Shown piece after piece: positions 1-39,731 of a stretch of 39,731 nucleotides of DNA. Under the pieces are notes generated by a model that had not been told where the DNA came from, ran no database searches, and saw only the letters and a list, made by a program, of their open reading frames with translations. The position numbers were made by a program, and so were the translations under genes. Each line of letters starts with the position of its first letter. Position 1 is the first letter of the stretch. Where the stretch lies: positions 1-39,731 of the forward strand of contig JANYIT010000372.1 of assembly GCA_025358725.1 (NCBI GenBank), written 5' to 3'. This DNA is from Chamaesiphon sp. GL140_3_metabinner_129_sub (GTDB lineage: Bacteria > Cyanobacteriota > Cyanobacteriia > Cyanobacteriales > Chamaesiphonaceae).

Positions 1-406
1 CATGCAAAAACCCGAATTTCTCGATTTGCTGCTCTAGCTCCAGTCTGAAGCAAATGTAGCAAATCCAGATTACTCTCGATCGTTTCATTGCTCAAGCAAC
101 TTACCTAAATACAAGCTTTTTTTGACTTCGCCAACAGCATCAGCAAGTGTACAGAAAGTTCTATTAAGCCTGGAATTTAGGTGGAGATTTAAATTTAGTG
201 GTAATAATTAAATCTATTTCCGCTATAGATAGCGTACTCGACAATCTTTTTTGAGCAAGAAAAGAAAACTTTTAGCAACATATTGTAATATATTGACATA
301 GATTTAATCTTTGCAATATGAGATCTCCTTTTGCACGACTCTCAGGAAATATTGGATTTTGATGTAGCCCAATCTAGATTAGGATCGATCGTGTTCCAAT
401 CGCACG
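1..406. other. Non-coding stretch upstream of the first phosphatase
   Basis: No ORF of useful length is visible. A ten-codon stretch at 2-37 ending in TAG could be the tail of a gene truncated by the window edge, but nothing identifies it. A TTGACA-like hexamer at 293-298 is followed about 18 bp later by TATGAG, a possible promoter for the gene at 407. Around 170-200 there are loosely repeated ATTTAGGT/ATTTAAAT words at roughly 10-12 bp spacing. They faintly recall cyanobacterial PHO boxes, which would suit a phosphatase gene, but the match is too weak to call. Confidence 0.3.
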
Positions 407-1495
407 GTGACGAACGTGAAAATCAGATTAATCTTCTTAGCCATAGTCGGTTTAGTTGTTGCGCTCGCCTATGGAGCAATTCAAAACTCAGCAACTAATT
501 CACCTTCATCATCGACTCCAGCAGCGACCACGATCGCTACATCAATCGCAAAGATCCCTTTGTACGACCATATCTTTGTGATTATTGAGGAAAATAAAGC
601 TTACGAACAAATTATCGGCAATCCCAACGCGCCGATCGTCAATCAATTAGCTCGTACCTATGGGTTGGCTAGCAACTACTATGGCATCGTCCATCCCAGT
701 GAGGGAAATTATGTCGCTATTCTTGGCGGCAGCACCTTTGGCATCCATGATGATGCCCCATTCGATGCCGATGTAAATACCCCAGGCAGTCATGGTGTCA
801 ATCACACGATCGCCAGCCGAAGCTTAATCGACCAGCTTGAAGAAAAAGGACTAACCTGGAAAGGTTATTTTGAGAGCATTCCCAGTGTGGGATACAAAGG
901 GACGACTTATCCCAGCGACGCTGATGCCCTCTACGCCTCGAAACACAACGGGTTTATTAATTTCAAAAAGGTGCAGTCAGATCCCAAAGAATTAGCCAAA
1001 TTAGTCAGTATCGATCGTTTCACCGCCGACTTACAAACTGGTAACGTCCCCAACTATAGTCACATTGTGTTCAATCAATGTAATGAAATGCACGGATTAG
1101 CTAGGTGTCCCAATCTCGCGAATTTGATTGCCACTGGAGACGCAAAAATAGGCGAAACCGTTCGCCAAATTACTAATTCTCCCCTGTGGAAATCAACTAA
1201 AAATAATGCGATCGTCATTACCTGGGATGAAGATGATGGCCGCCCAAAACCAAACCCAGGTTGTTGCGGTTTCGACCCCAAAAGTCAGGCTAACTTTGGC
1301 GGGGGTAAGATTGCCACGATTGTAATTACCAATCATGGTGCCCGTGGTTTAGTCGATCCGACTCCTTATAATCACTACTCCCTGTTACGAACTACCGAAG
1401 AAGCATTTGGCATTAGTGAGTACTTGAATTTTGCCGATCGTACTCAAGAGGGTGTTAAATCGCTCGCGCCATTATTTGCTGTCAATCTAAAATAA
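407..1495 (+). CDS. Exported phosphoesterase (PF04185-type acid phosphatase/phospholipase C family)
   Basis: A 362-residue protein with a GTG start; a second GTG nine bases downstream is an alternative. An N-terminal hydrophobic segment (about residues 5-25) looks like an uncleaved anchor or signal peptide, followed by a Ser/Thr/Pro linker, so the enzyme should act outside the cytoplasmic membrane. The catalytic domain opens with HIFVIIEENKAYEQIIG, the E-N motif typical of this family, and continues with SEGNYVAILGG, ITWDEDDG and a C-terminal NHYSLLRTTEEAFG. These are hallmarks of alkaline-phosphatase-superfamily phosphoesterases that release phosphate from phosphomonoesters or phospholipids. 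It lies 121 bp upstream of a PhoD-type phosphatase on the same strand, which suggests a phosphate-scavenging pair. The exact substrate cannot be read from sequence. Confidence 0.82.
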   Translation: MTNVKIRLIFLAIVGLVVALAYGAIQNSATNSPSSSTPAATTIATSIAKIPLYDHIFVIIEENKAYEQIIGNPNAPIVNQLARTYGLASNYYGIVHPSEGNYVAILGGSTFGIHDDAPFDADVNTPGSHGVNHTIASRSLIDQLEEKGLTWKGYFESIPSVGYKGTTYPSDADALYASKHNGFINFKKVQSDPKELAKLVSIDRFTADLQTGNVPNYSHIVFNQCNEMHGLARCPNLANLIATGDAKIGETVRQITNSPLWKSTKNNAIVITWDEDDGRPKPNPGCCGFDPKSQANFGGGKIATIVITNHGARGLVDPTPYNHYSLLRTTEEAFGISEYLNFADRTQEGVKSLAPLFAVNLK

Positions 1496-1616
1496 CGATC
1501 GAACAGGATATTTTAGTTGAAGATAAATGGCATGAGATTATCGATTACCTCCGGTAGGTCAAAGACCAATGAGTTTTTACGCACTAATGGTGACTTTGTT
1601 GTCAGGAGGAAAACAC

Positions 1617-3398
1617 ATGAAACTTAGTAATATATCTAGGCAAATTCGCCTGAAACACACCTCAGTTCGATTAATAATTATCGTCGCCACGATCGTTTGT
1701 TGTATATGTCTAGCTCAAGTAGATCGAGCATTTACAACCGCCGCGAGGAGCATTGTCTACACGGGAATTGCGGCTGGCGATACTACCGAAACTAGCGCGA
1801 TCCTCTGGACGCGGACGGCTCAAGCTAGCGATTTACAAGGGATCGTCCAACCATTGATATTGGAAGTCACCACCGATCGCAAGTTTAAAAAGATCGATCG
1901 CACCTTCACAGCCTCCACCCAAGCAGAACGCGACTATACCCTCAAACTGGAAGCAGAGGGATTAGCCAGCGGCACCCATTATTACTATCGCTTTCGGACT
2001 CCGCGTGGCGCAACCAGCCCGATCGGTAGATTCAGTACCGCTCCTAAATCTCAAGCTGCCATACCCGTAAAATTTGGCTTCAGTGGCGACGCTGATGGTA
2101 AATGGCGACCGTACCCTCTCGCCCAAGCTTTTTCAAAGCTCAAATTAGACTTTTTCATCTTTATCGGCGATACCATCTACGAGACTAAAAGCTCGATTTC
2201 GCCCGCCGCAGCCGATCCCGCCGTCGATTTGCCACTGGCTCTCAAAGATTACCATCGTAAATATCGCGAAAATCTCGACCCGATTGCACCCACTGGATTG
2301 CCTAGCCTACAACCCCTATTTGCCGCGCAGGGTAACTACACCCTCCTAGATAACCACGAGCTGGGCAACCACCAATATAGTGAAGGTGGCGCAGCCGCAG
2401 GTGCGAATGGCAAAGGCGTAAATGGTACCGCTCCTAGTAACGATGTCAACACCAGCGGTACTTTCATCAACCAGACCCCAGGTTTTAAAACCCTGGTGCG
2501 TGCCTACAGCGATTATCAGCCGATTCGGGAACGGATGATATCGGCACCAACCGACCCCCGCACCGATCGTACCCAACAGTTGTACTTCGCTCAAAGGTGG
2601 GGGGCAAATGCGATCCTCATTAATTTAGACGATCGATCCTATCGCGATATCCGGTTGAAAACAGCAACGGGGAAAGATGATGCGGGCACCAGAGTGGATG
2701 ATCCCCAGCGCACGATGCTAGGTAAGACACAACTCGCTTGGTTCGAGCAAACGCTCCGACAATCGCAAGCCGACGGGGTGCGGTGGAAGATCGTGGCAAT
2801 CTCATCCCCGATCGATGAAATGGGGGACGATGGAGGTAAATCTTGGGCTGGGGGCTATCGCGCGGAACGCAACCGTCTCCTCAAGTTTATTGCCGACGAG
2901 CGGATTGAAAACGTGGTGTTTTTATCGACCGACGACCATCAATACCGCGTCAACGAACTTAGTTATCTGCCGGATCTAACTAAACCCAACCAACGTCAAC
3001 TCGTACCGCACTGTTGGACGATCATCGCTGGGCCGCTGGGGGCGGGTGGGCCAGAGAAATTAATCAATCGAAGTTTTCAGACTATTTCAGTGTTAGCTAA
3101 TGCTTTAGCTGGGTTTCAACGGACTAAAGGATTAGATCCAGTCGGTTTAGATCCTCATTTCCCTGGACTCCAGCAGGTCTTTCGCGAGGGCGATCCTGAT
3201 GCGGACATTCATCGGCAACCAGTAGATTTCTACTCGCCAGATACCTTTAACTACGCGACTTTGGGAATCAGTGGCGATGGTCGGTTATTGAATGTCGATC
3301 TATATGGGATTCATGCTTACGCACCAGATACTTTTCCAACTCTAGCGCAAGTCGAGCAGGTGCGGCGGATTCAAGGTTTTCGAGTGAAAGTCCGTTAA
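1617..3398 (+). CDS. phoD: PhoD-like alkaline phosphatase
   Basis: I start the gene at the ATG at 1617 rather than the ORF-track start at 1569, because AGGAGG lies 6-7 bp upstream of it. This gives 593 residues. The N terminus is basic and followed by a hydrophobic segment (RLIIIVATIVCCICLAQ), consistent with export. The PhoD N-terminal beta domain follows (VYTGIAAGDTTETSAILWTR), then the metallophosphoesterase core: GFSGDADGK, FIFIGDTIYE, LDNHELGNHQ, the GKTQLAWFEQTL segment and STDDHQYRV. PhoD enzymes are Ca/Fe-dependent phosphomono- and diesterases of the periplasm or cell surface, usually induced under phosphate starvation. Assignment to the family is secure; regulation is inferred only from the neighbouring phosphatase. 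Confidence 0.9.
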   Translation: MKLSNISRQIRLKHTSVRLIIIVATIVCCICLAQVDRAFTTAARSIVYTGIAAGDTTETSAILWTRTAQASDLQGIVQPLILEVTTDRKFKKIDRTFTASTQAERDYTLKLEAEGLASGTHYYYRFRTPRGATSPIGRFSTAPKSQAAIPVKFGFSGDADGKWRPYPLAQAFSKLKLDFFIFIGDTIYETKSSISPAAADPAVDLPLALKDYHRKYRENLDPIAPTGLPSLQPLFAAQGNYTLLDNHELGNHQYSEGGAAAGANGKGVNGTAPSNDVNTSGTFINQTPGFKTLVRAYSDYQPIRERMISAPTDPRTDRTQQLYFAQRWGANAILINLDDRSYRDIRLKTATGKDDAGTRVDDPQRTMLGKTQLAWFEQTLRQSQADGVRWKIVAISSPIDEMGDDGGKSWAGGYRAERNRLLKFIADERIENVVFLSTDDHQYRVNELSYLPDLTKPNQRQLVPHCWTIIAGPLGAGGPEKLINRSFQTISVLANALAGFQRTKGLDPVGLDPHFPGLQQVFREGDPDADIHRQPVDFYSPDTFNYATLGISGDGRLLNVDLYGIHAYAPDTFPTLAQVEQVRRIQGFRVKVR

Positions 3399-4195
3399 AG
3401 TGGCTCGATCGCGATCGTTATTAAGGAATAATCTGCTGGATTCGATCGCATCATCTAAACTTCAAGCTGTATTCCTGCTTTTCGTAACCGCTCCACCAAC
3501 ACATCTCCCAGTCCCTTTGCTAGAGTCAAAATTCTCACCCTTTGCGCCCCAGAATTTACTTCTTTCCTTGCTATTTTTAAGCTACTGATTTCTGTTGAGA
3601 CGATACTCGATCGACAGCTTCTAGCCATTAATTTTTTGGACTATTCCTCGATCGATGTAGCAATCGGGCAGAGAATTTTTCATTGGGTAGCTATCACCCA
3701 AAACTGGAATAAGCACGATCGCTATTTTAGATTTTGCCAGAAATCCAAAATAAGGATTTTCTTGCCAGGTAAGCATAGCTTATATTACTAAATAGAGTTG
3801 ACAAACCACTCATAACAGGCTAAAAGTAAGACAAGCCCATAAAATAGCCCATGCAGTTATTTTAAGTGGCTATAAGCCTTGCATGATAAGGCTTGTAAAT
3901 CTATTCTCTCTTCGTTGACATCGATGAGGTCCCCCGTTCGAGTCGGGGTACGTCCATAGGTTGGAAAAGTTGATATATGAGGGTTTCTGGGAAGTATTAT
4001 GACTTTTCGGAAGCCCTTCTGTTGTCAATGTCGCCGAGGTTTTTGGCGCGGTGTTCGTCGATCAAGGTTTGAATTAATTGACTCAGGCACAGGTATAGGA
4101 TGAGTTTTTCTTCCATCCGTTCGATCGCCTTTTAATCCTCGCCGCAATCTTATCGTCTTGGTGAATTTTGGACTTTACCTAATTGATGACACGCC
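3399..4195. other. Gene-poor interval with decayed sequence around a tRNA scar
   Basis: About 800 bp without a convincing gene. The 62-codon ORF at 3400 has no recognisable features. A 7-bp inverted repeat, AAGCCTT/AAGGCTT with a 7-nt loop, sits at 3874-3894, just before the tRNA remnant described separately. On the minus strand an ATG at 4116 opens a 39-codon frame ending at 3997 (starting MEEKLILYLCLSQLIQ). It resembles a leftover piece of a larger protein more than an intact gene, but I cannot name it. The interval looks like the junction of an inserted segment. Confidence 0.4.
3910..3956 (+). pseudogene. 3' half of tRNA-Val(GAC), probable integration-site remnant
   Basis: Reading rightwards, the sequence folds as an anticodon arm with loop TTGACAT (anticodon GAC, Val), the variable segment AGGTC, a perfect T arm (CCCCG, loop TTCGAGT, CGGGG) and a 3' acceptor strand TACGTCC with discriminator A. 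The 5' half is absent: no GGACGTA acceptor strand or D arm occurs upstream, and the 5' side of the anticodon stem matches only partly (CTTCG against CGATG). The break therefore falls in the anticodon stem, where many tyrosine recombinases cross over. A truncated tRNA copy of this shape is typical of the att site at one end of an integrated element. It should not be functional. Confidence 0.75.
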
Positions 4196-5095
4196 CTAGA
4201 TCTTGTTTCCTAATTTTTTGAGCAAATGGGGAATTTGCCCGATTTTCTTCGCGACAGGAATTTTCGCCCGCTTGTAAGTCTCGATTCGTTGTTGAATAGT
4301 ATCCGCATTATGGATCGGTTTCGAGAGCGTATGGCTCAAAACGATCGCCGCATCAGTCAATGGGTGCGGCGTACTGGCATGAATCCCAGCTAAATAGGCA
4401 ACTACAGGTTTCCCCTGCTGCACTAGCAGATAAGCAGCCGTTGCCGCCTCTGAATCCCAGCAAATATCGCCGACAAGGACGATCGATTCGGTGAGTGGGT
4501 CTGATTGAAGCCATTCCAGCCAGAGGCGGCAGGAGGAGCCAACTAGTGGATCGCTGCCGATATGGATAACAATCGATTGACCTAAATTTGCTTGATTTAA
4601 TTCACTGGCAATTTCGGCGGTTAAACTCTGATTGCGGCTAATAATCGCCACTTTACCAGGACTAAATAATTGGGGCTGGTAGATACCGAGTAATAATTGA
4701 TTGGGTATGATAATTCCCGCACTCCCAGAACCGAGAATCAAGGTATTGGTAATACTTGCCTGACGCAATAACCGGATCGTATCTAGCGGTGGTACACCTC
4801 TGGTGACAATGACTAATTGAGGAATACCTGCGGCAATTGCTTCGAGAGCAGCATCTAGTACTTCATAAGCAGGCACAAAGATTAAACTAGTTTCGATCGA
4901 TCCTAATCCCGCTTGTGCTTCTTCTACTAGATCAAATATTGGCAAATCTCCTAGCTTTTGACCACCGCTTCCGGCAATAATAATCCCGACGATATTAGTA
5001 CCATAAGTTAGCATTCGGCTAATTGCCGCGATTGCGAGAGGATTGTCCACTCCTTGAATTAAAACACGGCTAGCTGGTTGAAGATCGATCGTCAT
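4196..5095 (-). CDS. SucD-like succinyl-CoA synthetase alpha subunit, active-site motifs lost
   Basis: I start at MTIDLQPASRVLIQG (299 residues); the 18 extra N-terminal codons in the ORF track are heptamer-repeat DNA. Overall similarity to the alpha subunit of succinyl-CoA synthetase is clear (KPVVAYLAGIHA, GVPPLDTIRLLRQA, LGQSIVIHIGSDPLVGSS). However, the functional motifs are altered: the CoA-binding GPNCPG is GSGSAG, SRSGTLTYE is SRNQSLTAE, GEIGG is GDICW, and the phosphohistidine motif GHAGA is replaced by PLTDAA, so the catalytic His is missing. The frame is intact. It lies downstream of a sucC-like gene on the same strand, separated by an 85-bp repeat-filled gap. It may be a pseudoenzyme, a repurposed paralogue, or a regulatory partner of SucC. 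Confidence 0.75.
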   Translation of the reverse strand: MTIDLQPASRVLIQGVDNPLAIAAISRMLTYGTNIVGIIIAGSGGQKLGDLPIFDLVEEAQAGLGSIETSLIFVPAYEVLDAALEAIAAGIPQLVIVTRGVPPLDTIRLLRQASITNTLILGSGSAGIIIPNQLLLGIYQPQLFSPGKVAIISRNQSLTAEIASELNQANLGQSIVIHIGSDPLVGSSCRLWLEWLQSDPLTESIVLVGDICWDSEAATAAYLLVQQGKPVVAYLAGIHASTPHPLTDAAIVLSHTLSKPIHNADTIQQRIETYKRAKIPVAKKIGQIPHLLKKLGNKI

Positions 5096-5096
5096 G

Positions 5097-5137
5097 AGGA
5101 GGGGGAGATGGGAGTTGAAAGTTGAAAGTTGGGAGGT
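5097..5137. repeat. STRR-type heptamer array before sucD
   Basis: Tandem 7-mers of GGGAGTT and TTGAAAG type run directly up to the sucD start codon. On the coding strand they form a pyrimidine-rich leader without a Shine-Dalgarno sequence. A second small array of the AAAGCCT type lies at 5164-5183, touching the end of sucC. Confidence 0.8.
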
Positions 5138-5180
5138 ATTGAAGGGCACTTTTGTCTCTACTCTTTCTAAAGCCTAAAGC

Positions 5181-6281
5181 CTAGTCCTTAGCAATTGCTA
5201 GAGTTTGGGCGATCGCCCGATCAAAATTGGTAACGAGTTTAATTGATAATGGGAGCAATCCAGCCAGTCTGTCGCGATCCTGATCCAAGACTCGCCAGAT
5301 GATTGTGAGATTTTGGTGGTGAGGTAAATATTGGATAATTTGTTGAAATCGATCGATCTCGCTCCCTACCAAATTGATGAGCAAGACATCTATCGTACTT
5401 GACTCGACGAGATCTTGATTGTAAATTCCGAGACGATCGAGCGCGATTTGGATTTCTTCGCCACAAGCGGGATCGACGACGATACATTGAGCCACCTTAC
5501 CCCCACCTTGAGCGATCCCATCCAACATGGCTAGAGCCAAACCATTGCCACTACAGAGGATACTGATATTCCCGACATCCGTAAATAACGGTGATAGTGT
5601 CCGCAATCGATTGCGAACACTATCCACAACTTGCCACGGTTGGAGATTTGGATGTCTACCGACAGCATGATGATTGACACTAATTTTGCCATCTAGTGCC
5701 ATCACCGCGCCATTGCGATCGACTCCTACTGGATTGATTTCTACTAAGTCCAAATCCTGAGACTGCATCAAGATGTACATTTTCTCGATAATCTCACTCA
5801 CAGCCAACATCAAATCGCCCTGAAGTCCCATTTTTAGCGCGAGCCGACGCGCATAAAAAGATGAAAACTCGTCATAGACAACTACCTGCTGAATTTGATT
5901 CAAAAAGGCATTAATATTCATTCCCCCATCGCTCGATCCCAGTAATACCGGACGACAAGCCAATCTGTCGATCACAATTGCCAGATAAAATTCCTGGCTT
6001 GTATTATACTTCGCCTCGGCTAATAATACTCTGGGATATTCACCCAAAATCGGTAAATTAAAGATCGTCCGCGCTGCCGCGATCGCATCGATAGTATTCT
6101 CGACAAACCTAATCCCGCCAGCTTTGCCGCGATTGCCTACACTAACCTGTGATTTTAATACTACCGGATAGGGAATCCGCAATGCTTTGAGATCCGTCGG
6201 TCGATCGATCCGTTGAGATGGCAAAACTGGAATTCCCACCTCTCGAAACAATTCTTTAGCTTGGTATTCTAGTAAATCCAT
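5181..6281 (-). CDS. sucC: Succinyl-CoA synthetase (succinate-CoA ligase) beta subunit, cyanobacterial type
   Basis: 366 residues with ATG start. The N terminus MDLLEYQAKELFREVGIPVLP and the ATP-grasp elements PVVLKSQVSVGNRGKAGG, DLDLVEINPVGV and MALDGK identify the nucleotide-binding beta subunit. The enzyme converts succinyl-CoA, ADP and phosphate to succinate, CoA and ATP, and in cyanobacteria belongs to the modified TCA cycle. The C-terminal flavodoxin-like domain is less conserved: the usual Gly-rich segment near NGLALAMLDG is VVDPACGEE here, and LVNIFGGI appears as LINLVGSEI. Together with the motif loss in the downstream SucD-like partner, this makes it uncertain that the pair is a working synthetase. 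The start codon follows directly on a heptamer array. Confidence 0.82.
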   Translation of the reverse strand: MDLLEYQAKELFREVGIPVLPSQRIDRPTDLKALRIPYPVVLKSQVSVGNRGKAGGIRFVENTIDAIAAARTIFNLPILGEYPRVLLAEAKYNTSQEFYLAIVIDRLACRPVLLGSSDGGMNINAFLNQIQQVVVYDEFSSFYARRLALKMGLQGDLMLAVSEIIEKMYILMQSQDLDLVEINPVGVDRNGAVMALDGKISVNHHAVGRHPNLQPWQVVDSVRNRLRTLSPLFTDVGNISILCSGNGLALAMLDGIAQGGGKVAQCIVVDPACGEEIQIALDRLGIYNQDLVESSTIDVLLINLVGSEIDRFQQIIQYLPHHQNLTIIWRVLDQDRDRLAGLLPLSIKLVTNFDRAIAQTLAIAKD

Positions 6282-6284
6282 GTA

Positions 6285-6366
6285 GGGGCAGGGAATAGGG
6301 AATAGGGGTTAGGGGTTAGGGGTTACGCAAGCATCGCTTTCAACTTTCAACTTTCAACTCTCAACT
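6285..6366. repeat. Composite STRR heptamer array before sucC
   Basis: Three heptamer families sit in series: GGGAATA (two copies), GGGGTTA (three copies) and, after a short unique spacer, CAACTTT/CAACTCT copies. The array fills the whole gap between sucC and the next minus-strand gene and begins three bases from the sucC start codon. Confidence 0.85.
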
Positions 6367-6371
6367 CTTAA

Positions 6372-7205
6372 CTAATCATTAACTGGAGCTTCCACTTTAA
6401 ATTCCCCGGTAGGACTGATTGTAACCTTACCACCAGTAGCTCTAATTTCGGCGATCGCTCGCTTAATCACAAAATCATCTACTGCTGTACCTAAAACCAT
6501 ATTCCACGCATCGAATTGCGCTTGTTTGCTCTTGGGGTTACGCGCTAGATAATTAGCTGTATCTTGGGAAATCTTAGCAACATTTTGACCCTCTGGATTG
6601 GCATATTGCCTAGCCCAGCTTGCCGCATTGAGCATCGAATTTCGAGCAGCGGGGACTTTCCCTAAAAATAGTAACTCATCGACAGCCTTGAGCCTCCAAA
6701 TATAGTAACTGCGATCGGGAACTTTGGGCGACAGTGACTTCAATCCTCGATCCATCAGACTAACAGATCGTTCTGGTTCTCCAGCGTAGAGAGCAGCCGT
6801 ATTCGAGAGGTAATAATAAGCATAAAGGAATCGGGGGTCGCGATCGAGAATTGTCTCAAAATAGTCCATTGCCGCTCCATATCCAACTTGCTTACGGACT
6901 TCAGCATCACCAAAATACTGGAGAAAATCCATGAAATACCAGTCAGCGACAAGATTATCAAATCCAAATGTTGGGAGAATTTTAGCAACCGAAAGTTGTA
7001 CTTTCAATCTAGCCTCTTCTTGCTGAAGATCAGCCTTGCTCAGACTGTTTCGCTGAAGCTTGAGTGATGCTAATTGAGGAGTTTGGAGCGAAACAACGAC
7101 TGCAAAAGCCCCCGAAATACATCCAATTTGCCCCAATAGAGGCGATACCTGGGATAGTTTTGCACTGAATTTATCCCAAACTGAAGTTGGTATGGATACT
7201 GACAT
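6372..7205 (-). CDS. Conserved cyanobacterial TPR-like protein with N-terminal membrane segment
   Basis: 277 residues. One hydrophobic stretch (about residues 22-42, GQIGCISGAFAVVVSLQTPQ) could anchor it in the membrane. The remainder is helical, with the segments FDNLVADWYFMDFLQYFGD, DYFETILDRDPRFLYAYYYLSN and AALYAGEPERSVSLMDRGLKSL having the spacing of tetratricopeptide repeats, a protein-interaction fold. I recall similar proteins being common in cyanobacteria but know of no assigned function. It is divergent from the other TPR protein at 7328, and the 122-bp gap probably contains both promoters. Confidence 0.7.
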   Translation of the reverse strand: MSVSIPTSVWDKFSAKLSQVSPLLGQIGCISGAFAVVVSLQTPQLASLKLQRNSLSKADLQQEEARLKVQLSVAKILPTFGFDNLVADWYFMDFLQYFGDAEVRKQVGYGAAMDYFETILDRDPRFLYAYYYLSNTAALYAGEPERSVSLMDRGLKSLSPKVPDRSYYIWRLKAVDELLFLGKVPAARNSMLNAASWARQYANPEGQNVAKISQDTANYLARNPKSKQAQFDAWNMVLGTAVDDFVIKRAIAEIRATGGKVTISPTGEFKVEAPVND

Positions 7206-7327
7206 AGATTTAGCTAACTTCGATCCAAAATGATAGTTAATAGCCGAAAGTTGGTAACTTAAAGAAATAGCTCTAGTCTGACTCAGACATCAGAGCCACC
7301 CCGTAATTACCAGGAGTAAAGTGAATC

Positions 7328-7744
7328 ATGAAAAAAAGTCCCTTAACAAAAGTCATTCTGCTTGGCTCTGGCATGGCATTTTTAGCTTCGAGCGTATTGG
7401 GACTAAGCGGTTTAATTGGTAAATCGGTTGATCAACCTGCGAACAGTGAAAATGCCGCCCAATCTCAGAATGCCCAACTTCAAGCCGAAGAGAGAGGTTT
7501 CGAGGGAGTTTTGAAACGTGAACCCCAGAATCAAACCGCACTAAGAGGGCTAGTAGAGATTCGGATGCGTCGCAATGATGCGCCTGGTACCAGAATCGCG
7601 CTCGAACAACTCGTTAAACTCAATCCCGCTAATAAGCAATACCAAGAATTGCTCGTACTTCTGGACAAACAGATCGCAGATGCCAAAAAAGTGGGTACTC
7701 TAAAACCAAGCGCACCTCAGCAATCAGCCCCATCCTCTAAATAG
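7328..7744 (+). CDS. Small TPR protein with N-terminal signal anchor
   Basis: 138 residues, ATG preceded by AGGAG about 11 bp upstream. A lysine-rich start and hydrophobic segment (KVILLGSGMAFLASSVLGLSGLIG) form a signal peptide or anchor. A Gln/Ala-rich linker follows, then about two TPR-like helical repeats (EERGFEGVLKREPQNQTALRGL and ALEQLVKLNPANKQYQELL) and a Pro/Ser tail. Likely a periplasmic or thylakoid-associated scaffold or assembly protein. The divergent neighbour is also TPR-like and membrane-anchored, so the two may act together. No specific function can be assigned. Confidence 0.7.
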   Translation: MKKSPLTKVILLGSGMAFLASSVLGLSGLIGKSVDQPANSENAAQSQNAQLQAEERGFEGVLKREPQNQTALRGLVEIRMRRNDAPGTRIALEQLVKLNPANKQYQELLVLLDKQIADAKKVGTLKPSAPQQSAPSSK

Positions 7745-7888
7745 TCCGTGGGTAAATTAGTAAAGGCTCAAAGTCCCTGACTAGTCATAAATCCTGCCAT
7801 TTTTACTAGATGAGTACATTGTCTTACTGTTGTTGCTGGGGTCGATTCCTGATCGAAACTTTAATGTAGCCTGAATAGAAGCATCACT

Positions 7889-10800
7889 ATGAATAATGAA
7901 ATTAGCAATTCCGAACTTAATTTTTTGATCCCTCCCGAAATTAAACACGATGAATTTTATGCAATTATTCAAGAGATTGCTAGAACAGCAGATATTAAAA
8001 CAGTTTTAGAAATTGGTTCATCATCAGGTGGCGGTAGTACAGAAGCTTTTGTCACAGGATTGCGGGACAATCCCAATCAACCACAGTTGTTTTGTATGGA
8101 AGTCTCGCAACCTAGATTTGCGGAGTTAAAGCAGCGATACGAACATGAACAATTTGTCAAATGCTATAATGTTTCCTCTGTCGCGATCGAAGAATTTCCA
8201 GATCGATCGGAAGTAATTGATTTTTATCACAATAGTAATAGTGATCTCAAAAAATATCCCCTAGAGCAAGTACTGGGATGGTTACAGCAGGATATTGAAT
8301 ACGTCAGAAATGCGGGAGTGTCTGCGAATGGCATCAGACAAGTAAAGCAAGACAACCAAATTGATAATTTTGATTTAGTCTTGATTGATGGCTCAGAATT
8401 CACTGGTATTTCCGAACTAAAAGAAGTCTATGGCAGTAAATTTATTCTGTTAGATGACATCACAACTTTTAAAAATCATACCAATCATCAACAGTTGCTT
8501 GCCGATCCTAATTATATTCTGATTAGTCAAAATACAGTTGTTCGCAATGGTTATTCTGTATTCAAGCGATTAAGTGAATCGGGTGACAATTTAGCCCCTC
8601 ACGAAATTTCTGAGCGGAGACTGTTGAAAAAACTAGTTAAGCCTGGAATGTTAGTTTTGGATGTCGGTGCAAATATTGGCGACTATGCGATCATCCTCAG
8701 TAGACTCGTGGGTAGTTCAGGTACAGTACACACTTTTGAACCAGCTTCAAGTACTTTTACAAAACTAGAGGAAAGATTAAAGCAGTCCAAATGTGATAAT
8801 GTTCAAGCACATCAAAAAGCAACTTACTCAGCAAATATTCCGATTGTCTTTAATGAATTTCCAGAAGATTTTTCAGTCTGGAATAGTATTGGTAGACCAG
8901 AAATGCTCAATCCCAATGGTTCTGGTGAATATGTCCCGATCGTGAAAACCGAAACTGTAGAAGGAATTACTTTAGATTCTTTTTGCAAAGCTCATGGAAT
9001 CGAAAAAATTGATTATTTAAAAATTGATGTCGAAGGGGCTGAGAGTGATACATTAGAGGGTGCGATCGATCTACTAAGTAATCAGAAAGTTGGCTATATC
9101 CAATTTGAAATATCTCAGAAAATGTTGGAGGGATTAGATCGGACGGCTAATGCCACATTCGATATCTTGCGAAAATATGGATACGAATGTCATCGAATTA
9201 CTGCTGATGGTGCGATTGGCGAAGAGGTGAGTGATTCTAATGCTTTTTATGAAAACTATATTGCTTTTCCAGCACTACCAATTCACTTTTTCACCATTGT
9301 TTTAAATGGGCAACCATATATCCCCTACCATATTGACATCTTCAAACAACTTACTTGCAACTGGCACTGGCATATTGTGGAAGGGGTAGCAGATTTAAAA
9401 CATGATACTGGTTGGAGTGTTCAATTTGGTGGCAGCATTAGTGATGAAATTCATCGTAATGGACTGAGCAATGATGGTACAACCGAATATCTAGATCAAC
9501 TCGCCCAACTATATCCAGACAATATCACTATTTACCGCAAACCAACAGGTGTTTTCTGGGATGGTAAACGAGAAATGGTAAATGCACCACTGGCAAATAT
9601 TCAAACAGAATGTTTGTTGTGGCAAGTAGATGTTGATGAATTGTGGACATTGGAGCAGCTAAATACTGCCCGACAACTATTTATCAATCACCCTGATAAA
9701 ACGGCGGCATTTTATTGGTGCTGGTATTTTGTGGGTGAGAAACTATTGATTAGTACTCGTAATTGCTATGCTCAAAATCCCAATCAAGATTGGCTTCGTA
9801 CCTGGAAATTCAAGCCAGGCGCATTTTGGGCAGCACATGAACCGCCAGTATTAGTCGAACAGATTGCCGATGATCAGTATCAAAATCTAGCAGCGATTAA
9901 CCCTTTCCTCCACGCCGAAACCGAACAAGCTGGGTTAGTTTTTCAGCATTTTGCTTATGCCACCACAGCACAATTGCAATTTAAAGAGCAATACTATGGT
10001 TATAAGGAAGCTGTGGCTCAATGGACACAATTGCAAGAAACGACTAAATTTCCAGTTTCCTTACGAGACTATTTTGCCTGGGTTGGGGATGGAACTCAAG
10101 TCAATCTTGCCGAATCACAAGGCATCGTACCAATTGCCCAGAAAGACAAAACTAACCAGCAATGGCGATTCTTGCCGCCGCAGGAAGTAGCCGCAAAAGT
10201 TCGTAAAATCACTCAACCAACACCGAGAATTCTCATTGATGGAGTATTTTTCCAACTTTATCAGACTGGAATTGCTCGCGTCTGGAAGTCATTATTAGAA
10301 GAATGGTCACAAACACCCTTTATCAAGAATATAGTTGTGTTAGATCGGGCAAATACTGCACCAAAAATTTCTGGGGTTACTTATTGTCAAATCCCTGCCT
10401 ATGATTACGCTCAAACAGATGCTGATCGAGCAATGTTGCAGCAAGTCTGTGATGAACTAGGTGCAGATTTATTCATCTCTACTTACTACACTACGCCCCT
10501 AGAAACCCCCTCTGTCTTCATGGGTTATGATATGGTACCTGAAGTCTTGGGCTTCGATCTCAATCAACCAATGTGGCAGGAAAAACGATATGCGATCGAA
10601 CATGCATCTGCATATTTAACGATCTCTGAACATACTGCTCAAGATTTAATTGAAATTCATGCAGATATCGATCCAAACACAGTTACCGTTGCTCATTGTG
10701 GTGTTCAATCTACATTTAAACCAGCAACTATTTCTGAGCTAGCTGAATTTCGCTACAAGTATGGTATTACCAAGCCATATTTTATCATTGGTGCTGGTGG

Positions 10801-11692
10801 TGGATACAAAAATACAGAGTTATTCTTACAAGCATTTGCACAACTTTCTACCAAATCAGGATTTGAAATTGTTGTGACTGGTGGCGATATCTTAAGTGCT
10901 GAATATCGGCAATACACTATCGGTATTAATGTTCACTGTTTACGATTAGACGATCGCGAATTAAGTATTGCTTATTCAGGATCGATCGCGTTAATATATC
11001 CTTCTAAATATGAAGGTTTTGGTTTGCCAATTGTCGAAGCTATGGCTAGTGGTTGCCCAGTGATTACTTGCCCTAATGCTTCAATTCCTGAAGTTGCTGG
11101 TGAGGCGGCTATCTATGTATTTGATAATGATATCGATGGCATGGCAGAAGCTCTATGTGAAGTCCAAAAACCCCAAGTAAGAGCAGCTTTAATCACCGCC
11201 GGATTGGAACAGGTACAACAATTTTCCTGGGCTAAAATGGGCGATATCGTTAAGTCTGTTTTAATCGAACAAACTTTAGTTCATCTACCATTAGGTCAGG
11301 AAAACTTAATTATCTTCCCTGATTGGTCGCAAGATGAAGAGAAATTAGGCGAAGAGATTGCAAGTGTTTGCTATAATCTAGCTCAAAGTTCGGAATTCAA
11401 TCGACCAACATTACTAATTGACACTACTAATGTCGAAGATCTAGAATCTGCCAATATGCTGGTATCTAGCATTGTGATGAATCTAATGATGGGCGAAGAT
11501 ATAGATATTACCGAACATCTAGAGATCGCGCTCACAGGTGAACTAGCACCAATTCAGTGGGCAGAATTATTACCTAAACTTCAAGGACGAATTAAATTAA
11601 AGCTTGAACATCTTCAAGAAATTGATTCATCTGGTGTTAATTTAATTAGTGAAATTCAGTTAGCGGCATCTCCAGTATTAGCTTTAGTCTAG
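7889..11692 (+). CDS. Multidomain glycan-modifying enzyme: two methyltransferases, GT2-like region, GT4 glycosyltransferase
   Basis: 1267 residues. Domains in order: a class I SAM methyltransferase (about 20-230; motif I VLEIGSSSGGG, LVLIDGSEF); an FkbM-type methyltransferase (about 245-445; VLDVGANIGDYA, DYLKIDVEGAE); a region starting FFTIVLNGQPYIPYH (about 465-760) that looks like a GT-A glycosyltransferase or related fold with a DVDE motif; a GT4 glycosyltransferase (about 778-1125; IDGVFFQLYQTGIARV and the E-x7-E motif EGFGLPIVEAMASG near 1040); and a C-terminal 130-residue region (FPDWSQDEEKLGEEIA) that I recall from other cyanobacterial sugar-modifying proteins but cannot name. It probably builds and methylates a surface polysaccharide. 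It appears to stand alone, without a glycan cluster, and is more AT-rich than its neighbours. Confidence 0.85.
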   Translation: MNNEISNSELNFLIPPEIKHDEFYAIIQEIARTADIKTVLEIGSSSGGGSTEAFVTGLRDNPNQPQLFCMEVSQPRFAELKQRYEHEQFVKCYNVSSVAIEEFPDRSEVIDFYHNSNSDLKKYPLEQVLGWLQQDIEYVRNAGVSANGIRQVKQDNQIDNFDLVLIDGSEFTGISELKEVYGSKFILLDDITTFKNHTNHQQLLADPNYILISQNTVVRNGYSVFKRLSESGDNLAPHEISERRLLKKLVKPGMLVLDVGANIGDYAIILSRLVGSSGTVHTFEPASSTFTKLEERLKQSKCDNVQAHQKATYSANIPIVFNEFPEDFSVWNSIGRPEMLNPNGSGEYVPIVKTETVEGITLDSFCKAHGIEKIDYLKIDVEGAESDTLEGAIDLLSNQKVGYIQFEISQKMLEGLDRTANATFDILRKYGYECHRITADGAIGEEVSDSNAFYENYIAFPALPIHFFTIVLNGQPYIPYHIDIFKQLTCNWHWHIVEGVADLKHDTGWSVQFGGSISDEIHRNGLSNDGTTEYLDQLAQLYPDNITIYRKPTGVFWDGKREMVNAPLANIQTECLLWQVDVDELWTLEQLNTARQLFINHPDKTAAFYWCWYFVGEKLLISTRNCYAQNPNQDWLRTWKFKPGAFWAAHEPPVLVEQIADDQYQNLAAINPFLHAETEQAGLVFQHFAYATTAQLQFKEQYYGYKEAVAQWTQLQETTKFPVSLRDYFAWVGDGTQVNLAESQGIVPIAQKDKTNQQWRFLPPQEVAAKVRKITQPTPRILIDGVFFQLYQTGIARVWKSLLEEWSQTPFIKNIVVLDRANTAPKISGVTYCQIPAYDYAQTDADRAMLQQVCDELGADLFISTYYTTPLETPSVFMGYDMVPEVLGFDLNQPMWQEKRYAIEHASAYLTISEHTAQDLIEIHADIDPNTVTVAHCGVQSTFKPATISELAEFRYKYGITKPYFIIGAGGGYKNTELFLQAFAQLSTKSGFEIVVTGGDILSAEYRQYTIGINVHCLRLDDRELSIAYSGSIALIYPSKYEGFGLPIVEAMASGCPVITCPNASIPEVAGEAAIYVFDNDIDGMAEALCEVQKPQVRAALITAGLEQVQQFSWAKMGDIVKSVLIEQTLVHLPLGQENLIIFPDWSQDEEKLGEEIASVCYNLAQSSEFNRPTLLIDTTNVEDLESANMLVSSIVMNLMMGEDIDITEHLEIALTGELAPIQWAELLPKLQGRIKLKLEHLQEIDSSGVNLISEIQLAASPVLALV

Positions 11693-11721
11693 TTTAATTA
11701 CTTACAAGCTGGCTAGGGCAG

Positions 11722-11750
11722 CAACCCGACTTCTTGAAGAAGTCGGGTTG
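11722..11750. terminator. Perfect hairpin between convergent genes
   Basis: A 29-nt palindrome of 14 paired bases (CAACCCGACTTCTT and its complement) lies between the convergent 1267-aa enzyme gene and tldD. It may terminate transcription from one or both sides, although no run of T follows. The same CCCGACTTCTTGAAGAAG core recurs at 27311, so it is also a dispersed repeat. Confidence 0.5.
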
Positions 11751-11805
11751 ATTGCAGCAGACGAGTACGGGTACTTTGTCAATCGACTGTCCAAAATATC
11801 ATGGT

Positions 11806-13218
11806 TCACTCCTCATCATCGTAGTCCTCCTCGCCGCCAACAACGACATCGCGAATTCGTAAACTCGGACCACCAACTCCAACCGCCAAGCCACCTTGTC
11901 CGGCTTTTCCACAGCCGCCAGACTCATCCCACTCAAAATCATCGCCAATTCCTTCGATATCCTCTAGAGTTTTAAACACATTTCCCGATAGAGTGACATC
12001 CCGCACGGGTTCGGCAATTTCGCCATCGCGAATCATCCACGCTTCGCCCGCGCTAAATGTAAACATCTCGCCATTCGTCATTCCCCCCAACCAATTGCGG
12101 GCATATACGCCTTCTTTGATGCCTGAAAATAGATCGGCGACGGGAGTATTACCTCGATCGATCCAAGTATTCGTCATCCGCACGATCGGCGGATAATGAT
12201 AATTCAAGCAGCGAGCATTTCCTGTCGCTGCTTCATCCAATTTCCCCGCAGTCTCCCGCGAGTGCAAGCGTCCCGTTAATACGCCATCCTCGATTAATTT
12301 CGTCGTCGTGGCTGGAGTTCCCTCATCATCATATAAATAACTACCGCGATGCCCTGCTGGTGCGGCTCCGTCGAAGATTTGCAACTCCTTACAGCCAAAG
12401 CGTCGCCCCATTGTCATCACTTCCAACAGATCGGGATTTTCATACATCGAATCAGCCTCAGAGAGGTGTCCAAATGCCTCGTGAACGAACAAACCACTCA
12501 AAATGGGGTCGATCACCACAGTATAAGCATTCCCCTTGACAGGTGGCAGAAACAGGGCAGCTACCGCACGTTGAGCGGCACTTTCTACCTGTCGATCGAG
12601 TCCAATTGTATCTTCATAAGCTTTACGCGAACCGAGGGTTTCACGTCCGGTTTGGACGGTATCGCCATTTCGCGCTGTCGCCGCAAACCGAATCTCCATA
12701 TCGATCCAAGACTGCTCGATTAGGGTACCTTCAGAAGTCGCCAGGACGATATGTTGAGCACAATCGCCATACCGGACCGAAGTTGTCGCAATTCGCCGAT
12801 CGGTAGTCTGTAAAATGTGATTATAATGCTCGCATAATGCCTTCTTATTAGCGATCGGAATCTGACGCGGATCGGTACCAGTCAAGGGTAAACTACAACT
12901 AGTTTGAATAATCTCGATCGGTGCCAATATTGTCTCATCTTCACCGATAATTCTCGCAGCCGCGATCGCTTCTTCGATCCGTTCTGCCAAAGTTTCCAAC
13001 CGATTGAAGCTCGCGAAACCCCAACCACCTTTATAACACGCTCGTACCTGTCCGCCGATCGCCAGATCCTCACTCAGGGTTTCGACTTTATCGCCCCGGA
13101 TCAGAATATCTGTCCCTTCGGACTCTTCTAGTCTAATCGCCAGATAATCCACGCGATCGCGGTAACGCTTAATCAAGTCTGTCAGGCGGTTTTTGCTATC
13201 AACGATGATGGAAGGCAT
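11806..13218 (-). CDS. tldD: TldD family metalloprotease
   Basis: 470 residues. The zinc-binding motif HEAFGH (residues 246-251) followed by LSEAD is diagnostic for TldD, the catalytic half of the TldD/TldE heterodimer, a broad peptidase that works on unfolded or modified peptides. Other family segments are the GTPATTTKLIEDGVLTG block and the Gly-rich GGCGKAGQGGLAVGVGGP near the C terminus. The tail (GEEDYDDEE) is very acidic. Its partner tldE is on the same strand about 0.9 kb upstream, with a PhyH gene on the opposite strand between them. The start codon follows directly on a heptamer array. Confidence 0.92.
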   Translation of the reverse strand: MPSIIVDSKNRLTDLIKRYRDRVDYLAIRLEESEGTDILIRGDKVETLSEDLAIGGQVRACYKGGWGFASFNRLETLAERIEEAIAAARIIGEDETILAPIEIIQTSCSLPLTGTDPRQIPIANKKALCEHYNHILQTTDRRIATTSVRYGDCAQHIVLATSEGTLIEQSWIDMEIRFAATARNGDTVQTGRETLGSRKAYEDTIGLDRQVESAAQRAVAALFLPPVKGNAYTVVIDPILSGLFVHEAFGHLSEADSMYENPDLLEVMTMGRRFGCKELQIFDGAAPAGHRGSYLYDDEGTPATTTKLIEDGVLTGRLHSRETAGKLDEAATGNARCLNYHYPPIVRMTNTWIDRGNTPVADLFSGIKEGVYARNWLGGMTNGEMFTFSAGEAWMIRDGEIAEPVRDVTLSGNVFKTLEDIEGIGDDFEWDESGGCGKAGQGGLAVGVGGPSLRIRDVVVGGEEDYDDEE

Positions 13219-13263
13219 AAGTTGGGGATTAGGCTTTAGGGATTAGGCTTTGGGCTTTAGGCA
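13219..13263. repeat. STRR heptamer array between tldD and the PhyH gene
   Basis: Alternating GGGATTA and GGCTTTA/GGGCTTT heptamers fill the short space between the divergent start codons, so this single array forms the leader of both genes. Confidence 0.8.
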
Positions 13264-13276
13264 AGTAAATTTTAAG

Positions 13277-14008
13277 ATGAATATCTACATGCAAGAGATT
13301 GGGGTACATGGATTTGTTACGCTCGATCGATACCTCGATTCAGACTCAATCGAGCTACTAATTCAAGAGATTGCCCACCTTAATTTTACTCCAGGTCGAG
13401 CGGGAATTAGAAATTTATTAGAATTAGCCCCCAGTATCAGAAAATTGGCACAGAGTCAGGAGATTCGATCGCTAGTCGCACCAATTTTAGGCGATACTGC
13501 ACAAGTTGTCAGAGGCATATTTTTTGACAAACAACCCAGTGCCAACTGGAAAGTTCCTTGGCATCAAGATCTCACCATTGCCGTCAAAAATCGCTTGGAT
13601 CTGCTGGATCTGCCTGATTATCATCCGTGGTCGGTGAAAGCCGGAATTCCTCACGTTCAGCCGCCCACGGCTATTTTAGAGCAGATGTTGACAGTCAGAA
13701 TTCATCTCGATCCAACTGATGAGTCAAATGGTGCATTGAAAGTAATTTCAGGTTCTCATCGTCAGGGTAAGTTGACGACAGTAGAAATAGATCGATGGAA
13801 GCAAACATCTCCAGGTATTTCTTGTAATTGCGAAGCTGGCGGAATCCTCCTAATGCGTCCATTATTGTTACATGCTTCATCGATCGCCATTGTACCAAGT
13901 CATCGCCGAGTGATTCATCTCGAATATGCCAGTCAGCCATTACCCGCAGGATTGGATTGGTATTATGGGCAAAGCCGATTCAGCAATGCCAAAAATAGCG
14001 ATCAATAG
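13277..14008 (+). CDS. Phytanoyl-CoA dioxygenase (PhyH) family protein
   Basis: I choose ATG 13277 (MNIYMQEIGVHGFVTL; 243 residues), because the track start at 13250 is a TTG inside the repeat array; ATG 13289 is also possible. It has the Fe(II)/2-oxoglutarate oxygenase pattern: WHQD supplies the first His and Asp ligands, VRIHLDPTDESNGALKVISGSH is the typical PhyH strand, and LLHASS plus a downstream Arg in SHRRVIHLEY supply the distal His and the 2-oxoglutarate contact. Such enzymes hydroxylate lipids or small metabolites; the substrate is unknown. It interrupts the tldD/tldE pair on the opposite strand. Confidence 0.85.
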   Translation: MNIYMQEIGVHGFVTLDRYLDSDSIELLIQEIAHLNFTPGRAGIRNLLELAPSIRKLAQSQEIRSLVAPILGDTAQVVRGIFFDKQPSANWKVPWHQDLTIAVKNRLDLLDLPDYHPWSVKAGIPHVQPPTAILEQMLTVRIHLDPTDESNGALKVISGSHRQGKLTTVEIDRWKQTSPGISCNCEAGGILLMRPLLLHASSIAIVPSHRRVIHLEYASQPLPAGLDWYYGQSRFSNAKNSDQ

Positions 14009-14157
14009 CAGCAAAAAATTTCCGAGATTCGATTCTCCAAAGGAGAGGCTTCGCCAACGACTCAAACCGAATTAAAATTAGCCCATGAGCGTTATCAAGT
14101 TGAGAAATTATAGACCTTGGGAAATCAACAGGACAGTTGTATCCCACAGTCCAAAGC

Positions 14158-15444
14158 TTAACCCCTACCCGTCACAGATAATCCTTCAACGATCAGAGAT
14201 GGTGTATGACAGGGGCCATTCCAATCGATGTCAGCACCGATTGCTACAACTTGTTTTAGGGCTGTATAGACATTGCCACTGACCATCGTATCTTTGATAC
14301 GTCCGACAATTTCACCATTTTTGACCCGATAACCCAATTCGACATTGATCGAAAAATCACCCGACATTCCGGCTCCACTACCGAGAATTTGATCGATGAT
14401 AATACCTGAATCAAGCTGTTTGACTAGCTCTGGAAAACTCATGGTACCAGGCGCGATCGTCAGATTAACCAATTCAGGAGTCGGATAACTACCCAAACCA
14501 GATCGAAAGCCATTGCCCGTAGAGCCAGAACCAAGCTGACGACCGATCGTTCGATCGGCATAAAATAATTTTAGTTTACCGTCCTGAATCAGTGTCAAAG
14601 TCCGCGTTGGCGAACCTTCATCATCAAAGGGACAACTAAATGGCCCCCGATCTGGCTCTTGCATGAGCGTGAGTAGGGGCGAAATTACTTTTTGCCCCAG
14701 CCTGTCACTCCACGGTGAAGCCCCCTCGATCGCCCGTTTACCATTCATTGCCACCTGAACAGTATCCCACAACATATCTGCGGCTTTGGCTGTAAATAAG
14801 ACTGGGACCTTACCTATGGGTGGATTGACATTAGTTTTAGCCCACTTTAGCCTTTTCATCACACTTTGGGCAATTTTAGCAGGATTTAAATCGCCCCGTT
14901 GAGTTTGACCATCACCTACACTCAAAAAATCATCGCCTCGAATCCATTCGACGGCTAGATAGCCGCTCAATGTGGTATCTGTATAGCTACAATCGAGTCC
15001 CCGACTATTTACGAGCCTTGTGGTTTCAATATCGCAATCCCATTGACTACTACAGATCACGTCAGGATAATCAGCTCGAACTAATTCGATCGCAATTTTC
15101 CCCATTTCCAACAATTCCTGCATCGGAATTGTATGCCCTAAATCGGGATAGATATTCTGATTGGCTGGATTTAATTCGGGTGTTTCGCGATCGTTGAGTT
15201 GAGATAGTTCGATGCTCTTAGCGACTAATATCTTGGGATCGACGGCACCATAAGCAACAGCTAATCCTGGCTTACCATCTTTCCACAACCGGAGGGCAAT
15301 TCCTTCGCTCTGAGCTGATTCCAACTGTTTGAGTCGATTTGCTTCAAAGAAAACCGGACGGGCTAAGGATTTAGCTTGATAAACTTCTGCTGCTTCTGCA
15401 CCCGCCTTGTTAGCTAGATCTAATAGTTGTTCGGCGATATCCAT
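14158..15444 (-). CDS. tldE: TldE/PmbA family metallopeptidase subunit
   Basis: 428 residues, starting [23 protein letters not shown]. It has the fold and length of TldE (PmbA) and lacks the HExxxH motif, as expected for the non-catalytic partner of TldD. Family segments include [35 protein letters not shown] and [36 protein letters not shown]. With TldD it forms a peptidase heterodimer known to process modified peptides such as microcins in E. coli; in cyanobacteria the substrate is open. The leader is a long heptamer array that abuts the ATG, with no Shine-Dalgarno sequence. Confidence 0.92.
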
Positions 15445-15553
15445 GAGGGAGATGGGAGTTGGGAGATGGGAGTTGGGAGTTGGGAGTTGGGAGATGGGAG
15501 TTGGGAGATGGGAATTAGGAGTTAGGAGTTAGGAGTTAGGAGTTAGGAGTTAG
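15445..15553. repeat. Long STRR heptamer array before tldE
   Basis: About fifteen heptamers in direct contact with the tldE start codon: interleaved GGGAGAT and GGGAGTT units change abruptly to five copies of AGGAGTT (TTAGGAG register). This is the longest array in the window. Another short CAACTTT array lies at 15801-15826, just after the end of tab2. Confidence 0.9.
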
Positions 15554-15570
15554 TTTGCCTAGTATATATT

Positions 15571-15771
15571 TAACCCAAGTTGCTACCTAAACTCCAAGTG
15601 GTTTTAACCACTCCTGCTGATGCGAAGTCCGCCTATGCCATTCGCGTAGCGTCTCGTCAGAGAAGGCAGGCTACGCCAACGCGGACTGAATTTCCTAGTC
15701 CGCGTTGGCGGACTTTGCAACATTAGCCGCGACTTCAGTCGCAGGCAAGAAATAGGTAGCAACTTGGGTTA
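15571..15771. mobile_element. MITE-like palindromic element with 18-bp perfect terminal inverted repeats
   Basis: The left end AACCCAAGTTGCTACCTA (from 15572) is perfectly complementary to the right end (15753-15770). Both ends are bordered by TA, as expected for IS630/Tc1-mariner-type target duplication. The interior has no ORF but nested hairpins: a palindromic AGTGGTT/AACCACT, a 12-bp CCAACGCGGACT stem and a GCGACT/AGTCGC stem. At 201 bp with no gene it fits a non-autonomous miniature element. It lies between two minus-strand genes, tab2 and tldE. Confidence 0.7.
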
Positions 15772-15819
15772 TTTATTCTCCTTGGAGAAACTTCACAGTT
15801 AGCTATCAACTTTCAACTT

Positions 15820-16671
15820 TCAACTATCATAAAGTAGCCAAAATCCGGCAAATTCCTCACTATCGGGATTGGCTTGGATGGCGATGAAGTGAACTCCTTT
15901 TGCCTGTTCTTTGCTGGCTTCAAACCGAGCGGCTTCTTGTTGGGTTGTGCCCTCAAGACGGGCTAAAATCCAGCTTTCGCTAGCTCCTGTCTCCAGTAAT
16001 AATGTTGATTTTGGTGCGGGTTGATAGCGGACTGCAACGATTTCCAATCCTGACATCCAAGCTGCCATTGGTACCGAACGTGGCGAATAGAGAATCAATC
16101 CAGGAATCTGCATTTCTGGGGTGATTCCAACCATTTCTAGTGGGAAAGCTTCACCAAAGCCGATTTTCCAATCGTTCATATCGGCAAACTGACTAGCAGC
16201 TAGATTCACAAATGCCCACTTTTCACCGATTAGTGCTTCGGGCAACGGTTGCGGCGGATCGGAGAACATCTGAACGGATGCACTATTGACAGCTTGGTAG
16301 TTTGGCTGGCTGGGATAAAATTTTTCCATGCGTTCATCCAACCATTGTCGCAGAGAGATCGATCGCCGACTAGCTGCAGAGGGAATCCCAATATCTTTGC
16401 AGGCTTTGGTAATCATATTATTCATCTGTCGCCGAAAAAACCGAATCCGCTGGGGCGATTGTTTTGCATCCAACATGGCTGCTTGCAAGGCTTCGCCTAA
16501 CCATACCGAATTGACTTTATCGCTCGGACAATATTGCGCGTAGCGAAATAGTTCGCTACTCGATTGCTGGGTACTGGATGGACTTTCACACACCAACAAT
16601 TCCCAAACTTTTTTCTGTCGCTCATCAACCAGGGGGCGTGAGTAAAAGTCGATCTCCCAAATCACTCCCAT
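15820..16671 (-). CDS. Tab2/Atab2-family RNA-binding protein (DUF1092)
   Basis: Start chosen at MGVIWEIDFYSRPLVDERQKKVWELLVCES, the characteristic Tab2 N terminus; the track start adds 16 unlikely residues. 283 residues, ending in the family signature GFWLLYDS. Tab2 in Chlamydomonas and Atab2 in Arabidopsis bind psaB mRNA and promote its translation for photosystem I assembly; cyanobacterial homologues are conserved but little studied. Family identity is clear, while the role in PSI synthesis here is inferred from the plant and algal proteins. It is divergent from gshA, and the shared 278-bp gap holds two heptamer arrays. Confidence 0.88.
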   Translation of the reverse strand: MGVIWEIDFYSRPLVDERQKKVWELLVCESPSSTQQSSSELFRYAQYCPSDKVNSVWLGEALQAAMLDAKQSPQRIRFFRRQMNNMITKACKDIGIPSAASRRSISLRQWLDERMEKFYPSQPNYQAVNSASVQMFSDPPQPLPEALIGEKWAFVNLAASQFADMNDWKIGFGEAFPLEMVGITPEMQIPGLILYSPRSVPMAAWMSGLEIVAVRYQPAPKSTLLLETGASESWILARLEGTTQQEAARFEASKEQAKGVHFIAIQANPDSEEFAGFWLLYDS

Positions 16672-16740
16672 TATTTCTGTCTTGCCGCTTGCTTTGTGAT
16701 TTTTACATTTAGTACCCAATTATCGGCGATCGCTGGACAT

Positions 16741-16795
16741 TAGGGAATAGGGAATAGGTTTTAGGCTTTAGGGATTAGATATTAGGTTTTAGGGA
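16741..16795. repeat. STRR heptamer array, tab2 side
   Basis: GGGAATA, TTTAGGC and TTAGGTT-type heptamers. A 23-bp stretch at 16771-16793 recurs in inverted orientation at 16927-16949 with one mismatch, so this and the gshA-side array could pair across the gap. Confidence 0.75.
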
Positions 16796-16885
16796 AATTT
16801 GTTGCACCATGTCGATAAAAACCAACAGAGATAGAAGTACCGATCGAGGATTGCCAAAGCAAAACCGCTATGATTATCTATAAAC

Positions 16886-16949
16886 GTAAAGCCTAAAGCT
16901 CAAAATCTAGAGTCCAAAGCCTAAAGCCTAAAACCTAATACCTAATCCC
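16886..16949. repeat. STRR heptamer array abutting the gshA start codon
   Basis: AAAGCCT, AAACCTA and TACCTAA-type heptamers that end in TCCC immediately before the ATG of gshA. No Shine-Dalgarno sequence is present. Confidence 0.8.
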
Positions 16950-18086
16950 ATGCTACTTTCCAAAGGATTTGAAATTGAAGTCTACACGGGCACTCCCCAA
17001 GGAGAGATTGTTGGTTTATCCGATCGAATTGTGGCAGATTTGGATGGGTTCATCATCGAGCCGGATAGTCGCAATGTCGAATATACCACCGCTCCATTCA
17101 ATTCATACGAGCGGTTACTCTGCGCTTTAGTCCGCCCGCGTCGTCAGTTACGCGCTTATCTTCAGACGCTTGGTGACTATACATTGATTCCAGGTAGTAC
17201 CTTATCATTGGGTGGTACAGACAAATTTTATCGTTCCGATCCACAGAATCCTTACCATACATACATCGAACAGACTTACGGTACGAATGTTGTCACGGCT
17301 AGCGTGCATATTAATATCGGAATTAGCGATCCAGAATTATTAATGCGCGCCTGTCGATTAGTTCGAGTCGAAGCTCCACTATATCTGGCATTGAGCGCAG
17401 CGTCTCCGTTCCTCAATGGCGCACCGACTGGCTATCATTCGACTCGCTGGGGACTATTTCCCAAGACACCAAAACATGTCCCCCTCTTTGAGAGTCATGC
17501 CCACCATATTAAATGGGTAAACGAACAGTTAGAGCAAAAGACGATGCAAAATGTTCGTCATCTCTGGTCATCTGTACGTCCTAATGGCGATCGCCGCCCC
17601 TACAACCTCAATCGACTCGAATTGAGAATTTGTGACCTAATTATCGATCCGATCGCCTTGCTCGCCGTTACAAGTCTAATTGAAGCGAGATTATGGCAAC
17701 TGATGGCTAATCCAGATCTCGATCCTTTGGTGATGAGTAGTTTATCCGCTGAAGAATTAGTCGAACTCGCAGATACAAATGAAATGTTAGTCGCCAAATC
17801 CAGTCTTGATGCTACTTTAAGACATTGGCAGGATGGTCGATCGATTACCGCTCATGACTGGGTTGAGGAACTTTATGATGAGGTACATGATTTTGCCAAG
17901 CAACGCGGCTTTGCTTGCTTCCTATCCCCTGTCAAGAAAATTCTCCGCGAGGGCAATACCGCTCAACAATGGCTGAAAATGTACGATCGAGAACCCGACA
18001 CTCAAGCCGTGCTGATCCAAGCGATCGATCGAGTCGAACAACAAGAAATAGAATTAGATCGCTATATCTGTCAATCGGTTGGATAG
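16950..18086 (+). CDS. gshA: Glutamate-cysteine ligase, cyanobacterial type (GCS2 family)
   Basis: 378 residues. It starts MLLSKGFEIEVYTGTPQGEIVGLSD and contains EPDSRNVEYTTAPF, GDYTLIPGSTLSLG, VTASVHINIGI and YHSTRWGLFPKTPKHVPLFESHAHH, which together are characteristic of the cyanobacterial gamma-glutamylcysteine synthetase clade. The enzyme joins glutamate and cysteine with ATP, the first step of glutathione synthesis, important for redox balance in oxygenic phototrophs. gshB is not in the window. The start follows directly on a heptamer array. A GGACGC/GCGTCC hairpin 29 bp after the stop may end the transcript. Confidence 0.93.
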   Translation: MLLSKGFEIEVYTGTPQGEIVGLSDRIVADLDGFIIEPDSRNVEYTTAPFNSYERLLCALVRPRRQLRAYLQTLGDYTLIPGSTLSLGGTDKFYRSDPQNPYHTYIEQTYGTNVVTASVHINIGISDPELLMRACRLVRVEAPLYLALSAASPFLNGAPTGYHSTRWGLFPKTPKHVPLFESHAHHIKWVNEQLEQKTMQNVRHLWSSVRPNGDRRPYNLNRLELRICDLIIDPIALLAVTSLIEARLWQLMANPDLDPLVMSSLSAEELVELADTNEMLVAKSSLDATLRHWQDGRSITAHDWVEELYDEVHDFAKQRGFACFLSPVKKILREGNTAQQWLKMYDREPDTQAVLIQAIDRVEQQEIELDRYICQSVG

Positions 18087-18114
18087 TGAATGGTGGATGG
18101 TGAATTGTGAATTT

Positions 18115-18128
18115 GGACGCAAGCGTCC
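18115..18128 (+). terminator. Short hairpin after gshA
   Basis: A 6-bp GC-rich stem (GGACGC/GCGTCC) with a 2-nt centre, followed by TTATTACT. It is short and lacks a clean T run, so terminator function is only possible. A small heptamer array (CCCATCT type) follows at about 18145-18172. Confidence 0.35.
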
Positions 18129-18342
18129 TTATTACTCCCCAACTCTCATCTCCCATCTCCCATCTCATTTAAAATTCCAATCGATCGAGTGATAAATTCA
18201 AATATAAAGAAAATCTATATATTACGAAAGATTGCAAATTGTTAACAAAATCCGCCTAAACCCGATCCAATATCCGTTTAAGCTACCTTTCACATCCCAG
18301 ATTGACTAAACATCCAATTTCCTGACAGCCGATTTTGAACTT

Positions 18343-18801
18343 ATGCCCCAGTTAGTTTTAGTCAATCCGCAAATTCCCCCCAATACTGGCAATATCGCCC
18401 GTACTTGTGCGGCTACCCGCACCCAATTACACTTAATCGCACCATTAGGCTTTGAAATCACTGATCGTTATCTCAAACGGGCTGGACTAGACTACTGGCC
18501 TTATGTTAGCCTCAAAATTCACTCGTCGATCGCCGCATTTATCGAATTTAGGCTCCAACAGCCTGGACGTAATGTAGGCTTTAGCGTTAGGGGTGCTTGT
18601 AGTCACTTTCAATTTCAATTTCAAGCCGATGACTGGTTGATATTTGGGAGTGAAACGAGTGGACTACCTGCCGAGATGCTGGAACAGTGCGATGCTACTG
18701 TCTACATTCCGATGAGCGAACCCGGCGTTAGAAGCCTTAATCTCTCTGTAAGTGCTGCAGTGGGACTCTTTGAAGCCCAACGTCAAGTGAGTGGGGGATA
18801 G
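18343..18801 (+). CDS. trmL: tRNA (cytidine(34)-2'-O)-methyltransferase, SPOUT family
   Basis: 152 residues, the usual length of TrmL. It carries VLVNPQIPPNTGNIARTCAAT at the N terminus and the knotted SAM-binding motifs IFGSETSGLP and IPMSEPGVRSLNLSVSAAV at the C terminus. TrmL methylates the wobble base of tRNA-Leu isoacceptors using S-adenosylmethionine. It stands as a single gene between gshA and a 0.75-kb intergenic region. An internal variation, RLQQPGRNVGFSVRGACSHFQFQFQ, includes a short duplicated FQ segment, but the catalytic parts look intact. Confidence 0.92.
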   Translation: MPQLVLVNPQIPPNTGNIARTCAATRTQLHLIAPLGFEITDRYLKRAGLDYWPYVSLKIHSSIAAFIEFRLQQPGRNVGFSVRGACSHFQFQFQADDWLIFGSETSGLPAEMLEQCDATVYIPMSEPGVRSLNLSVSAAVGLFEAQRQVSGG

Positions 18802-19571
18802 CGGTACGCAAAGAGCATAGATCCCAGACGGGATCGGGCGAACAGTCCTAATTGACACATATTGATTGTGATGTCATTTTACTCAAAATTAGCTAGAAAA
18901 TAATTGCTGATTTTAGATAAGAAATTTATATCATTCGTTTGTTAGATTTATGCGGATTAAATTAGTAATTACTTATTCTGTATATCAGGAATTTCATCGA
19001 TAATTGCAGTCAAAATCACTCAGCTTGAATTTTTTCGTGTTTTTGGATACAGAAGGTCAACAGCCGAAATACTCCTACGCAAATACACGGTTGTCGATCG
19101 AGTAACTTGTCGTTTAAAGTCGTGGTTATTGCAGTCTTAACTGATGAAGTCAGCAATCAGCAACTCTTCCAGCTCACTAATTCATCACTAATATCCTCGA
19201 TCTCAAAGCCTGTAATCATTCCGTTTAACATCTAATTTACCAATCTTGGGGATCAGACTAAATTACAAATCATTGGTTTAGCCGCTCCAAAGGAGAATCG
19301 TAAAAAACTTGCAAATTATTGCATCTTCACCTAAAGTAGCCTTAGCGATAAGAATCGCTATCAGCACGCGGATAATTCATCGTTTTTGTTTATACCGATC
19401 TGTCGATCGTCTAAAAACACAATCGCTAAAGAATCAGTTTATCTAAACTGCCGTTGTGTGGATATTATTTTTGGTGTGATTGGAGTGAGATGTCAGTTGG
19501 CAGTGAGTTAATTCAATCAATCAGACTTATGCCGCTGACTACCGTTGTACTCAAATTCTAGGAGGTCATTT
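18802..19571 (+). other. Long non-coding stretch upstream of the M23 peptidase
   Basis: About 770 bp, AT-rich, without a gene I can support. A small AGCGAT/ATCGCT hairpin lies near 19345. I looked for a c-di-AMP (ydaO-type) riboswitch, which is often found before cell-wall hydrolase genes, and did not find its conserved blocks. A ten-codon frame (MPLTTVVLKF) at 19529-19561 ends at a TAG that overlaps the AGGAGG of the downstream gene; it could be a leader peptide, but it has no ribosome-binding site of its own. The length suggests a long 5' leader or a small RNA. Confidence 0.3.
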
Positions 19572-19574
19572 TTG

Positions 19575-20477
19575 TTGAAACCCGAAATTACGCAGAAAAA
19601 GGTTAAATTAGTTCATTCACTGAAGCCTCATCAAGATGTGCAGGCGAATCAATCGTCTGAAACAATTCCTGAGCAACCATCAGGCTTGGCAAAGATTGCC
19701 TCTCTGTTTGATAATCATCGGAGCCGCACCTCAGCAGTGATGCTTGGATTAGCAGTATCAATGGGAATCGCTAGTTTCCCAGTCAACTATCTTGATACTG
19801 TTGCAGTCGCTGCTGAATCAGCAGTCGACTCGACAACACCAGCGCATCGCGCTTCCGCACAACAACCATCGGTACTAATTGCACAAGCAGTTGCGCCTAG
19901 TTCTTCTCCGTTGTCAGTTGCCAATCGGACTGACACCAATAATTTACAGTTTGGTGGTGAAGTAACTGTACCAATCAATGTTGCTGCGCCAAAAACTAAA
20001 ACTTTCAAGTCTGCTGCCACTGCGCAGCCATATTTCAACCCCAATAGCACTGGATCTGACGATGAATCGCCGATCAACGGCACAAATGGAACTACACTCG
20101 GTTTCTCTTGGCCAGCAAAAGGCACGCTAACTTCCAGGTTTGGTCGTCGTTGGGGCAGAATGCACAAAGGTATCGATATCGCCGGACCAATCGGCACACC
20201 GATTAATGCTGCTGCTGATGGTACTGTAATCGCGGCAGGTTGGAGTTCGGGTGGTTATGGCAACTTAGTGGAAGTCAGACATCTTGACGGTACCACTACT
20301 CGCTATGGGCACAACAGTCGCTTATCAGTTAGCGTTGGTCAAACTGTCCGTCAGGGCCAACAAGTTGCTGAAATGGGCAGTACGGGGCATAGTACGGGTT
20401 CTCACTTACACTTTGAGATTCGCCCTAGTGGTGGAGATGCAGTCAATCCCATCGCTCATCTTCCAGCAAATAGTTAG
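19575..20477 (+). CDS. M23 family metallopeptidase (LytM-type cell-wall endopeptidase)
   Basis: The track start (TTG 19545) precedes an AGGAGG at 19560-19565, so translation more likely begins at TTG 19575 or 19572, giving about 300 residues. The N-terminal part is cytoplasmic or linker-like with one hydrophobic segment (about VMLGLAVSMGIASFPVNYL), then a low-complexity spacer. The C-terminal LytM domain is complete: GRMHKGIDIAGPIGTPINAAADG (first His and Asp), YGNLVEVRHLDGTTTRYGH and HSTGSHLHFEIRPSGG (HxH motif). Such enzymes cleave peptide cross-links in peptidoglycan or activate amidases during division. The non-ATG start may limit expression. Confidence 0.88.
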   Translation: MKPEITQKKVKLVHSLKPHQDVQANQSSETIPEQPSGLAKIASLFDNHRSRTSAVMLGLAVSMGIASFPVNYLDTVAVAAESAVDSTTPAHRASAQQPSVLIAQAVAPSSSPLSVANRTDTNNLQFGGEVTVPINVAAPKTKTFKSAATAQPYFNPNSTGSDDESPINGTNGTTLGFSWPAKGTLTSRFGRRWGRMHKGIDIAGPIGTPINAAADGTVIAAGWSSGGYGNLVEVRHLDGTTTRYGHNSRLSVSVGQTVRQGQQVAEMGSTGHSTGSHLHFEIRPSGGDAVNPIAHLPANS

Positions 20478-20642
20478 GTCGCAGCATGGGATAGAACAAA
20501 TTGATCTGTTGCCAAACTACTTTCGATTTTACTTCTTTCCTGGAGGCGATCGGGTTCGTAAAATAGCTGTTGACTAAAATATTCGACAGTAATGGTCATA
20601 AAGCAGCTTTTTCATGCTATGATCGTATACGTTAAATAGCAC

Positions 20643-20715
20643 GGCTCAATAGCTCAGTCGGTAGAGTAGGGGACTCATAAGCCCTTGGTCGTCAGTTCAA
20701 GTCTGACTTGAGCCA
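20643..20715 (+). tRNA. tRNA with CAT anticodon (probably elongator tRNA-Met)
   Basis: 73 nt. The acceptor stem GGCTCAA/TTGAGCC pairs perfectly with discriminator A; the D arm (GCTC/GAGT), anticodon loop CTCATAA and T arm (GTCAG, loop TTCAAGT, CTGAC) are canonical. CAT can be initiator Met, elongator Met or lysidine-modified Ile. The paired first base of the acceptor stem rules out a typical initiator, and the overall form suits elongator Met. The last anticodon-stem pair (31-39) is an A-G mismatch. CCA is not encoded. Confidence 0.93.
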
Positions 20716-20808
20716 TATTTCAATCAGTCGCCAGTAGTAATATCCTAACTTTTAATTTTAAGATTAGGTATAACTGCTGGTAATTTCTTTACATTTATTT
20801 TCATCATA

Positions 20809-21849
20809 TTGACAGAAAACTTTCGATCGGAATTACAGTTAGCTTGGCAAGGTCAGTTGAGCGATTTTGTGACTGCCTTGGTCTATTCACCAAATGGTCT
20901 AGCTTGGGCGGCAAGCTCTGCTGCTGGAGAAGTTGTTTGGAATGATGGACTAAGTGAAATGGTGGTCTTGCAAGCTGCCGATGGGTATTCGATCGAGAGA
21001 ATTGCGTTTAGTGCTGATAGTTGTTGGCTTGCTGCTGGCGGGCAAGCTGGACAATTATTAATTTGGAATTGTGCAGACACAAATCTCCCACCACAGCAAG
21101 TTAGTAGTATTAACTTGAACAAGTGGATCGAGCAGCTAGCTTGGCATCCAACCAAACCATATCTAGCCGTAAGTTATGGTTCGCAATTAAAAATTTGGGA
21201 CATCCTTACATCTACGGAGACAGTTGCCTGGAAATTCGATCAATCCTCTATTTTCGATCTGGCATGGCATCCATCTGGGGAATATCTCGCTATCGCTGGA
21301 TACAAAGGTGTACAAATTTGGTCGCCCAGAGATATTGCGGCACCACAGCACAGTGTCGAAGTAGCTACAGCTAGTATCAAGATTGCTTGGTCTGGTGATG
21401 GTCGCTATCTAGTGATGGGTAATCTCGATCGAACCCTCACTATTCTAGATTGGCATCATCCTGATGACTCATGGACTTTACAAGGTTGTCCTGGTAAAAT
21501 TCGACAGCTCAGTTGGCTCGAAGGAACAGCGACCCCCTGTCTGGCGGTAGCTAGCGGGACAGCAATCGTTCTTTGGCACTTGACCTCAGATGCCACAATC
21601 TGGAATGGCCAACTCTTGGAGGGTCATCAAGATACCGTCGAGGCACTTGCAGCTCACCCTCATGCGCCCATTTTGGCATCTGGAGGTGCGGATGGATATA
21701 CTTGTCTGTGGTCAGCACAGGGATCGATCGAACAAATCTTGAATAATATCGTCAGTCAATTTACGACGTTAGGATGGCATCCTCATGGCACTGATTTAGC
21801 CACAGGTAGTCAGGCTGGAGAGATTGGATTGTGGACAATACCAGCATAA
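20809..21849 (+). CDS. WD40 repeat protein
   Basis: 346 residues. Seven repeats ending in W-D-like strands can be traced: LIWNCAD, LKIWDI, VQIWSP, LTILDWH, IVLWHL, TCLWSA and IGLWTIP, with frequent LAWHPSGEYLAIAG-type segments. This suggests one seven-bladed propeller and little else; there is no signal peptide or attached enzymatic domain. WD40 propellers serve as protein-binding platforms; the partner here is unknown. The start is the TTG used by the track. No good Shine-Dalgarno sequence or ATG is present before residue 40, so the exact start is uncertain. Confidence 0.82.
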   Translation: MTENFRSELQLAWQGQLSDFVTALVYSPNGLAWAASSAAGEVVWNDGLSEMVVLQAADGYSIERIAFSADSCWLAAGGQAGQLLIWNCADTNLPPQQVSSINLNKWIEQLAWHPTKPYLAVSYGSQLKIWDILTSTETVAWKFDQSSIFDLAWHPSGEYLAIAGYKGVQIWSPRDIAAPQHSVEVATASIKIAWSGDGRYLVMGNLDRTLTILDWHHPDDSWTLQGCPGKIRQLSWLEGTATPCLAVASGTAIVLWHLTSDATIWNGQLLEGHQDTVEALAAHPHAPILASGGADGYTCLWSAQGSIEQILNNIVSQFTTLGWHPHGTDLATGSQAGEIGLWTIPA

Positions 21850-22224
21850 ATACTGATGGGGTAGTAAAAAAAACATGATAAGATTGTCGTAACATCATCA
21901 GGATGCTATAGACTTAGTTAATTTTATTGCAGACCGATCACGTATAAATATTAACTGTGACAAACAACATTAGCAGCTAACTAGATTTAGCTACAACTAG
22001 GTTGATAATTCGTCTACTACGGTTGTCCTTAATACCAACTAACTAGAAGTACGTAAGTATAATCTCACTCTAACTTCCAGTTTTGAGTAATAAATACATC
22101 TGTATTGGGTAGAAATAAGCCAAAAGTACTATCGATGACTCGATCGAATCTAAATAGAGTTGGTAGATTACTTGCAAGTCACAGCAAATAAACATTTTCA
22201 TTATTTTATAGAGCTAATTCAAAA
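21850..22224. other. Intergenic stretch, no gene seen
   Basis: About 375 bp of AT-rich sequence between the WD40 gene and the exported protein gene. No RNA gene or repeat array was recognised; it presumably holds the promoter of the downstream gene. Confidence 0.4.
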
Positions 22225-23538
22225 ATGTTAAAAATTTGGCTTACCTGGTTACAACCTAGTCTTGGTGTTTTTGGAACAGCGTTAGTGTTATCTAGCCCTC
22301 TGTTTGCTAATGCTGCGCCCAAACCAGTAGTAGTTAGCAATATTAACAAAACACCAGCACATTCTTCACAATGGAGCCATGTAAAATCTGCTGACAGATC
22401 GATCGAACAAGAATTAGCGAATGGGATTGCTGGTACTCCAGATCTGGCCATTCGTCAACTAGCTATCAGTTCGATGGGGGCAAATGTTGTCGCTCAGTCA
22501 ACTAGTTCTACCATCAAAACGCCCAAAAGTAACCGGAATCCTCTAGCTAGCTTCGTTGCCCCCTCAGCAAGATTGCCGCAGCTCTCGGCAAAGGGCATCA
22601 AGCCACGGCAAGGCGGGCACTCCCTAGCATTAGCTCGTCTAAACAAACCTAAAATTACTGTACCAGTACCAGGATTATTCATTGGCACCGCCGATGTTCG
22701 GGTATCCAATAAATTTTTACCTAACGTCAAGCCCATCAGTCAATCAATCGCATCTACTACAGAAATCGGTGCGCCGACACCTTTATCAGCAATGATGGCT
22801 GCAAAAACGGCAGTCGATCCTTTTCCTGTCGTGCGTCCAGAGCTGATGCAAAAGCTACAAGGAATTTCTACAGCATCAGCAGTTCAGGCAGCACCACATG
22901 CTCTGAATCCAATTGCGGCAATTCCATCTAACCGAAATAAGGTTGTGGCACCAAAGACAATTAGTGTAAAGGCTGTGGTACCTCAATCACTAGATCCGAT
23001 TGCCGCTATCCCCTCTGGATTGCAACGGTTACTAGGTAATAACCTCAACAGTCAGCCAACAGTTGCGGCGGTACCATTAGCAAAGACAATTGCGCCGAAA
23101 CCAGGCTCACTCCTGGCTCTGCAATATTTAACTTCTCCTACGGTTACGCCTGTATCAGTTAGTGCCGCTAGCCTCCAGTTAGCTACGTCCCAAGCCTACA
23201 CCAGCGTACCAAAATTTAGTATTCCTGGAGAAACGCTCTTGGCTGGTAGAGCGATGAAGCCTGTTGTTAATTTGGTAGCTATTAAGCGCGTACAAAAGAA
23301 CTTGGTAACTACAGTTGCTGAGCGCAAAGACAACTATGTAGCCATCATGAACGATCGACACTTAACACCTGCATCAAAGTCTTGGACAGTCGTCGATCAA
23401 CGTAACACTTTGGGTGGGTTAATTTTAGGATCTCAACCGCTAGCAACAGTGACTAGAGTAGTGAATTTAACACCAACGAGCACTGTGAAGGCTCATACCT
23501 CTGGACTTGCAGGTCGGAATCTAGCTGATTTTAACTAG
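22225..23538 (+). CDS. Exported Ala/Thr/Pro-rich protein of unknown function
   Basis: 437 residues. The N terminus has a signal peptide (LKIWLTWLQPSLGVFGTALVLSSPLFANAA, probable cleavage after ANA-A). The mature part is rich in A, T, P, S and V with few charged runs and looks largely unfolded. A short motif occurs twice: ALNPIAAIPSNRN and SLDPIAAIPSGLQRLLGNN, about 37 residues apart. I do not recognise a family or catalytic motif. It may be a cell-wall or periplasmic structural protein. It is convergent with the phycocyanin operon and ends 22 bp before a strong bidirectional terminator. Confidence 0.7.
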   Translation: MLKIWLTWLQPSLGVFGTALVLSSPLFANAAPKPVVVSNINKTPAHSSQWSHVKSADRSIEQELANGIAGTPDLAIRQLAISSMGANVVAQSTSSTIKTPKSNRNPLASFVAPSARLPQLSAKGIKPRQGGHSLALARLNKPKITVPVPGLFIGTADVRVSNKFLPNVKPISQSIASTTEIGAPTPLSAMMAAKTAVDPFPVVRPELMQKLQGISTASAVQAAPHALNPIAAIPSNRNKVVAPKTISVKAVVPQSLDPIAAIPSGLQRLLGNNLNSQPTVAAVPLAKTIAPKPGSLLALQYLTSPTVTPVSVSAASLQLATSQAYTSVPKFSIPGETLLAGRAMKPVVNLVAIKRVQKNLVTTVAERKDNYVAIMNDRHLTPASKSWTVVDQRNTLGGLILGSQPLATVTRVVNLTPTSTVKAHTSGLAGRNLADFN

Positions 23539-23560
23539 TATTTTACTACAATGTAAACCT

Positions 23561-23600
23561 AAAATCCCCTACTTGTAAGAGCACAAGTAGGGGATTTTTG
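23561..23600. terminator. Strong bidirectional terminator
   Basis: A 15-bp perfect stem (AAATCCCCTACTTGT and its complement) with a 6-nt loop, flanked by A and T tracts. It separates the exported-protein gene from the convergent cpcD and should end both transcripts. Confidence 0.88.
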
Positions 23601-23642
23601 CTCAAATCTAATTGGTGGGAGCAATCTAAATCCCTATGAGAT

Positions 23643-23873
23643 TTAGCCTAATGGATGAATACTGACAATTGTGCCACCCATTCTCAAAATCTGCTGCATC
23701 TTTTCATTCATCCGATTATGGGGAACTTGCACAAAAGTGCTAGCACTAGTGCGAATCTGACGATCGGATTGAACGGTGATATCATTTTGCTGTAATCCGG
23801 TTACTTCGTAGACGAAAATCCGGTTATCGGCTGTCGCACTCGAACCTCTAGAAAAAGCTGATTGTCCTAACAT
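23643..23873 (-). CDS. cpcD: Phycobilisome rod-capping linker CpcD
   Basis: 76 residues, a normal CpcD length, with the CpcD fold pattern NRIFVYEVTGLQQN, ...FVQVPHNRMNEKMQQILRMGGTIVSI. CpcD sits at the core-distal end of the rod and stops rod growth. The ATG has GAGGA about 10 bp upstream. It is the last gene of the cpc operon, before a terminator; cpcE and cpcF, often downstream, are not here. Confidence 0.95.
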   Translation of the reverse strand: MLGQSAFSRGSSATADNRIFVYEVTGLQQNDITVQSDRQIRTSASTFVQVPHNRMNEKMQQILRMGGTIVSIHPLG

Positions 23874-23926
23874 TTAGTTTAATTCCTCATTAATAAGTGA
23901 ATAAGTGGAAAATGTTATTTTTCCTA

Positions 23927-23948
23927 CGCCAACACGTTGGTGTTGGCG
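23927..23948. repeat. Hairpin between cpcC1 and cpcD
   Basis: A perfect 9-bp palindromic stem (CGCCAACAC, loop GTTG) in the 87-bp gap between the two linker genes. It belongs to the family of GTTGGCG-containing dispersed palindromes seen elsewhere in the window and could stabilise the upstream transcript. Confidence 0.6.
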
Positions 23949-23960
23949 ATAGACGTAAGA

Positions 23961-24827
23961 TTAAGCTAAGGTAACACTAGCTACTTTGCCACCAATCTTA
24001 TTGATGTACTGAAGTGTGCTGTTGAGTTGTTCGTAGGAAACGATAAACTCCTTGTTACTGCGGCGCACGCGGGGATAGCGGGGTAGGCTAATACTCGCTA
24101 CTTCAATCCGATAGAGTCGGTTTGATTCGCCCATTGTCGATCGACCAAATACCCGATTAGGCATCGAACTTTCAGCAGTACCTTGGTATGCAAAGCCATC
24201 ATTACCACCAGAAGGGGGAATCACTGCGGAAGTACTGTTGCTACCGAGTTCGCCAGCTAGACGAGATTTGCTACCAGCGACTTGGGATGTATCGCTATTT
24301 GCATAGCCCCGATAGAGCCGGAACATCCGGGTAAATCCTTGGGTTTGTTGACCGATTTGATACTCGAAACTGCGACAGTAAGGGACGATCGAATCCCCAA
24401 AATTCTCGTCATATTCGTTAGAATCGATATAAGAATCGATATCGGCATCATAACCGTGGTTTTGATATCGATCGAGATGTTCGATTACTTCAGACTCGTT
24501 ATAGGGAGCGCGTCCTAGTAGGTGTTTGCAGTGTAATTCGATCGCGCGAGTCTGAAAAACTGCGTGAAAAAATTTGTTTTTATATAGCTCAGATTTAGCG
24601 ACACCGCGCACGAATTCCCGTACGGTAATTTGACCGTTGCAGAGCAGGGATTCGAGTCCAACGAGGCGTTCGTTTGCCATCAAATAGTCGTTGCCTAGTA
24701 CCTGACGGTAGACGGCACGGATCACGATTTGGGCATCGGCTGGAGACCAGTTACTGCGTAGTTCGAGCGGTTTAGCATCGCTGTAGGCAGTAGTGCCTAA
24801 GCGAGCAGCTCCTGTTGTAATTGCCAC
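23961..24827 (-). CDS. cpcC: Phycocyanin rod linker CpcC (distal copy)
   Basis: 288 residues with a GTG start, supported by AAGGAG 8 bp upstream. Residues about 20-150 form the phycobilisome linker domain PF00427 ([52 protein letters not shown]), and the C-terminal 60 residues form a CpcD-like domain ([11 protein letters not shown]...[22 protein letters not shown]). CpcC joins phycocyanin hexamers within the rod. The second, clearly paralogous linker lies immediately upstream in the operon, so the rods are probably built from three phycocyanin hexamers, with each linker at a distinct level. Confidence 0.93.
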
Positions 24828-24901
24828 AGATTTTGCTCCTTATATTTTATTTATTAGCTATTTGTGTACAAGCAAGTCGAAACAGACTGCGGCGGAGATC
24901 T

Positions 24902-24985
24902 ACCCACCCCCCCCTACGGGTACCCCTCCAAGGAGGGGATTTTTCCGACTCCCTCCCCTTGTAAAGGGGAGGGCTGGGGTGGGGT
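24902..24985. repeat. Dispersed palindromic repeat between the two cpcC genes
   Basis: Contains two hairpins, CCCCTCC/GGAGGGG (24923-24938) and CTCCCCTT/AAGGGGAG (24953-24971), flanked by GGGGTGGG-type sequence. It resembles the common cyanobacterial repeat built on CCCCTCCTTGGAGGGG. Its location inside the operon could affect relative linker levels. Confidence 0.65.
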
Positions 24986-24991
24986 AAAATT

Positions 24992-25807
24992 CTAAGCCCT
25001 GTCGATACTGACAACCCGACTACCACGCTGGTTCAAGCGTTGGAGCGTGCTATTGAGTTGCTCATAAGTCACGAGACACTCGCTCGAACTGCGACGGACT
25101 TGAGTAGTGCGACTGCGATTAGCTTGAACGATACTAATCCGGTACATTTGTCCCCGCGATCCTTTAGCATTACCAGCTAAACCGCGACCTGAATTAGGCG
25201 TGCGGACGGTGGATGCTGAACTGTGAGCCAATTCTGTCGTCAGTGCCGCACCCTTGTTATTGCCTTGAGCGCGATCGCTATTGGCATAACCCTGGTACAG
25301 TTGGAACATCCGCGTAAAACCAACACTTGTTTGTCCCCGTTGGGTAGCAAAACCACGATGGTAAGGTACAACAGCTTCGCCAAAGCTGTCTTGATATTCC
25401 ATTGAGTCCATGTAAGAGTCGATTTCAGCCGTGTAGCCACGATCAATAAACCGATTTACATGTTCGGTAATTTCCGCCTCATTCGCTGGGGCACGACCTA
25501 ATAAGTGCTTAAAGGTCAGTTCGATGAACCGCACTTGGGGAGTCGAATAAAAGAATTTTTGTTTATATAGTTCTGATTGTGCCAATGCCCGCACAAAATC
25601 CCGCACGGTCATCGCTCCATTCTGGAGGAGTGATTCCGCACTGGTTAACCTGTCGCTTTCCATGATATGGTCGTTGCCGAAGACCTGCCGATAAGCAGCC
25701 CAAATTACAGCCCGAACATTATCCTCAGAGTTCGTCCGCAGCTCTACTGGCGAGTTACCAGCAAACGGCTCAAACCCTAACTGTCTTGCAGCCATAGAAC
25801 TTGTCAT
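24992..25807 (-). CDS. cpcC: Phycocyanin rod linker CpcC (proximal copy)
   Basis: Start chosen at [17 protein letters not shown] (271 residues), which has AAGGA about 9 bp upstream; the longer track start lies inside the intergenic hairpin. The protein has the PF00427 linker domain ([56 protein letters not shown]) and a CpcD-like C terminus ([13 protein letters not shown]...[20 protein letters not shown]). It connects phycocyanin hexamers in phycobilisome rods. It differs substantially from the second copy, particularly in the spacer between the two domains. Confidence 0.93.
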
Positions 25808-25840
25808 AGTGCTATTCCTTAATTTATATGTGCTTACAAC

Positions 25841-25910
25841 AATCCCAGAGCCACAGGACATCATTCGTTCCCACCCTTGAGCACGAATGACAGCCTATAG
25901 TTCTGGGAAT
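25841..25910 (-). promoter_or_regulatory. Large nested hairpin between cpcA and cpcC
   Basis: An outer stem TCCCAGA/TCTGGGA and an inner stem CATTCGT/ACGAATG enclose about 14 nt. A hairpin at this place, after cpcA, commonly acts as a partial terminator or mRNA stabiliser in cyanobacteria, making phycocyanin subunits far more abundant than linkers. That role is inferred from position. Confidence 0.65.
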
Positions 25911-25922
25911 TTTAGGAGCAAA

Positions 25923-26411
25923 TTAGCTCAATGCATTGATCGCATAATCGATGTAGGAATTGGCTTCGCTAGCAGAGTCGCCGGAGAGACCGTGGTTAGC
26001 TTTGACATATTTGAGAGCTTCTACATACCAGCTAGGAGACAATTCAAAAGTAGAATTGATTTCAGCCAAACCACCAATCAGGTAGTCATCCATCGGGCCA
26101 GTACTACCAGCAATTAGGCAGTAGGAAACCATCCGAACGTAGTAACCAATGTCACGAGCACATTTAGCTTTACCGCGAGGGGTAGAAGCGTAGTTGTTGC
26201 CGCTCATGGTAGTGGTGTAAGGAAATTTACTATAAACTGCGTTAGCAGCACCATCAGCTAAGCTTTGAGCTTTGCCACTGAGAGCTTTAGCTGCATCGAG
26301 GCTAGCAGTAGCCTGACGGATGCGACCAAAAGCGACTTGGAGTTCGGTGGAACTCAAGAAACGACCTTGGGAATCAGCGGTAGCTACAGCTTCGGTTAAA
26401 GGAGTTTTCAT
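25923..26411 (-). CDS. cpcA: C-phycocyanin alpha subunit
   Basis: 162 residues, the standard CpcA length, with the N terminus [25 protein letters not shown] and the bilin-binding Cys84 in [13 protein letters not shown]. It pairs with CpcB to form the alpha-beta monomer of phycobilisome rods and carries one phycocyanobilin. It lies 62 bp after cpcB. Upstream sequence AAGTAAAAAATG-like is A-rich without a strong Shine-Dalgarno core. Confidence 0.97.
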
Positions 26412-26473
26412 TTTTTACTTATCTCTCAATCAATAATTTTGCAAACATTAACTAGCGATCGGTCAAGGTAGGA

Positions 26474-26992
26474 TTAACCTACGGCAGAAGCAGCGCGATC
26501 GAAATAACCACCTAACTCAGCCATTAGAGAGCTACAGTCGCCTTTGGTGATGCCGTTGGGGTCATTGGCAATTGCGATTGCAGCGTCTTTCATTTTGCCG
26601 ACACCACTAGCTACGGAACCACCTGGAACACCTAGTGCGAGGTAAGTTTCACGCAAGCCATTGAGACAACGATCGTCGAGTACGCTAGCATCACCAGTAA
26701 AGGTAGCGTAAGTAACGTAGCGTAAAATGATTTCCATGTCGCGTAAGCAAGCTGCCATGCGACGGTTGGTGTAAGCATTTCCACCAGGAGCGATCAAGTT
26801 TGGTTGATCGTCAAATAGTGAACGAGCTGCGTTAGCTACAATTGCGGAAGAGTTGGAAGTGATCCGGTTAACAATATCAATTCTTTTGGTGCCATCAGCT
26901 ACCATAGCTTTGAGTGCATCAATCTGAGAATCGCTAGCAAATGTACCTTGGGCATCTGCTTGAGCAACTACTTTAGTAAAAGCATCTAACAT
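26474..26992 (-). CDS. cpcB: C-phycocyanin beta subunit
   Basis: 172 residues. Both bilin-binding cysteines are in the canonical positions, Cys82 ([14 protein letters not shown]) and Cys153 (TKGDCSSLM), and Asn72 (GGNAYTNRR), the residue gamma-N-methylated in phycobiliproteins, is present. It is the first gene of the operon cpcB-cpcA-cpcC-cpcC-cpcD. The upstream region contains an L-box-like direct repeat 114-131 bp before the start codon, which suggests control by the RcaC-like regulator encoded 1.4 kb away. GGGAG lies about 11 bp before the ATG. Confidence 0.97.
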
Positions 26993-27105
26993 CTAAGGAA
27001 ACTCCCTATGTTGCAATATAAATTACTTTGAAAAATATGAATTCCCGATTGATATGTGTCAGGAATTCAATGTCTTTTGAACCAATTTGATTAAACCAAT
27101 TTGCT

Positions 27106-27123
27106 CGTGCAAATTTTGTGCAA
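27106..27123 (-). promoter_or_regulatory. L-box-like RcaC binding site upstream of cpcB
   Basis: On the cpcB coding strand the sequence reads TTGCACA, AAAT, TTGCACG. The established L box of Fremyella diplosiphon is TTGCACA-N4-TTGCACA, bound by phosphorylated RcaC upstream of cpc2 and pcyA. This copy has the exact spacing and 13 of 14 matching bases, lies 114 bp before the cpcB start, and is near genes for RcaC-, RcaF- and RcaE-like proteins. I could not place a confident -10/-35 pair relative to it. Confidence 0.75.
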
Positions 27124-27259
27124 ATTTCTGTCGATCGAGCAAATAATTCAATTTGAAAATGTTGGATGAGTCCCAATGACTTACAGGGTAAAGAATCTAG
27201 CTTTCTGAGAATATTCTATAAATTGTAAAGCTATCGTTACATTGCCGACCTCTGACTTC

Positions 27260-27277
27260 TTGCACACATTCTACACA
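27260..27277 (+). promoter_or_regulatory. Degenerate L-box-like repeat facing pcyA
   Basis: TTGCACA, CATT, CTACACA on the plus strand, the direction of pcyA transcription. The first half-site is perfect and the second matches 5 of 7 bases with the correct N4 spacing. It lies about 240 bp before the pcyA start, with a hairpin repeat in between. On its own it would be weak, but pcyA is a known L-box target in Fremyella. Confidence 0.45.
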
Positions 27278-27310
27278 GGCGATCGACGACAGTAATGAAA
27301 AGCTTCAGAT

Positions 27311-27390
27311 AGATCCCCGACTTCTTGAAGAAGCGGCTCGCGTTCCTCGAGTTCCCCGAGGGTTTAGCGAGACAAGAAAGTCGGGGATCT
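27311..27390. repeat. Dispersed hairpin repeat between cpcB and pcyA
   Basis: Outer arms AGATCCCCGACTT and AAGTCGGGGATCT (13 bp, perfect) enclose about 50 nt with further short palindromes (CTCGAGTTCCCCGAG). Related sequence appears at 11722 and 37107-37145. It probably separates regulatory elements of the divergent cpcB and pcyA genes. Confidence 0.65.
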
Positions 27391-27514
27391 ATTCGAGCAA
27401 ATGAATTTAGATTATGAGTGGCAATTTTATCGATCGATGTGCAATGATTTGACAATCGATCTAAATTAAATTTCCCTTCCAGAAACTTAATTACGAATTA
27501 TTAAAATAAAATTT

Positions 27515-28258
27515 ATGCCTACATCATTACGTGCTAAACAACATCCCCTGATCCGTCAACTAGCCGATCGAATCGAAAGTACCTGGCAAGAACATCTCAA
27601 TCTCTCACCCTATCAAATTCCCCACGATCTTGGCTATGTAGAAGGGAATCTCGAAGGCGAACGCCTAGTCATCGAAAATCGTTGCCATCAAACCCCCCAA
27701 TTTCGGAAAATCCACCTCGAACTCGCACAAGTCGGCAAAAACTTAGACATCCTCCACTGTGTGATGTTTCCCCATCCTGATTACGATCTGCCGATTTTTG
27801 GGGCGGATATCGTCTGTGGGAGAGGTGTGATTAGTGCCGCAATTGTCGATTTGTCGCCTGTCGATCGATCGCGATCTTTACCAACTAGTTACCAACTCCC
27901 CTTATTTGGACTACCCGAAGTCAAATTCGCTCAAGTTCGAGACTTACCAGCGTGGGGAGATATTTTTTCTGATTATTGCTTGTTTGTCCGTCCGGTAGAT
28001 GCTGATGAAGAAGCAGCTTTTGTCGAGTATGTACTGTCGATGCTGACGATTCATTGCCAGATTGCCAGTCACACCCAACCTGCTACTTCTGCACCAGCAA
28101 TCGCAACAATCCTAGCTGGACAAAAGTATTATTGCGATCGACAACAACAGAATGATAAAACCCGCCGAGTCTTAGAAAAATCCTTTGGGACTGAATGGGC
28201 CGATCGATATATGACTACGATGCTATTTGATTATGCCGCTAAAGTTGTGGCTTGTTAG
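27515..28258 (+). CDS. pcyA: Phycocyanobilin:ferredoxin oxidoreductase
   Basis: 247 residues. Strong PcyA features: DILHCVMFPHPDYDLPIFGADIVCGRGVISAAIVDLSP. The catalytic residues known in Synechocystis PcyA (Glu76, His88, Asp105) correspond to Glu69, His81 and Asp98 here, all present with a constant offset of seven. The enzyme reduces biliverdin IX-alpha with four ferredoxin-derived electrons to phycocyanobilin, the chromophore attached to CpcA and CpcB. It is divergent from the cpc operon, linking chromophore and apoprotein genes. A degenerate L-box-like repeat lies upstream. Confidence 0.95.
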   Translation: MPTSLRAKQHPLIRQLADRIESTWQEHLNLSPYQIPHDLGYVEGNLEGERLVIENRCHQTPQFRKIHLELAQVGKNLDILHCVMFPHPDYDLPIFGADIVCGRGVISAAIVDLSPVDRSRSLPTSYQLPLFGLPEVKFAQVRDLPAWGDIFSDYCLFVRPVDADEEAAFVEYVLSMLTIHCQIASHTQPATSAPAIATILAGQKYYCDRQQQNDKTRRVLEKSFGTEWADRYMTTMLFDYAAKVVAC

Positions 28259-28343
28259 TCTGTCAGCGATGAAATCGCCGCCACATTGGTAAAGTCTGGT
28301 TTATCTATTTGCAACTTAGCTGAGGTTTTCCAACTTTCAACTT

Positions 28344-30242
28344 TCAACTAATTTGAAGCCGCGCCAACCGATGACGGATACGCCCTGCTAGTTCGCCACC
28401 CATGATGGGCTTGGACAGATAGTCATCTGCACCGACCTTAAATGCCTCCTGCTGGGCGATCGAGTCTTTACTCGCACTCAGAAATAAAATCGGTAAACGT
28501 TGCCACTGGGGGTCACTACGCAGGACTTGGCAGAGTTCTAAGCCATTAATTTCTGGCATTTTGATGTCCAAGACTAGGGCATCGGGTTGAACTAATTGTA
28601 GTACTGTCCAAAACTGCTGTGGATCGGCAAGAGTAGTTACCTTCATGCCCCAGGGTTGTAATAATTTGGGAAGAGCGCGTAACCAATCGAGATCGTCATC
28701 GACTACCATGACCTTCATGATCGTGCTGACAGCCGGAAGAGCGGAAGTTGCCGCCGTAAAGATTTGCTTGGTTGTTAGTGCGGTGGAGCCGAGAAATTTC
28801 CCGCCATGACGCACAACAGCCAATCGAAGATCGATCGATTCATCTTGTTCGCCCAATACCACTACCGACCAGTCAGGAAACCGCTGATGCACTTTGTCGA
28901 TCGAACCTAATGTGGGACTGGATTCTTTGTTAGCTGGGAGGCTGATTAATACTACCGTGGGTGCAGGTGAATGGGGCGCGGTGGAGAAATAGCGATCAGC
29001 AGCCTCAATCGTCGCTAATGTGCTGGTGCGGAACCCCCGATGTTCAGCCATCTCTGTCAAGGCTAGAGCTAAATTCGGATTGAGATTGATGAATAATAGT
29101 AAGGGTAAATCGGGACTGGGGACAGCCGTTTGTTGACTGGGTAATGTGTCTAAGATTTCTCGTGCCAATTTGCTCACATAAGTTTGCAGCGGTACAGCTT
29201 CAGTAGTGGATAATAGGGTCGATCGATCGAGTAACATTTCAATCTGACGGGTGATTTCCATCGCTGATACCAAGGAAAATACACCTAATGTACCGACTAA
29301 TTTGTGAGCTTGTTGGTGAGCTTGTTGTTGTTCGGGGTAAGTACAGTTACCTAAACATAATCGATCAACTGTCGCAGTCAGTTCAGTTAAACTCTGGACA
29401 CATTTGGGTTTAGTTGTTACCCATGTTTCCTGAAGGAAGGCTAGATAGTCCGCTTGTTGCTGGTGCGACTGAATTGGTGCATCGACTTCATGAATTGCCC
29501 CTACCAGAGCATTTGAGATTTCATGTTGTTTTGAAGCAACAATGGCAAAATTTTTAGTTGGATTGGGCTGGGGAGATTTGAGATAATAGCCTCGACCATG
29601 AATGGTACTGATAAAATCGGCGGGTGCGCCTACGGCTTGGAGTTTGTGGCGCAGTCTCCGCAAATGAGATCGAACTGTCGCTTCAGCCGGAAAATCGTCG
29701 GAAGACCACAATCGATCGATGATTTCATCGCTACTAAAGATGCGATAACTGTCTCTGAGTAATAGTTCTAATAAATCGTATTCCTTGGTCGTCAGAGCCA
29801 ATGCTTGCCCATTATAGGTGACTTCACAAGTACTCGGATTGAGCAGGAGATCGCCCCAACTCATTAGGGGCAATGGGTTCGTACTACCTCTCCGGAGTAA
29901 CGCCCGCACTCGCGCCGTCAGTTCGGCAATATCAAAAGGTTTGACCACATAGTCATCCGCCCCCGCGTCCAATCCCTGCACCTTAGCAGTAGTATTATCT
30001 TGGGAAGTTAAGAGCAAAATTGGTGTCGTATAACCTGCCCCCCGCAACTTTTTGCAGAGACTAATCCCATCCAATTTGGGTAGCATAATATCCAACACGA
30101 TCGAGTCATAGTCAAAAGTGGAAGCATAAGTCCACCCCATTTCTCCATCCTTGACCGCATCGACAATATGATGTTGAGAACTCAGACTCCGAGTTAATAG
30201 GGCGATTAATGCATCATCATCTTCTATTAACAGAATTTTCAT
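28344..30242 (-). CDS. rcaC: RcaC-like response regulator: REC - OmpR DNA-binding - HPt - pseudo-REC - REC
   Basis: 632 residues. REC1 (1-120, phospho-acceptor Asp51 in IVLDIMLP), winged-helix OmpR/PhoB domain (about 128-225; TTKEYDLLELLL, VRSHLRRLRHKL, TIHGRGYYL), an HPt domain (about 260-370) with His313 in QQAHKLVGTLG, a receiver-like segment (about 380-490) without an acceptor Asp, and a C-terminal REC (about 508-628, Asp559 in ALVLDIKMP). The order and positions agree with RcaC of Fremyella (as I recall, Asp51, His316 and Asp576), the DNA-binding regulator of chromatic acclimation. Similar multi-domain OmpR regulators exist in other contexts, but an L box before cpcB and adjacent rcaF/rcaE-like genes support this name. 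Confidence 0.8.
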   Translation of the reverse strand: MKILLIEDDDALIALLTRSLSSQHHIVDAVKDGEMGWTYASTFDYDSIVLDIMLPKLDGISLCKKLRGAGYTTPILLLTSQDNTTAKVQGLDAGADDYVVKPFDIAELTARVRALLRRGSTNPLPLMSWGDLLLNPSTCEVTYNGQALALTTKEYDLLELLLRDSYRIFSSDEIIDRLWSSDDFPAEATVRSHLRRLRHKLQAVGAPADFISTIHGRGYYLKSPQPNPTKNFAIVASKQHEISNALVGAIHEVDAPIQSHQQQADYLAFLQETWVTTKPKCVQSLTELTATVDRLCLGNCTYPEQQQAHQQAHKLVGTLGVFSLVSAMEITRQIEMLLDRSTLLSTTEAVPLQTYVSKLAREILDTLPSQQTAVPSPDLPLLLFINLNPNLALALTEMAEHRGFRTSTLATIEAADRYFSTAPHSPAPTVVLISLPANKESSPTLGSIDKVHQRFPDWSVVVLGEQDESIDLRLAVVRHGGKFLGSTALTTKQIFTAATSALPAVSTIMKVMVVDDDLDWLRALPKLLQPWGMKVTTLADPQQFWTVLQLVQPDALVLDIKMPEINGLELCQVLRSDPQWQRLPILFLSASKDSIAQQEAFKVGADDYLSKPIMGGELAGRIRHRLARLQIS

Positions 30243-30306
30243 AGATATCTAACTTAATCCGCGTAATTTCGCTTTCATACTTACAATTCCCACTCAGCTT
30301 ATATTT

Positions 30307-30681
30307 TTACCAATTAAGAATCTTGGCAATTCGATCGGGTAAATCAAGTGAATTAAAAGGCTTGGTAATCACCCCACTGATTCCGAGATCGTTGAACTGT
30401 CTGCGTTCAGCAGCTTGGGCTTTGGCCGTAAGGAATATAACTGGAATTCCAGCGGTAATTGGATTTGCTTGCAGTGCTTTGAAAGTAGCAATTCCATCCA
30501 TTTCTGGCATCATTACATCCAGTAGAATTGCATCGGGAAGTTCTCTTTGAGCAGTATCAATCCCCGTCTTTCCCTCACTAGCGGATAACACCTCCCACCC
30601 GGCTGCTAACTTAATTCCAAATTTGACAACTGTGTGGATCGCTTCTTCATCATCGATCATTAATAAACGTTTATGATTCAT
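30307..30681 (-). CDS. rcaF: RcaF-like single-domain response regulator
   Basis: Start chosen at MNHKRLLMIDDEEAIH (124 residues); the track start adds twelve residues inside the upstream gene. A complete receiver domain: acidic pair in IDDEE, phospho-acceptor Asp55 (AILLDVMMPEMDG), Thr in FLTAKA and Lys in ITKPFN. There is no output domain, as expected for a phosphate shuttle. The start overlaps the end of the kinase gene by 11 bp, implying translational coupling and a matched pair. In the Rca pathway RcaF carries phosphate from RcaE to RcaC, whose gene follows 64 bp downstream. Confidence 0.8.
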   Translation of the reverse strand: MNHKRLLMIDDEEAIHTVVKFGIKLAAGWEVLSASEGKTGIDTAQRELPDAILLDVMMPEMDGIATFKALQANPITAGIPVIFLTAKAQAAERRQFNDLGISGVITKPFNSLDLPDRIAKILNW

Positions 30682-32497
30682 ACAACGGCAAGGTAAAAGA
30701 GAAAATACTGCCAACACCTAGGCTACTATCTACCCAGATTTTACCTTCATGTTGCTCGATAATTTTGCGACAAATTGTCAAACCTAAACCTGTACCACCT
30801 TTTTTGCGAGAATCAGAAGAGTCCACCTGCTGGAATCGCTCAAAAATACTTTCCAATTTATTGTCAGGTATTCCTTGTCCTTCATCGCGCACTTGAAATA
30901 AAACATCCAGCGGTGCTGAGACTGTCAACCACACAGTTTTACCAGGGGCGGAAAATTTGATGGCATTGCTAATTAAATTAGTCAAAGCCTGGACGATATA
31001 ATCCGCATCCACCCATAACTTAAGATCTAAATGCTGATTGACTAGGGTAATTCCATGCTGTTGCGCCATCGCTTGCATCGCATCTACAGCTTGAATCATC
31101 AAATCGGTAGCATTACAGACTTGTTTTTCCATCGTCACTGCCCCCGATTCGATCCGTTGGAGATCGAGGACGCTATTAACTAGACGTACCAAACGTTCGG
31201 TATTGTCATCGGCGATCGATAAAAGTTGCTGTCCATCCTTGGGGAGGGTGCCCAAGCGTCCGGTAGCGAGGATTTTTAGGGCACTATGGAGGGATGTAAG
31301 GGGGGTTCTAAGTTCGTGGCTGACGACGGAAATAAATTCATCCTTCATCCGCTCGATCGCTTTTCGATCGCTGATATCGCTAGTCAAGGCAAAGAAACCG
31401 CTGACTCGTTCGCGGATCGGCTGCGGCGCAGCATCGTCGTTGTCGATATGGGGAATATAATTAATGCTAACCGATCGAGTACTCCCATCTTGGAGGATAA
31501 TTTCATTCTCGTAGGTGACGACTTTCCCTGCGAGGGCGGTATTAATATGGGGCTGCATTCGCCGATAACAATCTTCTCCCCAGACTTGACGCATTTGGGA
31601 GCCGTGGATCGAACTTAGTGGCTGTCCCAACCAGTTTGCATAGGCTTGATTATTAAATTGATAACACTCTTGATCGTCTACATAGGCGATTAAGACTGGG
31701 AGCGCGTTGGTAATCAGTCGTAGTTGTTCCTCACTTTGACGGAGGGCAATTTCTACCTGTTTGCGATCGTTAATTTCCTGTTGCAAGCTGGAATTTACCG
31801 CTTGGAGTTCGGCGGTGCGTTCTGCCACAACCTCCTCTAATTGCCCCCACAATTCCCCTTGAGCCAGAGCGATGCTAATCTGGTCAGCAAGCTGTTGCAT
31901 CAGTTCTAACTCAAAATCAACCCATTTGCGGGGACGATCGCATTGATGGGCAATCAACAATCCCCAGATTGCATTTTTCGGTGGATTCGATCGTGGCGGA
32001 TGAACACTCAAACTGTGTAAAATTGGGACGATTAATTTAGCTTTCACGCCAAATTGTTCGACAAATTCCACCAAACAATCAGCGACTTCTGCTGTCGGAT
32101 CGCTGACATCTGAGATCGCCCTCACTCGCCCTTTAGCATAAAGTTGTTGATAATCCAGCGGGAATACTTCCTCTGGAAATTCCATCCCCAAAATCGCTGG
32201 ATATTCAGGCAATACGGCTTCACTAATCGGTGTCCCCGTACCATCGGGCAGTACCTGATAAATCAAAACTCGATCAGCTTGCAAGACTTGCTGCACCTCA
32301 GTGACGATCGTCCGCAGAATTTCTTTTAACTGCAATGACTGGCGAATCTTGAGGGTAATTTCTGCAAATAATTCCACTCGGTGGCGTTCGCGCTGCAATT
32401 GTACGGTTGGCGGTGTCAGCATCGCCGGAATTTCTGCCGTAGTTTGACGGCGCGAACCCGATTTTCGTTTTGGTGGCTTGGAATGTTTACTTGTCAT
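30671..32497 (-). CDS. rcaE: GAF-PAS sensor histidine kinase, RcaE-like (candidate bilin photoreceptor)
   Basis: 608 residues, no membrane segment. A GAF domain (about 40-215), a short coiled coil, a PAS domain (about 255-375), HisKA (SVVSHELRTPLTSLHSAL) and HATPase (NLISNAIKFS, DEGQGIP, GGTGLGLTICRKIIEQHEG). The GAF domain resembles cyanobacteriochromes: VADCLVEFVEQFGVKAKLIVPI has Cys141 where these bind bilin, followed by Leu instead of the usual His, and IWGLLIAHQCDRPRKW follows. A 15-residue Pro/Ser insert separates the two. Domain order is that of RcaE, the red/green sensor of chromatic acclimation. Whether it binds phycocyanobilin cannot be decided from sequence, so the symbol is tentative. 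Confidence 0.7.
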   Translation of the reverse strand: MTSKHSKPPKRKSGSRRQTTAEIPAMLTPPTVQLQRERHRVELFAEITLKIRQSLQLKEILRTIVTEVQQVLQADRVLIYQVLPDGTGTPISEAVLPEYPAILGMEFPEEVFPLDYQQLYAKGRVRAISDVSDPTAEVADCLVEFVEQFGVKAKLIVPILHSLSVHPPRSNPPKNAIWGLLIAHQCDRPRKWVDFELELMQQLADQISIALAQGELWGQLEEVVAERTAELQAVNSSLQQEINDRKQVEIALRQSEEQLRLITNALPVLIAYVDDQECYQFNNQAYANWLGQPLSSIHGSQMRQVWGEDCYRRMQPHINTALAGKVVTYENEIILQDGSTRSVSINYIPHIDNDDAAPQPIRERVSGFFALTSDISDRKAIERMKDEFISVVSHELRTPLTSLHSALKILATGRLGTLPKDGQQLLSIADDNTERLVRLVNSVLDLQRIESGAVTMEKQVCNATDLMIQAVDAMQAMAQQHGITLVNQHLDLKLWVDADYIVQALTNLISNAIKFSAPGKTVWLTVSAPLDVLFQVRDEGQGIPDNKLESIFERFQQVDSSDSRKKGGTGLGLTICRKIIEQHEGKIWVDSSLGVGSIFSFTLPLYES

Positions 32498-32506
32498 TTC
32501 GTCTTA

Positions 32507-34015
32507 CTATTTCATGTCATAGCCAAACAAATTGGCATTGACTTCATCCAGATTAATATCGGCTAGCCCATACTCAGCCCAACGTTTATCTACCAACGCC
32601 GCCATGTCAGGATCGGATTCCAATTGTTCGCCCCAGACATCATCAGTTTCGGGATAAACTTTGGTAGTTGCATCGATGCCCATCCGACTACCCAATCCCA
32701 CTTTCGGGGTAGCAAAGTCTAGTTTATCAAATGGGGTATCGGGGATAATAAACACATCCCGCCCGGGATCGACTTTGGAGCTAATCGCCCAGACTACTTG
32801 GCGCGGGTCGCGAATGTTGATATCTTTATCAACGACGATCACAAATTTAGTATAGGTAAATTGGGGTAAGGCACTCCAGAAGGCTAAGGCTGCACGTCTA
32901 GCTTGTCCAGGATAAGCTTTATCGATCGCAATAATTGCCGCTTTATAACTCAATGCCTCCATCGGCAAGAAAAAGTCTACAATTTCGGGTACCTGTTGGC
33001 GCAGGATTGGGGTATAAATCCGGTTGAGGGCGATCGCCATCATCGCTTCTTCCTTGGGTGGACGACCGCTGAAGGTAGTAAGATAAATGGGATCTTTGCG
33101 ATGAGTCATGCAATTGAAGCGAATCAATGGGCATGATTTGGATTGGTTATAATATCCCATATGATCGCCAAATGGCCCATCAATCATTTCTTCCCCAGGT
33201 GTAATCGTCCCTTCCAGGACGAATTCTGAGTCCGCAGGTACTTCAAGATCGATCGTTTTACACTTAGCTAATTTTACCCCTTTCCCTCCATATATACCCG
33301 CAAATAACCACTCCGATAAATCCATCGGAATCGGCGTAGCTGCTGCCATAATAATTAAGGGATGTACCCCTAAGGCGATCGCAATTTCTAACTTTTTACC
33401 ATGCTCGGCGGCTTTGCGTAAGTGACGCGCTCCACCCCGCACAGATAACCACTGCACTGTCATCGTATTATTAGACTGCAACTGGAGCCGATATACCCCA
33501 ACATTTGGCGTACCCGTTTCACAATCCTTGGTAATCACCAAACCCAAGGTGACAATCTTCCCCGCATCGCCACGATAAGGGCGAATTAAGGGCAGGCTAT
33601 TCAAGTCTAGTTCATCGCCCTCAACAACCACCTGTTGACAGGGTGGGAAGTAATCTCTACTAGTTTTCGCCTTGAGCACATCGAATAATACTTTGCCAAA
33701 CTCCACCGCTTGCGAGATCTTCTTCGGTGGTTTCGGCTGCTGGAGCATTGCTAATTTGCGCCCTAAACCTTCTAATTCTTCGGGTTGCTCCATATTCATC
33801 GCCCAGCAGATCCGTTCCACTGTGCCCATGATATTCACAGCTACTGGATATTTCGCACCTTTGACATTTTCAAATAATAACCCTGGGCCACCACATTCCA
33901 ACATCCGATTGGCGATTTCGGCAATTTCTAAGTCTGAGTTTACCTGCGTCTTAATCCGGCGCAGTTGTCCCCGTTTTTCGAGTACGTCTAAAAATTCTCT
34001 GAAGTCCCCCGCCAT
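32507..34015 (-). CDS. ubiD: UbiD family decarboxylase
   Basis: 502 residues, typical UbiD length. It begins MAGDFREFLDVLEKRGQLRRIK and contains VGVYRLQLQSNNTMTVQW, the FGDHMGYYNQSKSCP region following EEMIDGP, and LTTFSGRPPKEEAMMAIAL, which supply the E-R-E catalytic set and prenylated-FMN site. In cyanobacteria UbiD homologues are thought to decarboxylate the 4-hydroxybenzoate-derived precursor in plastoquinone synthesis, with prFMN made by UbiX. Its stop codon lies only 9 bp before the kinase gene, so it may be co-transcribed with the Rca-like genes. Confidence 0.92.
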   Translation of the reverse strand: MAGDFREFLDVLEKRGQLRRIKTQVNSDLEIAEIANRMLECGGPGLLFENVKGAKYPVAVNIMGTVERICWAMNMEQPEELEGLGRKLAMLQQPKPPKKISQAVEFGKVLFDVLKAKTSRDYFPPCQQVVVEGDELDLNSLPLIRPYRGDAGKIVTLGLVITKDCETGTPNVGVYRLQLQSNNTMTVQWLSVRGGARHLRKAAEHGKKLEIAIALGVHPLIIMAAATPIPMDLSEWLFAGIYGGKGVKLAKCKTIDLEVPADSEFVLEGTITPGEEMIDGPFGDHMGYYNQSKSCPLIRFNCMTHRKDPIYLTTFSGRPPKEEAMMAIALNRIYTPILRQQVPEIVDFFLPMEALSYKAAIIAIDKAYPGQARRAALAFWSALPQFTYTKFVIVVDKDINIRDPRQVVWAISSKVDPGRDVFIIPDTPFDKLDFATPKVGLGSRMGIDATTKVYPETDDVWGEQLESDPDMAALVDKRWAEYGLADINLDEVNANLFGYDMK

Positions 34016-34076
34016 GCGATCGCCCTTTGTAAAGTTATGTCTCTATTGTAGAAGAGTTGAGAGTTGGGTAGTGTTG

Positions 34077-34100
34077 CCGTTGGCGAGGCTTCGCCAACGG
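34077..34100. repeat. GTTGGCGA palindrome upstream of ubiD
   Basis: A perfect 10-bp stem (CCGTTGGCGA with its complement, loop GGCT). The same GGCTTCGCCAACG core appears at 14047. It is a dispersed palindrome of the kind common in filamentous cyanobacteria. Confidence 0.6.
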
Positions 34101-34181
34101 CTCCGATCACTAATCATTGGGCGTTGGGACAGTGAGATTATTGTTTCAACCTCATTGCTCGACTATTCACTAGCCACTCGT

Positions 34182-34469
34182 TCAATTTCCCTTTTGAGTC
34201 CGAAAGCTATAGAAAACATAGATATCAAACAGTGCGCCGACGAATCCACAAACTAACCCGATCGTTAACATCCCTTGTAAGGCACAACCGCTGCCAAATG
34301 TATCAAGAAAAGCAAGCAACATATTCGTCGGTATTTGACCGAGCTGGTTTAAGCCAGGAATACAAGTCAGCAACCAAGTACTTGCTAGTGAACCAGACAT
34401 CAAGAGCATAGGCACGAAAAAACTCAATAGCACAGTCAGGGATAGAGAACGTAGGAAGTTTGATGACAC
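34182..34469 (-). CDS. Small membrane protein of unknown function
   Basis: 95 residues with two predicted membrane helices: SLTVLLSFFVPMLLMSGSLASTWLL and MLTIGLVCGFVGALFDIYVFYSF, separated by a loop with Cys-Ile-Pro-Gly and GSGCAL. The two loop Cys residues could form a disulfide if the loop is lumenal or periplasmic. It precedes ubiD on the same strand with a 166-bp gap holding a hairpin. I do not recognise the family, but composition and length suit a real gene. Confidence 0.6.
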   Translation of the reverse strand: MSSNFLRSLSLTVLLSFFVPMLLMSGSLASTWLLTCIPGLNQLGQIPTNMLLAFLDTFGSGCALQGMLTIGLVCGFVGALFDIYVFYSFRTQKGN

Positions 34470-34877
34470 GATAGTAGCCTCACCCGCCTGATGGCTGAAA
34501 GAACTGTCATGCTAGATTTAGCACACTCACATATCATAAATTAGCAATCTGGCGATCGTCTAAATCTGTGAGAAATCTTAAAATATCATTAAACTTTTTG
34601 ATAATGGCCAAAAAATCTACCTAAACTCCCGGCAACTCAATGCAGGCTATCGTGTGAATGCCCCTCATGCTCCAAAATAGCCCCACCAAGATCGTCGGTA
34701 GATCGCTACAATTAAGTGATTATTGCTAATAAATTGCCACATCCTGAGAGAGTAATAGACTCTATTCTCATAAAGTTTTGCAACGATTGGGGTAATCTTT
34801 AAGTAGCGATAGCACACTTTTTTTACGGAACTATTTTGACGATCGTAGGCAACTACCAGATTCTTATATCCAAAGCT
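34470..34877. other. Intergenic region between divergent genes
   Basis: About 400 bp, AT-rich. It should hold the divergent promoters of the small membrane protein and the PHP gene. I saw no tRNA, array or clear regulatory palindrome. The minus-strand ORF at 34665-34892 looks like a chance frame. Confidence 0.35.
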
Positions 34878-35543
34878 ATGGAGAACAAACACTCAGCACA
34901 AAATACAACTTTACTGCGACAAGTCTTTGCAAATATTCAGGCTGATAGTTGTCCTAAGCATTACAACTTCCATATGCACACCAATTGTTCTGATGGCAAA
35001 CTCACGCCAGAAGATCTGATGAAGCAAGCTATTGCGATTGGATTGCAGGGAATGGCGATTACCGATCATCATTGCCTGGATGGTTACTATCGTGCGGCTC
35101 AATGGTTAGAAGCGCAAGCGATCGAATCTCCCTACTTGTGGACGGGAATTGAAATTACAGCGTATCTTCCACCTGTAGATGTGCATATTCTCGGTTATGG
35201 TTTTAATCCCCTCGAACCAAGTTTGGCTCCATATCTCACGGGACGAGAGCCTAGAGGTGTAGATGCTCGTGCTGAGCGGGTAATCTCAGCTCTTCATGCG
35301 GCTGGTGCGATCGTCGTATTGGCACATCCCTGTCGGTACCGGAGATTGCCAGAAGAACTTATTCCCACTGCGGTATCTTTAGGCGTTGATGGGGTAGAAA
35401 CTTATTATGCCTACAACAATCCCAATCCCTGGATTCCGAGCTTTGAACAGACAGAAACAGTCAAAAGACTGGGCAATAGTTATAATTTACTGCATACCTG
35501 TGGTACTGATACACATGGGTTGAATTTATTACAAAGATTATAA
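34878..35543 (+). CDS. PHP domain phosphoesterase
   Basis: Start at ATG 34878 (MENKHSAQNTTLL; 221 residues); the track start is a TTG 14 codons upstream. The polymerase and histidinol phosphatase motifs are all visible: NFHMHTNCSDGK, MAITDHHCLDG, WTGIEITAYL, VVLAHPCRYRR and TCGTDTHG. These bind two or three metal ions. Stand-alone PHP proteins of this size often hydrolyse small phosphorylated nucleotides such as 3',5'-bisphosphates, as in the YciV/RNase AM group. The exact substrate is not determined here. Confidence 0.87.
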   Translation: MENKHSAQNTTLLRQVFANIQADSCPKHYNFHMHTNCSDGKLTPEDLMKQAIAIGLQGMAITDHHCLDGYYRAAQWLEAQAIESPYLWTGIEITAYLPPVDVHILGYGFNPLEPSLAPYLTGREPRGVDARAERVISALHAAGAIVVLAHPCRYRRLPEELIPTAVSLGVDGVETYYAYNNPNPWIPSFEQTETVKRLGNSYNLLHTCGTDTHGLNLLQRL

Positions 35544-35760
35544 GTATATATTGTATTTTACTTGTCACCGATCGGCCTAAATTCTGAAAATGGAGAGATC
35601 TGATTGACTTAATAAAATGCCTAAAACTAATGACAGTAAAAGATCGTGATATCTGTGTGCCCGAGTTAGGTAAAATCTCTAATTGCCAATCCGATCGCAG
35701 TTGTTTATGATGAGTGAGTAGGGATATTATACCCGTCTGCTATCATCGCTCAGATTATAG

Positions 35761-37083
35761 ATGTCTTCAAATTCGATTAAGCCTCTCAATGGTCAAGCTT
35801 CAAACATGGATACCAATTCTATGCGTGGACTGCTCGAAATGACAAAGCCGACAGATTCAGATGTCGAACATCCAGAACTTAAACTAGATAGTGATGGTGG
35901 TAGTCATATTGCTATCCCCGTAAATATTGCTGCGCCAGTCATGGGCGGAGCCTTTCCCTTGGAAAGTCGTGCTGATTTACCGTCAGAAGATATTCGCGTA
36001 GCCGCACTGAAAGCAACACTAGAACGACATCGTGGGGAACGCCAAATTGTCTTATTGCAAGACTTTCCCGATCCTGATGCTTTATCTGGTGCTTGGGCAT
36101 ACCAACTAATCGCCAAACAGTACAATATTAGCTGTGATTTAGTCTATGCAGGTGCGCTCAGTCATCAGGAAAATATCGCGCTTGTCAAACTCACAGGATT
36201 ACCTACCAAAAAGGTTGCCAGTGCCAATCTCAAGGAAAAAGATTTAGCTAATTATCAAGGCTGCGTACTAATTGACAACCAAGGCACTACCTGTCAATTA
36301 TTAGAAATTGTCAGACAGGCTGGGATTCCGATTACCGTAATTATCGATCACCACAGTCTTCAAGAAGATCTAAACGCCGAATTTGTGGACATTCGTCCCT
36401 CCACTCGTGCGACAGCTACCATCCTGACTCAATATCTACAAGCAGGATTACTCAAACTCGATAGTAGCATTAGCGAACATGTCAAATGTGCTACGGCACT
36501 AATGCATGGCTTACGCTCCGATACAAATCGCCTGATGCAAGCCCAGGAAGAGGATTTTTTGGCGGCGGGTTATCTCAGCCGCTTCTACGATGCTCAATTG
36601 CTCAATGCTATTCTTCAAGTATATCGATCGAAGCGGGTAATGGAGGTCATTCAACGCTCGCTTACCAACCGTGTCGTGCAGAATAACTTTTCCATTGCTG
36701 GTGTGGGTTATCTGCGCTATGAAGACAGAGATGCAATTCCTCAAGCAGCGGACTTTCTAGTGACAGAAGAAAACGTCCATACGGCGATGGTATACGGCAT
36801 TGTTCGCGATGAGGATGATGAAGTCGAATTGGTGATTGGTTCGCTCCGCACGTCCAAATTAACGCTAGATCCGGATGAGTTTATCAAGGAAGCATTCGGG
36901 AAAAATAGCGAGGGACGTTTCTTCGGTGGGGGCAGATTCACTGCGGGTGGATTTGAGATTCCGGTGGGTTTCTTGTGCGGATTTAATGACAATTCTGAAT
37001 TTTCTAAAATGAAGTGGGAAGTATTTGACAATCAAATCAAGCAGAAGTTACTCAAGTTAGTTAATCCTACGGATAGCTATTAA
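35761..37083 (+). CDS. DHH/DHHA1 phosphoesterase (NrnA-like)
   Basis: 440 residues. An N-terminal extension of about 80 residues precedes the DHH domain, which shows DFPDPDALSGAWA, VLIDNQGTT and TVIIDHHSLQ, and a C-terminal DHHA1 domain with FGGGRFTAGGFEIP. The family includes oligoribonuclease NrnA, pAp phosphatases and c-di-AMP phosphodiesterases (GdpP DHH domain); this soluble form is closest to NrnA-like enzymes in layout. It lies beside a PHP phosphoesterase, so the two may both work in nucleotide recycling. The extension is acidic and probably disordered. Confidence 0.85.
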   Translation: MSSNSIKPLNGQASNMDTNSMRGLLEMTKPTDSDVEHPELKLDSDGGSHIAIPVNIAAPVMGGAFPLESRADLPSEDIRVAALKATLERHRGERQIVLLQDFPDPDALSGAWAYQLIAKQYNISCDLVYAGALSHQENIALVKLTGLPTKKVASANLKEKDLANYQGCVLIDNQGTTCQLLEIVRQAGIPITVIIDHHSLQEDLNAEFVDIRPSTRATATILTQYLQAGLLKLDSSISEHVKCATALMHGLRSDTNRLMQAQEEDFLAAGYLSRFYDAQLLNAILQVYRSKRVMEVIQRSLTNRVVQNNFSIAGVGYLRYEDRDAIPQAADFLVTEENVHTAMVYGIVRDEDDEVELVIGSLRTSKLTLDPDEFIKEAFGKNSEGRFFGGGRFTAGGFEIPVGFLCGFNDNSEFSKMKWEVFDNQIKQKLLKLVNPTDSY

Positions 37084-37088
37084 ATTTA

Positions 37089-37261
37089 GTTGAAAGTTGA
37101 AAGTTGCGTTGCGCGTTCGTCGGGTTCCCCGACGATTGAGCGCGACAAGACAGAAAGTTGTAGGGTGCGTTACGGCTACGCCTAACGCACCAAAATAGAC
37201 TATACCAAATATAGATGTAATAGATGTATTTGTGCGTTACGCTGTCGCTAACACACCCTAC
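37089..37261. repeat. Heptamer array and two palindromic dispersed repeats
   Basis: A short GTTGAAA array (37089-37106) follows the DHH gene. A CGCG-rich hairpin comes next (GCGCGTTCGTCGGG...CGCGACAAG). Then a 102-bp element at 37160-37261 has 13-bp near-perfect inverted ends (GTAGGGTGCGTTA, one mismatch) and an internal GTGCGTTA/TAACGCAC stem. The last resembles a small MITE or REP-type element often found in cyanobacterial genomes. It separates the convergent DHH and radical SAM genes. Confidence 0.65.
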
Positions 37262-37275
37262 TGCTGCAACAGTAA

Positions 37276-38886
37276 TTATTTTTCAATAAACTGTGCTGTT
37301 GCTGATTCTAGGTGCTTAATTAAAGTAGGCTGGGGTAACGGCCCTATGATGTGACTCCAAGGTAAAATTTGACTGGTATCCCAAGTTTGATGGACATAAA
37401 AATCTAGCTCTGGAATTTGTCCTCTTAGCTCTTTGAATGCGCGGCGAAAACTCCCGATCGAATCCCCATAATTTCGGGTAAGTTCAAGTAGATAGGATAA
37501 TCGTCGATCGCCTCTAGAAATAATAGCTTGAATTACCGACCAATTATAGCTTTCAGGGCGAAATTCGATCCCATTAGGCGTAAGTTGCTTTTGCAGTAAT
37601 TTCAATCTTTTATCGGCCTCTTTATTCACTCCAAACCATTGAAATGGGGTGTGTGCTTTAGGAACGAAGGTACTGCATCCAAAAGTTAGCCGTAAGCCTG
37701 GAACAGCTTTCTTGATCGATCGCAGCATCTTGACTGTCGCTTCTACATCATCATTCTCTTCACCTGGAATCCCGACCATTCCATAAAGTTTCAATCCTTT
37801 TAAACCACCTGCTTTAGCATTAGCAGCAGCTTGGAATATTTCATCAGTCTCTAGTTTCTTGTTGACAATTTTCCTAATCTTTTCTGATCCACTTTCAACA
37901 GCAATTGTTAGCGATTTACTATCTCGTTTTGCTAAGGTTTCAGCTAATTGAACGGTGACTGTATTGGTGCGGACTGAAGATACGCTCAAGCGCACATCAT
38001 CATACTTAGGTTGTGCCAGATGTTCTAGTAATGCTGGGAATTCTGGATGTTGGGTGACAGATGCGCCGAGTAATCCCAAACGATTGGTTACTTCTAAGCC
38101 AGAATCGATCGCCGGAATTAGCGATTCTTCCACGTTAGCAACTCGGAATGGTAAGGTCAGATAACTTGCCAAACAAAATCGACACATTTCTGGACAACTA
38201 CGGACGACTTCCACCATAAAAATATTTTCCCATGCAGCCTTTTCAGTGACGACGGTAGAAGCCGATAATGTATTGCCACGATAGGTTTGTTTAGTGATAG
38301 TTGGGGAGATATTACTATCGATCGGTAGAATACTCGTAATTAGATTCTCGTCATATTCAACCTGATATAAGCGAGGAATATAAATTCCAGGTACTTGCGC
38401 GAGATGTTTGAGCTTGGTGAGTCGATTGGCTGTCCGAACTTGCTGATAAGCTGTAATAAAATTGCCAAGTAAATCTTCCCCATCGCCAACTAAAATCACA
38501 TCGAAAAAATCAGCAAACGGCTCAGGATTGGCACTGAGAACTGGCCCACCACCGAATATTAGTGGATCGCTATCTCCGCGAACATCGCTACGGATCGGGA
38601 CTTCTAGCAGCTCTAATAGATTGAGAATATTGACATAATCTAATTCCCAAGATAGTGAAAATCCTACCAGTTCCGGCGATCGAGGTAAAGATTCATGCAC
38701 GTCAGTAAATAATCGAGATACATCCACATCCGATCGCATCGCCAAAGTTGCCCAGACCACCTGATACCCTAGACTAGTAATTCCCACCGTATATGTATTC
38801 GGAAACGCAAAGATCGTCGGAATCGCCTCCCGCTCCGATGATGCAGGCGTAAATAGTAAATGTTCGCTGTTGAAGATGGGATTCAC
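37276..38886 (-). CDS. Radical SAM protein with B12-binding-like N-terminal domain
   Basis: I place the start at GTG 38886 (VNPIFNSEHLLFTP; 536 residues). The 17 upstream codons in the track (from a TTG) are made of heptamer repeats and are unlikely to be protein. N-terminal half: a cobalamin-binding-like Rossmann region (TIFAFPNTYTVGITSLGYQVV, PLIFGGGPVLSANPEPFADFFD). C-terminal half: the radical SAM barrel with CPEMCRFC (CxxxCxxC for the 4Fe-4S cluster) and LYGMVGIPGEENDDV. I recall very similar proteins throughout cyanobacteria; the reaction is unknown to me. Confidence 0.85.
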   Translation of the reverse strand: MNPIFNSEHLLFTPASSEREAIPTIFAFPNTYTVGITSLGYQVVWATLAMRSDVDVSRLFTDVHESLPRSPELVGFSLSWELDYVNILNLLELLEVPIRSDVRGDSDPLIFGGGPVLSANPEPFADFFDVILVGDGEDLLGNFITAYQQVRTANRLTKLKHLAQVPGIYIPRLYQVEYDENLITSILPIDSNISPTITKQTYRGNTLSASTVVTEKAAWENIFMVEVVRSCPEMCRFCLASYLTLPFRVANVEESLIPAIDSGLEVTNRLGLLGASVTQHPEFPALLEHLAQPKYDDVRLSVSSVRTNTVTVQLAETLAKRDSKSLTIAVESGSEKIRKIVNKKLETDEIFQAAANAKAGGLKGLKLYGMVGIPGEENDDVEATVKMLRSIKKAVPGLRLTFGCSTFVPKAHTPFQWFGVNKEADKRLKLLQKQLTPNGIEFRPESYNWSVIQAIISRGDRRLSYLLELTRNYGDSIGSFRRAFKELRGQIPELDFYVHQTWDTSQILPWSHIIGPLPQPTLIKHLESATAQFIEK

Positions 38887-38971
38887 GGAGTGTGGGATGT
38901 GTGGGGTGTGTGAGATGTGTAGGATGCTTACATCCAAACCTAAAGTCTAAAACCTCAAGCCCAAAGCCTAA
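38887..38971. repeat. STRR heptamer arrays before the radical SAM gene
   Basis: A GTGTGGGATGTGT-type heptamer array (38887-38925) directly abuts the inferred GTG start, followed by a second AAACCTA/AAAGCCT-type array (38937-38971). The first array also happens to be open in frame, which explains the over-long ORF in the track. Confidence 0.7.
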
Positions 38972-39093
38972 TTTGTTTAAGCTTTGTTACCGTGTGTCTA
39001 AAAGATGGCGAAATTTGCAGAAAATAAGCGTGTATGGCTAATTGTGGCTGCACCCTTTTTAAAAACCAATTACTCCAAATAGGAAAAGTAATT

Positions 39094-39333
39094 ATGGCAC
39101 TTCAACGTGGCTCCAAAGTTCGCGTCCTCCGCAAAGAATCCTACTGGTTTCAAGATGTTGGAAGCGTTGTCTCGATCGACCAAAGCGGCATCAAGTATAA
39201 CGTAATCGTGCGTTTTGACAAAGTTAATTATAGTGGCTTCAGCGGTTCTGCTAGTGGAGTCAATACTAATAACTTTGCAGTTAGCGAGTTGGTAGAAGTC
39301 TCCGCACCAGCAGCTAAAGCTGCCAAAAAATAA
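39094..39333 (+). CDS. psaE: Photosystem I reaction centre subunit IV (PsaE)
   Basis: Start at [18 protein letters not shown] (79 residues); the extra 20 codons in the track are not part of PsaE. AGGAAAA lies before the ATG. The SH3-like barrel sequence [33 protein letters not shown] is diagnostic. PsaE binds on the stromal side of photosystem I and helps dock ferredoxin and cyclic electron flow. A short Ala/Lys-rich tail (APAAKAAKK) is present. It precedes mutM by 100 bp. Confidence 0.97.
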
Positions 39334-39433
39334 GCGACACCATCACTGGCGACTAGGGCGGGTAATCGATCTATACTAATCTCGGTTAGATTTAGATCCT
39401 AACCCATTTCCTAGTTACCAGCCTAGATCGCCA

Positions 39434-39731
39434 ATGCCAGAATTACCTGAAGTTGAGACAGTTCGTCGAGGTTTAGATCGGTATACGCTAGATCGATCGA
39501 TTACTGGCACCGAAGTATTATTACCCCGCACGATCGCATCTCCCGAAACACCTGAAAAGTTTAGCTTTGGGCTACAGCATACCAAAATTCAGACTTGGCA
39601 TCGACGGGGAAAATATCTATTCGCGCAACTAGCCTCTACAGAGACTCAGCAAGCCGCTGGCTGGTTGGGAGTGCATTTACGCATGACAGGGCAATTGCTA
39701 TGGGTAGAGAGCCATATAGACCTGCATAAGC
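39434..39731 (+). CDS. mutM: Formamidopyrimidine-DNA glycosylase, 5' part only
   Basis: Not in the ORF track because the window ends inside it. From ATG 39434 it reads MPELPEVETVRRGLDRY, with the catalytic Pro2 and Glu3 of the Fpg family, then RRGKYLFAQL (Lys near 57-60 region) and GVHLRMTGQLLW. Fpg removes oxidised purines such as 8-oxoguanine and cuts the DNA backbone. 99 codons are visible; the helix-two-turn-helix and zinc finger lie beyond the edge. Confidence 0.95.
   Translation, partial: MPELPEVETVRRGLDRYTLDRSITGTEVLLPRTIASPETPEKFSFGLQHTKIQTWHRRGKYLFAQLASTETQQAAGWLGVHLRMTGQLLWVESHIDLHK

Follow-up and report, generated by a model that had tools for sequence, protein, structure and literature searches.

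The direct repeat at positions 27106-27123 (minus strand) of the 39,731-nucleotide Chamaesiphon contig analysed here in its entirety (the window) is, with a probability that we put at roughly 93%, a working L box in the RcaE-RcaF-RcaC scheme, through which cpcB2A2 and pcyA would be activated and phycoerythrin would be held down in red light. That the repeat is a binding site for RcaC appears almost certain. This reading draws on sequence, rarity, conservation, orientation pattern, spacing and gene content, and from these we infer binding, the phosphorelay, the -10 element and start site, and the light response; for the direction of regulation we rely on published studies of Fremyella and Synechococcus PCC 7335. 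PMC8256508, citing earlier work, describes phosphorylated RcaC as binding L boxes in red light and activating cpc2 and pcyA, and describes pebAB as repressed, its box being reversed and farther from the start. The RcaC L box is that of Fremyella diplosiphon (Tolypothrix PCC 7601), and the same logic is reported for Synechococcus PCC 7335 (Li et al. 2008, cited in PMC8256508). An account of the RcaE-RcaF-RcaC phosphorelay is given in PMC4633512.

The plus-strand letters at 27106-27123 are CGTGCAAATTTTGTGCAA, and their reverse complement is TTGCACA AAAT TTGCACG. Scored against the consensus TTGCACA-N4-TTGCACA (18 bases, 14 fixed positions), the box agrees at 13 of 14 fixed positions, the sole mismatch being the final base, and its spacer is exactly 4. 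Both the box and cpcB2 lie on the minus strand, with 113 bp between the box and the ATG. Exactly 10 bp downstream of the box stands a predicted -10 hexamer, TTTAAT (27090-27095, minus strand; 5/6 against TATAAT), and the transcription start of cpcB2 is predicted near 27083, downstream of the L box, the side on which the L-box reading needs it to be.

A preliminary description of this DNA had reported two heptamers at exact spacing, with one mismatch and oriented with cpcB, which can be read directly at 27106-27123 (minus strand); the RcaC-like gene that it placed nearby is a full-length RcaC, with RcaF-like and RcaE-like genes alongside. It had also held chance to be unlikely and called for a genome-wide scan, and on both counts the scan bore it out. 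At no more than one mismatch, the 4.39-Mb genome contains only 3 sites, the two besides the cpcB2 box being inside reading frames, and the reversed control yields 0. At no more than two mismatches there are 24 sites (7 in the reversed control), and the motif, scarce as it is, is concentrated ahead of phycobilisome/bilin genes: 4 of the 24 sites precede such genes where 0.03 would be expected (P = 3.6e-8 assuming 12 promoters of 500 bp, P = 5e-7 with 13 regions of 900 bp, the promoter count being an estimate). These four sites precede cpcB2 and pcyA2, in the orientation of the gene, and cpeC-pebAB (contig C117) and cpeBA (contig C143), in the opposite orientation. Eleven other phycobilisome/bilin upstream regions of the same genome, including those of cpcB1, pcyA1 and apcE, offered matches with 3 mismatches at best; counting only sites that point the same way as the gene, the best upstream matches had 3 mismatches for cpcB1 and 6 for pcyA1. 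The paralogous cpcB and pcyA promoters lack the box, as would be expected of genes without RcaC control.

For comparison across species, RcaC loci were taken from named genomes and from family members. A forward box was present in 17 of 19 cpcB upstream regions, the two without it being second cpcB copies of loci L060 and L064 (best, 6 mismatches), and the 17 together with the window make up 18 cluster-linked promoters. TTTAAT, with its 5/6 matches to TATAAT, lies exactly 10 bp past the box in 18 of 18 box-bearing cpcB promoters, a proportion that overstates the number of independent cases because the compared promoters are related. When spacer length was varied across species, only length 4 gave a signal; permuted heptamers were found in a mean of at most 0.15 regions, and for one permutation the count rose to 9 at two mismatches. 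That every one of the 18 cluster-linked cpcB promoters retains the box, and at a constant distance from the -10-like hexamer, supports the interpretation as an L box that the preliminary description had offered.

Upstream of pcyA, 19 of 28 regions carried a box at no more than two mismatches, 54-89 bp before the start in most of the 19 and 408 bp before it in L095. The box of the window, missing from the preliminary description, is a second, degenerate L box at 27260-27277 (plus strand; TTGCACA-CATT-CTACACA) in the same orientation as pcyA2 (plus strand), located 237 bp before the ATG versus the usual 55-90. It has 2 mismatches and is found in the same relative place in four Chamaesiphon relatives, in which it has 3. 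Scans and alignment of Chamaesiphon promoters place both L boxes within the 522-bp divergent promoter region between cpcB2 and pcyA2 (26993-27514). Outside Chamaesiphon, in clusters where all three are found together, rcaC, pcyA and cpcB are co-directional; in the window and in genomes G001, G002, G004 and G008, pcyA and cpcB diverge with both boxes between them (5 of 5 Chamaesiphon divergent promoters). In the alignment of these promoters, the cpcB box and the TTTAAT block form conserved islands in a leader that otherwise diverges; box positions in the relatives come from direct scans, since MAFFT placed this box wrongly upstream of pcyA in G001 and G002. Another site near pcyA2, at 27438-27455 (minus strand; 3 mismatches), was rejected as the pcyA box, being wrongly oriented and of a class of loose matches that occurs at chance level. 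When offsets were compared across promoters, no one position stood out for a -10 element of pcyA.

The pcyA leader has other features. In the stretch separating the L box of pcyA from the gene lies a 76-bp hairpin at 27313-27388 (ATCCCCGACTTCTT...GTCGGGGAT). It is a larger form of a 29-bp palindrome that is dispersed over the genome, where it occurs at about 30 sites, and a short version occupies the same spot in G004 and G008. Just upstream of the pcyA L box, at 27224-27241, is an inverted repeat, TGTAA-N8-TTACA, which is unique in the window (0.04 expected) and the core of which is largely kept across five Chamaesiphon genomes; it is possibly a site for an extra regulator. An Rfam scan of 23500-31000 returned no match.

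The genes around the box are those that an L-box genome would be expected to encode. On the minus strand, cpcB2 (26474-26992; C-phycocyanin beta subunit, 172 aa; NCBIfam TIGR01339 above cut-off) is followed by cpcA2 (25923-26411; alpha subunit, 162 aa; TIGR01338 above cut-off) and by two phycocyanin rod linkers, each with PBS_linker_poly and CpcD domains: one of cpcH/I type (24992-25864), with orthologues after cpcBA in other RcaC clusters, and a second (23961-24827) assigned from domain content and comparison with other clusters. Divergent from cpcB2 is pcyA2 (27515-28258, plus strand; phycocyanobilin:ferredoxin oxidoreductase, 247 aa; NF002760, 356 bits versus a cut-off of 206). RcaC, RcaF and RcaE are all encoded, on the minus strand: rcaC (28344-30242; 632 aa) comprises a receiver, an OmpR/PhoB DNA-binding domain, an HPt-like AHKL segment and a second receiver; the rcaF-like gene (30307-30717), for a single-domain response regulator, has, in most clusters, a syntenic orthologue that lies between rcaE and rcaC; and rcaE (30671-32497) encodes a GAF-PAS-histidine kinase photoreceptor whose GAF domain matches solved RcaE (7CKV, E = 8e-71; 8K9O, E = 8e-82). 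In the 7CKV alignment, the window RcaE retains the E of FPEEVFP, both C and L of ADCLVEF, and the K of VKAKLIV; C is the chromophore cysteine, and we take E, L and K to be the RcaE protochromic triad, E217, L249 and K261 (Glu/Leu/Lys). Judged by alignment, the protein has the chromophore Cys and the apparent triad of a green/red GAF domain. The closest matches to the RcaC of the window are from Chamaesiphon MAGs (72-75% identity), and the cluster is, to judge from its genes, the complete red/green light acclimation gene set of a Chamaesiphon-type cyanobacterium.

Might the repeat be a real direct-repeat operator that serves another OmpR/PhoB-family regulator, for instance RpaB (HLR1), CcaR (G box) or the RcaC-like protein of contig C124? 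An 11-bp direct-repeat style is common to OmpR/PhoB regulators, the same genome encodes another RcaC-like protein (39% identity) at C124:22205-24145, and one G-box-like half site, CTTTACAATTT, does occur in the cpcB2-pcyA2 intergenic region. However, that region contains no HLR1 or NtcA match, and the CcaR G box consists of two CTTTNCNATTT units in direct repeat, of which the region has one, on the minus strand only. The TTGCACA box, moreover, tracks the presence of RcaC. Within the family, the reversed box before cpeC is found in 5 of 6 members with RcaC versus 0 of 5 without (Fisher P = 0.015), the exception being G007, in which RcaC is present and the cpeC box absent. Within the order (120 genomes, RcaC presence being a match at E <= 1e-140), perfect boxes occur in 4 of 7 genomes with RcaC versus 6 of 113 without (P = 8e-4), and in three of those 4 (G029, G076 and G116) a perfect box is on the rcaC contig. 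The RcaC recognition helix, EATVRSHxRRxRxKL, is also near-invariant across box-bearing clusters, and we consider another regulator improbable. On its contig, the gene for the C124 protein is accompanied by pcyA1 and a rod linker gene, and relatives of the protein occur in G006 and G007.

Less probable still is that the box is a relic, the genes remaining in a lineage in which it no longer mediates a colour response. The single mismatch of the cpcB box, the two of the pcyA box and the hairpin repeat in the pcyA leader would suit such decay, but the cluster genes are all open reading frames, the key residues of RcaE and RcaC are kept, and the boxes persist between Chamaesiphon species while other leader sequence diverges. 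Chance, that is, two TTGCAC words falling together in an A/T-rich promoter, can be dismissed: matches at up to 3 mismatches do occur in the window at the chance rate (4 versus 4.2 expected) and are uninformative for that reason, but the box itself is conserved across species, in the same place in relatives and in other orders, with N4 spacing only and with enrichment before the expected genes.

We thus return to the L box and to how RcaC would act on it. In red light, the RcaE sensor would phosphorylate RcaF and then RcaC, and a phosphorylated RcaC dimer would occupy both heptamers head to tail on a single face of the helix, as the 11-bp period of the repeat suggests. In the PhoB pho box, an 18-bp site bound by a winged-helix OmpR/PhoB regulator, two 7-bp direct repeats with an 11-bp period lie 10 bp before the -10 element. 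The cpcB2 L box shares the 18-bp size, the 11-bp period and the 10-bp gap to the -10 element, whereas its heptamer and its regulator are different and the signal is light colour. Because this period and the fixed gap to the -10-like hexamer match PhoB-type activation, we infer that RcaC, its downstream edge 10 bp before TTTAAT, would replace the -35 element and recruit RNA polymerase to cpcB2A2. The degenerate second box would serve likewise for pcyA, transcribed the other way, whose product makes the bilin needed by phycocyanin. It is conceivable, though we hold this only tentatively, that inversion of pcyA in Chamaesiphon made one bidirectional red-light switch, in which two RcaC boxes of unequal strength set antenna protein and bilin pigment together, with the ratio of pigment to protein perhaps adjusted by the weak pcyA box and the hairpin in the leader.

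As in Fremyella diplosiphon, two TTGCACA-type heptamers separated by N4 stand in activating orientation before the cpc2-type operon and pcyA, boxes before phycoerythrin/pebAB genes are reversed, and RcaE, RcaF and RcaC are encoded. Unlike in that organism, pcyA here diverges from cpcB2, so that a single 522-bp region contains both activating boxes; the box of pcyA is degenerate, and an extra reversed box precedes cpeBA. The CcaS/CcaR system (CA1/CA2 acclimation) resembles the present one in that a green/red cyanobacteriochrome two-component pair controls phycobilisome genes through a direct-repeat operator, but the G box, as given in PMC8256508, is CTTTCCGATTTCTTTACGATTT. The Chamaesiphon MAGs of a glacier study were reported to contain ccaS rather than rcaE (PMC8941735). 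Neither the L box nor its regulator nor the orientation rule is new; what is added here is a Chamaesiphon member, the divergent promoter shared by the two boxes and the spacing rule across species, the last of which earlier promoter studies may already have implied. CA3-type colour acclimation in full, DNA switch included, would thereby be placed in Chamaesiphon. The promoter rule obtained by species comparison (L box, 10 bp, TTTAAT) supports a PhoB-like mechanism of activation by RcaC and makes it possible to recognise red-light phycocyanin promoters by sequence alone.

On the repression side, the reversed boxes are at C117:4424 (minus strand), before cpeC-pebAB (plus strand), and at C143:9235 (plus strand), before cpeBA (minus strand). 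RcaC bound at the former, and probably at the latter too, would hold down phycoerythrin in red light. The cpeBA box was seen in two Chamaesiphon genomes only, that of the window and G002. Upstream of cpeC in G004 (L197), about 177-206 bp before the start, two reversed L boxes overlap, giving three heptamers in phase at 11-bp steps, and G008 has a similar pair. On C143 of the window genome (L009, 1666-2837), a 73-aa ORF and a 305-aa ORF, the latter with the look, by eye, of a CpcE/CpeY-type lyase, diverge from cpeBA, and towards these two ORFs the L box of cpeBA has the orientation of an activating site.
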